From Emticicia sp. 21SJ11W-3 (GTDB lineage Bacteria; Bacteroidota; Bacteroidia; Cytophagales; Spirosomataceae): a stretch of 64,000 nt of DNA. Each line of letters opens with the position of its first letter. Position 1 is the stretch's first letter. Below the pieces are notes generated by a model. That model saw only the letters and a list, made by a program, of their open reading frames with translations. It was not told the DNA's origin and searched no databases. Below, piece after piece: positions 1 to 64,000 of this stretch. Location: positions 4,526,001-4,590,000 of the forward strand of contig NZ_CP092074.1 of the NCBI RefSeq assembly GCF_024138715.1. The letters are read 5' to 3'. The translations under genes and the position numbers were made by a program.

Positions 1-10
1 CCCTTACCAG

Positions 11-1084
11 TTATTTGAAATTGAATGCTTTTTTCAGCTTATCAAAAATATCGTTGTTCTTATAAAACCCTGCAAACATTTCAGCGCCTTTGCCGTAAGC
101 AAAAACCGGAATCATCACAGCTGTATGCCCACCGGTAGTAAACTTGCCCTCCACTTTACCGTCTTTAGAAAGGCCGTTCAAAGAAAAGCCACCAGTTTCA
201 TGGTCGGCCGTAATTATTACCAGGGTATTACCGTCTTTATCCGCAAAATCAAAGGCCTCGCCAATGGCTTTGTCAAAATCAAGCATTTCGTTCACAATAT
301 ACTGGGTGTCGTTTGCGTGGCCACCCCAATCTATCTGAGACCCCTCTACCATCAGGAAAAAACCCTTTTTGTTTTGTTTCAGAATATTCAGTGCCGTTTG
401 GGTAGACACCAGCAACTGGTCTCCCCTGCCCTCCGATATCTTCACCGGGTCGCCCTCTGCAATCAGCCCGGCCAGTTTACCGCTTTTTACTTTGGCCACC
501 TCATCAATTGACTGCGCAACCTGATAATTTTTGCTTTTCAGTTCATCAAGCAGGTTTCTTCCGTCTTTTCTCTGATTAAAATACTTGCGACCACCCCCAA
601 TAAACAGGTCAATATCTGTTTTAAGGAAATCAGCCGCTATTTCTTCCGACATCTTTCTTGAAGGCTGATGCGCAATAAATGAAGACGGCGTAGCATCTAC
701 AATGGCACATGTAGCCACCAGGCCGGTAGCCAGCCCTTTCTGCTCGGCAATTTCAAGAATGGTAGGCAAAGGATTCTTATCTGCATCTACCCCAATTGCG
801 CCGTTATAGGTCTTCTGCCCGGTAGAAAACGCAGTGGCACCAGCGGCTGAATCGGTAATAAAATTATCGGCCGAATGGTTCTTATGAAAACCAATTACCT
901 TACTGCGCTCAATGTTAAGCGGGCCTTTAGCCGAAACAATGCCCGAGTAAATCTGGGCGGTACCCATGCCGTCACCAATCAGAAAAATAATGTTTTTTGG
1001 ATACTGATTTTTCTGTGCTTCAACTGTAAACGACCCTATTGTTGCCAAAACAGCAAACATGCTCAACCACAATGTTTTTTTCAT
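11..1084 (-). CDS. Secreted alkaline phosphatase
   Basis: A 357-residue phosphomonoesterase expected to act in the periplasm or at the cell surface, releasing phosphate from organic esters. Residues 1-23 form a signal peptide ending at VEAQ. Family landmarks are visible: the metal site GDGMG (D38), the nucleophile motif DSAAGAT with S79, the metal-binding stretch EGSQIDWGGHAND, the TADHETGG motif and a late GGHTA histidine. The protein is shorter than E. coli PhoA but in the range of compact bacterial homologues. It is divergently oriented from the phytochrome operon across about 460 bp. I see no recognisable Pho box, so phosphate regulation is only a guess. The family call is confident; substrate is not known. 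Confidence 0.93.
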   Translation of the reverse strand: MKKTLWLSMFAVLATIGSFTVEAQKNQYPKNIIFLIGDGMGTAQIYSGIVSAKGPLNIERSKVIGFHKNHSADNFITDSAAGATAFSTGQKTYNGAIGVDADKNPLPTILEIAEQKGLATGLVATCAIVDATPSSFIAHQPSRKMSEEIAADFLKTDIDLFIGGGRKYFNQRKDGRNLLDELKSKNYQVAQSIDEVAKVKSGKLAGLIAEGDPVKISEGRGDQLLVSTQTALNILKQNKKGFFLMVEGSQIDWGGHANDTQYIVNEMLDFDKAIGEAFDFADKDGNTLVIITADHETGGFSLNGLSKDGKVEGKFTTGGHTAVMIPVFAYGKGAEMFAGFYKNNDIFDKLKKAFNFK

Positions 1085-1341
1085 TAAAATGCTTTTTTTT
1101 ATTAATACCCCGGCCTGCCCTTAAAAGACCATTGTGCACCTGATGCTACACCCAAAGACAGGGTATTAAAATGTGAATAATTATAAAACGAGGGCACAAA
1201 AAACGGAAAGAACCACTAAATAACAGACCAACATTTGTTATGATTTTATTAAGAAAAATACAATCCACACAAGAACAAGCCTGTTTTTGGCGTTTATAGA
1301 GCTAAAAACGTATATATATCCACCAAAATTTTTATCTACTA

Positions 1342-1365
1342 AATGTGCCATTTGCGTGGCATATT
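1342..1365. repeat. Imperfect inverted repeat, possible operator
   Basis: Nine-base arms (AATGTGCCA at 1342-1350, TGGCATATT at 1357-1365) with one G-T mismatch around a 6-nt centre. It sits just upstream of the candidate promoter of the phytochrome operon, so it could be a regulator site. There is no T-run to suggest a terminator. Confidence 0.3.
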
Positions 1366-1385
1366 AGCCGTCCACCTCTCCATTT

Positions 1386-1415
1386 TTGATTAAATCTCCT
1401 AAATAATTATGTTTT
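1386..1415 (+). promoter_or_regulatory. Candidate Bacteroidota promoter for the phytochrome operon
   Basis: TTG at 1386-1388 is followed after 19 nt by TATGTTTT at 1408-1415, a 7/8 match to the TAnnTTTG -7 element. It would give a leader of roughly 125 nt before the response regulator start. The match is inexact, so this is tentative. Confidence 0.3.
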
Positions 1416-1546
1416 TTGTTTACATTTTAGGAAATTTGAACAGCTGCATACGATGAGACACAAAGTATTTACTAACCGAATTTTATTATATCCTGAGGCT
1501 TATCTGAAGAGTTAAATTTACTCTGATGTCTCTTAAATGCGAACAC

Positions 1547-1987
1547 ATGAAAACTAAGAATTATAGGATTTTCTACACTGATGACGACCTTGACGATAAA
1601 GAAATTTTTAAAGAAATAATCAACGAAATACATCCCGATTTTTTGATTGAGTTTCAGAGTGACGGGATAGAGTTGCTATCGATGCTGAAAGAAACCCAGG
1701 CCAAGCCGGACATACTGTTTCTTGACCTGAATATGCCTTATGCCGATGGCTTTGAGGTATTGAGTGAAATACGACAAGACTCATCGCATAAAAATCTTCC
1801 TGTGGTGATACTCTCTACATCAAACGATACCAGTTCTATTGCCAAAGCAAAAGAATCTGGGGCTACTCTGTATGTTTGTAAGCCTGATTCTTATACCAAA
1901 CTCAAGAATATTCTTGCCGAGCTATTGAGTTTAAACTGGAACAGCTATTTAGAATCGCAGCCTGTGAAAGAATTTGTTTATTGTTGA
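1547..1987 (+). CDS. Single-domain response regulator (Rcp-like receiver)
   Basis: A stand-alone phosphoacceptor receiver of 146 residues with no output domain. It shows the acidic pocket TDDD (D12/D13), the phosphoacceptor D60 in FLDLNMP, the switch serine/threonine region ILSTS and the conserved lysine in CKPD. I start it at the ATG at 1547; the frame is open from 1526, but that would add seven non-homologous residues before the receiver fold. It is followed by heme oxygenase and bacteriophytochrome genes on the same strand. Receivers of this kind are the usual phosphorylation partners of phytochrome kinases, so it is probably the cognate output of the kinase at 2613-4871. The function is inferred from the fold and the neighbours. 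Confidence 0.9.
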   Translation: MKTKNYRIFYTDDDLDDKEIFKEIINEIHPDFLIEFQSDGIELLSMLKETQAKPDILFLDLNMPYADGFEVLSEIRQDSSHKNLPVVILSTSNDTSSIAKAKESGATLYVCKPDSYTKLKNILAELLSLNWNSYLESQPVKEFVYC

Positions 1988-2024
1988 ACAAATATCTTTT
2001 CTCTGACAATTGCCTGAGGAATAC

Positions 2025-2609
2025 ATGACACACTACGATAGCATTTTAAGCAAACTCAGGTCTGAGACCGGGGTTCTGCATACTGAATTAGAAAAAACTG
2101 CTCTTTCAAAAGCCCTGCTTGAAGAAAACGTTTCAATGGAAAACTACCTGCTCTATCTTCAAAAAATGAGGAGTGTGGTTGATTTTTACAAAAATTGCGT
2201 TTTCCCGGTTTTGATTGATACACTTGCTGATTTGCCACGCAGACGAAGACTTGAGATGATTGACCATGATTTGAACCGGTTATCGGCAAAGCCAATTGAA
2301 CAGAATGTTTTTAATATACAGAATGCAGGTGGGCATCCGCCCGTTCCGTACGCCTTAGGCTGTATGTATGTAATGGAAGGTTCAACACTGGGTGGCAGAA
2401 TCATTCTTAAGCATATTGAAAAACACTTAGGGCTTTTGCCATCTGACGGCGCTTCTTTTTTTGAAGGCTATGGCGCCGAAACGGGGCAATTGTGGAAGTC
2501 GTTTTTAACAACATTACAGACTTATTCATTACAAAATGATGCTGATGCCGCTATCGTTGCCGGAGCAACTGATACCTTCAGGTCAATAAAAAATCATTTG
2601 GAGTCTTAA
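2025..2609 (+). CDS. bphO: Biliverdin-producing heme oxygenase
   Basis: A 194-residue soluble heme oxygenase that opens heme to biliverdin, iron and CO; biliverdin is the phytochrome chromophore. The proximal heme-ligand candidate is H19 in GVLHTELEK, and the distal-helix signature MYVMEGSTLGGRII of bacterial heme oxygenases is present. The ATG at 2025 is preceded by GAGGA and is preferred to a TTG at 2010. The stop is only 3 nt before the phytochrome start, so the two are almost certainly co-transcribed and translationally coupled. This pairing with a bacteriophytochrome is the classic bphO-bphP arrangement. An iron-acquisition role is less likely in this context. Confidence 0.9.
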   Translation: MTHYDSILSKLRSETGVLHTELEKTALSKALLEENVSMENYLLYLQKMRSVVDFYKNCVFPVLIDTLADLPRRRRLEMIDHDLNRLSAKPIEQNVFNIQNAGGHPPVPYALGCMYVMEGSTLGGRIILKHIEKHLGLLPSDGASFFEGYGAETGQLWKSFLTTLQTYSLQNDADAAIVAGATDTFRSIKNHLES

Positions 2610-2612
2610 CAG

Positions 2613-4871
2613 ATGGCATTGAAAGATATAGTTAACCGCGAGCTTGTTAACCTTACCAATTGCGAACAAGAGCCTATTCATATACCGGGCAGTATTCAGC
2701 CTCATGGTTTTTTAGTAGCCACAGACACCAACGGGGTAATCAGATATTGCAGTGCCAATATCCATGAATTTACCCCGTTCAAAGCCGAAAACCTGCTTCA
2801 ACAACCTATTGAAGTGCTTATCGGAGCCGACCAGCTTTCGCAGTTCAGGCACTACCTTACTGAGCTCCAGCGCACATCGGCGGCGCCTCATATTCTTGGT
2901 ATAGGAAACACTCAGTTTCAATGTATGGTACATCAGGCAGAAGATACCTTTTTGTGTGAATTTGAGCCGGTTTCGGAGCATATCCCACGCGTATCGGCAG
3001 TTTATGACCAGGCCATTAACTTTGCACGGTACATGAGCCAGGCCATGACCCTGCAACAGCTTTGCCATAGCGTAGCTACAGAAATACGGGCATTAACCGG
3101 ATATGACCGCGTAATGGTGTATCGTTTCGATAAACAATATAACGGCGAAATATTTGCAGAAAGCAAAGTTGATGAACACGAGCCTTTTCTGGGTTTGCAT
3201 TATCCGCACACGGATATTCCTGTTCAGGCACGGCAGCTATACATCAGAAACCTGATGCGCCTGATAGTAGATGTTAATTACACCCCTGTACCGATACTTA
3301 CTAAAGAAAACAGCAGCAACAAAGACCTAGACCTCAGCTGCTCAACATTGCGCAGCGTATCGCCTATTCATGTGCAGTACCTGAAAAACATTGGTGTAAG
3401 CGCCACACTAACTATTTCTCTTTTGCACGAGGGCAAGCTGTGGGGGCTTATTGCCTGCCATCATTACTCGGCCAAGTATCTTGACCATTACACCCGCATT
3501 ACAGCGCAGTTGCAGGGACATTTTCTAACATCACAGATTCAGGTTCGGGAAATGGCCGAAGGTTACGCCGTGGCGGCCAGAATAAACACCTCTTTAGAGA
3601 CTTTACTGAACAAAACATTTGTACCCGAAAGAGCCTCTTTACAAGCATTGGTAAATCAGCCTCAGATACTTGAAATATGCCATGCCGCAGGCGTAGCGGT
3701 GATACTGAACAATGTTGTATACAAAGCAGGAAAAACACCTGACGACCCGTTAATTCTGCAAATTGCAGAGCTGGCCAGACAAAAAGCAGCAAACGGCATT
3801 TTTAACACCTCGGCACTTTCTGAAGATTTTCCTGAAGCCTTAGAATGGTGTTCGGTGGCCTCTGGTATATTGTATTACCAGCTGGGGGTAGTGCATAATG
3901 AAGCCATAGTCTGGTTCAGACCAGAAAGCCTTCAGACTATTAACTGGAGCGGAGACCCTGAAAAAGCCATAATGAAAGATGTAAACGGGCTGTCGCCAAG
4001 AAAATCATTTGAAAAATACCAGCAGATTGTAAAATGCCGCTCTTACGACTGGACTCAGACAGAGCTGACCGCCGCCGCTACTTTTTCATATTCTATTCAG
4101 AAACTTATTACACTTATTCTGCTTACTGAAGAAGAAGCCCGCCAAAGAGAATTGACCAGACAACTGGAGGCATCGAACCTTGAATTGGAAAATATCAGTT
4201 GGATAAGCACTCATGATTTAAAAGAACCGTTGCGTAAAATACAATTGTTTTCGTCGCGCTTGTTGAACATTGACAAGAACCTATCGGCTGATATGAGCGC
4301 CACGCTCCAAAAAATGAATGCTTCTGCTAACAAAATGCAGAAACTTATTTCAGATATCACTAATTATTCCAGAATCAGGCATTCTGAAACAACACTCGAA
4401 AAAATTGACTTAGCTGCCCTGATTGATAAAGTAAAACAAGAGCTTGCAGAAGATATTGAAGAAAAAAACGCCAGCGTTGTTGCAGTTAATTTAGCTTTCA
4501 TAGAAGGCATACCCGTTATTGTGCATCAGTTGTTCAGCAACCTGATAGGTAATTCTATGAAGTTTATCAAAGATGGCGTATGGCCGAAAATAGTAATTAA
4601 GCAAGAGCAGGAGCCAGTAAAATCACCGGAACCTGACGACACAAAACTATACTACAAAATTACTGTTGCTGACAATGGCATCGGCTTTGAAAACGAATTC
4701 AGCGATAAGATATTCAAGATATTTACACGCCTACATTCGGCAGATAAATATCAGGGCACAGGTATAGGGCTTGCCTTGTGTAAGAAAGTCATGCAGTTGC
4801 ATAATGGATATATCTATGCAGAAAGCGGAGAAAATCAGGGAGCTGTGTTTACACTTTATTTTCCTGTTTGA
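2613..4871 (+). CDS. bphP: Bacteriophytochrome sensor histidine kinase
   Basis: A 752-residue cytoplasmic red/far-red photoreceptor kinase. Cys17 in the N-terminal NCEQEP segment is at the position of the biliverdin-attaching cysteine of bacteriophytochromes. A PAS region (about 20-120) is followed by GAF (about 140-310) with PHTDIP at 198-203, where D201 matches the conserved chromophore-pocket aspartate. The PHY region (about 320-500) carries the tongue motif PRKSF at 462-466. HisKA has H534 in STHDLKEPLRK. The HATPase has an N-box (SNLIGNSMKF), DNGIGF and GTGIGLALCKK. There is no fused receiver, which fits the separate receiver gene at 1547. Light-driven phosphotransfer to that receiver is inferred; the photochemistry (Pr- or Pfr-ground state) cannot be read from sequence. 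Confidence 0.96.
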   Translation: MALKDIVNRELVNLTNCEQEPIHIPGSIQPHGFLVATDTNGVIRYCSANIHEFTPFKAENLLQQPIEVLIGADQLSQFRHYLTELQRTSAAPHILGIGNTQFQCMVHQAEDTFLCEFEPVSEHIPRVSAVYDQAINFARYMSQAMTLQQLCHSVATEIRALTGYDRVMVYRFDKQYNGEIFAESKVDEHEPFLGLHYPHTDIPVQARQLYIRNLMRLIVDVNYTPVPILTKENSSNKDLDLSCSTLRSVSPIHVQYLKNIGVSATLTISLLHEGKLWGLIACHHYSAKYLDHYTRITAQLQGHFLTSQIQVREMAEGYAVAARINTSLETLLNKTFVPERASLQALVNQPQILEICHAAGVAVILNNVVYKAGKTPDDPLILQIAELARQKAANGIFNTSALSEDFPEALEWCSVASGILYYQLGVVHNEAIVWFRPESLQTINWSGDPEKAIMKDVNGLSPRKSFEKYQQIVKCRSYDWTQTELTAAATFSYSIQKLITLILLTEEEARQRELTRQLEASNLELENISWISTHDLKEPLRKIQLFSSRLLNIDKNLSADMSATLQKMNASANKMQKLISDITNYSRIRHSETTLEKIDLAALIDKVKQELAEDIEEKNASVVAVNLAFIEGIPVIVHQLFSNLIGNSMKFIKDGVWPKIVIKQEQEPVKSPEPDDTKLYYKITVADNGIGFENEFSDKIFKIFTRLHSADKYQGTGIGLALCKKVMQLHNGYIYAESGENQGAVFTLYFPV

Positions 4872-4873
4872 CT

Positions 4874-4917
4874 ACCGTGCCACGCTCTCTTTATGAAGAG
4901 GATAAGCGTGGCACGGT
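4874..4917. terminator. Bidirectional hairpin between convergent genes
   Basis: A 13-bp perfect stem (4874-4886 with 4905-4917) encloses a second short stem CTCTT/AAGAG. It lies in the 65-bp gap between the phytochrome gene and the convergent receptor gene, where a shared terminator is expected. Neither side has a long T-run. Confidence 0.65.
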
Positions 4918-4936
4918 TGAATTAATTCTCTATCTA

Positions 4937-7399
4937 TTAAAACTCTCCCTCAGCAGGTTCTTTTGTTTTCTTCTTAGCCTGATGCAGACGATAGTTAAAC
5001 GTCAGATTCACTTGTCTCAAACGCCCTTGTCCTCGGCTCTCCGTAATAAAGTTAGGCCCTTCGGTAATAGAACGATAAATCCTTGAGTTAAAAACGTCGC
5101 TCACATTCAAAGTCACTGTGGCATTGTTTTTCATGATATCCTTACTCACTGCCAAATCCATCACGGCAATGGCTTTTCTTCTTCCCTGAGGCGTTTGCTG
5201 TGGTGCCTCATAGTTACCACGTATCTGGAAATCGGTGTTATTCCAGAAAGTAAAGCGTGAGGTCATACGCGTAAACCAGCTGTAAGTATCACTTTTAAGG
5301 CTGGCATCAAAGTTAGCACCATTGGTAATGGCTCTGAAAAAGTTAAAGCTGCCATCCAGTTTCCACCATTTATAAGGCGTTAATGAGGTAGTAAACTCAT
5401 AGCCGAACGAGTTTTCAGTAGCCAGATTTTCAGGTCTTGTAAATGAATTACCGGCATCGTCCACTTTTCTGATACGTACTATCTTGCCATCGGTATATCT
5501 GTAATACAAAGATGAGCTGATAGACCCGCTCTCGAAATACTTGATATGACCCAACTCATACACATCCGTAAATTCCGGATTCAAATCAGGATTACCGCTC
5601 CAGAAGTTACGGCTGTCGCTAAAAGTTGAGAAAGGGCTCAGGTCATTATAAGTCGGGCGACGGATACGTCGGCTATAGCTAATCTGCATCGAGTTTTGTT
5701 TCGGAAACTCATAAGTAATATGCACACTCGGAAACAGGTTGTTGTACTTACGCGGGTTTACTTCATTGGTTTTTCTCAGCGTAGTGGTCACATTTGTCCA
5801 CTCTGCCCGAACACCTGCCTGATACGAAAACTTGCTCACTTTGTTACCAATAATACCATAAGCCGCATTGATGTTCTCTTCATAGAGGAAATCGTTTGTA
5901 AAACCTGCAATCGGGAACCAGACGTTGTTCTCACCTCTTTGTGTCAGCGAGAAATCGTTGGTCATATCGCGCGAGCTGCTTCTGGCACCCAATTCAAATT
6001 TGCCCTCTTTGGCAAACGGATGCGTGTAATCAGCCTGAAACAACAACTGTTTTTCGGTTTCATAATTCAGCGAACGTTGCAATATAGCCGGTATGTCAGA
6101 AGCACTGCCATCTGGTTTGTAGGTCTGCTGGTTATAGTACTGGTCAGAGTCCTCCCAGTTATCCAGGTACCTCACGTCTGCCGTCAGTTCATGGCCTTTT
6201 CTGGCAAACTTACGTTTGTAAGTAAGGGCATATTCAGCATTGGGTTCGGTTTCGGTTTCGTCTTGTGTACGGTTGGTAATACCGGTAGGGTTATTTACAT
6301 TGTTCAGGTAATCACGGTAGCGGATGTCTGAAAAACGTTTTCCTTTGCTTATTCTCCACAGGTACGAGCCCGTCAATGTATTGTTATCATTAAAGAAATA
6401 ATCAATACCTGCACGGGCACTGTTATTCTCACCTTTCAGTTTGTTGGTTGAGTTTTGCTGGGTTATGAGCGTTGAATCGCCCTGATAAAACTCCTGATAC
6501 AGCGAGTTTCTGCCCGGAGTATTTCGGTACGAAGCCGTATAATTAACAAAAAAGTTAAGGTTTTTACGCCGATAATTTACATTAGCAGCCAGGCCCAGGT
6601 TGGTAGGGTGTCCGGCAATTACATCAAACGAACCGTTAAAGCCTTCTTTTCGCTCTTTTTTAAGAATAATGTTAATGATACCCCCCATCCCTTCGGCCTC
6701 ATAGCGTGCCGATGGATTGGTAATAATCTCTATTCGTTCTATGCTGCTGCCTTGCAACTGCTGCAAACCACTTCCACCTTTAATACTCACCAGGCCCGAT
6801 GGCTTACCATCTACCAGAATCCTGACGTTATTACTGCCTCTCAGGCTTACGTTACCATCAATATCAACCGATAATGAAGGAATATTGGTCAGGATATCAA
6901 TGGCCGTGCCACCAGCGTTGGCCAAATCTTTACCTACATTGAAAATACGCTTATCGAGCGACATCTCCATTGAGCTTTTCTCGGCGCGCACCTCTACTTC
7001 ATTCAATACATTACTGGAGGTGGCTACTTTCAGGATTCCTAAATCATGCGAAGGATTATCAGGTGACAAAGAAAACGGAGCCGTTTTGGTGGCTTTATAT
7101 CCAATAAACTCCAGCAGCGCATAATAAGTACCAGATGGTGCATCAATAGAAAAAGCACCGGCATCGTCTGTAATATTACCGGTAACAAAAGAGCTGTCGG
7201 GCAATTTATACAGCCGCACACTGGCAAAGGCAAGGGGTGCGTTAGACTGCGCATCTACTATTTTACCTTTCAGTTTAAATTTCCCTGCATTCTGGGCTAA
7301 AGATTTTTCGGCTCCTAAAAAGCTAATCATTAAAACAACAATAAACGATAACGGTTTTGCGATTGAAAGTAAAGATTTGTATTTGATGATAATGTTCAT
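4937..7399 (-). CDS. TonB-dependent-receptor-like outer-membrane beta-barrel protein
   Basis: An 820-residue outer-membrane protein. A signal peptide (about 1-35, ending SLAQ) is followed by a carboxypeptidase-regulatory-like beta-sandwich (about 42-130), a plug-like domain (about 135-250, including NVRILVDGKPSG and NPSARYEAEGMGGIINIILKK) and a long beta-barrel rich in aromatic and Asn/Tyr strand patterns. It matches the Bacteroidota family usually annotated as outer membrane beta-barrel (OMP_b-brl_3) rather than SusC, and no SusD partner is adjacent. The SMP-30-like gene lies 44 bp upstream on the same strand, so they may share a transcript. The substrate cannot be told from sequence. Confidence 0.85.
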   Translation of the reverse strand: MNIIIKYKSLLSIAKPLSFIVVLMISFLGAEKSLAQNAGKFKLKGKIVDAQSNAPLAFASVRLYKLPDSSFVTGNITDDAGAFSIDAPSGTYYALLEFIGYKATKTAPFSLSPDNPSHDLGILKVATSSNVLNEVEVRAEKSSMEMSLDKRIFNVGKDLANAGGTAIDILTNIPSLSVDIDGNVSLRGSNNVRILVDGKPSGLVSIKGGSGLQQLQGSSIERIEIITNPSARYEAEGMGGIINIILKKERKEGFNGSFDVIAGHPTNLGLAANVNYRRKNLNFFVNYTASYRNTPGRNSLYQEFYQGDSTLITQQNSTNKLKGENNSARAGIDYFFNDNNTLTGSYLWRISKGKRFSDIRYRDYLNNVNNPTGITNRTQDETETEPNAEYALTYKRKFARKGHELTADVRYLDNWEDSDQYYNQQTYKPDGSASDIPAILQRSLNYETEKQLLFQADYTHPFAKEGKFELGARSSSRDMTNDFSLTQRGENNVWFPIAGFTNDFLYEENINAAYGIIGNKVSKFSYQAGVRAEWTNVTTTLRKTNEVNPRKYNNLFPSVHITYEFPKQNSMQISYSRRIRRPTYNDLSPFSTFSDSRNFWSGNPDLNPEFTDVYELGHIKYFESGSISSSLYYRYTDGKIVRIRKVDDAGNSFTRPENLATENSFGYEFTTSLTPYKWWKLDGSFNFFRAITNGANFDASLKSDTYSWFTRMTSRFTFWNNTDFQIRGNYEAPQQTPQGRRKAIAVMDLAVSKDIMKNNATVTLNVSDVFNSRIYRSITEGPNFITESRGQGRLRQVNLTFNYRLHQAKKKTKEPAEGEF

Positions 7400-7443
7400 T
7401 TCCGGATTGATAGATAGGATATAAGGCTGAAATCTGTTGTGGG

Positions 7444-8298
7444 TTAATTTACTTTATAAGCTACCACCTTGTTTTTAAGAAAAGTAGGCACAACCAGTAG
7501 TTTTTTGCTGGCTACATACTCAAAATCGGCAGTATTCATTGGTTTTTCAATGGTATCTAGTAAAAGGTTTGTTTTGCCCTGGGGTGTTACATGCCAGATA
7601 CGGCCTCTCCACTCACTAACAAAATAGCCTTTCTTACCATCAGACTCTATGCCGTCAATGCCGCTTTTCTCGGTACCCATTCCTTCGGCAAATTTGCTTA
7701 GCTCTTTAGTCTTGGTATCATAGGCATACAAAATACCTTCGCCATTGCCTATCAAGAGCTGGCCATTATCATAAAACAATCCGTTCGGATTTTTAAGCAG
7801 GCCGCCATCCAGTATTTTTTCAAGTTTACCATTCTGTAGTTTCCAAACCCTGTTGGCGCGCATATCGGTCACATACAAAGTTTTGTTCTTTTCATCAATC
7901 GTAATATCATTCAGCATTTTGGCTTCCGGCACATCATATTTATTAATTACCTTTCCGCTTGCCAGGTCAATTTCAACCACTGCATAAAAACCGGCCGCAT
8001 ATAGTTTGTTATCAATAATGCCCATGCCTTTAATGGCATTGAGCCCCCCGGTAACAACTTTTTGTTGTATTTTGCCATCAAGACCTATTTTAGCAATAAA
8101 GCTTTCCTGATTTTCGGGAACCGATTTTCCATTAATGCAAGAGACATACAAGACATTCTTTCTGGCGCCGTATAGCACCGACTCCGGCGTTGTGAGTGTT
8201 GTATCAGTTTCCCATACCTGTGTTAAGGTCGGGGTTTGAGCAAAGGCTGTCAGGCTAAGCGCACAGCAAAGCCAAAATGAAGCAAGTAAGATTTTCAT
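7444..8298 (-). CDS. Secreted SMP-30/gluconolactonase-like beta-propeller protein
   Basis: A 284-residue protein with a signal peptide (1-20, ending TAFAQ) followed by repeated propeller blades, for example LYVSCINGK, MLNDITIDEKNKTLYVTD, NPNGLFYDNGQLLIGN and GIDGIESDGKKGYFVSEW. These resemble the six-bladed SMP-30/gluconolactonase/NHL class, which includes calcium-dependent lactonases and binding proteins. The conserved Asn/Asp positions in NDI and NPNG fit metal-binding loops, but catalytic activity is not proven. It sits 44 bp upstream of the receptor gene on the same strand and may be co-expressed with it. Confidence 0.75.
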   Translation of the reverse strand: MKILLASFWLCCALSLTAFAQTPTLTQVWETDTTLTTPESVLYGARKNVLYVSCINGKSVPENQESFIAKIGLDGKIQQKVVTGGLNAIKGMGIIDNKLYAAGFYAVVEIDLASGKVINKYDVPEAKMLNDITIDEKNKTLYVTDMRANRVWKLQNGKLEKILDGGLLKNPNGLFYDNGQLLIGNGEGILYAYDTKTKELSKFAEGMGTEKSGIDGIESDGKKGYFVSEWRGRIWHVTPQGKTNLLLDTIEKPMNTADFEYVASKKLLVVPTFLKNKVVAYKVN

Positions 8299-8670
8299 TA
8301 GTAAAAAAGGTTAAATAGATTTTATTCAGGCTGAATGAATGTGAATATTACAAATTATTAAGGGCATTGACAAACAACCTATTCATAAAATAGACTTCCT
8401 ATTCTATTAAATCGACAAAGTCATTCCAAAATCAGGCAGAATGCCCGGCGCTGCTTCTATTTATATCCATCAATTCATTGGTCAGATTAGTTGGGCCCTT
8501 ATCAGCAACAGGTTATGGCCTTCCCCCTGGCTTTCCTGCAATAAAAGCAACTTGCTTATCAATATAGCCCAGGGGTGCTTCCACATTTTGAGTATCATCT
8601 TTCACAACATTCAATACAATCGTAAATGGCATATAATTTTTGCTATTGGCCTTACAAAAAACACAATTTT
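8299..8670. other. Intergenic region between divergent genes
   Basis: About 370 bp, AT-rich towards the propeller gene. I find no convincing promoter match, RNA gene or conserved ORF; the ORFs crossing it look spurious. It should contain divergent promoters for the genes at 8298 and 8671. Confidence 0.4.
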
Positions 8671-9249
8671 ATGATAGACCAGGAAAACAGCTTTTACAGT
8701 CAGAATGACGAACAAGCAATAGAACCGAATAATGCGCAACCAGAAAAAACCTGGGATGTGCCACCCATGGAACCCGAACGGTCGGCGCAGCAGCAGCAAG
8801 ACACTATTGATGAGCGGCTGGCCGATGTGGCAGATACCAACGAAAGCACAGATAGCCCGCCGTTAAGAAGCGAAATGGACCCTCCGAGGGCTCCTGATAT
8901 TATCCCTGATCAATCGCCGGATGAAATAAATTACCCCGGTAAGCAGGATATCCCTAGAGTTGAGCAACCAAAATTCTTTGGTTCTTCTATCAGTTCTTCG
9001 TCGTCTATCGGCAATGAAGATGACAGACCCGAAAAAGGCGATGAGGCTCAGGAATTACAGTTAAAAGAAGAAGAAGAACGAAAAGAGAAAATTAAAGACC
9101 GGGAATCAGATTTGCGCGAGGCAGTGGAAGGACGTGAAGAAAGCATCAGGAAGTCGGAAGATGGAAACATAAGCGATAACCGTGGATACAACGAGATTCG
9201 TGAAAACTCTCCGGTAGGTAATGACCGCGATAAGGAGTTTTTGAATTAA
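8671..9249 (+). CDS. Acidic, intrinsically disordered protein of unknown function
   Basis: A 192-residue protein with no signal peptide, no membrane segment and almost no hydrophobic core. The first half is rich in Pro, Glu, Asp and Gln. It has a serine run around SSISSSSSIG, then a Glu/Lys/Arg-rich stretch (about 135-170, for example LKEEEERKEKIKDRESD) likely to form a charged helix or coiled coil. The ATG at 8671 is preferred over one at 8626, because the extra 15 residues are of a different, aromatic-rich composition. I do not recognise a family. It resembles in style the hydrophilic protein at 25550-25948 (both very polar, rich in N/R/D). A stress-protectant or scaffolding role would be speculation. 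Confidence 0.7.
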   Translation: MIDQENSFYSQNDEQAIEPNNAQPEKTWDVPPMEPERSAQQQQDTIDERLADVADTNESTDSPPLRSEMDPPRAPDIIPDQSPDEINYPGKQDIPRVEQPKFFGSSISSSSSIGNEDDRPEKGDEAQELQLKEEEERKEKIKDRESDLREAVEGREESIRKSEDGNISDNRGYNEIRENSPVGNDRDKEFLN

Positions 9250-9270
9250 GTTTGCAATAGTACCGAAAAG

Positions 9271-9298
9271 GCCTTGAATTGTTAATTCAGGGCTTTTT
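9271..9298 (+). terminator. Intrinsic terminator after the acidic disordered protein gene
   Basis: Stem GCCTTGAATT (9271-9280) pairs with AATTCAGGGC (9284-9293) with one G-U pair and a GTT loop, followed by TTTTT. This is a classic Rho-independent terminator. It also argues against a TTG start at 9279 for the next gene. Confidence 0.85.
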
Positions 9299-9344
9299 CA
9301 GTATATTTAGCGCGCTTATTCTAAAAAACGTGCTAATTACAAAC

Positions 9345-10049
9345 ATGAAAAGACATTTACTTCTGCTTTCTGTTTTTATAGTTTCAGGCTGTGGTGTAAT
9401 TAGTACAACCCCAAAAAAGGTTTTGATAGATGGCATTTACAAACAAAAAAGAGAGAGCCTGACCAGAAAAGTTTATGTAAATATAGAAGACGAGACGCTC
9501 CGCATTCATCCTTTAAGCGTGGCCGCGAATAAAACTACCTTTGATACCCTCAACCCTGAGGAGGTATTCCCTGTAGAAATAAACAAGGCCGGCATCAGAA
9601 AAAGCGCCTTTACAGGCAATAGCTTTGATATTGATTTTCTGACCATTCCCATAAAATATCGATTTGCCCGCCAAAGTGTGCCTGCGCAACTAAATGCTAA
9701 TATTAATGGTGCAGTTTATCTGGGTTACCGAATAGACAAATATGTTGTGAGCTATAAGCCAGATTTGCTCGGGCACTCATTTAGGTATATCACTCATTAT
9801 GGATTCTCGTGGGGTATTTTTAATGGCCTGGGTAACACCGCCATGACCCCCACAAATACGTTTCCGGCAATTGACCAGGAGTACGATGGCATTGTATGGA
9901 ATAAAGGCATTGCCGGGATTTTTGCAATCAATAATTTTACATTAGGGGTATCAGCAGGTATAGACAATTTGTTAGACAAAAATAAAAAGGCCTGGATTTA
10001 TCAATCCAGACCCTGGTTTGGCATTGCTATAGGCCTTAATCTGAACTAG
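9345..10049 (+). CDS. Predicted lipoprotein of unknown function
   Basis: A 234-residue protein starting [17 protein letters not shown], with a lipobox-like VSGC at residues 14-17, so it is likely an envelope lipoprotein. The mature part contains beta-rich segments such as [16 protein letters not shown] and a C-terminus ending in a strand-like pattern ([12 protein letters not shown]), reminiscent of a small outer-membrane-associated beta protein. The start at 9345 is chosen because the upstream TTG at 9279 lies inside a terminator hairpin. The last 20 codons overlap a terminator that serves the opposite-strand transpeptidase gene. No family is recognised. Confidence 0.75.
9981..10012 (-). terminator. 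Minus-strand intrinsic terminator embedded in a plus-strand gene
   Basis: Read on the minus strand, a 10-bp stem (10012-10003 with 9998-9989, one mismatch or wobble) with a 4-nt loop is followed by a T-rich run (plus-strand 9981-9988 is AATAAAAA). It ends transcripts of the transpeptidase gene but lies within the coding end of the convergent lipoprotein gene. Confidence 0.7.
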
Positions 10050-10052
10050 AGC

Positions 10053-11714
10053 TTACTCTCCGAATATCTCCCCTGCCAGTTTTTCATCCAGCCCGTATAA
10101 ATCATTGCGGAAATTTATTTTCCCGGCAGTATCAACCCAGGCTGTAAAATAAACTATGTAAACCGGCATTGGTGGTTTTAGCTTTATTCCGGTTTCCTTA
10201 TCGGTTTTCAGTATATCGTCAACCTTGGTTTCGTTCCATTCTGCATTATTTCTCAGCAGGTAAAGCGCCAGCTTTTTAGGGTCAGATAACCGGATGCAAC
10301 CATGGCTAAAAGCCCGGTTTGACGCACCAAAAAGCCCCTTCGATGGCGTATCATGCAAATAAATATTGAAGCTGTTCGGAAACAAAAACTTCATCTTACC
10401 TAAAGAGTTGCTTCTTCCTGGTTTTTGTCTGAATGCATAAGGTACATTTTTTGTAAACGAATTCCAGTTAACACTCGACGGGTCAATTACCTTATTACCT
10501 GATAATACTTCCATATTATTTCTGGTCAAATACGATGTTCCTCTTTTCAGCTGTGGTAAAATTTCATTGCGTACAATACTCTGCGGTATATTCCAATAAG
10601 GATTCAGGACTATCTGCGACATATTTCCTTTGAAAATACTAGTTTGAGACGCCGTTTTACCTACAACCACGTTCATGGTCCAGACCTGCTTACCATTCTC
10701 AAACACGTGCAGCATGTATTCGGGTATATTTACCAGCAAGTGATTTTTTTCCAGTTCAACCGGCACCCATCTCAGACGTTCCATATTAAGCATTATCTGC
10801 CTTATCCGGTACTCAATCGGCCTGTTCAGTTCTTTTAATGTAGCTACATCAATTTTACCAGTTGCTTTTAAGCCCATCCGTTGCTGGAAACTCGCCACGG
10901 CATTAACCAGAGAATCGGTAAAAATCAGACTGGTGTCTTTTATACTGAAGTCGCCCGTTAAATAAAGACTTTGCTTTACTGCCAGCAGGCTTGAATCGGT
11001 GTTTCCCTTAAGCAACAACTTTTTATTGGTTGCTATCCTGGGCAAGCCACCCTGGCGCTCAATATTTCTATAGATGCGAAGTTTATCTTTAAGCCTGGTG
11101 TAGTATTCATTAACAGGCTCTTTTACATGCTCTCCTTTATTAACAGATACAAGGGAGTCGAGCAGTAACTGATAATCTTTCTTTTTACGTGGCATGAACC
11201 ACTCCAGATCAAGCGGATTTTTGGCTATACCCCCATAAACTTTTTCGGCATACTCAAAAAAAGTAGTGGTCATTAATAACTCAAGCCTTTGTACATCTTT
11301 GGTTCGGCTTAAAAAACCCTTTTCGTCGTTTTCGGCATCATCAATGAGCATATCCAGTTCATGATTCTGAAAACTGGTATCGGCAAAATCATAAGCATAA
11401 TTCTTAAGCTGATTATGGAAGTTAAGGGCGGCATGATTCATACCCTTTTTGCTAAACCAAGCCGACTGGTAGTTACGGCGTGCATAAAACTCGTTTACCT
11501 CTTCTCTGATGGTATCTTTTACGGCAAAACCGCTGAAGAATGTATTAACAACCGAGCTGTCGAGCAGTATATCTGTGAAGTTCTTTGTTGAATAAACGGT
11601 GGAGTCCTGCAATGCACCTCTCCGGAATTTTTTCCCTTTTTTGCAGCCACCAAGACTAACAATAACCAATAAAACAAGACCAAAAAAAACAGCAGAGTTT
11701 CTAATTTTGAGCAT
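10053..11714 (-). CDS. L,D-transpeptidase (YcbB-like, YkuD domain), lipoprotein
   Basis: A 553-residue peptidoglycan enzyme that forms 3-3 crosslinks or attaches proteins to the wall. It begins [16 protein letters not shown] with a lipobox-like SLGGC, so it is probably membrane-anchored in the periplasm. A large N-terminal scaffold (about 60-270) precedes a peptidoglycan-binding motif ([18 protein letters not shown], about 275-295) and a YkuD domain (about 330-510) with the catalytic [10 protein letters not shown], cysteine near residue 473. The ATG at 11714 is preferred to an in-frame start at 11759 because it gives a clean lipoprotein signal. It overlaps the end of the upstream transpeptidase-like gene by 14 nt, implying coupling. 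Confidence 0.92.
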
Positions 11715-12384
11715 ACTGAGCGGATGTGTTTTCACGATGAATGTATAGCAAACTGCCATCGGCTATCACCGGAGCTACCTGGGGTACCAGCTCATTGGGC
11801 AGTGCGGGGCATCCAAAACTCCTACCTAATCTACCAAACCGCTTCACAAAGTTTGTACTTACGTAATCAGCGCCATGTATGATTATCTCACGACGACGGG
11901 CGTTATCATTAATACCTTTCTGTAAACCTGCCAGCAATAAAGCCATACCATGCTTGGGGCTACGGATAATCTGCCCAACCATGTAGAATCCGAGACTGCT
12001 TTTGTGCGACTCCATAGTATTAGAAAAAAACTGTGCCACATTATCGCCTGATTTCTGCCCGTGTGCTACCAACGAAGAAAAAAGTAACTTTTTTTGCACC
12101 AGGTCTATCACAAAGAAGCGCTCCCGGGTAGAGGGCAAATTAAAGTCAATTATAGTAATGATAGATTTTGAGGGGTGGTATTTTTCATACCCGGCAATTG
12201 ATTTCTGAAATGCCTCAAAGCTCACTATACCAGCCAGATTACATTGATTGTATAATGTCATTACTACCTTATTTGCAGTAGCCAGACTACCCTCTGTTGT
12301 TTTTCTGCTGCCTGTTTCATGGGCTGCAGGTATTGTAAAATTGAGTAATACCAGCAAATAAATGAGTTGCAAGAAATTAAACAT
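11701..12384 (-). CDS. Murein L,D-transpeptidase catalytic-domain family protein (YkuD_2)
   Basis: A 227-residue secreted protein with an N-terminal hydrophobic signal (1-20). The C-terminal half has the YkuD_2 pattern: [24 protein letters not shown] and [10 protein letters not shown] with the probable catalytic C192, plus the upstream histidine in IHGADY. It overlaps the larger L,D-transpeptidase gene by 14 nt, so the two probably act on the same wall substrate. Its start has a promoter-like element (12444-12477) and a palindrome upstream. The family is established as L,D-transpeptidase-like; whether it cuts or crosslinks is not shown by sequence. Confidence 0.85.
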
Positions 12385-12747
12385 AGGCTTATTATAAGTT
12401 ATTGCAATTACTTTAACGCCATTTATGCCAAAATCATTTCATGCAAATGTATAAAATTGAGAATTGAAATTCCCCAATTTGGGGAATTCAGTCCAGCTAC
12501 GTTTATTTATAAAACGTGGAAAAAGCATATACGAAGCCCAATGTTAGAATTAAGCAAAACTGCCCATTTTAGCTATAAATCAGCATTTTTATTGTTATAT
12601 TAGCTTTCATTCGGCTTTAAAATTTCAGGTTTTTATTTCACATCATAACTCAGTTTTAATTTTTTAATTTTCTGGTAAAAAAAAATCAAAAAAACCGAAA
12701 GCCTTACAAAAATGAGGCCAGCAAACCAGAGTTATGATGGTAAATGA
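12385..12747. other. Intergenic region upstream of the transpeptidase operon
   Basis: About 360 bp of strongly AT-rich DNA between two minus-strand genes. It contains the transpeptidase promoter candidate and palindrome near 12444-12488. It also holds a long-range inverted repeat: CATCATAACTC at 12641-12651 and its perfect complement at 12729-12739, 77 nt apart. The latter lies just downstream of the protease stop and could fold the 3' end of its mRNA. No ORF is convincing. Confidence 0.5.
12444..12488 (-). promoter_or_regulatory. Candidate promoter with overlapping palindromic operator
   Basis: On the minus strand a perfect -7 element TACATTTG (12451-12444) lies 23 nt from a TTG (12477-12475). 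The TTG is inside a 21-bp palindrome with 9-bp arms (AATTCCCCA at 12468-12476 and TGGGGAATT at 12480-12488). A regulator bound there would block the -33 region of the transpeptidase operon. The spacing is slightly longer than the 19-21 nt norm. Confidence 0.45.
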
Positions 12748-15700
12748 TCATTTTACAACCTTACGAACAAACTGCCTTCCATAGGCTGAAATTCTTAAAT
12801 AATAGATGCCACTCGGATATTCGGTTAAATCAAGAGGCATATAACCTCTTACATAACTTTTTCTTTTTAACTCTCTACCTCTTGAATCAGTAATTACAAC
12901 TTCCGCATTCTTTTTTAAGAGTGCTCTATCCATATATAATCCGGTATTGGGTTCATAAGGATTCGGGAACACCTTTACCAAACTTTCTATTTCTTCTGGC
13001 TGATGAACCACATAAGTTGCTTTGCCTTTAAAAGTACCCTCTCCGCAAGCGTTACTTGCAGACGTAATGAATATATCTTCTGACTTCATGGGTATGTAGT
13101 TCAAATAAACACTGTTAACTGTTATTCCTGCCTGTGCCATTCCATTAGAAAGCTTGAACGACCATGGCAAATCTCCACTATGCGATATATTAAAATCTAC
13201 GGTGTCGCCAGCCATCACAGAATCATACCCATAAATTTCTACTACTGGTTTACTTTTTATTGAAATAGGTATTGCAGAACCTACAATCACCGGATTGCTC
13301 CCTATTACCCGAATGTACTGAGTTCCAGTAGCAATTCCGTCAGGAATGATTATAAATAAACTATCACCTTCAACGGTTGTTGGAATTTCCTTAAAAGTGC
13401 CATTTATCTGCCCTGAGGTTTCAACTTTAAAAATATTACCCGGCTGAAAAACTCCGTTACTTATTAAGAACGGAACATAGATCTTCAGATTTTTACATAT
13501 CACTTGAGCAGGAGGCGCCTTAGTAGTAATAACGGGCAAAGGTAAGACTTTCAACTCAACTACCCCTGATGCTTTACCGTTACCGCAGCCATTATACAAG
13601 CTATCAATAGAATAGCGTGTAGTTCTCAGGTGTGTTTCTTTATCTATATAAAATGGATTCTGAGTTATATTAGTATACATTGAACGGTCAGATAACAGGA
13701 TGTTATATGGACCTTCTCCTGAAAAGTCAACTCTTAAACTTACTTTCGATTTTTCATATACTGTTCTGGTCTCGCTACTGATAACTGCAGTACTTATCGG
13801 CTTAATCGAAAACGATTCGCTTAGCTGCGTTTCGAAATATGGGCTGGTTGAAACAATCTGCAAATTGTATCCATCAACTGTCGGTAAATCTGTTGGTATA
13901 TTAAAAACCAGATTATTTTCATCTGCAAGATAGGCTGTTATCTCTTTATTGATTTTTCTGCTGTTATTGGTTAGTTTTACTATGAACTTATTCTTCTCAC
14001 GGAACGAACCGTCTTTCTTAACAGATAAATTTGCAACAGAACCTATACAAAAAGCTGAAGGCTGAACAAAAGTTAACCTGCTCGCTCTTGGTTGAAGAAC
14101 CTTCACTGTAGCAGAACCACCTACCTGGCCCATACAGCCATAATACTCTACTGATTTAACTGTATAAGTAGTAGTAGTTGCCGGTGAAACTTTGAAGATT
14201 TGAGAGCCCTGGCTAGTCAGTACCATCGTGCCGTCAGACAACCCAACATTTCCAAAATCCGGGCCTGAAAAATCCAGTTTAATAGATGCCTGTTCTCCCG
14301 GAAGAATTTCACTATAGCCTGAAATGGAAGCAATGGGGGTTTGAGCTATAATCAGTGAGGATGAAGCAGGACTTTCAAAATAGGGATTAGATGAAATTAC
14401 TTTTACTTTATAACCAAAACCACTAATGTTATCAGGCAAATTAACTATCATTTCATTGGTTTTTGAAAAACCTAATACCGCAACAAATTTATCATTACCA
14501 TCATACAGATGACTGGTGAAATAGTTATTTTCACCAAAAACGCCTTTTGGTTTAAAACTCAGTTTGATTGAAGAACTTCTATTGGCGCATTTTTGAATAT
14601 ACCAATCGCTTAATGCAACACTTTCTACAGAAGCCTTTGTGCCTGCAGGTTCCAGAACTTTAACATTTACCGTACCAGTTATTTTGCCATCTCCACAGGC
14701 GCTGTTAATCAGGCGGTCTAACTTAAAAGCATAATCTCCAGGCCTGTTAACCGGAAACATTAATTCTCCAGGTATATTTAATGACAATTTGTTATAGTAA
14801 ACTCCCCAAGTGCCAACAGTGTTATTACCGGCAACAAATGTCCAGTCACCACCGCCATCAACAGTTGCAGCCATAGACATTTTATTACCTAAAAGTATAG
14901 TCTGGCTGCCACTTAAAATTCCATTAGGAATATCATTTATTCTAAAAGCTCTGCTAAAAACACCCTCAAAATAAGGTTCTGTTGCAATAATCCGGATTTT
15001 GTAGTTCATACCGATTGCCAGGTCTGATGGGAATTTAATCCTTATCGGACTGCTTTTACTTTGGCCTATATAACCTATGAAATTACCAAATGAATTGTAG
15101 AGCCCTACCCTGAAAACATTATTCTCAGGGAAATCACCTGTGGCGGTAAAGTATATATCTTGTTCTATCGTTTTACATAAAATATCTGATATATTATTTA
15201 CTGATGCCGAATATTGTGGGGCATCATCAGATATATATATGGTGTAATCTTCGGTTTCACCTCCATCTACTCTCATACAAGGGTTATCAGGCAGATTCTC
15301 ACTTTTGTAACTTCTTACTCTCATCCGCGTGATACCCTTTTTTGCATTTTCCGGAACCTTAAAATTTTCACGTATCGAAAACGCTGCGTTTGATACAATA
15401 ATTTCATTTTTATCAAACTTCCCATTCTGGTCATAGTCAATCCACATAATAAGGTTGTATCCCCATGCCGAATAAGAATATTCAGTTCCCTCATCGCTAT
15501 TGGTAAGGTCAAAAGTATAAGTATTACCTGGCTTCAGATAGGCAACCATACCCGTGTTATCGGTATATCTGTCTTTGCCAATTTTCATTTCATAACTATT
15601 GAGAAGCATCTTACCATTTAAATCTGAAATTCTCACTCTTGCTATTTTCCCATAAGCATTATATCCAGATGTTACCATTGGCATGCAATATTTTTCGGCC

Positions 15701-18270
15701 CCATACTGAATGGTGCTTACAGCTTGCCCGTATGCTGCCCCAACTCCACAAGCATTGCTTACTAAAGTTAGTTTATAGACACTGCTATTCTGAACGGTAA
15801 CCGGCAAAACCTCAGGGCTCTGATTAAGTGTATATTCAGACTCTTGTCCACCGGACGACAACTTAATTGTCCAGGGCCCCCCACCGGTTAATTTTACAGG
15901 AAAACTACCAGAAACTCCTTTATTACCAGCTACAGCCCCTTCAAGATAGGCAGTAGGCTTTCTTTTAATACTAAACTGGTTTGAGCCGCTGCCAATATAT
16001 CTGCCATCTTTACTTATTATCCTTAGTCGGTATTCATCACCTTCAGTTATGTCATTTGGAATAATTGCCTCTAAAGGACTTGCAGTGCCACCAGTAGGAA
16101 TATTTTTAAAATTCAAACCCGTTTTATCTGATAGCTGAACAATATAACCATTATCATTCCTCAGGCTGGAGTCCACCTTGAAAGGAACTTTTACGATTTC
16201 TCCGGCGCACACCGAAGCAAAGCTAACAAGTTCGGTAGTAATCAGGTAATTCACTTTCACATCTGCATTTCCAAAAACTTCTCCATTAGGACAGCTGTTA
16301 TTAGACACAGATTTTAATACATAGGTACTTGTTTCTGTTGGTGAAACTGCCCACAAAAATTCATTTGATGCGCTTGATATTGTCTCTCCTTCTTTTGTTG
16401 TTAAAGTAAACGGAGGAGTGCCTGTAAACTGAATTTTAAGATTTGCTATCTTGCCATTATCTATTACATAGTTACCTGCAAGACTGGCTGTTACTTTCTC
16501 CGAAATTGTGAAGCTTTGCGTTACATATTCTATAGCCGGGCTGGATGAAATAACTTTAACTTTATAATTGCTACCGCCAGGCAAATTTTTATCAACCGGC
16601 ACTTCCAATACATTGATAGAATTAGGAAACAGACCTATATCCTTAAAATTAATACCATTTTTATCAGAAAACTGCACTTTAAAGGTATTCCAGGCATCAA
16701 ATAATCCGTCTGCTTTCAATCCTAATTTAATGGTAGTGCCAGCACAAATACTCTGCCCATTCAGGTTTTCAATAATAAAGCTTTTAGCTATTGGTTTTTG
16801 TTGAATATTAATATCTACCTGCCCGATAGCAGTACCTTGCCCACAACTATTATATACACTTGTAACCTTTAGTACCTCAGTCCTTGAAGCAACCATCTCA
16901 ATAGTTGGAGGGATAATCGTAGTGCTAGAATAACCATTATTATTGCTCAATACATATCTTAACTGCCCTCCTGTTGCTTTCAATGGTATTTTAAGAATTT
17001 CACCCTGAAATACATTGTAAATTCCGGACAGCTCAATAGAAGGCAACTTTGTAACATAAAAAAAAGCATTTGATAACGTACTGTGTAGTACAGGGCTGCT
17101 TGAAACAATCTGGATCCGATAAAGAGTAGAAGTAAGAGGTGTTTCTGCAGGAATTTTGCAACTAATCATGGTTCCGGTTCCTTTGCCAACTTCAACAGAA
17201 TAAGTGCCGTTTTCTGCTATCAGAAAAACTTTATATTCATTATCGGTATTAAAACTACCGGTGGCACTATAAGTAACACTAAAAGGTTTTTCAACACATA
17301 TCTGATTATAAGAATTTTGCTTTATCCCGTCAATATAAATATCACCCGCTATAATTACATTAGAGTTTACCCCTTTACAATCAATACTATATGCCTGTGA
17401 TCTATCAGAATCCTGTATCATTCTGATAAGCAGCCCGGTTTTCACCATTGAGCGCTGGCCTGGTGTAAAGAAGTTTCCACAACCGCGATAATATGACATC
17501 AGGTTACCTATCTGAGGAGAATAGCCTTCACCATTGGCATCTAAGTTTGTAGAAGTATACTGGCAATTCTGAATACTGTAAGTTCCTCTACCGTAAGGGT
17601 CTGCGGGTGTATCACAAATTAAGTCTCCGGTATATGCACAATTGCTTTTTTCACCTCTTGTAACCAATTCCGCGTTAGCTTCATATCCGGAGCCCTGAAA
17701 AGTATGCATTAAACCAAAATAATGGCCCATTTCGTGAGGCAGAATTTTGGTAATCAAATCGGCCAGATTACTATATGCGCAAAAAATACGGTTTGTAGTT
17801 TTATTTGATGACGGGAAATAGGCGTAACCACCCAGGCCGGCATCAGCAAATTTCTTAACCAAATAAACATTGATTGCATTGCTAACATCATATTTCTTAC
17901 AAAACGCAGGCTCATCGTTGGTATTGAAAGTATAGTATTTATCATCTCTGATATTATCAATTTCCCCACACTGATAAAACTGTATGTTGGCGCCTATAAA
18001 ATGTGCATTAAGTGAGTCTATTAATTCCTTGATTTTTACATCAGGAACCTCGATTGCACCATTTGACATACTTAATAAGTGTATTTTAAGCGCTACATGA
18101 GTCACTGTTTCTACAGCCTGGCGGGCCTTTACAGATTCAACCGAATGATACTTCTGAAGAAAAAGCCTCCTTTCTTCCTGTGTAGGCTCTTGTGCGCGGC
18201 ACCATGTGGCTTGGCCTTCTGCTTTAAAAAAGGAAAATAATAGCAGCAAAAAACAAAACAGATTTTTCAT
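12748..18270 (-). CDS. Giant secreted M43-like metalloprotease with T9SS sorting domain
   Basis: An 1840-residue exported protein. A signal peptide (1-19) precedes a metalloprotease domain (about 60-290) with the zinc motif HEMGHYFGLMH near residues 178-188, as in pappalysin/M43 (metzincin) proteases. Beyond it are at least seven copies of a beta module ending in a CGxG-like signature (near 477, 657, 841, 1193, 1380, 1560, 1740). Each is preceded by a strand-rich unit with SDKNG/NFK and VISSxP motifs. A GEVED-type domain (about 930-1015, ending GGETEDYTIYI) interrupts the array. The C-terminal 75 residues (VFPNPYEP...GIYYLRI...VVK) match the type IX secretion sorting domain. Expected location is the cell surface or outside; the substrate is unknown. 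Confidence 0.9.
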   Translation of the reverse strand: MKNLFCFLLLLFSFFKAEGQATWCRAQEPTQEERRLFLQKYHSVESVKARQAVETVTHVALKIHLLSMSNGAIEVPDVKIKELIDSLNAHFIGANIQFYQCGEIDNIRDDKYYTFNTNDEPAFCKKYDVSNAINVYLVKKFADAGLGGYAYFPSSNKTTNRIFCAYSNLADLITKILPHEMGHYFGLMHTFQGSGYEANAELVTRGEKSNCAYTGDLICDTPADPYGRGTYSIQNCQYTSTNLDANGEGYSPQIGNLMSYYRGCGNFFTPGQRSMVKTGLLIRMIQDSDRSQAYSIDCKGVNSNVIIAGDIYIDGIKQNSYNQICVEKPFSVTYSATGSFNTDNEYKVFLIAENGTYSVEVGKGTGTMISCKIPAETPLTSTLYRIQIVSSSPVLHSTLSNAFFYVTKLPSIELSGIYNVFQGEILKIPLKATGGQLRYVLSNNNGYSSTTIIPPTIEMVASRTEVLKVTSVYNSCGQGTAIGQVDINIQQKPIAKSFIIENLNGQSICAGTTIKLGLKADGLFDAWNTFKVQFSDKNGINFKDIGLFPNSINVLEVPVDKNLPGGSNYKVKVISSSPAIEYVTQSFTISEKVTASLAGNYVIDNGKIANLKIQFTGTPPFTLTTKEGETISSASNEFLWAVSPTETSTYVLKSVSNNSCPNGEVFGNADVKVNYLITTELVSFASVCAGEIVKVPFKVDSSLRNDNGYIVQLSDKTGLNFKNIPTGGTASPLEAIIPNDITEGDEYRLRIISKDGRYIGSGSNQFSIKRKPTAYLEGAVAGNKGVSGSFPVKLTGGGPWTIKLSSGGQESEYTLNQSPEVLPVTVQNSSVYKLTLVSNACGVGAAYGQAVSTIQYGAEKYCMPMVTSGYNAYGKIARVRISDLNGKMLLNSYEMKIGKDRYTDNTGMVAYLKPGNTYTFDLTNSDEGTEYSYSAWGYNLIMWIDYDQNGKFDKNEIIVSNAAFSIRENFKVPENAKKGITRMRVRSYKSENLPDNPCMRVDGGETEDYTIYISDDAPQYSASVNNISDILCKTIEQDIYFTATGDFPENNVFRVGLYNSFGNFIGYIGQSKSSPIRIKFPSDLAIGMNYKIRIIATEPYFEGVFSRAFRINDIPNGILSGSQTILLGNKMSMAATVDGGGDWTFVAGNNTVGTWGVYYNKLSLNIPGELMFPVNRPGDYAFKLDRLINSACGDGKITGTVNVKVLEPAGTKASVESVALSDWYIQKCANRSSSIKLSFKPKGVFGENNYFTSHLYDGNDKFVAVLGFSKTNEMIVNLPDNISGFGYKVKVISSNPYFESPASSSLIIAQTPIASISGYSEILPGEQASIKLDFSGPDFGNVGLSDGTMVLTSQGSQIFKVSPATTTTYTVKSVEYYGCMGQVGGSATVKVLQPRASRLTFVQPSAFCIGSVANLSVKKDGSFREKNKFIVKLTNNSRKINKEITAYLADENNLVFNIPTDLPTVDGYNLQIVSTSPYFETQLSESFSIKPISTAVISSETRTVYEKSKVSLRVDFSGEGPYNILLSDRSMYTNITQNPFYIDKETHLRTTRYSIDSLYNGCGNGKASGVVELKVLPLPVITTKAPPAQVICKNLKIYVPFLISNGVFQPGNIFKVETSGQINGTFKEIPTTVEGDSLFIIIPDGIATGTQYIRVIGSNPVIVGSAIPISIKSKPVVEIYGYDSVMAGDTVDFNISHSGDLPWSFKLSNGMAQAGITVNSVYLNYIPMKSEDIFITSASNACGEGTFKGKATYVVHQPEEIESLVKVFPNPYEPNTGLYMDRALLKKNAEVVITDSRGRELKRKSYVRGYMPLDLTEYPSGIYYLRISAYGRQFVRKVVK

Positions 18271-18477
18271 TAAAGGGTGGTACTTAAGTTAGATTTACGT
18301 TCTTAAAAGATGGCTTATTGAGACCGAAAAATGAGCTTTCTGCAGAGCATTCAGGTATCACAGCATTACGGCTCCAAATTAGCAAAAGTTCAGAAGATAC
18401 GTATAATCATTATCTTAAATTTTGCATACATTAAGGGTTCAATTATAACTTTGAATGCCATGCCTTTTTGGGATATA

Positions 18478-18510
18478 AAAAAAGGTGCATGTTTAAAAAA
18501 CAAGCACCTT
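18478..18510 (-). terminator. Intrinsic terminator of the 18530-19180 gene
   Basis: On the minus strand a 13-bp stem with one mismatch (AAGGTGCTTGTTT against AAACATGCACCTT, plus-strand 18510-18482) is followed by a T-run (plus-strand A-run before 18482). It lies directly after the stop of the small secreted protein gene. Confidence 0.8.
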
Positions 18511-18529
18511 CAGTAGAGTTAAGTGTCGA

Positions 18530-19180
18530 TTACAAACTATTATAGTAATCAAATATGCGTATTAAATCGGCGTCTTCTTTTGTACCCAATTTTTCCTTTT
18601 TTATGTATATCTCAACCTCTCCGGCCTTGTCGCCAAATAAGGCAATAATAGATTTTTTATCGGTTTTTATCTTTGAAAGTTTTGAAAGCTCTCCGATATA
18701 ATAGCTGGTGTTATTCAAGATATTTCTTTGCACAGTAGCTGAGCCGTACGGCTTCTCATCAATTATAGACTTTTGGTTTTTCTTCCATAAAGTAATTTTT
18801 CCGGTCAATAGTTTTTCATAAAAAACACCGTCCGGGCTTCTTTCAAAATTATAAACGTCGGCTCCCTTTTTTACAGTAAATGCTGCCACAGGCTGGCTAA
18901 ATGCTTTGCTTTGCCCGTCCGCGCCTCTAAAAATAACCATATTGGCAACCTGATCGAACATCATGCTTAAATTCTCAAACTTTTTACCTGATGCCATGGT
19001 AACAGTGCCGATTTCCCATGTATCCAATAAAAAAGGAGATCCCTTTATATTAGTATACGGTTGTCCGGTAAGGGGCGTGCCCCCTATCACATCGGCCGAG
19101 ATAGCAATCTGCGCGTGAGCATTAGTAGCTAGCCAGACAAAACCAAAACTTACAATCAATAGCTTTCCAAGTTGTTTCAT
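18530..19180 (-). CDS. Secreted protein of unknown function
   Basis: A 216-residue protein with a clear signal peptide (1-23, ending ATNAHAQ). The mature part is soluble and strand-rich, with GSPFLLDTWEIGTVTMASGKKFENLSMMFDQVANMVIFR near the start and a Lys/Asp-rich C-terminus ending IRIFDYYNSL. I do not recognise a named family, though short periplasmic proteins of this style are common in Bacteroidota. It follows the SusC/SusD genes on the same strand, but a terminator separates it from SusD, so it probably has its own promoter. A perfect TATATTTG -7 match (plus-strand 19245-19252) lies upstream without a matching -33. Confidence 0.75.
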   Translation of the reverse strand: MKQLGKLLIVSFGFVWLATNAHAQIAISADVIGGTPLTGQPYTNIKGSPFLLDTWEIGTVTMASGKKFENLSMMFDQVANMVIFRGADGQSKAFSQPVAAFTVKKGADVYNFERSPDGVFYEKLLTGKITLWKKNQKSIIDEKPYGSATVQRNILNNTSYYIGELSKLSKIKTDKKSIIALFGDKAGEVEIYIKKEKLGTKEDADLIRIFDYYNSL

Positions 19181-19210
19181 TGTTCTAAAAAATTAAATTT
19201 ATATAAAAAA

Positions 19211-19242
19211 ATGGGTTGTCTTAGTAGAACCAGACAACCCAT
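19211..19242 (-). terminator. Intrinsic terminator of the SusC/SusD operon
   Basis: A perfect 10-12-bp stem (ATGGGTTGTC at 19211-19220 with GACAACCCAT at 19233-19242) flanked on the exit side of the minus strand by a T-rich run (plus-strand AAAAAA at 19205-19210). It lies 29 nt after the SusD stop. Confidence 0.8.
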
Positions 19243-19270
19243 TACAAATATAAAAAAAACCTTCAATAAA

Positions 19271-20713
19271 TTAATTACCTATACCAGGGTTTGTCTGGAT
19301 TTCAGTCAAAGGAATACCAAAGATGTATCTTGGGTCTGATGGCTGAATTAAAGCACCAGCACCAAAAGAGTTAATTGGTTGACCTCTTCTCAGAATATCT
19401 ACTGTTCTGAAACCTTCAGCAAACAACTCAATACGTCTTTCAGTCAGAATTGCAGTAATCAAATCTGCTTTTGAAGGTGAACCAAAATCGTAAGTAGCAT
19501 CAGAACGACGGTGTACTGCTGTCAACAAAGCCAAGGCACGTGTTTGACTACCGGCTTCTGCCTCAGCTTCGGCAAGATTTAACAAAACCTCTGCATAGCG
19601 AATACTTGGTACAAAATCGATATATGGAGATACACCGCTGAATTTAGTACTTGACGGGAACGCAGCAACTGAAGTAGTTGGTACCATCAGTTTAGCTTTA
19701 CGATCATCAGAAGCTCTGAATTGTGCATTAGCATAGATACCCGTTGGACCCGTATTAATAAAATACTCAACGTTACCTGCATTGAAATAATACCCTAACT
19801 GGTTTTGTCCTCCCGGACCGTTTGTTTCAGCCATCGGGAATGAGAAAATAGACTCAACTGAAGTGTATGGAGCTCTGAAAACAGAAACTACATCTGCTTG
19901 CAATTCATGAGCAACTCTGTTGGCTGATTTGAAAGGAGAAGCAGCCGAAACAATTTTGTTGGCTTCTGTAATTACACCTGCGTAGTCTTTCTTTGCTAAC
20001 AATACACGGGTTTTTAAAGCAATTGCGGTGTTTTTGTGTGCTCTGGTTGTACGAAGCAAAGGGGTAGTGTAGTTATCTGGCAATTCATTTTCTGCCTCGT
20101 TCAGGTCTTTCAACACTTGCTCATAAATTTGTGCAACAGTGCTTCTAGGCAAATTATTATTGGCAGAAGTAACTTCACCCTTTAATCTTAGTGGAAGACC
20201 TGGTGATGCACCGTTATCTAATGCATACGGTTTAGCAAAAAGCTGCACTAAAGAAAAATAAGTTAGTGCTCTAATAAATTTTGCCTCGCCTCTGTAATTG
20301 GCAGCCAAAGTCGTACTCACTGCATTTGGATTGGCTGCTATACCTTCCAAAAACAAGTTGGCTCGGTTGATAGTCAGGTATCCCTGCACCCAGAAGTTAG
20401 CTATGTAAGTATCTGAAGGGTCCTGATTACCCTGATACGTAGAGTATCCGGTAACAGAGTTAGTAGTACGGTTTACAAATTCTTCAGCGCGGATATCGTT
20501 ATAAATCAAATAACGACCACCGAAAAGCGCACCACTCTTTGCTGAAGCATACAATCCTGTTATCTGCGATTCAACACGGGCAGGAGTACTGAAAACTGTC
20601 GCATCAGACAAGCTCAGTTCCGGAACAGCGTTCAGAAAATCTTCTTTACAAGAAGAAAGACTAAGCGTTAATGCCAATGATAGGAATCCTATTTTTTTAT
20701 TTAATATTTTCAT
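19271..20713 (-). CDS. susD-like: SusD/RagB-family nutrient-binding lipoprotein
   Basis: A 480-residue surface lipoprotein that lids a SusC transporter and binds the nutrient. The N-terminus has a lipobox (TLSLSSC, residues 17-23) and the family's start pattern (KEDFLNAVPE). Helical TPR-like repeats follow, for example AKFIRALTYFSLVQLFAKPY and VRYAEVLLNLAEAEAEAGS, and the C-terminus has RRIELFAEGFRTVDILRRG, all diagnostic of SusD proteins. It starts 21 bp after the SusC stop, so they are one operon. No glycoside hydrolase or peptidase sits beside the pair, so the ligand (glycan or peptide) cannot be assigned. Confidence 0.95.
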   Translation of the reverse strand: MKILNKKIGFLSLALTLSLSSCKEDFLNAVPELSLSDATVFSTPARVESQITGLYASAKSGALFGGRYLIYNDIRAEEFVNRTTNSVTGYSTYQGNQDPSDTYIANFWVQGYLTINRANLFLEGIAANPNAVSTTLAANYRGEAKFIRALTYFSLVQLFAKPYALDNGASPGLPLRLKGEVTSANNNLPRSTVAQIYEQVLKDLNEAENELPDNYTTPLLRTTRAHKNTAIALKTRVLLAKKDYAGVITEANKIVSAASPFKSANRVAHELQADVVSVFRAPYTSVESIFSFPMAETNGPGGQNQLGYYFNAGNVEYFINTGPTGIYANAQFRASDDRKAKLMVPTTSVAAFPSSTKFSGVSPYIDFVPSIRYAEVLLNLAEAEAEAGSQTRALALLTAVHRRSDATYDFGSPSKADLITAILTERRIELFAEGFRTVDILRRGQPINSFGAGALIQPSDPRYIFGIPLTEIQTNPGIGN

Positions 20714-20734
20714 AAAATCAATGTCATTTAGAAA

Positions 20735-23700
20735 TTAGAAACTTAAGTTAAGACCAAGCGTAAATTGTCTGCCTTGTGGAATTGAGTTACGCTCAATACC
20801 CATTGCATTATTAGAATCTCCGTTAGTTGAGATTTCAGGGTCAACACCGGTATACTTGGTTAGTAAGAAGGCGTTATTTACCTGCGCATACACTCTCATA
20901 GAAGTAATACCTGTTTTACCAAATGTACTAGGTACACGATAACCCAAAGTAGCTGTTTGCAAACGTAAGAAGTCTCCTTTCTCAACATTTTCAGAAATCA
21001 GGAATGATGAGCCGTTTGAAATGTTGTCTCCGTAGATTGCTTTGGGAATATTCGTGATATCACCAGGGTTTTTCCAAGAAGTTAATACTTCTACAGAGTT
21101 ATTCCAAACACGTTGGTCTCTCAAACCGGCTTTGCTACCGTTATAGATGTAATTCCCACCAGAGAATGTAAAGTTCAATCCTAAATCAAATCCTTTATAC
21201 TTCATAGTATTATTAAATCCACCATACCAGGTTGGCATTGTTCCTCCTAATATCACTTGTTGTGACGATGGAGACACAGTTGCTGAACCATCAGAAACTA
21301 AAGTCCATGCTGTTGCACCGCCAAGGTGATTGTATTGCACTTCTTTGCCGTCACGTGTAACGAAAATACGACGACCATTATCAGAGTTAACTCCATGAGT
21401 TACTACACCATAAATCTGACCCGCTGAATATCCAACCTTCGTGATATTTGTAGCTTCCAAACCAGAGGTATTAGTCAGGATTGGCGTGTTATCATCAACC
21501 ATGCTCGTAACCATATTTTTATTGGTAGAGAAGTTAATGTTGGTTGACCAAGTAAAACCACCTTTATTAATAGGCACTGCATTGATTGAAAACTCCCAAC
21601 CCTTGTTGTACATTGAACCAACGTTGGCAAGAATTGTATTACCAGGGATACCTTTTGAAGGTGCTTGCGGAACATCAAGAATCAAATTGTTGATGTCTTT
21701 GTTATACCAGTTAGCCTCTAACGTGATACGGTCATTCAGGAAGCTAACATCTATACCAATGTTAGTTTGTGCACTTGTTTCCCATTTCAGGTCTTTGTTA
21801 CCAGCCTGGTTAAATGCCAATGTAGCAGAGGAACCATATAAGCCAGAACCAAATGTAGAATATGAACCGTAAGCATTGTTTAAGTTACCGTTACCAACTT
21901 TACCCCAGCTTCCTTTCAAACGTAATGAAGAAAGCGTGTTACCAAAACCAAGAGATTTAAAGAATTCTTCTTCAGAAATTGTCCAACCTACAGACACCCC
22001 TCCGAAATCACCCCAACGGTTTTGAGCAGCCAAAGCAGAGTTACCATCACGGCGGTAGTTACCGCTAACAAAATATTTACCTGCATAGCTATAGCTAACA
22101 CTACCTAAATAGGCTTCAAAAGCCACTTGCGAAATACCATTACCTGCAGCAAGGTTCGTAGTGTAGTTACCCTGGAAATCCTGGAAGAAGAAGTCTGCCA
22201 AAGTCTGACGTTGTGCGCCCCAACTTGTATTTCTTCTTTTTTGAACATCTGAACCAGCCACGATAGTGATATTGTGCTTCTCAGCAAAGGTTTTCATGTA
22301 CTGCAAGGTATTAATCCAGTTCCAGTTGTCACCACGTACAGTCTGGTTATATGCATCACCTTGTGCAGCCCAACCGTCACCATTGAATGGGTTCCAGAAA
22401 CGGATGTTTTCAGTATTCCTGAAGTCCCAAGAGTAAGTAGTTTTATAGTTAAGGCCATCATATAGCTTCACTTCTGCACCCAGATTAGCAATTACGCGGC
22501 TAGTTTCAGAGGTGTTTTTATCTAAATCTCTCAATACGGCTGCATTAGGGAACTGCGCAGGTAACAAGTTATTTTTACGACCTACTGTATTGTTTTCAAG
22601 GTTATAAGAACCATCTGCATTATAAGCAGGCAGGTTTGGCACTTGAGCCACTGCTATACGACCCAACCCAGATGTAGCAAATGCACCACCAGTGTACGAA
22701 CCACTGTTAGGTGATTTGTTCATACTATTGGTATAGTTTATGTTTGCCGATAACTTCAACCAGTTAGTGGCCTGATGATCCATATTTAAACGACCTGAAC
22801 GACGCTGAAAGTTATTGGCCCTTAGGAAACCATCCTGATCTGAGAAACCTGCAGAGAAGTAATAAGTAGTTTTTTCTGAGCCACCCTGAACTGTAAGGTT
22901 ATGGTTTTGAGAAAATCCGGTTCTATAAACTTCTTTATACCAGTCAGTATCAATTAAGTTGCCATTGGCATCATAATTAGGAAGGAATGAGCGATTCTGA
23001 GCATCGCGTTGAGAAGCATTTATGGCATTGGGGTTGTTAGCTAATGCATTAGCAATTGCCATGTTTTTATGGTCCATGTACTGCTGTGCATTGAGTACAT
23101 CTGGTAAACGTACTGCATTGCTTACACCAGCCCAGCTATCAATACTTACTTTGGTTTTGCCTGCTTTACCACGTTTGGTGGTAATCAATAATACCCCTGC
23201 TGCAGCACGAGAACCATAGATGGCAGCAGAGGCTGCATCTTTTAATATGTCGATAGACTCAATATCAGCGGGGTTAATGTCTCCCAAAGGGTTGTTTGTA
23301 CTTGCGTTACCAGATACGTCACCTGTAGCGATAGGTATACCGTCAATTACAACCAATGGAAAAGAGCTCAATGAAAGTGAGCTAAGACCACGAACACGGA
23401 TAACCGGTGGGTTGTTTAGCAAACCGTTTGGCTGAACAATGTTTACTCCGGATGCCTGACCAGTTAAACCTTGAGAAAAACTTTGAACAGGACGTTCAGC
23501 AATCTGAGTCGCTTTAACTGTAGATGCCGCACCGGTAAACTCAGTTTTCTTCTGAGTACCATAACCAACAACCACAACCTCATTCAGTTGTTTGTTGTCT
23601 GCAACTAACTGAACATCAACGATTGAGCGTGTTCCAACTGCAATCTCTTGTGTTAATGTACCAATAAAACTAAAAATTAATGTTGCATTACCTGACACCG

Positions 23701-23893
23701 TTACTTTGTACACTCCTGATGCATCAGTCTGAGTTCCTTGTTTTGAACCCTTTACCGAAACACTCACACCAGGCAATGGTGACCCATCTTCTGAGGCCGT
23801 TACTTTTCCAGAAACAGTTCTCTCTTGCGCAGACACCTGCCAACCGGTTAAGATAATCCCCAGCATTAAGAGAAGTAGAAATTGTTTTCTCAT
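20735..23893 (-). CDS. susC-like: SusC/RagA-family TonB-linked outer-membrane transporter
   Basis: A 1052-residue energy-dependent importer. A signal peptide (1-22, ending VSAQ) is followed by a carboxypeptidase-regulatory-like beta-sandwich (about 25-105). Then come the SusC hallmark NEVVVVGYGTQKK, a plug with PVIRVRGLSSLSLSSFPLVVIDG and DIESIDILKDAASAAIYGSRAAAG (about 115-240), and a 22-strand-type barrel ending FTLGLNLSF. It works with the SusD protein encoded 21 bp downstream and with TonB-ExbBD in the inner membrane. No anti-sigma or hybrid two-component regulator is adjacent. The substrate is not determinable here. Confidence 0.97.
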   Translation of the reverse strand: MRKQFLLLLMLGIILTGWQVSAQERTVSGKVTASEDGSPLPGVSVSVKGSKQGTQTDASGVYKVTVSGNATLIFSFIGTLTQEIAVGTRSIVDVQLVADNKQLNEVVVVGYGTQKKTEFTGAASTVKATQIAERPVQSFSQGLTGQASGVNIVQPNGLLNNPPVIRVRGLSSLSLSSFPLVVIDGIPIATGDVSGNASTNNPLGDINPADIESIDILKDAASAAIYGSRAAAGVLLITTKRGKAGKTKVSIDSWAGVSNAVRLPDVLNAQQYMDHKNMAIANALANNPNAINASQRDAQNRSFLPNYDANGNLIDTDWYKEVYRTGFSQNHNLTVQGGSEKTTYYFSAGFSDQDGFLRANNFQRRSGRLNMDHQATNWLKLSANINYTNSMNKSPNSGSYTGGAFATSGLGRIAVAQVPNLPAYNADGSYNLENNTVGRKNNLLPAQFPNAAVLRDLDKNTSETSRVIANLGAEVKLYDGLNYKTTYSWDFRNTENIRFWNPFNGDGWAAQGDAYNQTVRGDNWNWINTLQYMKTFAEKHNITIVAGSDVQKRRNTSWGAQRQTLADFFFQDFQGNYTTNLAAGNGISQVAFEAYLGSVSYSYAGKYFVSGNYRRDGNSALAAQNRWGDFGGVSVGWTISEEEFFKSLGFGNTLSSLRLKGSWGKVGNGNLNNAYGSYSTFGSGLYGSSATLAFNQAGNKDLKWETSAQTNIGIDVSFLNDRITLEANWYNKDINNLILDVPQAPSKGIPGNTILANVGSMYNKGWEFSINAVPINKGGFTWSTNINFSTNKNMVTSMVDDNTPILTNTSGLEATNITKVGYSAGQIYGVVTHGVNSDNGRRIFVTRDGKEVQYNHLGGATAWTLVSDGSATVSPSSQQVILGGTMPTWYGGFNNTMKYKGFDLGLNFTFSGGNYIYNGSKAGLRDQRVWNNSVEVLTSWKNPGDITNIPKAIYGDNISNGSSFLISENVEKGDFLRLQTATLGYRVPSTFGKTGITSMRVYAQVNNAFLLTKYTGVDPEISTNGDSNNAMGIERNSIPQGRQFTLGLNLSF

Positions 23894-24134
23894 GTGATTG
23901 AAGGTTTGTTTAGTTTGTTTAAAAATTCTAAAGACACACTTAAAAAGTGGATGGTAAAATTATTAAAAAGCGATTAAAAAAAAAATGACATTAAATTTTG
24001 ATTAAAAAAACCAGCAGCAAATAAACGACTTTGTTGTACTTTTTTTAGTTATTTAACAGAAAATGCAGTAATAAACGGCAAAATTGGCAAACTTAATATT
24101 TTATTAAAATTTAAAATTTCAGAAATTCAGATGG

Positions 24135-24425
24135 TCAGACGTCTGCTACTCTGAATGGCTTTATCTCTATTGATTGCCAGACATTTTGCTGAATGTATGG
24201 CTCATTGCAGTACCAATTCTGTAGAGCTGCTTCATCTTCAAACTGAACTATCATTACTGAGCCTGTCATTTTCCCTGATTCATCAAGTATAGCACCACCC
24301 AAAATGAAGTGATTATTGGCTTTTAGGTCCCGGGCTCCGGCCAGGTGTGAGGGGCGGGCCGCCATACGGCGTTCTAAGGCCTGGGAATCCGTTCCATCAA
24401 TAGCGATGATGACATATTGATTCAT
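24135..24425 (-). CDS. YCII-related domain protein
   Basis: A 96-residue single-domain cytoplasmic protein with a ferredoxin-like alpha-beta fold pattern. It shows MNQYVIIAIDGTD at the start, then RPSHLAGARDLKANNHFILGGAI and MIVQFEDEAALQNWYCNEPYIQQNVWQSIEIKPFR, typical of YciI proteins (the conserved His/Asp region is RPSHLAGA). Members have been linked to small-molecule binding or dehalogenation-type chemistry, but most have no proven function. It lies upstream of SusC on the same strand with a 240-bp gap, so co-transcription is uncertain. Confidence 0.85.
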   Translation of the reverse strand: MNQYVIIAIDGTDSQALERRMAARPSHLAGARDLKANNHFILGGAILDESGKMTGSVMIVQFEDEAALQNWYCNEPYIQQNVWQSIEIKPFRVADV

Positions 24426-24918
24426 TAAACTACAATTTAGTTTAGAAAATTCCTTTAAGCGTTGCCAGAAGAACTTGTTAGTAATACTTTTTTCATTTGC
24501 CTGGCATTCTGTAAAACTTGCTGGTTTCAGTCATTAAAAGTAGGCCAACAAATTATTACAATTACCGGATTCAATAATACGAACGTATTATTGAATCAAT
24601 TCGCTGTGTTGATTGTACAAAGAATGTCTATAAATTTTAAAATTTAATTTCAGCAAATGAGCATTCATGCATAAAACTGGCTGTAAATATAGCCTGCCAA
24701 TTAATCTTTACTCTATTAAGCAGGTAGTTCTAAAAAGGTAAATTACCTGCGCGCCTATATTTATGGCCGGGTTAAACCGCCTGATAAAAAAAGCTCAATT
24801 TATGATACGTAAAACGAGGCTTGCCCTGATTATTTACGTAATTTGTTGAACTTATTACGTTAAAAAAGTACCTGTCTGTTGAACAAATTTAAAATTTGAG
24901 CTTCAACTTTCTTATTAT
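24426..24918. other. Long AT-rich intergenic region
   Basis: About 490 bp between the divergent YCII gene and the broken two-component gene. Its only striking element is a 30-bp palindrome at 24568-24597. I see no convincing ORF or RNA gene. Given the deletion remnant next to it, part of this could be decayed sequence. Confidence 0.45.
24568..24597. repeat. Perfect 30-bp inverted repeat
   Basis: Arms GATTCAATAATACG (24568-24581) and CGTATTATTGAATC (24584-24597) are perfect complements separated by AA. It is AT-rich and has no following T-run, so a standard terminator is unlikely. An operator, a hairpin target or a remnant of a mobile element end are possibilities. Confidence 0.6.
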
Positions 24919-25533
24919 ATGCCGCCATCCACTTTGACTTGTTTACTTGTTGATGATGATCAGGATGACCAGGAAATCTTTTATCTGGCACTAGAAGATT
25001 CAGGCCTTAATATGAAATGCCTGCTTAGTAACTCACTTAAATTTACCACAACTGACCCACAAATAAATATCACCTCTCATAAGCTCAGCTTTGCCGAAGT
25101 AAACTCGGTTATTGAACTGAATGCTAACAAAAGCTATTTCCTGATTGAAATTCACGATAACGGCATTGGCTTTGAGCAACAATATGCCAAGCAGATATTT
25201 ACTATTTTTCAGAGGCTCAACGACAAACAATCTTATGCAGGCACAGGTATTGGTCTGGCACTTTGCAAAAAAATAGTTGAAAACCATAAAGGGCACCTGT
25301 CAGCAACCAGTGAGCCGGGCAAGGGAGCAAATTTCATATTTACCTGCCGGCATCAGCAGCTTAAGTTTTTTGAACAAAAGAATCCGAACATAAAAAACAG
25401 TGAAAATGGCAACGCTACTATTGGTATTTGCGTGAACATACCAAAGGTGATGAAACACAAGCCGATTAACAGAGTAAAAATCTGCTTATCTAAAACGCTT
25501 TTGTGTTTCATCACCCTCAGGCAACTTATTTAA
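24919..25533 (+). pseudogene. Chimeric remnant: receiver start fused to histidine-kinase ATPase domain
   Basis: An intact 204-codon frame that looks like a deletion fusion. Residues 1-29 (LLVDDDQDDQEIFYLALEDSG) are the first strand and helix of a receiver, with the acidic pair but no phosphoacceptor aspartate. From about residue 34 it turns into the N-box of a kinase (LLSNSLKFTTTDPQ). A HATPase follows with DNGIGFE, the F/ATP-lid region QIFTIFQRLNDK, GTGIGLALCKK and a C-terminal GKGANFIF (to about 150). The receiver body, HisKA histidine and any sensor are missing. The final 55 residues are unlike either domain and contain a long hairpin. The ATPase resembles that of the phytochrome kinase. 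It is probably non-functional. Confidence 0.75.
25446..25515. repeat. 15-bp inverted repeat with 40-nt loop
   Basis: GGTGATGAAACACAA at 25446-25460 is perfectly complementary to TTGTGTTTCATCACC at 25501-25515. It falls in the unassigned 3' tail of the chimeric frame. It could act as the transcript's terminator stem or be the ends of a small inserted element. Confidence 0.55.
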
Positions 25534-25549
25534 AGAATATGGCTAACTA

Positions 25550-25948
25550 TTACAAACGATTGGGGTCTCTGTCCATATCTCCGTTACGGTTGTCCATATT
25601 CTTTTCTATTTCACGGTTTTCAGAGTAATCGGCGTTTCTGTTTACACCCTCGCGGTCTTGTTCACGGTCTCTGCCTTGTTCGTTCTGGTCTTTAGTCCAC
25701 TGGTCTGACTGCCCCTGCTGACCGCCGGAAGTATTACTTTGTTGGCCCTGCTGGCTGGTATTTCTGTTTCCTGATTGTTGGTTGGAATCACGATTGCCGG
25801 ATTGCTGACCCTGATTCAAGCCTTCCTGGCCTTGCTGGCCCTGATTCTGGCTTGATTGTTGGCCTTGTTGAGCGGTATCTCTGTTACCAGATTGTTGTGT
25901 AGACGGGTTTCTTTCGTCTTCTCTCGGATTATTCTGTGAACTTGTCAT
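25550..25948 (-). CDS. Gln/Asn/Gly/Ser-rich disordered protein with short repeats
   Basis: A 132-residue low-complexity protein. Residues 1-80 repeat variants of QQSGNRDxxQQGQQS at least three times. The C-terminal third is rich in Asp, Arg, Asn and Glu (WTKDQNEQGRDREQDREGVNRN, DMDRDPNRL). It has no signal peptide, membrane segment or hydrophobic core. Codon use looks real, and the repeats are imperfect at DNA level, so selection on the protein is plausible. Highly hydrophilic proteins of this kind often accompany desiccation or general stress in bacteria, but no function is assigned here. Confidence 0.7.
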   Translation of the reverse strand: MTSSQNNPREDERNPSTQQSGNRDTAQQGQQSSQNQGQQGQEGLNQGQQSGNRDSNQQSGNRNTSQQGQQSNTSGGQQGQSDQWTKDQNEQGRDREQDREGVNRNADYSENREIEKNMDNRNGDMDRDPNRL

Positions 25949-26244
25949 AATTGTAATAAGTTAAAGGATAAAATAAATAATTTAACATTATTTCTTAAAA
26001 AAATTCTATACCAAACCCATTAAACTCAAAAATGCAGGCATATTCTGTTTTTCCGAGGTTTAAATTTCTCAGCATCAACACAGTTGGGAAAATTAATAGG
26101 CAACGATTAGCGATTTCCTGGCCATTTGTGCGGCAATTTCTCCGTTTAATAAAATCGCCAGCCGAAATACCCCTGAATAATGGATGTCTGGCTTAAATTT
26201 TTACGAATTTTATACAGCATCAAGAAGTTTTTTCCAGAAAAGAC

Positions 26245-26982
26245 ATGTACATGAATCATTTTATTGGTTGTTCAGGCTTTTCCAATAAAGACTGGAAAGG
26301 TCAATTCTACCCGGATAGTCTGCAGTCGAAAGACTATCTGGCTGTCTATGCTGAAAATTTCAACTCGGTGGAAATTAATTCTTCATTCTACAGAAAACCC
26401 ACCACCAAAACTTTAAACAATTGGTACGACCAAACACCCGATGGCTTTGTTTTTTTTGTTAAAGCACCCCAGGCAATAACGCACATTAACCAGATGAATG
26501 GTGTGAATACCGAGATTGCCGATTTCTGTAAGCACATCAGTAATAGCCTGAGAGAAAAACTCGGTGGATTTCTGTTTCAGTTTCCGCCTTCTTTTCTGTG
26601 TACCAAAGAGAATATCAATCATATCATTGAAGGCCTTAATCACCGGTACCTGAATGTGGTGGAGTTCAGACACAAAAGCTGGTGGAATAACCAGGTTTAT
26701 GACTTACTGGCCGAGCAAGGTGTTGTTTTCTGTGGTGTAAGTATCCCCAAAGATATACCCGAAGAGGTAATCAGTAACCACCCTACTGCCTTGTATTACC
26801 GGCTGCATGGCAAACCGGAATTGTTTAAATCTGAGTATAGCGAAGAAACATTGCAGGAATTGGCCGAAAACATAAAAAAAAGCCAAAAAAACACTTATGT
26901 GTACTTTAATAATACATGGGGGCTGGCCGCTATTAATAATGCCAGATACCTGCAAAAGTTGTTGGCATCTGACCATATCTGA
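26245..26982 (+). CDS. DUF72 family protein (YecE-like)
   Basis: A 245-residue TIM-barrel-like protein of the DUF72 family. It shows the start pattern FIGCSGFSNKDWKGQFYP, then SVEINSSFYRKPTTKTLNNW, FFVKAPQAITH, FLFQFPPSF, VVEFRHKSWW and the C-terminal YVYFNNTWGLAAINNARYLQKL, all characteristic. ATG codons at 26245 and 26251 are both possible. The biochemical function of DUF72 proteins is unestablished; some work suggests nucleic-acid or metal association. It is a single gene with its own 260-bp leader. Confidence 0.92.
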   Translation: MYMNHFIGCSGFSNKDWKGQFYPDSLQSKDYLAVYAENFNSVEINSSFYRKPTTKTLNNWYDQTPDGFVFFVKAPQAITHINQMNGVNTEIADFCKHISNSLREKLGGFLFQFPPSFLCTKENINHIIEGLNHRYLNVVEFRHKSWWNNQVYDLLAEQGVVFCGVSIPKDIPEEVISNHPTALYYRLHGKPELFKSEYSEETLQELAENIKKSQKNTYVYFNNTWGLAAINNARYLQKLLASDHI

Positions 26983-27138
26983 TTACTTTGGCCTATATCA
27001 GCAGAAATACAAAACCTGAAAACAAGAATGACCGGATACTTTTAAGCACTTCAGGGGCGAGACTACACCTTAATTGTAGGTTAATAAAGGCATAAAGCAT
27101 AAATTGCAGCAGAATAATAATCTTTATTTGCTACGGTT

Positions 27139-27534
27139 ATGAAAACAACAAAAGCTGCTGCCCTGCGAACCTTACTTACGCTGTTTCCGCTCATTATTGC
27201 GTTTCATGTATCAGTGATGGCAGATGTAATTCCGTACACTATTGTGTGGGCAGGGAGAATCCATTCTACACAGGAAATGTATGTTTTTGAGGCGGTGTCT
27301 ATCGTTATCAATCTGCTGTTTATAACGGTGCTACTGCTGAAAGCACAATATGTAAAAAACAACGTACCCGACCGGCTGCTTAATAACATTCTCTGGCTGT
27401 TTCTGATACTTTTTTCGGTCAATACCATTGGTAACCTGATGGCCAAAACTTCATTTGAGAAATACGTCTTTACGCCCATTACCCTGCTTTCGGCCATTCT
27501 TATCTGGCTGGTTGTAAGAAAAGAAAAAGCCTGA
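27139..27534 (+). CDS. Small four-helix membrane protein of unknown function
   Basis: A 131-residue inner-membrane protein with about four hydrophobic segments (residues 10-32, 48-68, 80-100, 108-126) and a basic C-terminus (VVRKEKA). The ORF begins MKTTKAAALRTLL with no lipobox. It resembles unnamed Bacteroidota membrane proteins rather than a transporter or enzyme family I can name. It converges with the MpaB-like gene, their ends being 36 bp apart. Confidence 0.7.
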   Translation: MKTTKAAALRTLLTLFPLIIAFHVSVMADVIPYTIVWAGRIHSTQEMYVFEAVSIVINLLFITVLLLKAQYVKNNVPDRLLNNILWLFLILFSVNTIGNLMAKTSFEKYVFTPITLLSAILIWLVVRKEKA

Positions 27535-27570
27535 CGCTTAAACAACTACACCCCGCCTACCAGATGCGGT

Positions 27571-28410
27571 TTACATGCCCTGCAGTTTTTTATTGGCGTG
27601 ATAAGCTCTTGCATGGTTGATACTATCCGTTTTTGGCTTGGCCTTTGCTAAAGCCCCGTTGTTTAAAGCGTGTATCTGCTCGCTGTACTCAGCCGGAAGA
27701 AGAATATGCTTCACCAGCCCATCAATTTTGAGCTTGCGGCTCAATAAATACAGATTCAGTAATATTTTGCCCTTTGCCGAACTGCCGAAGTGCAACAGCT
27801 CAGACACCTTTGCCGGAACCACGAGTTTCTGGCACTCCAACAAAATACGGTAACGAGTACCGCCCAGATGTTTTTTATATTGTTTAAAAAGGTCTGCCGT
27901 GTAATGCCCGTTCACTAAGTCTGCCTGTAGATGCTCCTCGCGAGACTGTAGCCAACTGGCGTAATCTCTGGGCAGGTCTTTCAGGCCCATCCGTAAACCC
28001 ACCTCCGAAAAGACATTGAAAACTTCTTCTTTTTCTTCCAGGCTCAGTTTTCTTTCCAACAATTCATAAGCTACCACCCCATAATCAATCAGCATATACA
28101 GCACATCTCTGTAAGCCCAGTCGGGGATGCGTGCACCGCGACTCTGTTCAACGCCCTGATGGATACTGCTTATCTGGTCAATGGTTTTGATGGCACTTTC
28201 TCCGTCGGCAAAGACAATCATTTGTGCATAGCGGACAGTTGAAAATAGCCGCCCTAAGGGGTCAGACGGAATCTTGCCTGTAAAATACAGCCAGTCAACC
28301 GCTTTGTTGAGGGCAAATTCTGCCGCTGAGCCGGCAAAGATGAACAGAATCACATCTGAGTTGCCCCATATTTTTCTAACTATCGAGTGCTTGTCAACAA
28401 AATCATTCAT
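27571..28410 (-). CDS. Oxygenase MpaB-family (DUF2236) protein
   Basis: A 279-residue all-helical protein. FIFAGSAAEFALNKAVDWLYFTGKIPSDPLGRLFSTVRYAQMIVFADGE and the histidine in ISSIHQGVE match the N-terminal pattern of DUF2236/MpaB-latex-clearing-type proteins, some of which are heme b oxygenases. RIPDWAYRDVLYMLIDYGVVAYELL corresponds to the conserved central helix pair. The usual WVH signature is replaced here by a MLIDYG segment, so heme binding and activity are uncertain. It lies 12 bp downstream of the DUF2809 gene on the same strand, so they are probably co-transcribed. Confidence 0.7.
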   Translation of the reverse strand: MNDFVDKHSIVRKIWGNSDVILFIFAGSAAEFALNKAVDWLYFTGKIPSDPLGRLFSTVRYAQMIVFADGESAIKTIDQISSIHQGVEQSRGARIPDWAYRDVLYMLIDYGVVAYELLERKLSLEEKEEVFNVFSEVGLRMGLKDLPRDYASWLQSREEHLQADLVNGHYTADLFKQYKKHLGGTRYRILLECQKLVVPAKVSELLHFGSSAKGKILLNLYLLSRKLKIDGLVKHILLPAEYSEQIHALNNGALAKAKPKTDSINHARAYHANKKLQGM

Positions 28411-28422
28411 AACCGTTTCAAT

Positions 28423-28821
28423 TTAAAAGCCCTTTTTTTGTGGATACGCCCCTGCTTTTGTTCTCTGGTACTCTACCCAAAGGATGGTCAGGACACCCAG
28501 CGTGTAGGCCAGCATATCATACCACGAAAAGCTGCTGCCCAGGGCAACGGCCACCATTCTGTGCTTCTCCCAACCCATGCGATGCACAAAATGGAAATAC
28601 TGCGAGGCCTCAACCAGATAAGAGAACAACAGCACCGCCACCGACTCTGTTACAAAATGGGTGTTCCAGAACGTAAAAACGAAACAATAGACTAGAAACA
28701 CCACCAGATAGTCTCCCACAAAGGGCCTGACGAACGAATCATGCACATAGACGGCTATCATTACCTCAATAACGAAGAAAACAACCGCCAGCAATCCATA
28801 TTTAGGTCTGAAAGTAAACAT
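28423..28821 (-). CDS. DUF2809 family membrane protein
   Basis: A 132-residue inner-membrane protein with four predicted helices. RPFVGDYLVVFLVYCFV and LVEASQYFHFVHRMGWEKHRMVAVALGSSFSWYDMLAYTLGV are the DUF2809 hallmarks (Arg-Pro-x-x-GD and the Ser/Trp-x-Asp-x-x-Ala-Tyr region). I start at the ATG at 28821; the codon before it is a TTG. An exact -7 element (28847-28854) lies upstream. It is the first gene of a probable two-gene unit with the MpaB-like gene. The function of the family is unknown. Confidence 0.85.
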   Translation of the reverse strand: MFTFRPKYGLLAVVFFVIEVMIAVYVHDSFVRPFVGDYLVVFLVYCFVFTFWNTHFVTESVAVLLFSYLVEASQYFHFVHRMGWEKHRMVAVALGSSFSWYDMLAYTLGVLTILWVEYQRTKAGAYPQKKGF

Positions 28822-28846
28822 CAATAATTAAAAGTACTTTGTTTTA

Positions 28847-28854
28847 CAAAGTTA
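28847..28854 (-). promoter_or_regulatory. -7 element for the DUF2809 gene
   Basis: Minus-strand TAACTTTG exactly matches TAnnTTTG, 25 nt before the ATG at 28821. No TTG is found at the right -33 distance, so this is a partial match. Confidence 0.4.
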
Positions 28855-28981
28855 GTGATTGTTTTTGGATTTTGGAAAGGAGAATGTTTTTTTTCTATAC
28901 AAATGATGCTAAAAAGTAAAATTCATTAACTAATCTTAGATTCGAGGCTTTATATTTATTAAGTTGATTTGTAAAATGATT

Positions 28982-28995
28982 ATAACAATTGTTAT
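28982..28995. promoter_or_regulatory. 14-bp perfect palindrome upstream of the restriction-modification genes
   Basis: ATAACAATTGTTAT is a perfect palindrome about 50 bp before the methyltransferase -7 element. It could bind a controller or methyltransferase autorepressor. No controller gene is present beside it. Confidence 0.4.
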
Positions 28996-29043
28996 GTTTA
29001 TCAACTTTGTCTTTTTATGCTTTATTATTTAATGTAAAACCTC

Positions 29044-29051
29044 TACTTTTG
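29044..29051 (+). promoter_or_regulatory. -7 element of the restriction-modification operon
   Basis: TACTTTTG exactly matches TAnnTTTG, 23 nt before the methyltransferase ATG at 29075. No good -33 is seen at 19-21 nt. Confidence 0.5.
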
Positions 29052-29074
29052 AAAAATATAATAAGGCCTTAAAA

Positions 29075-30301
29075 ATGAAAATTATAGAATTAGATGACAT
29101 TGACAATATTCAAGTTGACGAAAATCAACTAGAATTCTATTTTACTCAATCTAGGGGTGAGCATTTTAATGTTTGGGATAAATCAGTAAAAGTAGAAGAA
29201 AATTTATATTACAATAATCACAATTTAATTACACAAAAAGGGGCAAAGAATAATGTAGTAAGACCAACTGTTGTTGAGTTATTCTGTGGATGTGGAGGAA
29301 CTTCAATGGGGTTTGAAATGGCAGGCTACGAAGTTATTTTAGGTTGTGACATTCATTCTCCATCTATTCAAACTTTTAAAACCAATCATCCCCGTTCAGC
29401 TACAATTCTGGGGGATGTTAGAAAAGTTGAAGCAAATTTAATCACAGAATTAACAAATAATCAAAAAATTGATGTACTTATTGCTGGTGTACCATGTCAA
29501 GGATTTTCCTTAAATAATAGGAAGCGTCATGAAAATGATGAAAGGAATTTACTTTATAAAGAGTTCATTAGATTAATTAAAGACTTACAACCGAAAGCAA
29601 TAGTATTAGAAAATGTTTCAGGTATGAAAAGTACAGGAAACTTTGTTAAGACAATTGAAAAAGATTTAAGTGAAGCAACCGGAACAACTGTAAAAAGCAA
29701 ACTGCTTTTTGCCCCCGATTACGGAGTTCCACAAAGAAGACAAAGACTTGTCTTTATAGGTGTACATGGGGAGGAGTTTAACTTTAATGATATCATAAAA
29801 ACTCATGGAGATACTACTGGCATTCCTTATGTAACTGTTAAGGAAGCTATTGGTGATTTGCCAAGTTTAAAACCAAATGAAGAATCTCTGGAATATAAAT
29901 GTGAACCATTTAGTGATTACCAAAGGTTAATGCGTAAAAATGTTGATGATAAAAATCTTAAGAATCATAAAGCTCCGAATCATCCTAAAGAAACAATAGA
30001 AAAAATTGAGAATACTAAACCAGGGGAGCCAATGTATCCTAACTTTAAACAAAGGATTAGACTTTCTTGGGAAAGTTTAAGCCCTACACAAGTATCTGGT
30101 GGAATTCGACCTCAATTTCAATTTGGACATCCAAGTGATGCCAGAGGGCTCACTATTAGAGAAAGATGCCGATTACAAAGTTTCCCTGATACGTTTGTTG
30201 TTAAAGGTGGAATAGTTCAAGGTAGAGTTCAAACCGGTAATGCAGTTCCGCCGTTACTTGCAAAAGCCATAGCACTTGCTCTTAAAAAATATATAATATG
30301 A
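29075..30301 (+). CDS. C5 cytosine DNA methyltransferase
   Basis: A 408-residue m5C methyltransferase, presumably the protective half of a restriction-modification system. Motif I (VVELFCGCGGTSMGF, 66-80), motif IV with catalytic C141 (GVPCQG), motif VI ENV (179-181), motif VIII (VPQRRQRLVFIG) and motifs IX-X (RGLTIRERCRLQSFPD; QTGNAVPPLLAKAIA) are all present and in order. A 65-residue N-terminal extension precedes motif I and the target-recognition region is short. The next gene starts within its stop (ATGA, 30298). Sample lines are about one-third G+C, clearly below the neighbours, suggesting horizontal acquisition. Target sequence cannot be read from the protein. Confidence 0.96.
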   Translation: MKIIELDDIDNIQVDENQLEFYFTQSRGEHFNVWDKSVKVEENLYYNNHNLITQKGAKNNVVRPTVVELFCGCGGTSMGFEMAGYEVILGCDIHSPSIQTFKTNHPRSATILGDVRKVEANLITELTNNQKIDVLIAGVPCQGFSLNNRKRHENDERNLLYKEFIRLIKDLQPKAIVLENVSGMKSTGNFVKTIEKDLSEATGTTVKSKLLFAPDYGVPQRRQRLVFIGVHGEEFNFNDIIKTHGDTTGIPYVTVKEAIGDLPSLKPNEESLEYKCEPFSDYQRLMRKNVDDKNLKNHKAPNHPKETIEKIENTKPGEPMYPNFKQRIRLSWESLSPTQVSGGIRPQFQFGHPSDARGLTIRERCRLQSFPDTFVVKGGIVQGRVQTGNAVPPLLAKAIALALKKYII

Positions 30302-31530
30302 ACTATAGAGTTTGGTATAGTACTGAAAGTTTTGCGGATTATATAATTGACAACACGGTCCTCTCGACTAAAAGCGTTACAAAAAAGAAAATGTATGAAA
30401 GTGATGCCAACAATGCAAAAAACTTTCATACCATGCCTGACCACATAAAAAAAATTCTTTATTTAGATGCTCCAGACATTATTGTTGAACTAGATTCAGA
30501 GCCTATTTTCTCAATAGAAGTTTCAACTGAAGCCGGAACGGGACATAATGTATTTCAAAGATTTGCGAGATTAGCGGCATCCGTTGAGAATAACGTGCCT
30601 GCATTTTATATTTATCCCGAGGCTGTGATTATTCATAGACAAGGAAATCCAACAAGATGGGATGCTATTAATGCATTAGTTTTTAAAGCTCTTGAAGATG
30701 TTATGAACATATATAGCATACCAGCATTATTCTATTACTTCCCGTCCGATTTTAAGACATATTCTAATCCAAATTCATCTCCAAATATTCAATCAAAAGG
30801 ATTAAAATATGATCGTAATATTAGCTATGCCGGAAGTCCAGATAGTGGAGATAGTGAAATGCGGCTAATGTTCGACGCAATAAATGAAGTTATATCGGTA
30901 TTTGAAACTGCTGGTATAGTCCAAGGCAGAAGTAACTTACTTAGTAGACGAGTTGTTATTGATAGAAGAAGCTTTATGCAACAAGAATATTTTTCAAAAA
31001 ATGGGAATCTTCAGATGTCTCCATTGACATCTACGATTAAAATACCAACAATTTATCTACTTAATTATTTATCTCAATATGAGAATAGCAATTATAAAAT
31101 TGGTGAGCTATTAAGAAGTAGAGATGAGACCATCATTTATTTTACTGATTCTAAGTTTCGAGGTGACCCATTTCCGGGAGCATTAGCAGCAATAGATTAC
31201 TTATGTACTAGACAAGGCAAAACATTTGAAGAAAGAAAATATAATTTAGTAATGGTATGGGGAAATCTTGTAAAAGATGAAACAAATAAAACACTACAAT
31301 TAACAAGCGCCAGAAGTTCTATTAATAATTTTACTAGTGCTGTTCAAACTAGTGAAGCCAAGAACATTCTGAAAAAATCTTATAATCAATTAGCACCAGA
31401 ACAGGTACCTCGTTATTACATGCAGGTTCGCTATGGGTCAACTTATTCAAAGGCTAAACATATAAGAGTATATTCATATTTTGCAGATGCAATCTTATTT
31501 TCCGATGGCGCATTATGGCGAGACGCTTAA
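30298..31530 (+). CDS. Putative PD-(D/E)XK nuclease-like restriction protein
   Basis: A 410-residue protein that I do not recognise as a named enzyme. A nuclease-like core near residues 55-95 reads APDIIVELDSEPIFSIEVSTEAG followed by TGHNVFQRFARL. This fits a PD-(D/E)XK variant: D60, E74-V-S76, with E78 and Q87. The rest is mixed helix/strand with no signal peptide or membrane segment. The start overlaps the methyltransferase stop by 4 nt, and the end overlaps the next gene by 16 nt, so all three are tightly coupled. The likely role is a restriction endonuclease subunit paired with the methyltransferase. Nuclease activity is inferred from motif plus context only. Confidence 0.65.
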   Translation: MNYRVWYSTESFADYIIDNTVLSTKSVTKKKMYESDANNAKNFHTMPDHIKKILYLDAPDIIVELDSEPIFSIEVSTEAGTGHNVFQRFARLAASVENNVPAFYIYPEAVIIHRQGNPTRWDAINALVFKALEDVMNIYSIPALFYYFPSDFKTYSNPNSSPNIQSKGLKYDRNISYAGSPDSGDSEMRLMFDAINEVISVFETAGIVQGRSNLLSRRVVIDRRSFMQQEYFSKNGNLQMSPLTSTIKIPTIYLLNYLSQYENSNYKIGELLRSRDETIIYFTDSKFRGDPFPGALAAIDYLCTRQGKTFEERKYNLVMVWGNLVKDETNKTLQLTSARSSINNFTSAVQTSEAKNILKKSYNQLAPEQVPRYYMQVRYGSTYSKAKHIRVYSYFADAILFSDGALWRDA

Positions 31531-31982
31531 CTGAAGAGCAGGTGACGAAATTTTTACTTTCTTGGTTAATTAATCAAGGATGGGAAATAATATGTTTTGA
31601 TTTCCCACAAAGTGGTACTGGGCAGATTTTACATCCAAATCAAAGTGTTAGAACCACTAGAAATAAAATGGCTATAATTCCTGATATAGTTGCAATAAAA
31701 AATGGAGTATGTATCTTTTTGGAAAATAAAGATCGCTTTGTATTATCTGATTTTCATAAAATTTCTTCCCTCAGAGCTGAGAATTACTATTCAGAAGCAA
31801 TTGAGAAATTGCTCAAAAATAAAGAAGTTGAGAAAATATACTTTGGAGTAGGATTACCTTACTCTAAATATGCGCAAACCAAAACTCTAGAAAATATTGA
31901 TTCGATTGATTTTGCTTTAATAATAGAGAATGGCGAAAAAACAGTACTGATAATTCATCAAATAGCAGAAATATTCATATAA
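31515..31982 (+). CDS. Small PD-(D/E)XK nuclease-like protein
   Basis: A 155-residue protein with a textbook PD-(D/E)XK layout. It has a helix with E7/E8 (TEEQVTKFLLSWLINQGWEI), then IIPDIVAIKNG with P56-D57, then CIFLENKDRF with E70-N71-K72. Its size is like Vsr mismatch nucleases, but Vsr landmarks are absent. It overlaps the 410-residue protein gene by 16 nt. Two nuclease-like genes beside one methyltransferase suggest either a two-subunit restriction enzyme or a cleaving and a nicking partner. It shares the block's low G+C. Confidence 0.7.
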   Translation: MARRLTEEQVTKFLLSWLINQGWEIICFDFPQSGTGQILHPNQSVRTTRNKMAIIPDIVAIKNGVCIFLENKDRFVLSDFHKISSLRAENYYSEAIEKLLKNKEVEKIYFGVGLPYSKYAQTKTLENIDSIDFALIIENGEKTVLIIHQIAEIFI

Positions 31983-32183
31983 TTGATTTACTGTTAAAAT
32001 TTCAAATCTGTAAATTTTATAATAAAATTCATATAAATTTGTCTTTAATTTTCAGTATCAACTTTATTGCTAATATCACAAGAATCTTCCCTAATCCAAC
32101 AACAAATTCCCCCTCCCCCACCCAAATCCCCAAATTTTTTAATATTTTTACCAAAAAACACTTCTTAAAAAAACATCTTCTTC

Positions 32184-35100
32184 ATGAAACCTACTATTAC
32201 TTTTAAGTCGGCACTGATGGGCGTCTGCATCGGTTGCTGCGTGGTGGCGGGTGTCTTTGCTTCTAAAGGCCGTGTGTACTCGCGGCTTTTGCATGCGCTG
32301 AACGACACCACCAAACCTACCAAAGACACTACTAAGTATATACGTTACAAAGATTTACCGCTTAAAGCCACACGTAAACTGAAAACCACAACTACCGAAG
32401 GCACCTGGCTGTCGGTCGATGTAAGCCCCGACGGCAAAACCATTGCTTTTGATGTCATGGGCGATTTATTCACCATTCCGTTTGGCGGGGGCAAGGCCAC
32501 CAATGTAACCAAAGGTCTGGCGTTTGATACCCACCCACGCTTTAGTCCGGATGGTAAAAAGCTGTTGTTTATCTCTGACCGCACCGGGTCAGACAACGTG
32601 TGGTACATCGACTTTGAGAAAAAAGACACCATACAGGTTACCAAAGACCGCGACCAGAACTATACCTCTGCCGACTGGACACCCGACGGCAAGTACATTG
32701 TGTTCTCGAAAGGCCGCATGAACGTACAACTCTGGATGGTGCATCACGAAAGTGGCGGTGGGGTACAATTGATTGACCAACCCACGAACCTGAAAACCAT
32801 TGATGCAGCCGTAGGGCATGACGGCCGTTATATTTACTTCTCGCAACGCAGCGGTGCCTGGAACTACAACGCCATGATGCCGCAATATCAGATAGGGGTA
32901 TATGACCGCGACAACGCCAAGCGCACCACCATTACATCCAGATACGGCTCGGCCTTTACGCCAACGCTTTCCGGCGACGGCAAATGGCTGGTATACGGTA
33001 CACGCTTTGAAGACAAAACAGGATTGGTGTTGAGAAACCTGGATAACGGCGACGAAAAATGGCTGGCCTACCCTATTCAACGCGACGACCAGGAGTCTAT
33101 CGCAACCATGGGTGTATTGCCGGGCATGGCGTTTACACCAGATAACAAGGCGGTTATTGCCTCTTATGGCGGTAAAATATACAAAATAAGCATTGATGGT
33201 TCTGCTCCGGTGGCTATTCCGTTCAGTGTAGATATGGAAATAGAAATGGGGCCTCAGCTGGAGTTCAAATATCCGGTTTCAGACAGCAGCCATACGCTCA
33301 TTACGCAGATACGCGATGCGGTGGCCTCTCCTGACGGTAAAAAACTGGCCTTCACTGCCTTGAATCGCCTGTATGTAGCCGATTATCCGAACGGTACCCC
33401 TCGTCTGATAACCACTAACGATTTCACCGAAGCCCAACCGGCGTGGTCGACCGATGGTAAAAGTCTAGTGTTTACTACCTGGGCGCCTGAGGGAGGCCAC
33501 TTGTATAAAGTAAACGCAGAAGGCACGCCGAATCTGCAAAGGCTGACACAAAACCCTGCCCTTTATGCACAACCCGTTTGGACACCTAAAAACGACCGTA
33601 TAGTGTTTATCCGTACGCGCCTGCAAACGTTTAAATCATCAATCGGGCCGGGAGCCAACGGTTCAGAAGACGAAATCTGCTGGATAGATGCCAACGGTGG
33701 CCCTGTAACGGTTATCGACAAAGCCCGCGATCGCTCCGCGCCTCACTTTGTAAGCAAAACCACCGACCGCATTTATTTCAGTGCAGGCGACGGTGCGCTG
33801 CAGTCTATTAAATGGGATGGAACCGACGAAAAAACACACGTGAAAGTAACGGGCATAACTACCTACGGCATGAGCATCGAGGGAGAAGACTTTGCCCATA
33901 ACTGTATGCTGTCTGAAAAAGCGATGCAGGCTATGGAGGTAAACCGTCCTTCTCCGGCATCACAAATCATTATGGCGCCTGATGGCGAGCAGGCACTGGC
34001 ACAAATAAACAATGAGATTTATACAATGACCGTACCGCAGACAGGTAAGACTGTCAGTATTTCGGTGGCCGATGCAGGCTCGGCGCAATTTCCGGCTAAA
34101 AAGCTGACAGAATTGGGCGGAGAGTTTCCCTCGTGGTCGAGCGATTCTAAAAAAGTGCACTGGTCGCTGGGTCGTTACCACGTGGTTTACGATTTAGAAA
34201 AAGCCAGAAATTTTGACGACAGCGTAAAAGTTGCCAAAAAAGCAGAAGAAAAACGAAAGGCGGATTCGCTGAAAATTGTGAAGACCGACACAGTGAAGAT
34301 TAAAACCGACAGCGTGAAAGTAAAAGATGCCAAAAAGGCCACAGCAAAAAAAGAAGAGTCGAAATACAAACCGCAGGAAACAGAAATAAAAATCTATTTC
34401 AAGCGTGATTTACCTACCGGAACCGTGCTGCTGAAAGGTGCCCGTATCATTACCATGAAAGGTACCGAAGTGATAGAAAACGGCGATATATTGATTGAAA
34501 ACAACCGGATAAAGGAAATAGGCAAAAGCGGAAGCATTAAGGGAGCAGGAAAAGCCAAGGTGATAGATGTGAAGGGCAAAACCATTACGCCTGGCTTTGT
34601 TGATACGCACGCGCACATGTGGCCACAATGGGGAATACAGAAGAATCAGGTCTGGATTTATGCCGCTAACCTGGCTTATGGTGTTACCACCACCCGTGAT
34701 CCTCAAACCGCTACCACCGACGTATTTACGTATGGCGACATGGTGGAATCGGGCAAAATTCCCGGACCTAGAATCTACTCTACGGGTCCCGGGGTTGGCT
34801 TCTGGGCATATAATATCAAGGATTCTACCGGAGCCATTAATGCTTTGAAACAATACAGCAAGTATTATGACACAAAGTACATTAAAATGTACCTGACCGG
34901 TAACCGCCAGGCTCGCCAGTGGATTATCAAAGCTGCCAAAGACCAGAAATTGATGCCTACAACCGAGGGTGGTCTGAACTATAAACTGAACATGACCAAC
35001 CTGCTGGATGGGTATCCGGGTCATGAGCATGCTATTCCGGTTTATCCGTTGTATAATGATGTTATCAAAAGTATTTCGTTCTCGCAAATGGCAGTTACCC

Positions 35101-35675
35101 CTACGCTTTTGGTAGCTTATGGCGGGCCGTTTGCAGAGATTTACTATTTTGAAACCGAGAACCCGTACCACGACAAAAAGATGCAGTATTTTATGCCTTA
35201 TGAAGAGCTGGCAGAAAAAACGCGTAGAGTAAGTGGCTGGTTTCTGCCGGAAGAACACGTGTTCCAGAAACATGCCAAATCGATGAAATCGATGGTTGAA
35301 GCTGGTTCATTGGCAGGTATCGGTAGTCACGGTGAGTTTCAGGGGCTGGGTTATCACTGGGAGTTGTGGTCGATGCAAAGCGGTGGCATGAAGAACCATG
35401 ATGCCCTGCGTGTAGCCACTATTCTGGGCGCCAAAGCGCTGGGTCTTGACCAGGATTTAGGCAGTATTGAAAAAGGTAAACTGGCCGATTTATTGATTAT
35501 GGATAAGAATCCGCTGGAAAACATCCGTCATTCAAACACGCTGAAAATGGTTATCAAAAATGGCCGTGTGTATGATGCAGGTACATTAGATGAGGTTTAC
35601 CCAACCCAAAAGAAACTGCCTCGCACCGAGTGGAATTATGAGAAACCTGCCAATACTACGGGTTTGAACGATTAG
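32184..35675 (+). CDS. TolB-like propeller fused to amidohydrolase
   Basis: An 1163-residue envelope or secreted protein with a hydrophobic N-terminal segment (about 10-28). Residues about 60-690 contain WD40-like PD40 repeats with xSPDGKxIAF cores (SPDGKTIAFD, SPDGKKLLFISDRTG, TPDGKYIVFSK). A Lys/Asp/Thr-rich linker (about 675-745) leads to an amidohydrolase (about 750-1140). That domain has the metal-binding HxH in VDTHAHMWPQWG, a possible carboxylated lysine region KYIKMYLTG, a histidine in YPGHEHAI, GSHGEFQGLG and the closing GSIEKGKLADLLIMDKNPL. Fused TolB-amidohydrolases of this size are common in Bacteroidota, with unknown substrates. Confidence 0.92.
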   Translation: MKPTITFKSALMGVCIGCCVVAGVFASKGRVYSRLLHALNDTTKPTKDTTKYIRYKDLPLKATRKLKTTTTEGTWLSVDVSPDGKTIAFDVMGDLFTIPFGGGKATNVTKGLAFDTHPRFSPDGKKLLFISDRTGSDNVWYIDFEKKDTIQVTKDRDQNYTSADWTPDGKYIVFSKGRMNVQLWMVHHESGGGVQLIDQPTNLKTIDAAVGHDGRYIYFSQRSGAWNYNAMMPQYQIGVYDRDNAKRTTITSRYGSAFTPTLSGDGKWLVYGTRFEDKTGLVLRNLDNGDEKWLAYPIQRDDQESIATMGVLPGMAFTPDNKAVIASYGGKIYKISIDGSAPVAIPFSVDMEIEMGPQLEFKYPVSDSSHTLITQIRDAVASPDGKKLAFTALNRLYVADYPNGTPRLITTNDFTEAQPAWSTDGKSLVFTTWAPEGGHLYKVNAEGTPNLQRLTQNPALYAQPVWTPKNDRIVFIRTRLQTFKSSIGPGANGSEDEICWIDANGGPVTVIDKARDRSAPHFVSKTTDRIYFSAGDGALQSIKWDGTDEKTHVKVTGITTYGMSIEGEDFAHNCMLSEKAMQAMEVNRPSPASQIIMAPDGEQALAQINNEIYTMTVPQTGKTVSISVADAGSAQFPAKKLTELGGEFPSWSSDSKKVHWSLGRYHVVYDLEKARNFDDSVKVAKKAEEKRKADSLKIVKTDTVKIKTDSVKVKDAKKATAKKEESKYKPQETEIKIYFKRDLPTGTVLLKGARIITMKGTEVIENGDILIENNRIKEIGKSGSIKGAGKAKVIDVKGKTITPGFVDTHAHMWPQWGIQKNQVWIYAANLAYGVTTTRDPQTATTDVFTYGDMVESGKIPGPRIYSTGPGVGFWAYNIKDSTGAINALKQYSKYYDTKYIKMYLTGNRQARQWIIKAAKDQKLMPTTEGGLNYKLNMTNLLDGYPGHEHAIPVYPLYNDVIKSISFSQMAVTPTLLVAYGGPFAEIYYFETENPYHDKKMQYFMPYEELAEKTRRVSGWFLPEEHVFQKHAKSMKSMVEAGSLAGIGSHGEFQGLGYHWELWSMQSGGMKNHDALRVATILGAKALGLDQDLGSIEKGKLADLLIMDKNPLENIRHSNTLKMVIKNGRVYDAGTLDEVYPTQKKLPRTEWNYEKPANTTGLND

Positions 35676-35719
35676 GACGCCCCTAACCGATACGTCGGAC
35701 CGCCCTAAAGGGGGGATAA

Positions 35720-35756
35720 AGAATAGCGTTTTGTGCTGTGGACGAAACGCTATTCT
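35720..35756. terminator. Bidirectional terminator, 12-bp stem
   Basis: AGAATAGCGTTT (35720-35731) and AAACGCTATTCT (35745-35756) are perfect complements with a 13-nt loop, between convergent genes. The plus-strand exit is T-rich (TGCTTATTTT). Confidence 0.75.
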
Positions 35757-35759
35757 TGC

Positions 35760-36203
35760 TTATTTTAAATAATACATAGTCAAAAGTTTTGTAGCTTCCT
35801 CGGCGTTTTCGGCGCAGGCGTTGCAGAAGGTGCCTCTGCCTTCGGCCGGGGCTTCATATAGCCAATGAAAGGTTTTGGCATATTTGCCGTCGAGGCCGGC
35901 TACTCTTAATGTGTTGTTTTTTCGCGGTATTACATACAATAATAAGTTGTTCGGGAATAATACCTTGAAAGCTTTTTCACCATTTAATATACCAACACCT
36001 TCATACTTCAACTTCATGGTTTTAATGTCTCCTTCGGGTGTTTTGTATGAATACTTAATGTCACTTACCTCATTGGCATTTACCCAAAAGGCATAAACTT
36101 CAAAGTCTTTAGCGCTGAACTCTCTATAAGCAAAATTGGCAACGCGCTGTCCGTTAACCGCAACGGGCAACGATAATAATAGCAAAATCAATAGTCTGCA
36201 CAT
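35760..36203 (-). CDS. Small secreted protein of unknown function
   Basis: A 147-residue protein. The start at 36203 gives a good signal peptide (MCRLLILLLLSLPVAVNG). The frame is open 35 codons further, but that segment lacks export features. The mature part contains DIKYSYKTPEGDIKTMKLKYEG and NLLLYVIPRKNNTLRVAG, and a C-terminal FCNACAENAEEATKLLTMYYLK with a CxxC pair. No family recognised. It converges with the amidohydrolase gene at a shared terminator. Confidence 0.65.
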   Translation of the reverse strand: MCRLLILLLLSLPVAVNGQRVANFAYREFSAKDFEVYAFWVNANEVSDIKYSYKTPEGDIKTMKLKYEGVGILNGEKAFKVLFPNNLLLYVIPRKNNTLRVAGLDGKYAKTFHWLYEAPAEGRGTFCNACAENAEEATKLLTMYYLK

Positions 36204-36384
36204 GGGTTCTATGGTTTGTGTTTCTGCACAGACTAAAAACTCTATGCCAGCCTTTGCTATTACTTGGCTTGTTGCTTTTTCAGTACCAACACAACTTATT
36301 TGCCTCATTAAAATCAGCTTTGTTCAAGCTAAATGGCATATAAGCGGAATCGGATAAGCTAAAACCTACAACTTCCCGAACTTT

Positions 36385-36405
36385 TATTTTTGCAACAATG
36401 TTGCA
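36385..36405 (+). promoter_or_regulatory. -7 element overlapping a palindromic operator
   Basis: TATTTTTG (36385-36392) exactly matches TAnnTTTG. Starting at its penultimate base is a perfect 15-bp palindrome TGCAACAATGTTGCA (36391-36405) of 7-bp arms. A bound regulator would block promoter melting. The shape recalls Fur-superfamily boxes, but that assignment is a guess. A -33 TTG is not found at the usual distance. Confidence 0.5.
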
Positions 36406-36447
36406 TATTAAAGTTTAATTATTATTCGCTGAACAACACACAAAACT

Positions 36448-37356
36448 ATGAAAAGCAATACTTACTATGATGCCGTTATCATCGGCGGCAGCTATGCAGG
36501 TCTGTCGGCAGCCATGAGTTTAGGCCGTGCCTTAAGAAATGTACTGGTTATAGATTCAGGCCTGCCATGCAACAGACAAACGCCGCATTCGCATAACTTT
36601 CTGACACAGGACGGCCGAAAACCAAAAGAGATTGCGGATATGGCCTTGGCGCAAATCCATCAGTACAAAACCGTCCGGTTCTATAAAGGCATGGCTATCA
36701 ATGCCACACAATCGGAAAATATTTTTGTAGTGGAAACAGAAAACGGAGAAACTTTTTCTGCTCGGAAACTCATCTTTGCCACAGGCATAAAAGATACCAT
36801 GCCTGCTATAAAAGGTTTTGCCGAATGCTGGGGTATCTCGGTTATCCATTGTCCATACTGCCATGGATATGAGGTTCGGCAACAAAAAACCGGCATCTTA
36901 GCCAATGGTGAAGGTGCGCTTCATTATGCCCGGCTGATTAACCAATGGACGAGCGACCTCACTCTTTTTACCAATGGGCCATCCACACTTACAGAAGAGC
37001 AAACAGCCAAACTTACCAAACACAATATTGCTATTATAGAAACGCCCGTCTCCGAAATTATCCATACCAACGGGCAGCTTGAAGCACTGGCTTTTGAAGA
37101 TGATACACTTACCGGCCTAAGCGCCATTTATTACAGACCTGCATTTGTACAACATTGCCCCTTACCCGAAAAACTGGGTTGTGAATTGAACGAACACGGC
37201 CTCATAAAAATCAGCGGGTTTCAGAAAACCAATGTGCCGGGTGTTTTTGCCTGCGGCGACAACTCACATTCAGGCCGTTCGGTAGCAATGGCCGTTTCGT
37301 CAGGCTCGATGACCGGAGCATTTGTCAATCATGAATTAATAGAAGAAGACTTTTAA
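36448..37356 (+). CDS. Thioredoxin-reductase-like flavoprotein
   Basis: A 302-residue FAD/NAD(P)-dependent pyridine nucleotide-disulfide oxidoreductase. It has the FAD-binding VIIGGSYAGLSAAMSLGRAL (10-30) and a GxGxxA-type region around ILANGEGALHYARL for NAD(P). The redox motif CPYCHGYEV near residues 135-145 carries the CxxC pair, and the C-terminal GVFACGDNSHSGRSV binds FAD. The CPYC-H arrangement is typical of thioredoxin-reductase-like proteins related to AhpF or bacillithiol/flavin reductases rather than canonical TrxB. No thioredoxin or peroxiredoxin gene is adjacent. A palindrome over the promoter suggests dedicated regulation. Confidence 0.9.
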   Translation: MKSNTYYDAVIIGGSYAGLSAAMSLGRALRNVLVIDSGLPCNRQTPHSHNFLTQDGRKPKEIADMALAQIHQYKTVRFYKGMAINATQSENIFVVETENGETFSARKLIFATGIKDTMPAIKGFAECWGISVIHCPYCHGYEVRQQKTGILANGEGALHYARLINQWTSDLTLFTNGPSTLTEEQTAKLTKHNIAIIETPVSEIIHTNGQLEALAFEDDTLTGLSAIYYRPAFVQHCPLPEKLGCELNEHGLIKISGFQKTNVPGVFACGDNSHSGRSVAMAVSSGSMTGAFVNHELIEEDF

Positions 37357-37453
37357 GCCCACAGGCAGGTTTATTGGTGCGAAATGGTGTATTAAGCGTA
37401 GATTCACCTTTTCAGCATAAATCTGCTTTTCAAGCAATGAATTAGCAGCTTTT

Positions 37454-37496
37454 GGTGATTGAGCTTGTGCGAGTGATGCGCACCAGCTCAATCACC
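37454..37496. terminator. Bidirectional hairpin between convergent genes
   Basis: Outer 12-bp perfect stem GGTGATTGAGCT (37454-37465) / AGCTCAATCACC (37485-37496) with an inner 5-bp stem (37467-37471 / 37479-37483). It lies between the convergent flavoprotein and acetyltransferase genes. T-runs are short. Confidence 0.65.
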
Positions 37497-37503
37497 CTTC
37501 GGC

Positions 37504-37995
37504 TTACGATGGCGTATCCGGATCTGATTCTGCCCCTGTGGGCAGCCGCATCTCCAGCAAATGGCCTTTAAACCCTGCTTTTTCGTAAGCCCTTTTGGCA
37601 ATGAGGTTATCATCATATACTTCAAGGCGAATCTCCGATACATTTTGACGGGCTGCCCATTGCCTCAGGTAGTCCAGAACAGCCTTGTTGATACCCATAC
37701 CTCTGAATTCAGGCTTTACATACATAAAACCCAGATAGGCATATATTTCATGGTCAAGATAGTCTTTTGCCTCTTTCAAGAGCGCATAGCCAGACCCGGC
37801 CACTTCATTATCAACCTCTGCCACCACCACTTCTGCAGTAGGCAATTCGATGAGCTGCTTTAAGTCATAATAATGTATTTCACCCTTTTTCAGGGTTGGG
37901 TCAAATGGGCGTTCCGTTTTTACAATTCCCTGCTCAAATTCCAGAAGCAAATCAATCTCTTCCAATCTGGCCGGTCTTACTGTTATGTTACTCAT
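37504..37995 (-). CDS. GNAT-family N-acetyltransferase
   Basis: A 163-residue acetyl-CoA-dependent acetyltransferase. It shows the fold signatures EVVVAEVDNEVAGSGYALL, FMYVKPEFRGMGINKAVLDYLRQWA (acetyl-CoA binding R/Q-x-x-G-x-G/A-like loop as RGMGIN) and LEVYDDNLIAKRAYEKAGFKGHLLEMRL. Substrate is unknown; these often acetylate small amines, antibiotics or ribosomal proteins. It lies 24 bp after the lytic transglycosylase start on the same strand and may share a transcript. Confidence 0.9.
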   Translation of the reverse strand: MSNITVRPARLEEIDLLLEFEQGIVKTERPFDPTLKKGEIHYYDLKQLIELPTAEVVVAEVDNEVAGSGYALLKEAKDYLDHEIYAYLGFMYVKPEFRGMGINKAVLDYLRQWAARQNVSEIRLEVYDDNLIAKRAYEKAGFKGHLLEMRLPTGAESDPDTPS

Positions 37996-38019
37996 TTTCT
38001 TTAATCTTCTTAAATGCGT

Positions 38020-38937
38020 TTATTGTTTCTTTGGAATCATGATTTTATACCCCTGCCCGGGTTTAACTTCCAGCATTACATTCATCCATTTATTCTGCTC
38101 ATAATATTTATCTGTCTTTGCGGCCCCGGGGTTATATACCAGCCAGGGATTATAATACTTAAGCGTTTTATAGTTAATCTTATATTTTTGGGCAAGTTCT
38201 ATCAGATTTACATCTTCTTTTATTTCAACAACTTCCAATATTTCAGGAGCGGGACTTTTACTCACTTCATAACCATAAGCAGCCGGATTCTCACAGATTA
38301 TCTTCAAAGCCAGTATTCTGAACACGTAATCGTTGGTTTCAAGGGTCAGGTGCAAATCATAATAAGACTGCACCCCTTGTGCTTTCTGGGTATTCATAAT
38401 GCTGGTTCGCCCTGAATTATAGGCGGCGGCAGTGAGGGTCCAGTTATTGAAAGTTTTGTTCAGGTTATTAAGAAAATTACAAGCCGCCTGTGTCGAAAGT
38501 TCCAGGTCCCGTCGCTGGTCAACAAATCTTGACACCTCTAATTTATATTCCTTAGCAGTAGTATCTCTGAACTGCCAGAACCCGGCGGCCTTGCCCGAAT
38601 TGGCGTAGGGCCACAGCTCACTTTCAATTACTGCCAGATAGAAGAAATCGTCCGGCACTTTATTCTTTCTCAGAATACCCATAATACGTTCTTTATAAAG
38701 CCCCGCTCTTTGCAATATAGCCAGTGTAGAAGAGTGCTTGTACACGTTTTTGGTTAGCTCCAACTGTAGTTGCTCATAAACAATAGGGTTATCGAGTGGC
38801 ACCTTCTCAGTGGCAAAGTCTATCGTAGCCGGAACAGGTGGCAAAGAGATTTTCTGCGCCACTGCCTGCGCCTGCACAGTTCTGAACCCAAACTGGCAAA
38901 TCAGCAGGCAAATACATACTGTTTTTACCTTGTTCAT
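38020..38937 (-). CDS. Lytic transglycosylase with C-terminal LysM-like segment
   Basis: A 305-residue secreted murein hydrolase. A signal peptide (1-24) is followed by a SLT-type domain (about 90-210). Motif-like stretches are FFYLAVIESELWPYANSGKAAGFWQFRDTTAKEYKLEV, with the catalytic glutamate in ESELWP, and NNWTLTAAAYNSGRTSI. A MltD-like C-terminal part (about 235-285) contains EDVNLIELAQKYKINYKTLKYYNP, suggestive of a degenerate LysM repeat. The enzyme cleaves glycan strands to anhydro-ends. It probably acts in wall turnover. Confidence 0.88.
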   Translation of the reverse strand: MNKVKTVCICLLICQFGFRTVQAQAVAQKISLPPVPATIDFATEKVPLDNPIVYEQLQLELTKNVYKHSSTLAILQRAGLYKERIMGILRKNKVPDDFFYLAVIESELWPYANSGKAAGFWQFRDTTAKEYKLEVSRFVDQRRDLELSTQAACNFLNNLNKTFNNWTLTAAAYNSGRTSIMNTQKAQGVQSYYDLHLTLETNDYVFRILALKIICENPAAYGYEVSKSPAPEILEVVEIKEDVNLIELAQKYKINYKTLKYYNPWLVYNPGAAKTDKYYEQNKWMNVMLEVKPGQGYKIMIPKKQ

Positions 38938-39213
38938 GATAATTGGGTAAGGCTATTGTTCATTTTCTATTATACCAATTGTTGATAGCGGCGGCGCAAT
39001 AATCTAATTTCTAATACTGCACCAAATGCTTTTTAACTGACCTTTAATTCTAATTTAAAACCAGTTTTAGGCCGCCTGCTTTACTTTGTTGCACCAAAAC
39101 AAAGAAACGAAAACGCAAAAAAGTAAACCAGTTAATATAAGATTTTATGACAGCAACTGTATCTGCTCTATTTTAATTAAATCATTATATTATTCTAAAA
39201 CTCAAATAAGACA

Positions 39214-39822
39214 ATGAAAAAGAACATCATTCTGGCTGGAATCATGGCTCTTCCATTTTTCACCCATGCGCAATCGCTTTCTTCTAACACAATGTTAGTT
39301 AATAATTCGGTAACTACTGAATTGGCTATTCCAAAAAATGGAATATTTATCAATGCAGAAGAGTTTCAGAACGGAATGCCGGAATTAGGTTTCGACAAAA
39401 AATCAAAACAAAATCATATTCATGAATTTGACAACAAGGTTTTCCTGACCGAAAATACCGAAAAAGCCAGCTTCCCTAAATCGGCTATCTGGGGTTTCCG
39501 TAAAAACAATCAGGACTACCGCACTTTCCAGAACACCGACTACGCTGTTGCGTATGCACCAAAAGGCTTGCCAATTTTATTTTACACACTCGGAGAAGTA
39601 ACCGGTGAAGGAAATATTAAAGACGACATCAACACCAACTATTACTTTAGCCGTAACAGTCAGTCGGCCATTTATCCGCTCACACTGGCCAATGTAAAAG
39701 AAGTGTTTTCAGACCAGCTTAGCTTTGTAAAAGCCCTGGACGGCTCCGGCTTGTCAGACGACAAACCTATTCATGAAATCAGCAAAGTGCTGGCAGCATA
39801 CGTGCGTAACAATGTAAATTAG
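39214..39822 (+). CDS. Secreted protein of unknown function
   Basis: A 202-residue protein with signal peptide (1-19, ending FFTHAQ). The mature chain contains FDKKSKQNHIHEFDNKVFLTEN, WGFRKNNQDYRTFQNTDYAVAYA and a C-terminal DDKPIHEISKVLAAYVRNNVN. I recognise no family. It is followed by a strong intrinsic terminator (40011-40037), so it forms a single-gene unit. The leader of about 275 bp has no clear promoter match. Confidence 0.65.
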   Translation: MKKNIILAGIMALPFFTHAQSLSSNTMLVNNSVTTELAIPKNGIFINAEEFQNGMPELGFDKKSKQNHIHEFDNKVFLTENTEKASFPKSAIWGFRKNNQDYRTFQNTDYAVAYAPKGLPILFYTLGEVTGEGNIKDDINTNYYFSRNSQSAIYPLTLANVKEVFSDQLSFVKALDGSGLSDDKPIHEISKVLAAYVRNNVN

Positions 39823-40010
39823 ACAAAACAGAAGGGTAAAACCTTTTAAATATATAAATGCTTTAAGGTAGGAATCGCTAAAGGTCAGGAAAAAGAATGA
39901 TGGGTAGCCTTGCAAAAAAAGATAGGGCAAATACAAAAGGCCCGGTCTGTTGATAAGGTTGCTCATCATTAAAAAACTAAAGATTGACCGATAAATCAAA
40001 AACTTTCACA

Positions 40011-40037
40011 AAAATGGTGGTATCTGACCACCATTTT
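40011..40037 (+). terminator. Strong intrinsic terminator
   Basis: AAAATGGTGG (40011-40020) pairs perfectly with CCACCATTTT (40028-40037) around a 7-nt loop, followed by TTGTTTT. It sits between the secreted protein gene and the BamA-like gene. Confidence 0.85.
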
Positions 40038-40114
40038 TTGTTTTAAATTGTTTCAGTATAATCACAACCGGTTAAGTTGCCTTGTTAGAATTATACCCGG
40101 CACCTGCCTTAAGC

Positions 40115-41296
40115 ATGAGACAACGAACAGTTTTTTTTATTCTATTCTATTTAACACCATTTGTTTTGCTGGCACAGATACCCTATTCTCAGCAAAAAGA
40201 TGCCAGCGATGTGTTGCGCAGAATATTCCATATAAAAAAGCCAAGAAAGAGCGACTCAACCTCACTAAAAGAAGGTGGCAGGGTAATTGCCATACTCCCT
40301 ACCCCCGGTTATGCACCGCAAAGTGGTTTTTTTGCGCAGGTAGTTTCTAATGTGGCCATAAGAAATACCAATGCTAACGTATCTATTCTTAATCTGGTAG
40401 CAACCTTTACAGAGTTCAGGCAGTCAATATTTCAGTACACAACCAGTTATTTTACCAAAGACAACCGATTTTATTTCTCTAACGATTGGCGATGGATGGA
40501 CTACCCGCAGGCCACCTACGGGCTTGGAATGAACACAACGAGGCAGAACAAAACAGAGATGAATTTCAGGTACCTGAGATTATACCAGACCCTGATGCGC
40601 AGCATTGGCAAAAACCGGTATATAGGTATCGGTTATCAGTACGATTACCACTGGCACATTGAGAGCTACGCACAAGGCACACGTGTAGAAGAAATTAGTG
40701 GCTACAAGATGGGGGTTAACGGTAAATCGGTTTCTTCAGGCCCTACCATAGCGTTTCTGTACGATAGCCGTACAAATGCGATGAGTGCCACCCAGGGTTT
40801 GTATACCAACGTGGTGTTCAGGCAAAACCTGAAAAGCCTGGGCAGTAATACCAATTACCAGTCTTTACTGGTAGATGCCCGTAAGTACTTTGATTTGACA
40901 GGTAATACAAATCATATACTGGCGCTGTGGTCTTATAATATGTTTACACATGGCAATGTACCCTATCTTGATATGCCAAGCACTGGCTGGGACACAAACG
41001 TAAATATGGGCCGTGGGTTTATTCAGGGGCGTTTCAGGGGTAAAAACCTGATGTATTTAGAAGCTGAGTACCGATTTACGCTAACGCGAAGCCATTTCAT
41101 AGGTGGCGTTTTGTTTTCTAATATACAGACAGTAAGTGAGATTACCGACAACCGCTTCCGGAAGGCGATTCCGGCCATTGGCACAGGGCTGCGGATACGG
41201 ATAAATAAGTTCTCAAAGGCCAACCTTGCTATTGATTTTGCTGTGGGAGGAGATGGTTCACGCAATATTTACTTCAATTTTGGCGAAGTTTTCTAA
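40115..41296 (+). CDS. BamA/Omp85-like outer-membrane protein
   Basis: A 393-residue barrel with a signal peptide (about 1-20, ending LLAQ). Strand-rich motifs such as FRQSIFQYTTSYFTKDNRFYFSNDWRWMDYPQATYGLGMN, SSGPTIAFLYDSRTNAMSATQGLYTNV and GFIQGRFRGKNLMYLEAEYRF match the surface-antigen (D15) C-terminal barrel of Omp85 proteins. N-terminal POTRA domains are essentially absent, so it is a short Omp85-like member, not BamA itself. The ATG at 40115 is preferred to a TTG at 40082. Function unknown. Confidence 0.82.
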   Translation: MRQRTVFFILFYLTPFVLLAQIPYSQQKDASDVLRRIFHIKKPRKSDSTSLKEGGRVIAILPTPGYAPQSGFFAQVVSNVAIRNTNANVSILNLVATFTEFRQSIFQYTTSYFTKDNRFYFSNDWRWMDYPQATYGLGMNTTRQNKTEMNFRYLRLYQTLMRSIGKNRYIGIGYQYDYHWHIESYAQGTRVEEISGYKMGVNGKSVSSGPTIAFLYDSRTNAMSATQGLYTNVVFRQNLKSLGSNTNYQSLLVDARKYFDLTGNTNHILALWSYNMFTHGNVPYLDMPSTGWDTNVNMGRGFIQGRFRGKNLMYLEAEYRFTLTRSHFIGGVLFSNIQTVSEITDNRFRKAIPAIGTGLRIRINKFSKANLAIDFAVGGDGSRNIYFNFGEVF

Positions 41297-41365
41297 TATC
41301 ATTAAAATATTTATAAAAATAGTAAAAATATTTATAAAATAATTATGACTATTCAAAGTAATAAT

Positions 41366-41373
41366 TATATTTG
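41366..41373 (+). promoter_or_regulatory. -7 element of the DUF3592 gene
   Basis: TATATTTG exactly matches TAnnTTTG, 33 nt before the ATG at 41407. A weak TATG lies 18 nt upstream. Confidence 0.5.
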
Positions 41374-41406
41374 CCCAAGAATTACTGAACTTTAACCCAT
41401 GTGACT

Positions 41407-41802
41407 ATGTATTTAGATGTTATCGCCATTACGGGCGTATTTGGCATTCTACCATTGATTGCCGTTGTCGTAATTTTGGGCAGAGCCTACTGGTCATATC
41501 AACTATTGATCAAAAAAGGCTTAAAAACAGAAGGTGAGATTATTGACTATGAAGAGTACTCAGACGGTAAAGGGAAAAAGTCCTTTTTTCCTATTATCAG
41601 GTTCAAAACTTATCATGGGCAGGAAATCCACCAGCGAACCTCATATGGCCTTAACGCCAGAAACTTTATCGACAAAGGCTCGATTGTCGAAGTAGTGTAT
41701 TCAGCGAGCAACCCGAACCGCTTTATGTTAAATAAATACAGCCCTCTAAAAACCGAGGAACCTGCATTTTTAGGTTTTATTGTAGGCTTTGGAATGAATT
41801 AA
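41407..41802 (+). CDS. DUF3592 domain membrane protein
   Basis: A 131-residue protein with an N-terminal transmembrane helix (about 5-27) and a short soluble beta domain: GEIIDYEEYSDGKGKKSFFPIIRFKTYHGQEIHQRT and GSIVEVVYSASNPNRFMLN, matching DUF3592. The ATG at 41407 is preferred to a GTG at 41401. Function unknown. Confidence 0.75.
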   Translation: MYLDVIAITGVFGILPLIAVVVILGRAYWSYQLLIKKGLKTEGEIIDYEEYSDGKGKKSFFPIIRFKTYHGQEIHQRTSYGLNARNFIDKGSIVEVVYSASNPNRFMLNKYSPLKTEEPAFLGFIVGFGMN

Positions 41803-41831
41803 CAGATGTAAAACCGGAAGATATATATCTT

Positions 41832-42287
41832 TCAGTTTCTATAAAACATTACCCAAACGGCAATAACAGCCGCAACCAGGATAACAATTTTAGCCCAGGC
41901 AGGAAGCCATACCCTGCCCGGGCTTTTTTCGTCAACGTCGGGCTCATCATCTTCATCTGCTATTATGGGCCGGTGCTTCTCCTGCATATAATCGAGATAC
42001 GCCAGATAAGACCTGAATTGCTCATACCAGGCTATGGTTTCAGGTGTGAGGCTGACAGGCTCGCTGTAAGCATCTGAAAGAGTATTGCTATGTATATTTA
42101 CTATTTTTTTACTGACAAGTATAAACAACAGATTCCTGAACTGCTGCTCATTCATGCCGGGTAATTCAGCAAATAGCTCCCGGCAAAGTTCATTATAAGC
42201 GGGCACCCCGGTAAAATCTGCTTGCTTTCTTACCTGCCTATCAAATAATACATTGATGATTCTGTCAATCTGCTGATTGGTTGTCAT
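41832..42287 (-). CDS. Protein of unknown function with C-terminal membrane anchor
   Basis: A 151-residue protein. An N-terminal helical part (MTTNQQIDRIINVLFDRQVRKQA) is followed by an acidic stretch (IIADEDDEPDVDEKSP) and a C-terminal transmembrane helix (IVILVAAVIAVWVMFYRN). It is probably tail-anchored with its bulk in the cytoplasm. A near-perfect promoter at 42312-42342 shows that the ATG at 42287, not an upstream TTG, is the start. No family recognised. Confidence 0.7.
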   Translation of the reverse strand: MTTNQQIDRIINVLFDRQVRKQADFTGVPAYNELCRELFAELPGMNEQQFRNLLFILVSKKIVNIHSNTLSDAYSEPVSLTPETIAWYEQFRSYLAYLDYMQEKHRPIIADEDDEPDVDEKSPGRVWLPAWAKIVILVAAVIAVWVMFYRN

Positions 42288-42311
42288 GAACAATGCCGTT
42301 TTGGTTGTTGT

Positions 42312-42342
42312 CAAATATACATTTTGTGTTACTTTCTGTCAA
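42312..42342 (-). promoter_or_regulatory. Promoter of the tail-anchored protein gene
   Basis: Minus strand: TTG (42342-42340), 20-nt spacer, TATATTTG (42319-42312). This matches the Bacteroidota TTG-N19-21-TAnnTTTG pattern and lies 24 nt before the ATG. Confidence 0.7.
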
Positions 42343-42472
42343 TTGTAACCACCTGTTTTTTATGGTCTGCTCTTGTAAAAGCAACAAAACTAACGGCAAA
42401 ATTATGTATATTGGCCGGGGCTTTCAATACAACGCTTAAGGATAAACCCGTATTAAAGAAAATCATTCATTC

Positions 42473-43129
42473 ATGAATTGCTTAATTAACCGTTACAAAG
42501 GCCAATTTCTGGCTATTTTGATGCTTGCGCTGGGAGTCTCTGCCTGCCAGACCATCGGCAAAAAGGTAAAATATTACGCTACCGAAATAACCCTTAAAAA
42601 CGGCGCAGTGCTGAAAGGCAGTACTTCGCCCATTGCCGGAGACAACTTCAGTTTTAAAGATGCCCAAACCAGCAGTAACTCTACCATTCAAAGTAAAGAT
42701 GTTCAGTCAATCATCAAACAGACACCCGACGGGCCCAAAGAATATGCGCAGTTTACCATAATAAATAACAAAAAACGAGGTAAGGTGGAGACCGTTTTGG
42801 CGGCGTATGAAGTAAAGGGAGAAGTGAGCCTGATTGCCCATGAAACCAAAGAGCATGTACGAAAAACAAAAGACGTAAACAACCGGATGACCTTTGTAGA
42901 AGAAACAGAATTAATAAAACGCCTGTATCTGAAAAAACAAACCGAACCCGGTGCAGAGGTGCCTGCCGGTAACAAAAAAACACAGGTGGAAGAATTTAAT
43001 GAACTTGCAGTTAATTATTTTGCCGATGCACCCGCCCTTATGGCAAAAATTGGCGGCCCGGGCTATGAAGTAAAAGACATAAAAAAAATAGTAGCTGAAT
43101 ATAACCAGATTAAAGCGAAGAAAAATTGA
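42473..43129 (+). CDS. Predicted lipoprotein
   Basis: A 218-residue protein with a lipobox (ALGVSAC, residue about 25). The mature part has beta segments (EITLKNGAVLKGSTSPIAGDNFSF) and a Lys-rich C-terminus (VAEYNQIKAKKN). It likely resides in the periplasm or outer membrane. No family recognised. Confidence 0.7.
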   Translation: MNCLINRYKGQFLAILMLALGVSACQTIGKKVKYYATEITLKNGAVLKGSTSPIAGDNFSFKDAQTSSNSTIQSKDVQSIIKQTPDGPKEYAQFTIINNKKRGKVETVLAAYEVKGEVSLIAHETKEHVRKTKDVNNRMTFVEETELIKRLYLKKQTEPGAEVPAGNKKTQVEEFNELAVNYFADAPALMAKIGGPGYEVKDIKKIVAEYNQIKAKKN

Positions 43130-43153
43130 GGGGTAGCCTGATTCTGATTTAAA

Positions 43154-43624
43154 CTACTTCATCCTTACGTATTTTTCAATGTTTAGCCTTTCAATGTTTG
43201 CGCTTTCTACTTTTTCAATGCCTTTCTGAACCAGTGTGTCGTTCTTGATTTCAATGGTAAAACTGAAATGGTGCCCCTCCCACTTGCGGGCATTACAATA
43301 TTCAAGGTTTTCGGTGTAGGTGTTTTCTTTCAGGGTATATGTACCACCACCCGCCGTGAAAACGGCCGTTGTTGAGTCCTTACCACCTTTCAAATCGTGC
43401 TGAATAAAAGCAAAATGGGTATCGTTTATAATCTTGATAAAAGAAACCCCTTGGGTGTAATCAGTTACGGTTGTGTCTCCTTTGTCTACCAGTGTACCGC
43501 TTAGCAGTTTCCAGGTACCAACAATGGCTGGTGCCTCATTTGTGTCGGTTTGTTTGATGCAGGCAAGTAAAACCGCAGCTACCACCATAGAAGCAATTAC
43601 TTTTTTGAAATAGAGGGTTCTCAT
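43154..43624 (-). CDS. Lipoprotein with lipocalin-like fold
   Basis: A 156-residue protein with a lipobox (VAAVLLAC). The mature sequence has strand pattern typical of lipocalin-like domains: VGTWKLLSGTLVDKG, FIKIINDTHFAFIQHD, TYTLKENTYTENLEYC and HHFSFTIEIKNDTLVQKG. Such small lipoproteins bind hydrophobic ligands in related cases, but no ligand can be assigned. An exact -7 element (43681-43688, minus-strand TAAATTTG) lies 56 nt upstream. Confidence 0.72.
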   Translation of the reverse strand: MRTLYFKKVIASMVVAAVLLACIKQTDTNEAPAIVGTWKLLSGTLVDKGDTTVTDYTQGVSFIKIINDTHFAFIQHDLKGGKDSTTAVFTAGGGTYTLKENTYTENLEYCNARKWEGHHFSFTIEIKNDTLVQKGIEKVESANIERLNIEKYVRMK

Positions 43625-43751
43625 TCGTTGTAAGGTTATTAAGGTTGAATACGAAAACTAAGGGTTTTCAGGCACTCAACCAAATTTATCGGCATAATTG
43701 CCTTCTCCATAACAGACACTACCAGAATTTTACATGAGTTTGGGTTACATA

Positions 43752-43783
43752 TTTGCGTAATCGAACCATATATTCTAATTTTA
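43752..43783 (+). promoter_or_regulatory. Promoter of the STM3941-like gene
   Basis: TTTG (43752-43755), 20-nt spacer, TAATTTTA (43776-43783), a 7/8 -7 match. It lies 23 nt before the ATG at 43807. Confidence 0.55.
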
Positions 43784-43806
43784 GCCTATTACCTTAAACC
43801 AAGATT

Positions 43807-44328
43807 ATGAAAACAACCGGCGACCGCATTGAAATTCATCTGAACAAACAACGTCTTATTTTCCTATTAATCAGTGCGCTGGCCTTTTTTGCCGTCGGCA
43901 TCTGGTTTGTTGCTAACCCCGGATTCTTCAAAAAAGGCATGGTAGGTAACCCTGCTGTAATATCTGGCATAGGCATGCTAACCATAGTTGTTTTTGGCCT
44001 CAGCAGCTTTGTGCTTGGCAAAAAAATGATTGACCAACAACCGGGTGTAATTATTGACAAGAGCGGCATTACTGATAATTCGAGCGGCATTGCTGCCGGG
44101 CACATTCCATGGAAAGACATCAAAGAGATTAAACCTGCTAAGCTATTTAATAAGAAATTTGTAAACATTGTACTAAAAAAGCCCATCAGTAAAAACAATG
44201 GCGCAAAGAAAAAAGGCAAGAAAGACGACGACATAGTCGTGAGCATTTCTAACAATACACTGCAATGCAGTTTTGAAGAGCTTGAAAACGCGCTGAAAAG
44301 TGCCTTTGAAAAATACAAAGTCGGTTAA
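43807..44328 (+). CDS. STM3941-like membrane protein
   Basis: A 173-residue protein with two transmembrane helices (about 17-37 and 52-72) and a C-terminal PH-like domain (about 85-165) including GHIPWKDIKEI and VKPISKNNG, typical of the STM3941 family. Localisation is inner membrane with a cytoplasmic tail. Function of the family is not established. Confidence 0.72.
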   Translation: MKTTGDRIEIHLNKQRLIFLLISALAFFAVGIWFVANPGFFKKGMVGNPAVISGIGMLTIVVFGLSSFVLGKKMIDQQPGVIIDKSGITDNSSGIAAGHIPWKDIKEIKPAKLFNKKFVNIVLKKPISKNNGAKKKGKKDDDIVVSISNNTLQCSFEELENALKSAFEKYKVG

Positions 44329-44482
44329 TTTAAAACAGACGATTCATTGCCCTAATCATAACATCTACACCAATGCAAGTGGGTTGAACAAAGTGTGAGC
44401 GGTACGCTCAGGAAACAAAAACCGGCCAACAAACCAAAAATGAGTTAAACTGAATAAAAATGGTTCACTAGCAGTTATAAAA

Positions 44483-44974
44483 ATGCAATTGATGCCGCAA
44501 CCAAGAATAGAAACGCTAGCAAAAAAGAAGCTGGTTGGCAAACACCTGTCTATGTCTTTTGCCGACAACAAAACGGCAGATCTATGGCGCAGTTTTATGC
44601 CCTACCGAAACGAGATTCAGCATAGCGTAAGTACTGACTTGTTCTCTTTACAGGTATATCCACCAGTATTCTTTGATGCTTTTAATCCGGAAGCGTTGTT
44701 TGAAAAATGGGCTGCTGTTGAGGTAAGCGACGCGTCTTTTGTTCCGGCCGGTATGGAAGTAATGATTCTTGAAGGCGGTTTATATGCCGTATTTACTCAT
44801 AGAGGGTCCAGCCATGATACCAGCACCTTTCAGTATATTTTCAATACCTGGTTACCTCATTCGGCTTATGTTCTGGACAACCGACCGCATTTTGAATTGC
44901 TGGGCGCCAGATACAAAAACGCCGACCCTGAATCGGAGGAAGAATTCTGGATACCTGTTCAATTAAAAAGTTAA
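44483..44974 (+). CDS. GyrI-like/AraC effector-binding-domain protein
   Basis: A 163-residue protein with the SHS2-type effector-binding pattern: PQPRIETLAKKKLVGKHLSMSF, WAAVEVSDASFVPAGMEVMILEGGLYAVFTHRGSS and YVLDNRPHFELLGARYKNADPESEEEFWIPVQL. Proteins of this family bind small molecules or resemble the gyrase inhibitor SbmC/GyrI. There is no DNA-binding domain, so it is a stand-alone sensor or binder. Ligand unknown. Confidence 0.85.
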   Translation: MQLMPQPRIETLAKKKLVGKHLSMSFADNKTADLWRSFMPYRNEIQHSVSTDLFSLQVYPPVFFDAFNPEALFEKWAAVEVSDASFVPAGMEVMILEGGLYAVFTHRGSSHDTSTFQYIFNTWLPHSAYVLDNRPHFELLGARYKNADPESEEEFWIPVQLKS

Positions 44975-45216
44975 TTCAGTTATCAGAATCCCTGTCCAGG
45001 CAAAATTCTTCTACACCTATAAACTACAGGTAGTTTAAAAAATCAAGCCTTTGTATAAGCCGCATTAAGGCAAGGGTAATTCGGAAGGCCTTTCGTATGA
45101 AATTATACAATTCGCTCAGACCACCTCTTTCCGAAAGAGTGGAAATAATTTCACAGTTGATTATGGAATAAGGTTTTTCAGAAATAAATCTGAAAACTAT
45201 CTTAAACCATATCTGT

Positions 45217-45612
45217 ATGGAACTTTACGAACAAATCATCCGGCTTTTTGTATTAGCCATTCCTATTGCCTGTGTGGCTTGGACAGTTACGCATGAAGAG
45301 ATTTTTAGAGAACCCCGAGAATACTGCAAAAATCAGAGCCAGGCAGGGAAAACCATTCTGCAAAGAAAATTCTTTTATGTGTTCACCTGCGAATACTGCT
45401 TCAGTTTTTATGTAACCATTCTTTTCGTTATCGTCACCAATTACCAATTGCTCTTTACCGACTGGCGAGGTTATATAATAGCCGTTTTTTCATTGGTCTG
45501 GATTGCCAACATTTATATGAGCTTGTTTTTTAATATCAGAATCGGCATCAAAAAAGACGGACTTGAAGCCAAAGTAAAAGAAAAAGAACTGGACGAAATC
45601 AGTAAAAGTTAA
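45217..45612 (+). CDS. Membrane protein with CxxC motif
   Basis: A 131-residue protein with about three hydrophobic helices (5-25, 55-78, 85-105) and a FTCEYCFSFYVT motif reminiscent of DUF1360-type proteins. The C-terminus is charged (KVKEKELDEISKS). Function unknown. The preceding 240-bp gap holds a short hairpin (45121-45142) but no recognisable RNA. Confidence 0.6.
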   Translation: MELYEQIIRLFVLAIPIACVAWTVTHEEIFREPREYCKNQSQAGKTILQRKFFYVFTCEYCFSFYVTILFVIVTNYQLLFTDWRGYIIAVFSLVWIANIYMSLFFNIRIGIKKDGLEAKVKEKELDEISKS

Positions 45613-45774
45613 AAATCTGAGATTACACGAGGTATGTTTTTTCTATACTTAATGCCATGGTATTGATAATGTATTTTACCTGCTAAAAACAACCGGAAAA
45701 TAAAAAAACTGGCAGTTCTTTGATTAGTACTAAAAAGTTAATACAATTGCGGTATACTCTAAACCCTTGCTGCT

Positions 45775-46698
45775 ATGTTATTGAAAAAGAAAAGTTTCAT
45801 TATTCTCCTTACTATAGTTTTTGTAATACTGCCTATTCTTTTATTATTGCTTAACATTTATACTGTTACTGCTGACCCACAAAGTATATTTACAATAGTG
45901 AAATATTTAAAACACGAATTTTTGCCATTTTATGATATTATGGATGATGAAGTAAATATTAAATATAGTTTAAGTACACTCTTTTATAACACTAAAATCG
46001 GTAATCATTTCATCTTTCTTTTTATACCCCTTTTAACTACAGTTGGTATATTGAGATTTCAAAAAACGGGTTCTTTAAGAATTTTACAAGGCTTATTGAT
46101 AATCATTTTTTTCGAGAGAATACATGCTTTAATATCTTTGGTTGTTGCATTTATAAGAATGTCTGAATATACCCCTTCTTTTATTTATATTACTGTCACT
46201 GTAGTAAGTTTGCTTGCAAGCATATTCTCCCTTAACTATATTCGTACGAAGCTAAGCGTTACAATTGCTTCAGATGCTGAAGAATTAGTTGAGCAAAATG
46301 TATCTGAAAGATTTTTAAATATGATTATTGATCAGATTGTTATCACCTTCCTCGCCTTTGTCAGCACTTATTGGATAGTTTTAGCCAAGTTTGAGTATAG
46401 TAATGTGTCTGATTGGAAGTTTATAATTTATTTCCAAATATGCTATTCCTTGCAATTCTTCCTATATTATTTCATAATTGAAGGCTGCTTTAAAACCACG
46501 GTAGGTAAGGTGATTACGAAGTCTACGATTGTAAACTCCGAAGGAGAATTTATATCTATGGGCAATGCCTTTATAAGAACCCTATGCCGATACATCCCTT
46601 TTGAACCTTTCTCTTTTTTGATAGGCAGCCGCGGATGGCATGATTCTGTAAGTAACACGAGTGTTGTTAAATCATTCTATAAAAATGATGCAGACTAA
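45775..46698 (+). CDS. RDD-family membrane protein
   Basis: A 307-residue multi-pass protein. The first 150 residues hold about four hydrophobic helices. The C-terminal half is an RDD domain: RFLNMIIDQIVITFLAF (the Arg/Asp pair) and later TTVGKVITKSTIVNSEGEFISMGNAFIRTLCRYIPFEPFSF. RDD proteins include transporters but most are unassigned. Sample lines are near 25% G+C, lower than neighbours, a possible sign of transfer. Its stop overlaps the convergent gene by 4 nt. Confidence 0.85.
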   Translation: MLLKKKSFIILLTIVFVILPILLLLLNIYTVTADPQSIFTIVKYLKHEFLPFYDIMDDEVNIKYSLSTLFYNTKIGNHFIFLFIPLLTTVGILRFQKTGSLRILQGLLIIIFFERIHALISLVVAFIRMSEYTPSFIYITVTVVSLLASIFSLNYIRTKLSVTIASDAEELVEQNVSERFLNMIIDQIVITFLAFVSTYWIVLAKFEYSNVSDWKFIIYFQICYSLQFFLYYFIIEGCFKTTVGKVITKSTIVNSEGEFISMGNAFIRTLCRYIPFEPFSFLIGSRGWHDSVSNTSVVKSFYKNDAD

Positions 46699-48707
46699 AA
46701 ACTGTATCTTAACTGTAATTGAACATCTGATTTGTGATTACCCGGTATTGCATCGGTTCCACTGCCGATGCCTGTCTGATTATGCAGTTGTGTACGGGCA
46801 TATCTGAGCCAAACGTCTAGGTGCTTATTCAGGTTGTACCGGGCTGTGAGATACGTTCGGATGCCTTTACCATAATAGGCAGGGAAAGAAACGGCATAAA
46901 GAACGGTGTTCTCAAAAGCATAAATGCGCGAATCGTAATCGTTAGTGGCAAAGTAGGCAATACGGCCGCTCAGGTTTAATTTTTTTATAGAACCCTCAAA
47001 ATCCTGCATGAGCGCATAACCTGTTGACTTCGCACGTCCTTCGTACTGAAAGCTGTTCACCTGCGCTCGTGTTCGCAATCTGAATGACCGATTTACAGAA
47101 TAATCCAGATTACCCAAAATATTCTCTCTGAGAGTATTTACCACAATATCAGTCGGGGTGGTATTATCCGGCAGGTTTTTGCCTTTGTGTTCAGCATGAT
47201 ACTGCGCATAAACCAATACCTTTTTGTTGATTTGCCAGGCAGCTCTCAACAGGTAATCGTACCCATTTGATGGCGCATCAACCAGATACTTTAACCAGGG
47301 AAATTTGAAGCGGTCATAAAACCCACTGAAAGTAAGCGATTGGGTGGGCGCATACTTCAAACCCATGTAAATACCCTGCTCGTTGATATTCCGGCTTCCT
47401 TCTGCCAGTGCATTGGCATAAAAGCTATGGAAATCCCTGTCATAATGCCTCAAATGTATGGCCCATTCAACCTGCCGGCTTAATGCAGCTACCCAGCCGG
47501 CGGTAAGGCCTTTGCCCCCGCTGCTGCTTTGGGCGGCTTCACCAAAAAAATTGAAATTCTGCCAGGTATAAGTAAAGTTGGCACCTGCTACGGTGTTTTC
47601 TTTACCTGTAAACTCAAACGTATTATATAGTCTAGGCCTGCGCATCAGTAAAGCATCAAACCGGGTGTGCAGTACTGTGGCGCCTATGTATCCGTTAGTA
47701 AATCTGAAGGTGCCATTGAAACCAATATTCTGCTCCGTTAGTTGGTTTTTCCGTGCCAGTTCAGTTTCGGTACGATGATACCCCGAGGTAAGTACCGAGC
47801 TAAAGTATTCTTCCGTTTCTCCATCTGCCGCTTCAACGCTTGCATCACGCCTGTTGTAAGCGTAAAAAGCAGTAAGGTCTGTTTTTCCGAGCTGATAAGT
47901 GGCTGCAACGCCTCTCAGATTGCCCCCTTCTAATAAAGAGCTATACGGCCTTATACCCATATTGCTACGCCGTATGGTAGTTACGGCTTCGCTTCCTTTA
48001 CCAAGAAAAAAACCGGCACCTACTACCAGCCCCTGCCCGAACTGCACCTGATAATCGCCCAAAACCAGGTTTTTCAGTTTGCCTTTATTTTTTAACTGCA
48101 GATGAAAACTGTAAAAATCCAGGTAATTGCGCTCTCCCGCATCTTTCTCGGCAACAAAGCCTAACTGAAAATCTTTAGGGCTACTGAGGCGATATCGCAC
48201 ATATAACTGCTGCGGTGTACCCGCATAATTGTTTGCGGTAAATCCCTTGCTTTTTTCCAGGGTTTGTGCGCTTCTTAAAACCAGATAATGATCATTTGCC
48301 CGGTTTATGCTTGGTAATTGGCTACCTGATTTCGCTCGTACGTCTACAAAAGGCAACAATTGCTGAATAGTAGGTAAATCAAAACCTTTAACGGCCTGTA
48401 GTTCATATAAACTCAGAAACGGGCCAAATGCCGCACGATGCGCCAGAAGGTTCTTAATTTGGGTAACTGATAAAATGTACAAAGAAGCCAGGTCTTCATA
48501 GGTAGCCGTATTAAGGTCTATCGGATTCTGGTATAACTGATAAAGCTGTTCGTATAGGTCTTCATAGGGTATGTTCTCCTGTTGCATCGGGAACAGCCTC
48601 TGCGTGAACTCATCCAGATTAATTTCAGGCCGTGGGGGTGTCTGTGCCCGGGTGCAGTATACACCAGACAGTATGAAAAAAATGAACGCCGGAAGCTTTT
48701 TCGACAA
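46695..48707 (-). CDS. Helix-hairpin-helix / outer-membrane beta-barrel protein
   Basis: A secreted protein of about 670 residues. A signal peptide is followed by a ComEA-like helix-hairpin-helix pair (PIDLNTATYEDLASLYILSVTQIKNLLAHRAAFGPFLSLYELQAVKGFDLPTIQQLLPFVD) near residues 60-120. A long barrel with repeated aromatic strands ends DVQLQLRYSF. This arrangement occurs in Bacteroidota but its role, perhaps DNA binding at the surface, is unproven. The frame has no ATG before the signal peptide. I choose the TTG at 48707 because it directly precedes SKKLPAFIFFILSG; another TTG at 48764 adds 19 residues. Start is uncertain. Confidence 0.75.
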   Translation of the reverse strand: MSKKLPAFIFFILSGVYCTRAQTPPRPEINLDEFTQRLFPMQQENIPYEDLYEQLYQLYQNPIDLNTATYEDLASLYILSVTQIKNLLAHRAAFGPFLSLYELQAVKGFDLPTIQQLLPFVDVRAKSGSQLPSINRANDHYLVLRSAQTLEKSKGFTANNYAGTPQQLYVRYRLSSPKDFQLGFVAEKDAGERNYLDFYSFHLQLKNKGKLKNLVLGDYQVQFGQGLVVGAGFFLGKGSEAVTTIRRSNMGIRPYSSLLEGGNLRGVAATYQLGKTDLTAFYAYNRRDASVEAADGETEEYFSSVLTSGYHRTETELARKNQLTEQNIGFNGTFRFTNGYIGATVLHTRFDALLMRRPRLYNTFEFTGKENTVAGANFTYTWQNFNFFGEAAQSSSGGKGLTAGWVAALSRQVEWAIHLRHYDRDFHSFYANALAEGSRNINEQGIYMGLKYAPTQSLTFSGFYDRFKFPWLKYLVDAPSNGYDYLLRAAWQINKKVLVYAQYHAEHKGKNLPDNTTPTDIVVNTLRENILGNLDYSVNRSFRLRTRAQVNSFQYEGRAKSTGYALMQDFEGSIKKLNLSGRIAYFATNDYDSRIYAFENTVLYAVSFPAYYGKGIRTYLTARYNLNKHLDVWLRYARTQLHNQTGIGSGTDAIPGNHKSDVQLQLRYSF

Positions 48708-48940
48708 CCAGGCGATGGGAATCGAAATTTTTTCGCAGCAAATATCAAGAAGTGTCACAAGCAATGCCAGAGCTTAGGTTTGTTTTATAATAGCCGTTTA
48801 TGCAGCAATCAAATATAAACATTTATTTTTTATTGCTCGGCGGCACAAGAGTTATTGTGGATGATTTTACTCAAAAACCTGAAAAATATGATGGCATAGG
48901 TTTTTCATATATATAAGGAATAATAACTCTACTTAAAAAT

Positions 48941-50743
48941 ATGCACAACATAGAAAAACAAACCGAAATTTACATCAATGAGATGGGTTCTACCCCCCAT
49001 CAACATGGCGTTTTCTTCAGGGTTTGGGCTCCGCATGCCGACTATGTGTCGGTCGTTGGAAACTTTAACGACTGGAACGAAGGGGCAAACCCGCTCATAG
49101 CCGGTGAGAATGGCTGTTGGGGTGTAAACGTAGAACATGCGAAAGAAGGAGACCAATACAAATTTTTTATTAAGAATGGCGAGTTGAATCTTTACAAAAA
49201 TGACCCCTACGCCAGGCAGGTTACCAGTTCGGTAGGGAATTCGATAGTTTATAATCCGAAAAAATATAATTGGGAGAATGTTAATTACCAGATTCCGTCA
49301 TGGAACAATCTGGTAATATATGAATTACATATCGGCACATTTAACCGCAGTAATGCCGATACCGTTGGCACTTTTCATGATGCTATCAGAAAACTGCCCT
49401 ATTTGCAAAAACTGGGCATAAACGCAGTAGAAATAATGCCTCCGTTCGAATTCGCAGGGGGGCTATCGTGGGGGTATAACCCGGCGCATCCTTTTGCTAT
49501 TGAAACCGAATACGGCGGCCCGGTAGCATTTAAAGATTTTATAAAAGAAGCTCATAAATTGGGCATTGCAGTTATTCTTGATGTAGTATATAACCACTTT
49601 GGCCCTTCAGACCTTGACTTGTGGCAGTTTGACGGCTGGCAGGAAAACGGCAAAGGGGGAATCTATTTTTATAACGACTGGCGGTCGACAACCCCCTGGG
49701 GTGACACCCGCCCCGACTACGGCCGCCCCGAGGTTGGCCACTATATAAAAGACAATGCCCTGATGTGGCTGGATGATTATAAAGTAGATGGCCTGAGAAT
49801 GGACATGGTACCGTATATAAGAAACGTACATGCCGACGGCAACCCCGCACATGATTTGCAGGAGGGTGTGAACATGATTAAATGGATTAATAACGATATT
49901 CATGAGAGATACCCCAATGCCCTGGTAATAGCCGAAGATATGCACGGGCATGATTTCATAACAGACCAGGTGCAGTCTGGCGGGCTGGGATATGGCGCAC
50001 AATGGGATGCCGATTTTGTGCACCCCTTAAGGAATGTACTGACACAGGCCTCTGACGAGTACATTGACATGAATCTGCTTTGCTCGGCACTTTTAAACAG
50101 GTATAGTAATGATGCCATGCGAAGAGTTATTTTTACGGAGTCGCATGACGAAGTTGCCAACGGTAAATCAAGGGTAGCCGAAGAGGTTGAACCCGGTAAT
50201 GCAACCGGTTGGTATGCACGCAAAAAGGCTACTTTGGGTGCTGTGCTGGTGCTTACCTCGCCTGGTATCCCGATGATATTTCAAGGCCAGACACTACAGG
50301 AAGGCAGTTGGTTTCAGGATACTGACCCACTGCATTGGGACCGTATGAATGAGGTTTCGGGGATATCCAATATGTATAAAGATTTAATACACCTGCGCCG
50401 TAATCTGACTGGTGTAACCGCCGGGCTAATGGGCCAGCATACCGAACTTCTGGCTTGTGACCATGACGCCAAGCTGTTGGCGTTTCAGAGATGGCAAAAC
50501 GGCGGAAGTAAAGATTCTACTGTTGTAATACTCAACTTCTCACATCAGGCAAGAGCGAATTATCAGGTTCGTTTACCTGCAGAGGGTAAATGGGTAGTAC
50601 GCTTTAATGGAGATGCCGAGGTTTATGGTGCAGACTTTGCCCATACCCATTGCACAGAGACCGAGGCAGTTCTTAAAGAAGATGCCTTTATAGCTGAAAT
50701 TTCAGTTGGGCCATACAGTGCACTGGTTCTTTCGCAAGACTAA
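48941..50743 (+). CDS. GH13 1,4-alpha-glucan branching-type enzyme
   Basis: A 600-residue alpha-amylase-family enzyme. An N-terminal CBM48/E-set domain (about 15-105, VWAPHADYVSVVGNFNDWN) is followed by a TIM barrel (about 120-480) with GH13 motifs DVVYNH, the nucleophile D288 in GLRMDM, the acid/base E332 in VIAEDM and the third acid D403 in ESHDEV. The set matches glycogen branching enzymes, though related trehalose-forming or amylolytic GH13 members cannot be fully excluded. A strong terminator follows. Confidence 0.88.
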   Translation: MHNIEKQTEIYINEMGSTPHQHGVFFRVWAPHADYVSVVGNFNDWNEGANPLIAGENGCWGVNVEHAKEGDQYKFFIKNGELNLYKNDPYARQVTSSVGNSIVYNPKKYNWENVNYQIPSWNNLVIYELHIGTFNRSNADTVGTFHDAIRKLPYLQKLGINAVEIMPPFEFAGGLSWGYNPAHPFAIETEYGGPVAFKDFIKEAHKLGIAVILDVVYNHFGPSDLDLWQFDGWQENGKGGIYFYNDWRSTTPWGDTRPDYGRPEVGHYIKDNALMWLDDYKVDGLRMDMVPYIRNVHADGNPAHDLQEGVNMIKWINNDIHERYPNALVIAEDMHGHDFITDQVQSGGLGYGAQWDADFVHPLRNVLTQASDEYIDMNLLCSALLNRYSNDAMRRVIFTESHDEVANGKSRVAEEVEPGNATGWYARKKATLGAVLVLTSPGIPMIFQGQTLQEGSWFQDTDPLHWDRMNEVSGISNMYKDLIHLRRNLTGVTAGLMGQHTELLACDHDAKLLAFQRWQNGGSKDSTVVILNFSHQARANYQVRLPAEGKWVVRFNGDAEVYGADFAHTHCTETEAVLKEDAFIAEISVGPYSALVLSQD

Positions 50744-50752
50744 ATTCACGCT

Positions 50753-50796
50753 AAACAGAAGGGCTGTATTGCTAGCGATACAGCCCTTCTGTTTTT
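50753..50796 (+). terminator. Strong intrinsic terminator of the branching-enzyme gene
   Basis: A 17-bp perfect stem (50753-50769 with 50778-50794) containing a GCTAGC loop, ending in TTTTT. It is only 14 nt before the next gene's ATG. Confidence 0.9.
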
Positions 50797-50810
50797 AATC
50801 AACCACTGCT

Positions 50811-52508
50811 ATGACAATCAAACATCGATGGCAAAGAATTATAATCGGAATAATAATCGGCATTTTAGTTTTACTGCTGCTGCTGACCATCGGTGGTTAC
50901 TTCTTTTTGAAACCTTTGGTTACTGACCGTGTCAGCAAAGGTGTATTGAAAGCCTCAGACGGGCTGTATCAGCTTTCGTTTTCTGATATACAATATAATC
51001 CGGGTATGGGCGAAATTGTGATTAAAAACGCAAATTTAAGGCCTGACACCAATGTCTACAAAAGACTGCACGCAATTAAAAAAGCGCCAGATAACCTGAT
51101 GCTGATTGAAGTACCTACCATAAAGCTGACGGGGGTGAATCTGTTACAGGTGGTTTTTCAACGAATATTAGATATAAATACAATAAACGTTCACGCGCCC
51201 ACCATTCAGGTGCTTTACAAAGGCCTGAAATATAATTTGCCGCCGGATTCAACCGAACAAAAGACGCCTTACCAGTTAATATCGAAGTTTGTAAAATCAT
51301 TACACATTAAACGTGTAACACTAACGAATGTGGATTTTACGTACGAAAACCGGCAGAATGCAAAGCCGAAAAAAAGTACGGTTAAAAATCTTGATGTTGA
51401 GATTACGAATATACTGGTGGATTCTGCATCTGACAGGCCCTCAAAAAAAGTTTTATACGCCGACGACTACACATTTAACATTAAAGCAGCTGAATTACCA
51501 ACCAAAAATCATTTTAATACCCACGCTTTTAAAAACATTGTTTTTTCGCTTAAAAACAGATACTTATCTATTGAAGAATATCACCTTAAACCGCGTGCCA
51601 GCAAAATGGCTTATGCTAAAATGTCTGGCGGGCGCAACCACACGGAGGTAATATTAAATAATATTGTAATAGAAGACATCCGGCCGGAGATGCTGTTCCC
51701 GGACACTAAACTTTATGCAGGTTCAGTACGTATTAATAAGGGGCTTGTGCAGATATTTAAGAACAAGGCTCACCCGGTGCTGGAACGCGACAAAACAGGC
51801 GAATACCCGCATCAACTGCTGAAAAAGCTGGATTTACCATTAAACATTGACACCGTTTTTATCAATAACACCAAGGTTGATTACTCTGAATATGACCCGG
51901 AGGTAAAACTGACCGGCTTCATAAGCTTTAACCGGATTAATGGCAAGATTACCAATGTTACAAACGACAGCCTGCCACTGGCAAAAGACCCGGTTATGCG
52001 GGCACAGTTTCATAGCTACTTCATGAATCGTGGCAGCCTTGATGTGGCATTTACTTTTAATATTCCTTCAAAAAAGGGAGATTTCACCTGTCAGGGTCAG
52101 CTGGGCAATTTTGAGGGTACTTCTATCAATAACATTACCGTAGCGCTTACCAAGGTAAGTGTGCAATCGTTGAAGATAAACAAATATGTTTTCAGACTGA
52201 AAGCGGATGATTACCGCGTAACCGGCACAGGCACCTTACATTACGAAAACCTGAAAGCAACCATATTGAAAGTAAATAAAGATACAGTAGAAAAAAAACC
52301 GAGATTCCGGCTCTTTAAAAAGCGTGCGCTGCCTACCTTTGTGGTCAATAATCTGGTGTTAAAAGACGCTAACCCCCGCAAGAATAATCAACTAAAAACA
52401 GGCACTATTAATTACAAGCGCCCGCGGACCAAATCTTTCTTTGGCGCTATCTGGGGTGGTTTGTCTCAATCGCTTTTTCAGAGTGTTACCGGTACTGTGA
52501 AGGATTAA
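50811..52508 (+). CDS. AsmA-like membrane-anchored protein
   Basis: A 565-residue protein with one N-terminal transmembrane helix (about 10-33) and a long periplasmic beta-rich region. VTLTNVDFTYENRQ, MSGGRNHTEVILNNIVIED and RKNNQLKTGTINYKRPRTKSFFGAIW fit the repetitive beta-helix style of AsmA/TamB relatives, which handle lipids or outer-membrane biogenesis. The match is by pattern, not a diagnostic motif. Its start follows a strong terminator by only 14 nt, so it needs readthrough or a promoter inside the preceding gene. Confidence 0.6.
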   Translation: MTIKHRWQRIIIGIIIGILVLLLLLTIGGYFFLKPLVTDRVSKGVLKASDGLYQLSFSDIQYNPGMGEIVIKNANLRPDTNVYKRLHAIKKAPDNLMLIEVPTIKLTGVNLLQVVFQRILDINTINVHAPTIQVLYKGLKYNLPPDSTEQKTPYQLISKFVKSLHIKRVTLTNVDFTYENRQNAKPKKSTVKNLDVEITNILVDSASDRPSKKVLYADDYTFNIKAAELPTKNHFNTHAFKNIVFSLKNRYLSIEEYHLKPRASKMAYAKMSGGRNHTEVILNNIVIEDIRPEMLFPDTKLYAGSVRINKGLVQIFKNKAHPVLERDKTGEYPHQLLKKLDLPLNIDTVFINNTKVDYSEYDPEVKLTGFISFNRINGKITNVTNDSLPLAKDPVMRAQFHSYFMNRGSLDVAFTFNIPSKKGDFTCQGQLGNFEGTSINNITVALTKVSVQSLKINKYVFRLKADDYRVTGTGTLHYENLKATILKVNKDTVEKKPRFRLFKKRALPTFVVNNLVLKDANPRKNNQLKTGTINYKRPRTKSFFGAIWGGLSQSLFQSVTGTVKD

Positions 52509-52537
52509 GATATCCAATAGCTTACATTTACCGACGG

Positions 52538-53800
52538 TTACTTCTTATTAGCACTGTTATAGAGCAGGTAGGTAAGGTTTAGCTGAAAACTTAGTTTTTC
52601 TGCGTATATATCATCAATGAGTAGCTTTGAATTTTTGTAATAAAATATAGATACCTGTTCTCTTTTACCTTTTGGAAGCACTTTCACATTAGCTGAAAGT
52701 AGAAAGTTTTTCCACTTCATTCCTGCTTCTCCTACTGCATATACGCTAAGCCTGCTACCTGAAACAGATTTTATATCAGGATAAGAAACGAGCGTTTTAG
52801 CATTGATGCCTATGCCAACAATTGGTTTAAAGGCATATCGGCTGCGAAATTCATGCCTGACTTTTGGTAAAAAATTCAGGTAATAAAGGCTGGATGAAAA
52901 GTGATTAGCATCACTCTTAATGACTTCACGATTAAGATAGACTTCCATTACAAAACTTTCTCTGTGAAAGTTTCTTATGGATGAAACAGTGGCATTAATC
53001 CCGACCAGCACGTTCGGCACACTGGTTCTTGTTTCGAAATATTGATTTACATTGTAATTCTGAATGAATATATTTCTATCATTTGCCAAACCCGCCATTA
53101 ATCCAAAAGCAAAACCAGCTTTATCTTTTTTCTTCTTCACATAACAGGTATAATTACAGCCGATACACTCATTGAACTCAATAAATTTATCCATCAGGTC
53201 CTCAAGTGAAAATTCTATGCTTCTGGTTTTTATCGTCTTTCCACATTGGCTGAAAAGTTCTTCCAGCTGCTTTTGAAAGACTTTATTGTTAAGCAAATAG
53301 GTTTTCTTGTTTCTATTCTCGTCTAATAAATACTGTAAAAAGAAATGATTTATTAACTCTGTTATTTTCTGGCCTTCTTTATAAAAGAAGTGGTTTTTGT
53401 TATTAGAATCTCTTACCGACAACAAACTATAATCTGACTTCAATAAAACTAAAAAAGCTAACAAGGTATCCTTCCTGATATGTAAATTGCGATCGTAGAG
53501 CAATTCGTTCTTCAAGACTGGCGTAACATCTAAATCAACTCTTCCTACCAGGTAGCTTTCTTTTCCTGATATTCCAAAGGCTACCAGTTCACTGATATGA
53601 TAAATCTCCTCGGGCCCATCTGCATTTTTAAAATTGATGCTTACCGGGTTAACCGCCCAGTTCAGGTCATCAATTTTACCTTTCAAGGTGTCAGTCTGGT
53701 TTTTTAAAATAATGAAGCCATCTACATAGTTTTTCTGCGAGAAAGCATAAGAAGAAATTAGAACAAGTATAAGAAGGGTGGTGGTCTTGATAGTGTACAT
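52538..53800 (-). CDS. Tandem paralog 1, secreted protein with CxxC-x3-C motif
   Basis: A 420-residue protein. Signal peptide (1-21) then a shared N-terminal segment (KNYVDGFIILKNQTDTLKGKIDDLNWAVNPVS), a middle domain and a CIGCNYTC motif (about 215), then a beta-rich C-terminal barrel-like part. It and the 53913-55154 protein are paralogs, about half identical away from the shared segment. Sample lines are about 28% G+C. Function unknown; related proteins occur in Bacteroidota. Confidence 0.75.
   Translation of the reverse strand: MYTIKTTTLLILVLISSYAFSQKNYVDGFIILKNQTDTLKGKIDDLNWAVNPVSINFKNADGPEEIYHISELVAFGISGKESYLVGRVDLDVTPVLKNELLYDRNLHIRKDTLLAFLVLLKSDYSLLSVRDSNNKNHFFYKEGQKITELINHFFLQYLLDENRNKKTYLLNNKVFQKQLEELFSQCGKTIKTRSIEFSLEDLMDKFIEFNECIGCNYTCYVKKKKDKAGFAFGLMAGLANDRNIFIQNYNVNQYFETRTSVPNVLVGINATVSSIRNFHRESFVMEVYLNREVIKSDANHFSSSLYYLNFLPKVRHEFRSRYAFKPIVGIGINAKTLVSYPDIKSVSGSRLSVYAVGEAGMKWKNFLLSANVKVLPKGKREQVSIFYYKNSKLLIDDIYAEKLSFQLNLTYLLYNSANKK
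53623..53747 (-). repeat. Near-identical tract shared with 54986-55110
   Basis: Aligning the two paralog genes, 125 bp at 53623-53747 and 54986-55110 differ at only two sites (53643 and 53693). The tract encodes the last signal-peptide residues through the KNYVDGFIIL to SINFKN segment. Identity drops sharply on both sides, indicating recent gene conversion. Confidence 0.85.
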
Positions 53801-53912
53801 TTGCTTTATTTAGTTACAGCTATTTCAAAAAGTATGCATACGAACAAATTATGAAATTTCAGATTAATAATAATGACGTTCCAAATAATTATTTTGCCTG
53901 AGAAGGCCTAAG

Positions 53913-55154
53913 CTATCTTTTCTTCTTAGCGCTGTTATAAAGCAGATAGGTAAGTTGAAGCTGAAAGTTAACGCGTTGGTAACTGATTACATCTAGTACT
54001 TCGGCAACTTTAGTATAGACAATTTTTACATCTTCATTTTTGTGCATTGGCTTTACCTTAATACGAGCCGCAATAAGAAAATTATTTAATTTAACCCCAC
54101 CTTCACCTATCAGGAACAAATTTATCTTGTTACCCATGTAAGATTTATCTTCCATCCTAGAAACCATATACTTAAAATTAACCCCGGCTCCTACAAAGGG
54201 TTTCATGATTGCATGGCTTATAAACTGATGTCTGACAAGCGGAACGAAATTTAGATAAGTAAAAGTTGCAGAATAGTTGTTAGTTTCGTTTTTGATGCAT
54301 TCCTGGTTAATAAATGCCTCAATTAAGAGAATATTTCTATTCAGATTTCTTCTTGATGAAATAGAAAAATTCAGGCCATATAGCAAGGATGGTACTTTAG
54401 TTTTTGCTTCAAAATAATTGCGCTCATAGTAATCATTGTGTGAGAAAAAGTTCCTTTCGCTGGAAATACCAGCCATCAATCCAATTGTTAAAACAGCTTT
54501 ATCCGCCTTTTTCTTAACATAACATGTGTAGGTACAACCTATACATTCACTAAACTCAATAAACTTATCGGTCAAGGCCTGTATTTCAAATTCTGTGTTA
54601 TTAACCTGAATTTTCCTGCTACATTGATTAAACAATAACTCTAACTGCTTCTGATATAGCTTGTTATTAAACTCATATACTTTTTCGCCTCTCTTTTGCA
54701 AAAACTTATGATTAATCAGCTCAGTTATCTTCTGATGATCTTTGTAGAAAAAATGCTCTTTGCTGGTTTCATCTTTTAAATATAACAGGCTATAATCTGC
54801 CTTTAACAAAACAAGAAAAGGGAGCAGCGTATCTTTTTTCACTATCAGGTTACGATCCTGGAGTAAAGCAGTACTTTCGAAAGGCGTAATGTCCAGATCC
54901 GCTTTTTCAACTATATAACTTTCTTTTTCAAATATTCCAAAAGCCTTCAGCTGGCTGATGCTATAAGATTCTTCTATGTTTTGAACATTTTTAAAATTGA
55001 TGCTTGCCGGGTTAACCGCCCAGTTCAGGTCATCAATTTTACCTTTCAAGGTGTCGGTCTGGTTTTTTAAAATAATGAAGCCATCTACATAGTTTTTCTG
55101 CGAGAAAGCAGACAAAGAGATACAAACAAAAAGCAATGCTTGCAGGATTTTCAT
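53913..55154 (-). CDS. Tandem paralog 2, secreted protein with CxxC-x3-C motif
   Basis: A 413-residue protein homologous to its neighbour at 52538-53800. It shares the order signal peptide, KNYVDGFIILKNQTDTLKGK segment, CIGCTYTC motif and C-terminal beta region. The DNA from 54986-55110 matches the neighbour's 53623-53747 at 123 of 125 positions. Elsewhere the two have drifted widely. Located 113 bp apart on the same strand, likely from a tandem duplication. Function unknown. Confidence 0.75.
   Translation of the reverse strand: MKILQALLFVCISLSAFSQKNYVDGFIILKNQTDTLKGKIDDLNWAVNPASINFKNVQNIEESYSISQLKAFGIFEKESYIVEKADLDITPFESTALLQDRNLIVKKDTLLPFLVLLKADYSLLYLKDETSKEHFFYKDHQKITELINHKFLQKRGEKVYEFNNKLYQKQLELLFNQCSRKIQVNNTEFEIQALTDKFIEFSECIGCTYTCYVKKKADKAVLTIGLMAGISSERNFFSHNDYYERNYFEAKTKVPSLLYGLNFSISSRRNLNRNILLIEAFINQECIKNETNNYSATFTYLNFVPLVRHQFISHAIMKPFVGAGVNFKYMVSRMEDKSYMGNKINLFLIGEGGVKLNNFLIAARIKVKPMHKNEDVKIVYTKVAEVLDVISYQRVNFQLQLTYLLYNSAKKKR
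54986..55110 (-). repeat. Near-identical tract shared with 53623-53747
   Basis: Second copy of the 125-bp tract, offset by exactly 1363 bp. See the paired entry for detail; the differences are at 55006 and 55056. Confidence 0.85.
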
Positions 55155-55320
55155 AAAGCGTGTTCAGTGGTTTTATATTTTAGGCCAACAGGAAAAGTTA
55201 GTATATACGTAACTGGCTCCAATTTAATAAAAAACTGAATCAGACCGAATATAAGCAGCAAATAATAATTTTATGGTAATCTGTGTAGGCTATACACATT
55301 GACTAATCACAATGACAGCG

Positions 55321-55348
55321 TATAACAGTTTACGGTATACCTGTTATA
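55321..55348. repeat. 8-bp inverted repeat near nrdA terminator
   Basis: TATAACAG (55321-55328) and CTGTTATA (55341-55348) are perfect complements separated by 12 nt. It lies between the nrdA terminator and the paralog-2 start, so it could be an operator for paralog 2. Confidence 0.35.
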
Positions 55349-55361
55349 AACAGCCCGGCAC

Positions 55362-55390
55362 AAAAAAACCACCTTTTGCAAGGTGGTTTT
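55362..55390 (-). terminator. Intrinsic terminator of nrdA
   Basis: Minus strand: an 11-bp perfect stem (55390-55380 with 55375-55365), 4-nt loop, then a T-run (plus-strand A-run 55362-55368). It follows the nrdA stop by about 35 bp. Confidence 0.9.
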
Positions 55391-55425
55391 CACTGAATAA
55401 TTAAGAAAGAAAGAAGTCGGAATCC

Positions 55426-57897
55426 TTATGAGCCACACATTTCGCACCCTTCCGGGTTATCAAGCGAGCATTGCATAGCAGCGTATTGATAGTCTCCGTC
55501 ACCACTAAAAGTAGAGGCGGCAGCAGCTTTAGCCGTTTGTTCTTCGGCATATTTAGCATAATCCAGAGGTTTTTCCTCTACGGTTGTAACGGCCGGTACT
55601 ACCTCTGCAATGGCTTGTCTGTCTACTGTAAATTTAACAGCATCAGCGGCAGCCTTGGTGCGTAAATAATACATACCGGTTTTCAGACCTGCTTTCCATG
55701 CATAGAAGTGCATAGAGGTAAGCTTACCGAAATTGGCGTTTTCCATAAAGATATTCAACGACTGACTCTGGCAGATAAATGCGCCGCGGTCGGCCGCCAT
55801 ATCAATAATGGTTTTTTGCTTGATTTCCCACGCAGTTTTGTAGATTTCCTTCAAATTTTGTGGAATTTCGGCTATTGCCTGTACAGAACCGTTAGCTGCA
55901 ATCAATTTGTTTTTCATGGTATCGTTCCACAAGCCGATTTTCACCAGGTCTTTCAGCAAATGCTTGTTTACTACCACAAACTCACCCGATAGTACACGAC
56001 GGGTATAAATGTTTGACGTGTAGGGCTCAAAACATTCGTTGTTACCCAATATCTGGCTGGTTGATGCCGTTGGCATCGGAGCTACCAATAATGAGTTACG
56101 CACACCGTTTTGCTTCACTTGTTCACGAAGCACTTCCCAGTTCCAGCGACCTGACGTTGGTGTAACACCCCACATGTCGAACTGGAAGATACCTTGCGAA
56201 ATCGGAGATCCCTCCCATGTAGCATAAGGTCCTTCTTTAATGGCCAATTCCATCGATGCCTCCATGGCAGCAAAGTATATCGTCTCGAAAATGTCTTTAT
56301 TTAACTGACGGGCCTCGTCAGATTCAAACGGCATTCTTAAGGTGATAAACGCATCAGCAAGACCCTGTACACCCAAACCTATAGGACGGTGGCGAAGGTT
56401 ACTTTTTTCTGCTTCCGGAACAGGATAGTAATTAATATCTATAACTTTATTCAGGTTACGGGTAATTACTTTCGTAACCTCATATAATTTCTCGTGGTCA
56501 AATTTCAGGAAGCCTGTTACCGTGTCTTTCACTATATATTTCGGCAAGGCTATAGAGGCCAGGTTACATACAGCTACTTCGTCAGGCGATGTATACTCGA
56601 TAATCTCGGTACACAGGTTTGAAGATTTGATGGTACCCAGGTTTTTCTGGTTCGATTTCTTATTGGCTGCATCTTTGTATAGCATGTAAGGCGTACCGGT
56701 TTCTACCTGCGACTCCATGATGGCAAACCATAGATCCTGTGCTTTGATAGTTTTGCGGGCGCGGCCTTCAAGCTCATATTTCTCGTACAACTTCTCAAAC
56801 TCTTCGCCGTAGCATTCTGACAGACCCGGCGCCTCATGAGGGCAGAACAACGACCAGGTGTCGTTGGCCTCTACGCGTTTCATGAAGAGGTCAGATATCC
56901 ATAGTGCATAGAACAAGTCACGTGCACGCAACTCTTCTTTGCCGTGGTTTTTCTTCAGGTCAAGGAAATCAAAGACATCAGCATGCCAGGGTTCCAGATA
57001 AATAGCAAATGAACCTTTGCGCTTGCCACCTCCCTGGTCTACATAACGGGCGGTGTCGTTAAAAACACGCAACATAGGCACAATACCGTTAGATGTACCG
57101 TTGGTGCCTTTAATGTAAGAACCAGTGGCGCGTACGTCATGTATAGCCAGACCAATACCACCGGCCGATTGTGATATCTGCGCGGTTTGGCGCAGGGTAT
57201 CATAAATACCTGTGATACTGTCTTCTTTCATGGTTAACAGGAAGCATGAAGACAGCTGTGGCTTAGGCGTACCCGCATTGAATAAGGTTGGAGTAGCATG
57301 CGTAAACCAGCGCTCAGACAGCAACTCGTAAGTTTCAAGTACTCTATCAATATCATCTCCATGAATACCCACCGATACACGCATCAGCATGTGTTGCGGG
57401 CGTTCAACAATCTTACCGTTTAGTTTAAGCAGGTATGATTTCTCAAGGGTTTTATATCCGAAATAATCATATCCGAAATCACGATCATAAATAATGGCAG
57501 AATCAAGCGTTGCCGCGTGTTTCTGAATCACTTTCCAGGTGTCTTTGGCAATCAGAGATGCATTCTGCCCGGTCTTTGGGTCTACGTACTGATACAACAT
57601 TTTCATGGTACCAGAAAAAGACTTCAAGGTATTTTTATGAAGGTTAGAAATAGCAATCCGTGCAGCCAGAATGGCGTAATCGGGGTGCTTTGTGGTCATC
57701 GAAGCGGCAGTTTCTGCGGCAAGGTTATCCAGTTCAGAGGTATTAACACCATCATAGATACCGGCTACAACTTTCATGGCTACTTCAACGGGTTGGACAA
57801 ATGCCGGCTCAAGGCCATAGCACAAACGCTCGATACGAGCAGTGATTTTGTCGAACTTTACCGACTCTCGGCGGCCGTCTCGTTTAATTACATACAT
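55426..57897 (-). CDS. nrdA: Class I ribonucleoside-diphosphate reductase, alpha subunit
   Basis: An 823-residue catalytic subunit that reduces ribonucleotides to deoxyribonucleotides. It has an ATP-cone at the N-terminus ([22 protein letters not shown], about 1-90) for allosteric control and a catalytic barrel with SSCFLLTM and the thiyl motif SSNLCTEI. It also shows the radical-transfer Tyr-Tyr in GMYYLRT and a C-terminal [14 protein letters not shown] thioredoxin-interacting tail. The beta subunit gene is not in this window. The 529-bp leader has two DnaA-box-like sites. Confidence 0.97.
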
Positions 57898-58426
57898 AAG
57901 GTCGTCTCTGTAAGGGGTTTGGATTCAAAAAAAACAATTCTGACCAAGCACAAACGGCCCAGACACGTTTAAAAATTACAGCATTATAACGTTTTTCAGT
58001 TATCTTGGCCGCCTGTTTTTTGCAGGCTTGCGGCCTTGAAACCTCAAAGCAGCCAGACTATATTTACAGATTGCAAAAGTTGTACCAGTACTCAAACAAA
58101 AAGTTTTGAGTATGTAAAATTAACAAAATCCGCAGGCTTGCGAAAACCTAATATCTATACCTTATTTAGCAAAAGCAAAAAAGCGCAATATTAAGAAAAT
58201 GTTAAGACCTAATAATCAATCAGTTAGTTTTCGAAGAAATCGAAAAAGTCAAACTCAAAAAGTTTTCCACAATGTTTTGCACAAAAATGGACATATTTTT
58301 TCTTGACTTTTCCCGCGTAATTTATATGCAGTATTTAGGTTCAAAGCTACATTAACAAATGTAAAATTTCTATTTTCAGAAAAAAAGAAAAATTCTGAAA
58401 AATTATCCACATCATACAAAAGACGC
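57898..58426. promoter_or_regulatory. Long nrdA leader with DnaA-box-like sites
   Basis: About 530 bp with several repeats: GCAGGCTTGCG at 58022-58032 and 58132-58142; inverted repeat TACTCAAA/TTTGAGTA (58089-58112); TTTTCGA/TCGAAAA (58228-58246). TTATCCACA (58403-58411) is a perfect DnaA-box consensus and TTTTCCACA (58263-58271) is one mismatch away. -7 matches for the minus strand are at 58342-58349 and 58356-58363. No NrdR box is seen. Confidence 0.45.
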
Positions 58427-59098
58427 CTAATCGCGGCATTCCATCAACAATAAATCGCCCGATTCATAAGAAATACGCACCAGGCCGTCTTCTGCGGCCT
58501 CATTACTGCTCCCTGCTCTATAGCCCAATACAAGCGCTTCATTATCAAGCTTATACAACAGGTTTTCGGTTCGTACACCTTCTGCTGTTCCGATAGGTAT
58601 CAAAGATATGGCCGTGCCTTTTGAAAACCATTTCTCAAAAACACCGGGGGCGGGCAGCAGCGGGTAAATTACAGAGTAATCGTCAATCATCACTATCTGA
58701 AGTTTACTTTTGTAACGCACCAGGTTGGTCATATTAGTGATGGAATGATCTGCCCTGCGCCCTGTTGCCCACACCACATTAGCGGCGGGGAATCCACGAG
58801 TTATCAACATCTCAAAAGCCTTGTCTAGATCGGTTTTTTCCTGGTCAGGCGTATGAATAATTTCAATCGGATACTGAATCCTTTCAATTTCTTCCAGGTC
58901 AAGGTCTTTATCAAAATCCCCCATCAGCACATCAACCTTGATACCGAGCTCCAGCACTCTGTGAATGGCCTGGTCCAGTACAACCACAAACGGGCTCCAC
59001 TCAAGCAATTGGCCAAGCAATTCAAAACTACAAGCTTCGCCGTTGGCAATAATCAGAGCAGGCTCCTGTTTTTCTCTAACAATGTGATGAGACGACAT
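58427..59098 (-). CDS. thiN: Thiamine diphosphokinase
   Basis: A 223-residue enzyme that converts thiamine to thiamine diphosphate using ATP. Recognisable motifs are LIIANGEACSF, VDVLMGDFDKD (metal binding Asp), TPDQEKTDLDKAFEML and GRRADHSITNM. A C-terminal thiamine-binding lobe ends VRISYESGDLLLMECRD. It lies upstream of nrdA on the same strand but 529 bp away; no thiamine riboswitch is visible. Confidence 0.92.
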   Translation of the reverse strand: MSSHHIVREKQEPALIIANGEACSFELLGQLLEWSPFVVVLDQAIHRVLELGIKVDVLMGDFDKDLDLEEIERIQYPIEIIHTPDQEKTDLDKAFEMLITRGFPAANVVWATGRRADHSITNMTNLVRYKSKLQIVMIDDYSVIYPLLPAPGVFEKWFSKGTAISLIPIGTAEGVRTENLLYKLDNEALVLGYRAGSSNEAAEDGLVRISYESGDLLLMECRD

Positions 59099-59360
59099 TC
59101 AAACAAACAGATTTTAAACTAGGTAAAGGTTTAACCCATTACCGGTGGCAGAAGTTCTCTGTTTTGGGTAAATAATTTTTCCACGCAGGGTTTCTGCCCT
59201 TCAGGTGCAAACACCAGCGCATAACAGTTTACATTATTCAATTATCCGGAGGGCGCCGCTCTTCAGAGAATCGTTCAATACAAAACGTAGCGCCTGCCTA
59301 CCGGCACCAAGTTGAAATGATAAATCCGCACTGAATTGCTACAATTCTGAACAACGCTGC

Positions 59361-59368
59361 TAACTTTG
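59361..59368 (+). promoter_or_regulatory. -7 element of the ispE operon
   Basis: TAACTTTG exactly matches TAnnTTTG, with TTG at 59336-59338 after a 22-nt spacer. It lies 16 nt before the ispE ATG at 59385. Confidence 0.55.
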
Positions 59369-59384
59369 AATTTTATTTCTGAAG

Positions 59385-60203
59385 ATGCTTAGTTTTCCAA
59401 ATGCCAAAATAAACATAGGGTTAAATATTGTAGAAAAAAGACCCGATGGATTCCACAATATAGAATCCGTTTTTTATCCAGTTAACTGGTGCGATGCGCT
59501 GGAGATTATTCCGGCTGAAGGGCTTCGGTTCGAAAGTTCAGGGCTGCCGATTCCAGGCGACCAGTCTAATAACCTGTGCCTGAAAGCCTGGCACTTGCTA
59601 AGTAGCAACCAGCCTGTACTTGCTGGTAAGGCAGCGGCCTTTCATTTGCACAAGGTTATACCGATGGGAGCCGGCCTGGGAGGGGGCTCAGCCGACGGCG
59701 CTTTTGCCCTTAAAATTCTGAACGAAATTTTCAGCCTCGGGCTGTCTACTGCAGGTTTGCAGCATTTTGCCCGGCAGTTGGGCTCAGACTGTGCATTCTT
59801 TATTGAAAACCGCCCGGTTTATTGTTTTCATAAAGGCGATGAATTTGAAGAATTTTCGCTAAATTTAAAGGGTAAATACATTGTAGTTGTGAATCCGGCC
59901 ATTCATATCTCAACGGCCGAAGCCTACAGTGGCGTAATACCCCAAAAGCCGGGGGTCTCATTAAAAGAGGCCTTGATGCAACCCATAAGCACCTGGGAGG
60001 GTCTTATAAAAAACGATTTTGAAAAGAAACTGTCAGAAAAGTATCCGGCCATTGCCGACACCAAAAAAACGCTGTATCAGCAAGGCGCCTTATATGCCTC
60101 TATGACCGGCTCAGGCTCAACGGTCTACGGTATTTTTGAGACAGAAAAAGATTTGAAGGCTCAATTCCCGAATTATGCCGTGTGGCAGGGATTTCTCGAC
60201 TGA
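59385..60203 (+). CDS. ispE: 4-diphosphocytidyl-2-C-methyl-D-erythritol kinase
   Basis: A 272-residue GHMP kinase of the non-mevalonate isoprenoid pathway, phosphorylating CDP-methylerythritol. Landmarks: PNAKINIGLNIVEKRPDGFHNIESVF, the ATP-binding loop PMGAGLGGGSADGAFAL and the C-terminal MTGSGSTVYGIFET. It begins a probable operon with an oxidase subunit III gene and recO. Its presence shows the MEP route is used in this organism. Confidence 0.97.
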   Translation: MLSFPNAKINIGLNIVEKRPDGFHNIESVFYPVNWCDALEIIPAEGLRFESSGLPIPGDQSNNLCLKAWHLLSSNQPVLAGKAAAFHLHKVIPMGAGLGGGSADGAFALKILNEIFSLGLSTAGLQHFARQLGSDCAFFIENRPVYCFHKGDEFEEFSLNLKGKYIVVVNPAIHISTAEAYSGVIPQKPGVSLKEALMQPISTWEGLIKNDFEKKLSEKYPAIADTKKTLYQQGALYASMTGSGSTVYGIFETEKDLKAQFPNYAVWQGFLD

Positions 60204-60226
60204 TAGTTAGCCCAAACCAAAGAAAA

Positions 60227-60835
60227 ATGCTGAAACAACTCACAAAACGCCGTGAACCCTTTGCATTCATGCTGTATCTGTTCATAGTTAGCAGTGGTTT
60301 ACTGTTTTTCTTCATTATTCTGGTTTTTATTTCTAAAGAAGCCGCCAGTGGAGTGGTTCCCTTAAAAATACCCGGGGTTTTCTGGGGTAGCACGGCCATC
60401 ATTCTGGTCAGCAGTTCTACGCTTCACTGGGCCAATAAGGCTTTCAGAGAAGAGCGTTTCAGGAGCTACCGGCTCAATATAAGCCTCACACTGGCGTGTA
60501 GCGTAATTTTTCTTATTTTACAGGGCCTGGGCTGGAAACAGATGCTTGAAAGTGGCATTACCATGAGCAACAATACAGGGGGTATGTTTATTTACATACT
60601 CTCCGGCCTGCATCTGCTTCATGCCTTGGGTGGTATCGTTGCGCTGGGTTTTGCCAACCGCGACGCCTTCAAACGGCTGGATTACGTGGAGTCTTATGTA
60701 TACAGCGTAAACCCGCCTAATCAGCTAAAACTTAAATTAATCAGTATCTACTGGCATTTTATTGATATACTCTGGATACTCCTGTTTCTTTTCTTATTGT
60801 ATCATGCTGCACAAAACCCGGGGAATAGTCATTAA
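60227..60835 (+). CDS. Cytochrome c oxidase subunit III family protein
   Basis: A 202-residue inner-membrane protein with about five helices. LSGLHLLHALGGIVALGF and the closing NPPNQLKLKLISIYWHFIDILWILLFLFLLY match heme-copper oxidase subunit III. The ATG at 60227 is chosen over a GTG at 60182. It is separated from ispE by 23 bp and overlaps recO by 32 nt. No subunit I or II is nearby, so it may complement an oxidase encoded elsewhere. Confidence 0.85.
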   Translation: MLKQLTKRREPFAFMLYLFIVSSGLLFFFIILVFISKEAASGVVPLKIPGVFWGSTAIILVSSSTLHWANKAFREERFRSYRLNISLTLACSVIFLILQGLGWKQMLESGITMSNNTGGMFIYILSGLHLLHALGGIVALGFANRDAFKRLDYVESYVYSVNPPNQLKLKLISIYWHFIDILWILLFLFLLYHAAQNPGNSH

Positions 60836-61493
60836 TTATATACGTTACCGCGAAACGTCGATTATAGCCAAAATTTACACCGAAAAATTCGGGGTGCAGT
60901 CGTATATAGAAAACGGGGTGCGCAGCAGCAAAGGCAAAAACAGAATTGCGCTTTTTCAACCCCTAAGCCTGCTAGACCTGGTGCTGTATCATGACGATAA
61001 AAAAGAGATACATCGTATCTCTGAAATCCATTCAGGATTTCCGTTTAAAACGCTTCCTTATGACGTTTACAAGTCGAGCATCGGTATGTTTGTAAACGAG
61101 GTGCTTAACAAAACCCTGAAAGAAACCAGCGAGAACCCGGCACTGTTTGATTTTCTTTATCATTCGCTCATTTTTCTGGATGAAACCGAGCAACAATTCG
61201 AAAATTTCCACCTCATATTTTTGTTAAAGTTCTCTTTCTTCCTGGGTTTTTCTCCGCAGGATGCCGATGAGATTCTGATGCAGTTAAGAGATGCAAACAT
61301 GATGATTCCGTTTGATTCAGACTACAAGGCACTGCTGAACGAACTGATAATGGCCGACTACCAGACACCCGTACTCATGAGCCGGGCGGCTCGCAACTAT
61401 GTGCTGGAAGCCATCATTCTGTTCTACAAGCTGCATGTTGAAGACTTCGGCGAAATAAAATCGTTTCAGGTTCTGCGCGAGGTATTAAGCTAG
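60804..61493 (+). CDS. recO: DNA repair protein RecO
   Basis: A 229-residue RecFOR-pathway mediator that helps load RecA on SSB-coated DNA. The N-terminal OB fold shows MLHKTRGIVINYIRYRETSIIAKIYTEKFGVQSYIENGVRSSKGKN; the C-terminal helical domain contains HLIFLLKFSFFLGFSPQ. No zinc-finger cysteines are seen, as in many homologues. The ATG at 60804 gives this N-terminus; an upstream start at 60762 would not. It overlaps the oxidase gene. Confidence 0.93.
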   Translation: MLHKTRGIVINYIRYRETSIIAKIYTEKFGVQSYIENGVRSSKGKNRIALFQPLSLLDLVLYHDDKKEIHRISEIHSGFPFKTLPYDVYKSSIGMFVNEVLNKTLKETSENPALFDFLYHSLIFLDETEQQFENFHLIFLLKFSFFLGFSPQDADEILMQLRDANMMIPFDSDYKALLNELIMADYQTPVLMSRAARNYVLEAIILFYKLHVEDFGEIKSFQVLREVLS

Positions 61494-61570
61494 CTTTTGC
61501 AATGGGCTTATGCTTAAGCACATAGTAGTGTGTATGAACAAAAAGAAAATTCAATATTTTTTAAATATAC

Positions 61571-61601
61571 TTTGTTTTCTTTTTAATTATTTCTAATTTT
61601 G
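61571..61601 (+). promoter_or_regulatory. Consensus Bacteroidota promoter of rpmE2
   Basis: TTTG (61571-61574), 19-nt spacer, TAATTTTG (61594-61601): a full match to TTTG-N19-21-TAnnTTTG. It predicts transcription start near 61608 and a leader of about 38 nt before the L31 ATG. Confidence 0.8.
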
Positions 61602-61645
61602 CAACCCGTTTTAGCGAATTTTAGAAGTTCAATATCAATAAATCA

Positions 61646-61891
61646 ATGAAAAAAGATATTCATCCAAATTATAGACCAGTTGTTTTCTGGGATTTGTCGT
61701 CAGATTACAAATTTTTAACACGCTCATGTGTTAATACCAAAGAAAGCATCGTTTGGGAAGATGGTAACGAATACCCTGTTTACAAAGTAGAGGTTAGTTC
61801 TAACTCGCACCCATTCTACACTGGTAAAAACGTATTGCTTGATACAGCCGGACGTGTTGATAAATTCAACAAACGTTACGGTAAAAAATAA
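61646..61891 (+). CDS. rpmE2: 50S ribosomal protein L31 type B
   Basis: An 81-residue ribosomal protein with the type B pattern [23 protein letters not shown] and [28 protein letters not shown]. It lacks the zinc-binding cysteine quartet of type A L31; only one cysteine (C28) is present. It has a consensus promoter and its own terminator, so it is a single-gene unit. Confidence 0.97.
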
Positions 61892-61910
61892 TTTCCGGAT
61901 TATTTTACGG

Positions 61911-61944
61911 AAAAGGTCTTTCAGCGTGCTGGAAGACCTTTTTT
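61911..61944 (+). terminator. Intrinsic terminator of rpmE2
   Basis: AAAAGGTCTT (61911-61920) pairs with AAGACCTTTT (61933-61942), with an inner CAGC/GCTG stem, followed by TT. It lies 20 nt after the L31 stop and before the convergent transporter gene. Confidence 0.9.
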
Positions 61945-61954
61945 GTTTTACCGC

Positions 61955-62839
61955 TTAATGCTGCTTTTTTCTCAGAAACGGATGCAGCACTACTGAAAGC
62001 AGAATCAAAACGCCGCCTATATAAAAACCGGTGGTCATACGCTCTTTCTCTCCAAAAATAATGTAGGCAAGCAGAATGCCATAGATGGGCTCCATGTTAA
62101 TAGAGAGATTAAGCGTAAACGCCGAAATCTTCTTTAGTAATTTCAACATTTCATTGTATGGATACACCGTACACACCAGGCCCAGTATGGCAATCCATAT
62201 CCAGTCGGTTGGGCTGGGTATCAGTTGGAAGTGCGTATCTGGTACGGCTAACATAATAAGAGGTATCAGCACCCAAGAGGCAACAAAGGCGCCTGTCATC
62301 TCATAAAAAGTAATGGTTTGTGAGTCGTACTTTCTGGTTAGCTGTGCATTCAAAACAGAAAAGACAGTTGCCAGAAAAGCGCCGATTATACCAATAATAA
62401 TGCCCGTCAGGTGGCGGTATTCAAACGTAAAAACAAAGTACATACCCATAACTACCAGCACACCAAGCAGCACCTCTACCCAGCTGATTTTGGTTTTATT
62501 GACGAGCGGCTCCAGTATACTGGTAAAAAACGATGTTACTGAAAACGTAACCAGACTTATGGCAATGGTAGATGCCCTGGCCGAGCCAAAGAAGCACATC
62601 CAGTGAAGGGCTATAATACCCCCTACTCCCAAAAGCGGCAGGCTGTCTTTCAATGATATCAGAATATTTCTTTTCTGAAAACGAGCCAGTAGAAACATGC
62701 CCAGCGAAGCCAGAAAGGTGCGATAAAATACTACCCCTAACGCAGAGACATCAGTGAGCCTGCCCAGAATGGCCGTAAAGCCCAGAATAACAACAATCAG
62801 GTGAAGTTTAAGGTAGTCTTTTGGCTGGGGATGAGTCAT
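61955..62839 (-). CDS. EamA-family (DMT) transporter
   Basis: A 294-residue inner-membrane protein with about ten helices in two EamA repeats (about 10-140 and 150-285). It has LGVVFYRTFLASLGMFLLARFQKR near the start and SINMEPIYGILLAYIIFGEKERMTTGFYIGGVLILLSVVL at the end, both typical of drug/metabolite transporters. Substrate unknown. An exact -7 element (62891-62898, minus-strand TAACTTTG) lies 52 nt upstream. Confidence 0.9.
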   Translation of the reverse strand: MTHPQPKDYLKLHLIVVILGFTAILGRLTDVSALGVVFYRTFLASLGMFLLARFQKRNILISLKDSLPLLGVGGIIALHWMCFFGSARASTIAISLVTFSVTSFFTSILEPLVNKTKISWVEVLLGVLVVMGMYFVFTFEYRHLTGIIIGIIGAFLATVFSVLNAQLTRKYDSQTITFYEMTGAFVASWVLIPLIMLAVPDTHFQLIPSPTDWIWIAILGLVCTVYPYNEMLKLLKKISAFTLNLSINMEPIYGILLAYIIFGEKERMTTGFYIGGVLILLSVVLHPFLRKKQH

Positions 62840-62974
62840 TTTTTAGGTTCTGGTATAACAACAAAACTGTTTATGGTGCTGAAAAACTGTCAAAGTTAAT
62901 GAAATATGCCTTTAAAAATTAAACAATTTGATGGTTTTTGCTGTTGAAAGGACATAAACTAACCAACTGAACCA

Positions 62975-63877
62975 GTGAAAATTTTAATAACAGGTGGTAC
63001 CGGACTTATTGGCCGAAGGCTGACATTACTGCTCCAAAAAAAAGGGCATCAGGTTGTTTATCTGAGCCGTAAAAAAGAGAATATCAAAGACGTAATAGTT
63101 TATAAATGGGATATATCAGCCGGATACATTGAGCCGGAGGCCCTTGAAAATATTGACTATATTGTTCATCTGGCCGGGGCAGGCATTGCAGACAAACGCT
63201 GGACGGAGGAAAGAAAACAGGAAATTATTGATTCGCGCATTGAACCTATTGTGCTGCTCAAAAAACATCTGCAAGAAAAAAACATTAGCATAAAAGGATT
63301 TATTTCGGCCTCGGGCATCAGTTGTTATGGCACCGATACCGGTGAAACCCGGCTGGATGAGCATAGCCTTTTCGGAGATGATTTTCTGGCCTACTGCTGT
63401 AAGTTATGGGAAGAAGAAACCCGAAACTTTACCCCGGCCAGGCGCACGGCAAGTATAAGAACAGGTGTGGTATTGAGCCGGGAAGGCGGCGCTTTACCTA
63501 AAATGATGTTGCCCGTTAAGTGGGGCGTGGGCTCGCCCTTTGGCGACGGCAGGCAGTGGATGTCATGGATACACATTGATGACATCTGCCAACTATACCT
63601 GCAATGTATTGAAGATGAAAACATCAACGGTCCTTTTAATGCGGTGGCTCCTGCTCCGGTACGTAACGCAGCTTTTGTTGCAACCGCAGCAAAAGTATTA
63701 AAACGCCCTTTATGGGCGCCTGCTGTACCTGCTTTTGTGCTTAAATTGCTACTGGGTGAAATGTCTGCCGTATTACTGGGGGGCAATTATATCATTAACA
63801 AAAGAATGGCCGAGGAATTGTCATTTAATTATCAATATCCGGAGCTTGAGACGGCTTTGCAGGATTTACTGAAATAA
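62975..63877 (+). CDS. TIGR01777 family epimerase-like protein
   Basis: A 300-residue NAD(P)-binding SDR protein with the Rossmann GGTGLIGRRL start (8-17), VHLAGAGIADKRWTEERKQEI, ISASGISCYGTDTGETRLDE and RTGVVLSREGGALPKMMLPVKWGVGSPFGDGRQWMSWIHIDDIC. These match the TIGR01777 (YfcH-like) family; the exact reaction is unknown. The start is a GTG at 62975, with no ATG nearby. It is followed by a HIT protein gene. Confidence 0.92.
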   Translation: MKILITGGTGLIGRRLTLLLQKKGHQVVYLSRKKENIKDVIVYKWDISAGYIEPEALENIDYIVHLAGAGIADKRWTEERKQEIIDSRIEPIVLLKKHLQEKNISIKGFISASGISCYGTDTGETRLDEHSLFGDDFLAYCCKLWEEETRNFTPARRTASIRTGVVLSREGGALPKMMLPVKWGVGSPFGDGRQWMSWIHIDDICQLYLQCIEDENINGPFNAVAPAPVRNAAFVATAAKVLKRPLWAPAVPAFVLKLLLGEMSAVLLGGNYIINKRMAEELSFNYQYPELETALQDLLK

Positions 63878-63892
63878 ACGGTAACATTAACC

Positions 63893-63900
63893 TAATTTTG
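63893..63900 (+). promoter_or_regulatory. -7 element before the HIT gene
   Basis: TAATTTTG exactly matches TAnnTTTG, with TTTG (63866-63869) after a 23-nt spacer. It lies 63 nt before the ATG at 63964, so the leader would be long. Confidence 0.35.
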
Positions 63901-63963
63901 TTTTCTTCTGAAAGTCAATCCTTCAAAATTTGTTACCTTGCACACAAATTTATTCAGACCATT

Positions 63964-64000
63964 ATGCCTTCTATCTTTTCGAAAATAGTTGCGGGAGAAA
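63964..64000 (+). CDS. HIT-family nucleotide hydrolase, 5' partial
   Basis: The window ends 37 nt into a gene whose first residues are MPSIFSKIVAGE, the standard opening of HIT (histidine triad) nucleotide-binding proteins. The catalytic histidines lie beyond the window, so the call rests on the N-terminus alone. Confidence 0.75.
   Translation, partial: MPSIFSKIVAGE

What the first reader, a model, noticed from the sequence alone, without database searches (positions are those of the whole stretch)
29075..31982. Three-gene block: C5 methyltransferase plus two PD-(D/E)XK-like proteins
Sequence shows an intact m5C methyltransferase with a 4-nt overlap to a 410-residue protein and a 16-nt overlap to a 155-residue protein. 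Both carry nuclease-like cores (PD/E-V-S at 59-76 and PD/E-N-K at 56-72). Sample lines are about one-third G+C against about 45% around it. Established knowledge: type II systems normally pair one methyltransferase with one endonuclease; two-subunit or nicking-pair enzymes exist but are uncommon. I infer a heterodimeric or two-enzyme restriction system. The 155-residue protein has Vsr size but not Vsr motifs.
Basis: partly seen in the sequence, partly recalled or inferred. Interest (0 to 1): 0.72.

Follow-up and report, generated by a model that had tools for sequence, protein, structure and literature searches.

The report
Two-part restriction enzyme, one methylase
This is a compact three-gene bacterial defence module that very probably makes a DNA-cutting enzyme from two unequal protein parts, protected by a single DNA-marking enzyme where its known relatives usually need two.

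Summary
Three overlapping genes encode an m5C methyltransferase (408 aa), a 410-aa protein and a 155-aa protein, in a G+C-poor segment. The last two are best explained as the large and small subunits of one Type IIT restriction endonuclease of the BtsI/BsrDI/BsmI kind. The 410-aa protein matches a PADLOC nicking-endonuclease profile; its predicted fold finds only BsmI in the PDB at E<=0.001; its D60...E74 motif has the spacing published for the BtsI large subunit (D58...E72). The 155-aa protein aligns with the C-terminal half of two single-chain relatives; the N-terminal half of one of them aligns with the 410-aa protein. The gene order is kept in 9 of 9 homologous loci found (Bacteroidota, Eubacteriales, one phage-like contig). 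The notable feature is the modification side: one m5C methyltransferase and no second one among the neighbours examined, whereas the two single-chain relatives have two and Type IIT systems in general have two. The likeliest explanation is a quasi-palindromic site, read asymmetrically by the nuclease and symmetrically by the methyltransferase, as published for some Type IIS systems. Activity, site and dimerisation are untested. New variant of a known kind.

The parts
29075..30301 (+). m5C DNA methyltransferase, 408 aa, with an N-terminal extension (NVWDKSVKVEEN in the window) before the catalytic domain at about residue 65
   Evidence: Pfam PF00145 E 3.3e-66; TIGR00675 over cut-off; alignment A3 of 9 copies
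30298..31530 (+). ORF2, 410 aa: predicted large subunit (site recognition plus one strand-specific catalytic site)
   Evidence: PADLOC PDLC03392 'Type II nicking endonuclease' E 7.7e-6; predicted fold matches four BsmI entries, E 1.2e-8 to 3e-7; N-terminus matches one single-chain relative
30472..30525 (+). ORF2 catalytic motif, residues 59-76: P59-D60...E74-V-S76
   Evidence: D60 in 10 of 10 copies, E74 in 9 of 10 (L009 has lost that stretch); P59 and S76 vary (T for S in L007, L010, L011, L016); BtsIB motif published at P57, D58, E72
31515..31982 (+). ORF3, 155 aa: predicted small subunit, catalytic domain for the second strand
   Evidence: profile matches the C-terminal domain of two single-chain relatives (24.8 and 25.2 bits; best of 1000 shuffles 10.1); predicted fold with weak matches to PD-(D/E)XK nucleases
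31680..31730 (+). ORF3 catalytic motif, residues 56-72: P56-D57...E70-N-K72
   Evidence: P56, D57, E70, N71, K72 invariant in 9 of 9 aligned copies, L011 left out
30298..30301 (+). 4-nt overlap of methyltransferase and ORF2
   Evidence: same 4-nt overlap in 6 of 10 copies (window, L004-L008)
31515..31530 (+). 16-nt overlap of ORF2 and ORF3, probable translational coupling
   Evidence: 16 nt in 10 of 10 copies
28855..32115 (.). segment between the two stretches that match DNA of same-genus genomes; holds the block
   Evidence: matches end at 28854 (L047, L048) and restart at 32116 (L043, L044) or 32118 (L045); ORF2 in 0 of 10 other genomes of the genus

Best explanation
The block is a horizontally acquired Type II restriction-modification system of the IIT kind. 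ORF2 is the large subunit: it recognises the DNA site and cuts one strand through its N-terminal PD...E-x-S site. ORF3 is the small subunit: it cuts the other strand through its PD...E-N-K site and probably has no sequence specificity of its own (by analogy with BtsI/BsrDI). They act as one heterodimer, equivalent to a split single-chain enzyme. The m5C methyltransferase protects the host. Since only one methyltransferase is present, the site is most likely quasi-palindromic: asymmetric to the nuclease, symmetric and degenerate to the methyltransferase, so that one enzyme marks both strands. Shown: gene order, conservation, motifs, homology of the two halves to a fused enzyme, no second methyltransferase among the neighbours examined. 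Inferred: nuclease activity, dimerisation, which strand each subunit cuts, and the form of the site.
For: MT-ORF2-ORF3 in the same order in 9 of 9 homologous loci found; 16-nt ORF2/ORF3 overlap in 10 of 10 copies. ORF2: PADLOC nicking-endonuclease profile E 7.7e-6, and 1e-8 for the phage copy; the only PDB fold matches at E<=0.001 are four BsmI entries; motif P59, D60, E74 against published BtsIB P57, D58, E72, the same D-to-E spacing of 14. Split/fused relation: in the 589-aa single-chain protein L003/L055, residues 5-162 match ORF2 (27%, E 1e-6) and 405-552 match ORF3 (hhalign E 1.1e-7, 94%; two-sequence BLAST E 3e-5); HMM scores exceed the best of 1000 shuffles. Both single-chain enzymes lie behind two methyltransferase genes (L054's two confirmed by PADLOC). 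Own genome: the only other PF00145 match lies about 190 kb away beside its own Vsr-like ORF, and no PF01555 match passes the cut-off. The one-methyltransferase solution is described for BbvI and MlyI in PMC4081073.
Against: ORF2's model is of moderate confidence (pLDDT 70.8) and the BsmI superposition is loose (TM 0.42, rmsd 10.6). ORF3 has no PDB fold match at E<=0.001; BsmI is only its fifth match, behind R2 retrotransposon proteins and Hjc; no family hit over a cut-off. The ORF2 profile does not detect the second single-chain enzyme L054 (-3.3 bits), and hhalign gives ORF2 against the fused pair only 38%. No co-fold of the two subunits was possible. The ORF2 motif lacks the usual lysine. 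Type IIT systems in general carry two methyltransferases; this carries one. The quasi-palindrome step is analogy only. One partial PF01555 match below cut-off in the own genome (22.7 of 26.7 bits) was not followed, and other methyltransferase families were not searched there.
Confidence: 0.75

Rival explanations
1. Same heterodimer, but the methyltransferase marks only one strand of a truly asymmetric site, and the half-protected daughter sites are tolerated because cutting is slow or one methyl group blocks the committing nick.
For: One methyltransferase in 10 of 10 copies; no second one found in the own genome in the two families searched that could be its partner.
Against: After replication one daughter would be wholly unmodified; known one-strand systems (recalled: MmeI, Type III) use other enzyme designs. 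PMC4081073 gives quasi-palindromes as the explanation for one-methyltransferase Type IIS systems.
Confidence: 0.12
2. A BslI-like enzyme: two different subunits in a symmetric tetramer on a fully palindromic site, for which one methyltransferase suffices.
For: PMC4081073 calls BslI an alpha2-beta2 enzyme, better thought of as palindromic, which would fit one methyltransferase.
Against: BslI has Cys4 zinc motifs (passage and reference title); ORF2 has 1 Cys and ORF3 has 2. Fold and fused relatives point to BsmI/BtsI-like enzymes.
Confidence: 0.07
3. ORF2 is a complete restriction enzyme and ORF3 is an accessory nuclease (a Vsr substitute repairing m5C deamination, or a resolvase-like protein).
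For: ORF3 has weak Hjc-like matches; Vsr genes often accompany m5C methyltransferases (recalled).
Against: ORF3 aligns with the C-terminal part of fused enzymes. L004 has a true Vsr in addition to ORF3. The 16-nt overlap is kept in 10 of 10 copies.
Confidence: 0.06
4. A second methyltransferase encoded elsewhere protects the other strand.
For: Type IIT systems in general have two methyltransferases; only PF00145 and PF01555 were searched in the own genome, and one weak partial PF01555 match was not followed.
Against: No methyltransferase among the 20 neighbour proteins of the nine loci given to Pfam or the three of the window; the other m5C gene belongs to another gene group; a phage-like contig carries the same three genes.
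Confidence: 0.08

Closest known systems
BtsI / BsrDI (Type IIT, two unequal subunits)
   Same: Large subunit with an N-terminal PD...E motif at nearly the same residues (BtsIB P57, D58, E72) plus a small catalytic subunit
   Different: BtsI has two methyltransferases, M1 and M2; here one m5C methyltransferase. Site unknown. The BtsI and BsrDI sequences were not at hand for comparison.
BsmI (PDB 9f38, 9ezd, 9ez7, 9ez5)
   Same: Only PDB fold matches of the ORF2 model at E<=0.001; 9f38 also among the weak matches of the ORF3 model (E 9e-3)
   Different: One chain in those entries (667-676 residues listed); here two overlapping genes. 10-11% identity in the alignments.
Single-chain relatives in L055/L003 (589 aa) and L054 (611 aa), PADLOC PDLC03439
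   Same: N-terminal part like ORF2 (L055; L054 not detected), C-terminal part like ORF3 (both)
   Different: Fused, and behind two methyltransferase genes with TSPPY motifs, i.e. amino-methyltransferases by recalled motif
BspD6I / BstNBI (604-aa nickase plus 186-aa small subunit)
   Same: Large recognising subunit plus small catalytic subunit; Nt.BspD6I among weak fold matches of ORF3
   Different: No PDB sequence match at E<=0.01 for either protein; larger large subunit
BbvI and MlyI (Type IIS with one methyltransferase)
   Same: One methyltransferase for a site the nuclease reads asymmetrically
   Different: Described there as Type IIS systems; not compared by sequence here

Membership tests
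Type IIT restriction endonuclease (BtsI/BsrDI group) | Two different catalytic sites, here on two unequal subunits | tested here: met
   PD...E-x-S in ORF2 and PD...E-N-K in ORF3, conserved; sequence level only, activity not shown
Type IIT restriction endonuclease (BtsI/BsrDI group) | Homology to known members | tested here: inconclusive
   PADLOC nicking-endonuclease profile E 7.7e-6 for ORF2, BsmI fold, fused relatives; no PDB sequence match at E<=0.01 for either protein; BtsI/BsrDI sequences not at hand
Type IIT restriction endonuclease (BtsI/BsrDI group) | Asymmetric site, cleavage within or close to one side | not testable with these tools
   needs enzyme assays
Type IIT restriction endonuclease (BtsI/BsrDI group) | Two methyltransferases ('in general', so usual, not defining) | tested here: not met
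   one m5C methyltransferase in 10 of 10 copies; none among the neighbour proteins given to Pfam
m5C DNA methyltransferase | Catalytic domain PF00145 with PCQ and ENV motifs | tested here: met
   E 3.3e-66; PCQGFS and ENVSG invariant in the 9 copies of A3
Vsr mismatch endonuclease (ORF3) | Pfam Vsr profile PF03852 | tested here: not met
   no Vsr hit for ORF3 at E<=1
BslI-type heterotetramer | Cys4 zinc motifs | tested here: not met
   1 Cys in ORF2, 2 in ORF3
Archaeal Holliday junction resolvase Hjc (ORF3) | PF01870 over cut-off | tested here: not met
   13.4 bits against a cut-off of 21.1

The most novel reading that the evidence does not exclude
A stable lineage of split BsmI/BtsI-type restriction enzymes works with a single m5C methyltransferase in place of the usual pair. 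It spread as a three-gene cassette across Bacteroidota, Eubacteriales and at least one phage, which would make it a natural one-methylase heterodimeric nicking/restriction enzyme with a quasi-palindromic site.
Probability: 0.6. Interest if true: 0.5.

Novelty: new variant of a known kind. Interest (0 to 1): 0.42.

Why it matters
Enzymes of this kind are a natural source of strand-specific nicking enzymes, since the large subunit alone can nick. A family with one methyltransferase should be easier to clone and protect than one with two (inference). It also gives a clean test of how one methylase can cover an asymmetric cutter. L054/L055 against this family is a natural example of related nucleases paired with quite different modification enzymes, fused in one lineage and split in the other.

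Tried and rejected
Plasmid and phage collections: no tblastn match for ORF2 or, in plasmids, for ORF3; ORF3 was not tried in phages. PDB sequence searches gave nothing at E<=0.01 for ORF2 or ORF3 (best Hjc-like 2eo0, E 0.038) nor for the fused pair. The ORF3 profile over 296 genomes of the phylum gave three weak hits besides the window (E 0.004-0.006): L014 and L015 lie in ORFs that read as a glycosyltransferase and a methyltransferase (my reading), and L013 was not followed; I treat them as false. PADLOC PDLC03392 matched 1 of 395 genomes of the phylum, the window's own, and PDLC03439 2 of 395, the two single-chain relatives. The window's methyltransferase at E<=1e-80 matched 1 of 390, its own. 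The viral scan with the ORF3 profile found nothing, although viral locus L016, found with ORF2, holds an ORF3 copy. The viral fold library gave no match at E<=0.001. Pfam's Glyco_transf_8 hit of ORF2 (E 4e-4, below cut-off) and the HTH hit of the L016 small subunit (E 5e-4) I consider chance. No clean empty site was found: in the relatives examined the two flanks lie on different contigs, apart from one 45-bp match in L044. A recognition site could not be derived; the best solved methyltransferase matched at E 1.6e-29 and no site was inferred from it. The nearest plasmid methyltransferase (Thermus, 49.5%) has no ORF2/ORF3 match in the 8,982 bases fetched.

Rows dropped: L011's ORF3 is split into two frames and was left out of A2 and A5. 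L016 is not in A3. L009's ORF2 lacks 23 residues including E74 and S76, and its methyltransferase frame has no standard start codon by my reading; both were kept as they are. In one search, 653 and 733 of the 1000 shuffles had a listed score; the rest scored too low to list.
Full report
Observation. The block has G+C 0.329; 0 of 1106 overlapping windows of the same size elsewhere in the 64 kb are as low (mean 0.408, minimum 0.343), and third-position G+C of the two long genes (0.184, 0.227) is the lowest among 27 ORFs of at least 250 aa. The surroundings average 41%, not 45%. In 9 of 9 homologous loci, too, the block is poorer in G+C than its flanks, in some only slightly.

The methyltransferase. 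PF00145 E 3.3e-66 and TIGR00675 over its cut-off; the PCQ and ENV motifs are invariant in 9 aligned copies. It is a single m5C enzyme with an N-terminal extension.

Conservation of the block. One scan of the species-genome collection with ORF3 gave 8 relatives: six in records labelled Bacteroidota or members of it, two labelled Eubacteriales or Eubacteriaceae. A viral-contig scan with the ORF2 profile gave one more, L016. 9 of 9 carry methyltransferase, ORF2 and ORF3 in that order; in L011 ORF3 is split into two frames, and in L009 ORF2 lacks 23 residues including the catalytic E and S. ORF2 is 52-71% identical to the window's copy and ORF3 45-58%, L011 left out for ORF3. ORF3 begins 16 nt before the end of ORF2 in 10 of 10 copies (ATG in 9, TTG in L010). 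L016 is phage-like: beside the block are a terminase large subunit (PHROG E 3.5e-33) and a possible scaffolding protein (E 9e-5). In the window's phylum the system is rare: ORF2 matched 2 of 395 genomes, the window's own and one fused relative, and 0 of 10 other genomes of the same genus have it. Matches to same-genus DNA end at 28854 and restart at 32116. All this fits a mobile cassette.

ORF2. PADLOC's 'Type II nicking endonuclease' profile matches residues 40-134 (E 7.7e-6), better in the phage copy (E 1e-8). An AlphaFold2 model from 10 sequences (pLDDT 70.8, pTM 0.74) matches four PDB entries at E<=0.001, all BsmI (E 1.2e-8 to 3e-7, probability 1.00). The best has TM-score 0.42 and rmsd 10.6, so this is fold-level evidence with uncertain domain placement. 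The motif P59-D60-x13-E74 has the same D-to-E spacing as the motif published for the BtsI large subunit, P57, D58, E72 (PMC2909958, parts 1 and 2 of 3 read). D60 is kept in 10 of 10 copies and E74 in 9; P59 varies in L011 and L016; the third position is S or T (T in L007, L010, L011, L016), not the usual K.

ORF3. Family libraries give nothing over a cut-off. The model is good (pLDDT 82.5, pTM 0.81), but none of its PDB matches reaches E<=0.001: R2 retrotransposon proteins, Hjc, BsmI (rank 5), Nt.BspD6I, FokI, McrBC, arenavirus endonucleases, largely PD-(D/E)XK-type nucleases by my recall. P56, D57, E70, N71, K72 are invariant in 9 of 9 aligned copies.

The two halves belong together. A 589-aa protein in another genome of the phylum (L003/L055) matches ORF2 at its N-terminus (27% over 168 columns, E 1e-6) and ORF3 at its C-terminus (two-sequence BLAST E 3e-5; hhalign 94%, E 1.1e-7, residues 405-552). 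A second single-chain protein (L054, 611 aa) matches the ORF3 profile at 25.2 bits and L055 at 24.8; the best of 1000 shuffled proteins reached 10.1. The ORF2 profile detects L055 (23.4 bits; best shuffle 6.4) but not L054 (-3.3 bits), and hhalign gives ORF2 against the pair only 38% (E 3e-4). Both single-chain enzymes match PADLOC PDLC03439 'Type II restriction enzyme'. The window's pair therefore looks like a split form of such an enzyme.

Mechanism. PMC4081073 (passages, and the whole Type IIT section) states that in BsrDI, BtsI and BspD6I the larger subunit recognises the whole site and cuts one strand while the smaller lacks specificity and cuts the second. I transfer this to ORF2 and ORF3; it is inference. 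The same section says Type IIT enzymes are in general accompanied by two methyltransferases. The two single-chain relatives here do lie behind two methyltransferase genes each with TSPPY motifs (L054's two were confirmed by PADLOC; L055's two were read by eye). The window's family has one. Pfam was given 20 neighbour proteins from the nine loci: four HTH genes, Vsr, DUF2809 and four phage neighbours and ten more, plus three neighbours of the window; none is a DNA methyltransferase. The other neighbour ORFs within 2.6 kb were only read by eye. In the window's own genome the only other PF00145 match lies about 190 kb away in a group with a Vsr-like ORF and a large ATPase-like ORF (labels by eye), and the one PF01555 match is partial and below the cut-off (22.7 of 26.7 bits, not followed); other methyltransferase families were not searched. 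The same review gives the precedent: a few Type IIS systems have one methyltransferase because the site is quasi-palindromic, asymmetric to the nuclease and symmetric to the methyltransferase (BbvI GCAGC/GCWGC, MlyI GAGTC/GASTC). I propose the same here. It is not shown.

Regulation and accessories. In 5 of 9 homologous loci an XRE/HTH gene or its likeness lies just upstream of the methyltransferase (L004, L005, L007, L008 by Pfam; a diverged likeness in L006, 37% by tblastn), as with control (C) proteins; it was not found in the stretch upstream in the window, L009, L010, L011 or L016 at E 0.01. L004 also has a Vsr gene (E 1.2e-28).

Comparison and novelty. It works, as far as can be told, like BtsI/BsrDI; it is filed as Type IIT-like, with asymmetric cleavage and activity untested. 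What differs is the single m5C methyltransferase. Six searches of the held library listed no paper that I recognised from title and abstract as describing a one-methyltransferase heterodimeric Type IIT system; that library omits most subscription journals, and REBASE, which may already list such loci as putative, was not at hand. Verdict: new variant of a known kind, moderate interest.

Noticed in passing
L016 (IMGVR_UViG_3300020112_001488), block 3778-6676: A phage-like contig with a terminase large subunit carries the complete three-gene restriction-modification block.
   Followed up: partly
L004 3159-3515, L005 3176-3514, L007 1252-1563, L008 3151-3513, and upstream of the methyltransferase in L006: XRE/HTH gene directly upstream of the methyltransferase, a likely control protein (diverged likeness in L006); not found upstream in the window and four other copies.
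   Followed up: yes
L004 6451-7080 (-): Vsr mismatch endonuclease gene next to the block.
   Followed up: yes
L009 4853-6016: ORF2 copy with a 23-residue deletion removing the catalytic E and S; the methyltransferase reading frame has no standard start codon by my reading. A decaying copy, or an assembly error.
   Followed up: partly
G000:C1:4359500-4369500 (L061): Second m5C methyltransferase of the genome, beside a Vsr-like ORF and a 968-aa ORF that looks like a GHKL/MORC-type ATPase (labels by eye): apparently a separate defence group.
   Followed up: partly
window 28423-28824 (-) and L011 3115-3507 (+): A DUF2809 gene lies immediately upstream of the block in both the window and a distant Eubacteriales locus, in opposite orientations. 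A relative of the gene is present in 11 of 11 genomes of the window's genus searched, so it may be coincidence.
   Followed up: partly
L008 1121-2887 (+): A phage-integrase-family gene lies upstream of the block, fitting mobility.
   Followed up: no
L058 (Acinetobacter plasmid pANC7914.1) 3007-6394: Two m5C methyltransferase genes flank a DUF3883 protein; possibly an asymmetric-site system with two m5C methyltransferases.
   Followed up: no
L045 1074-2936: In a same-genus genome the place upstream of the conserved amidohydrolase gene holds other nuclease-like ORFs (by eye), which suggests a variable insertion spot.
   Followed up: no
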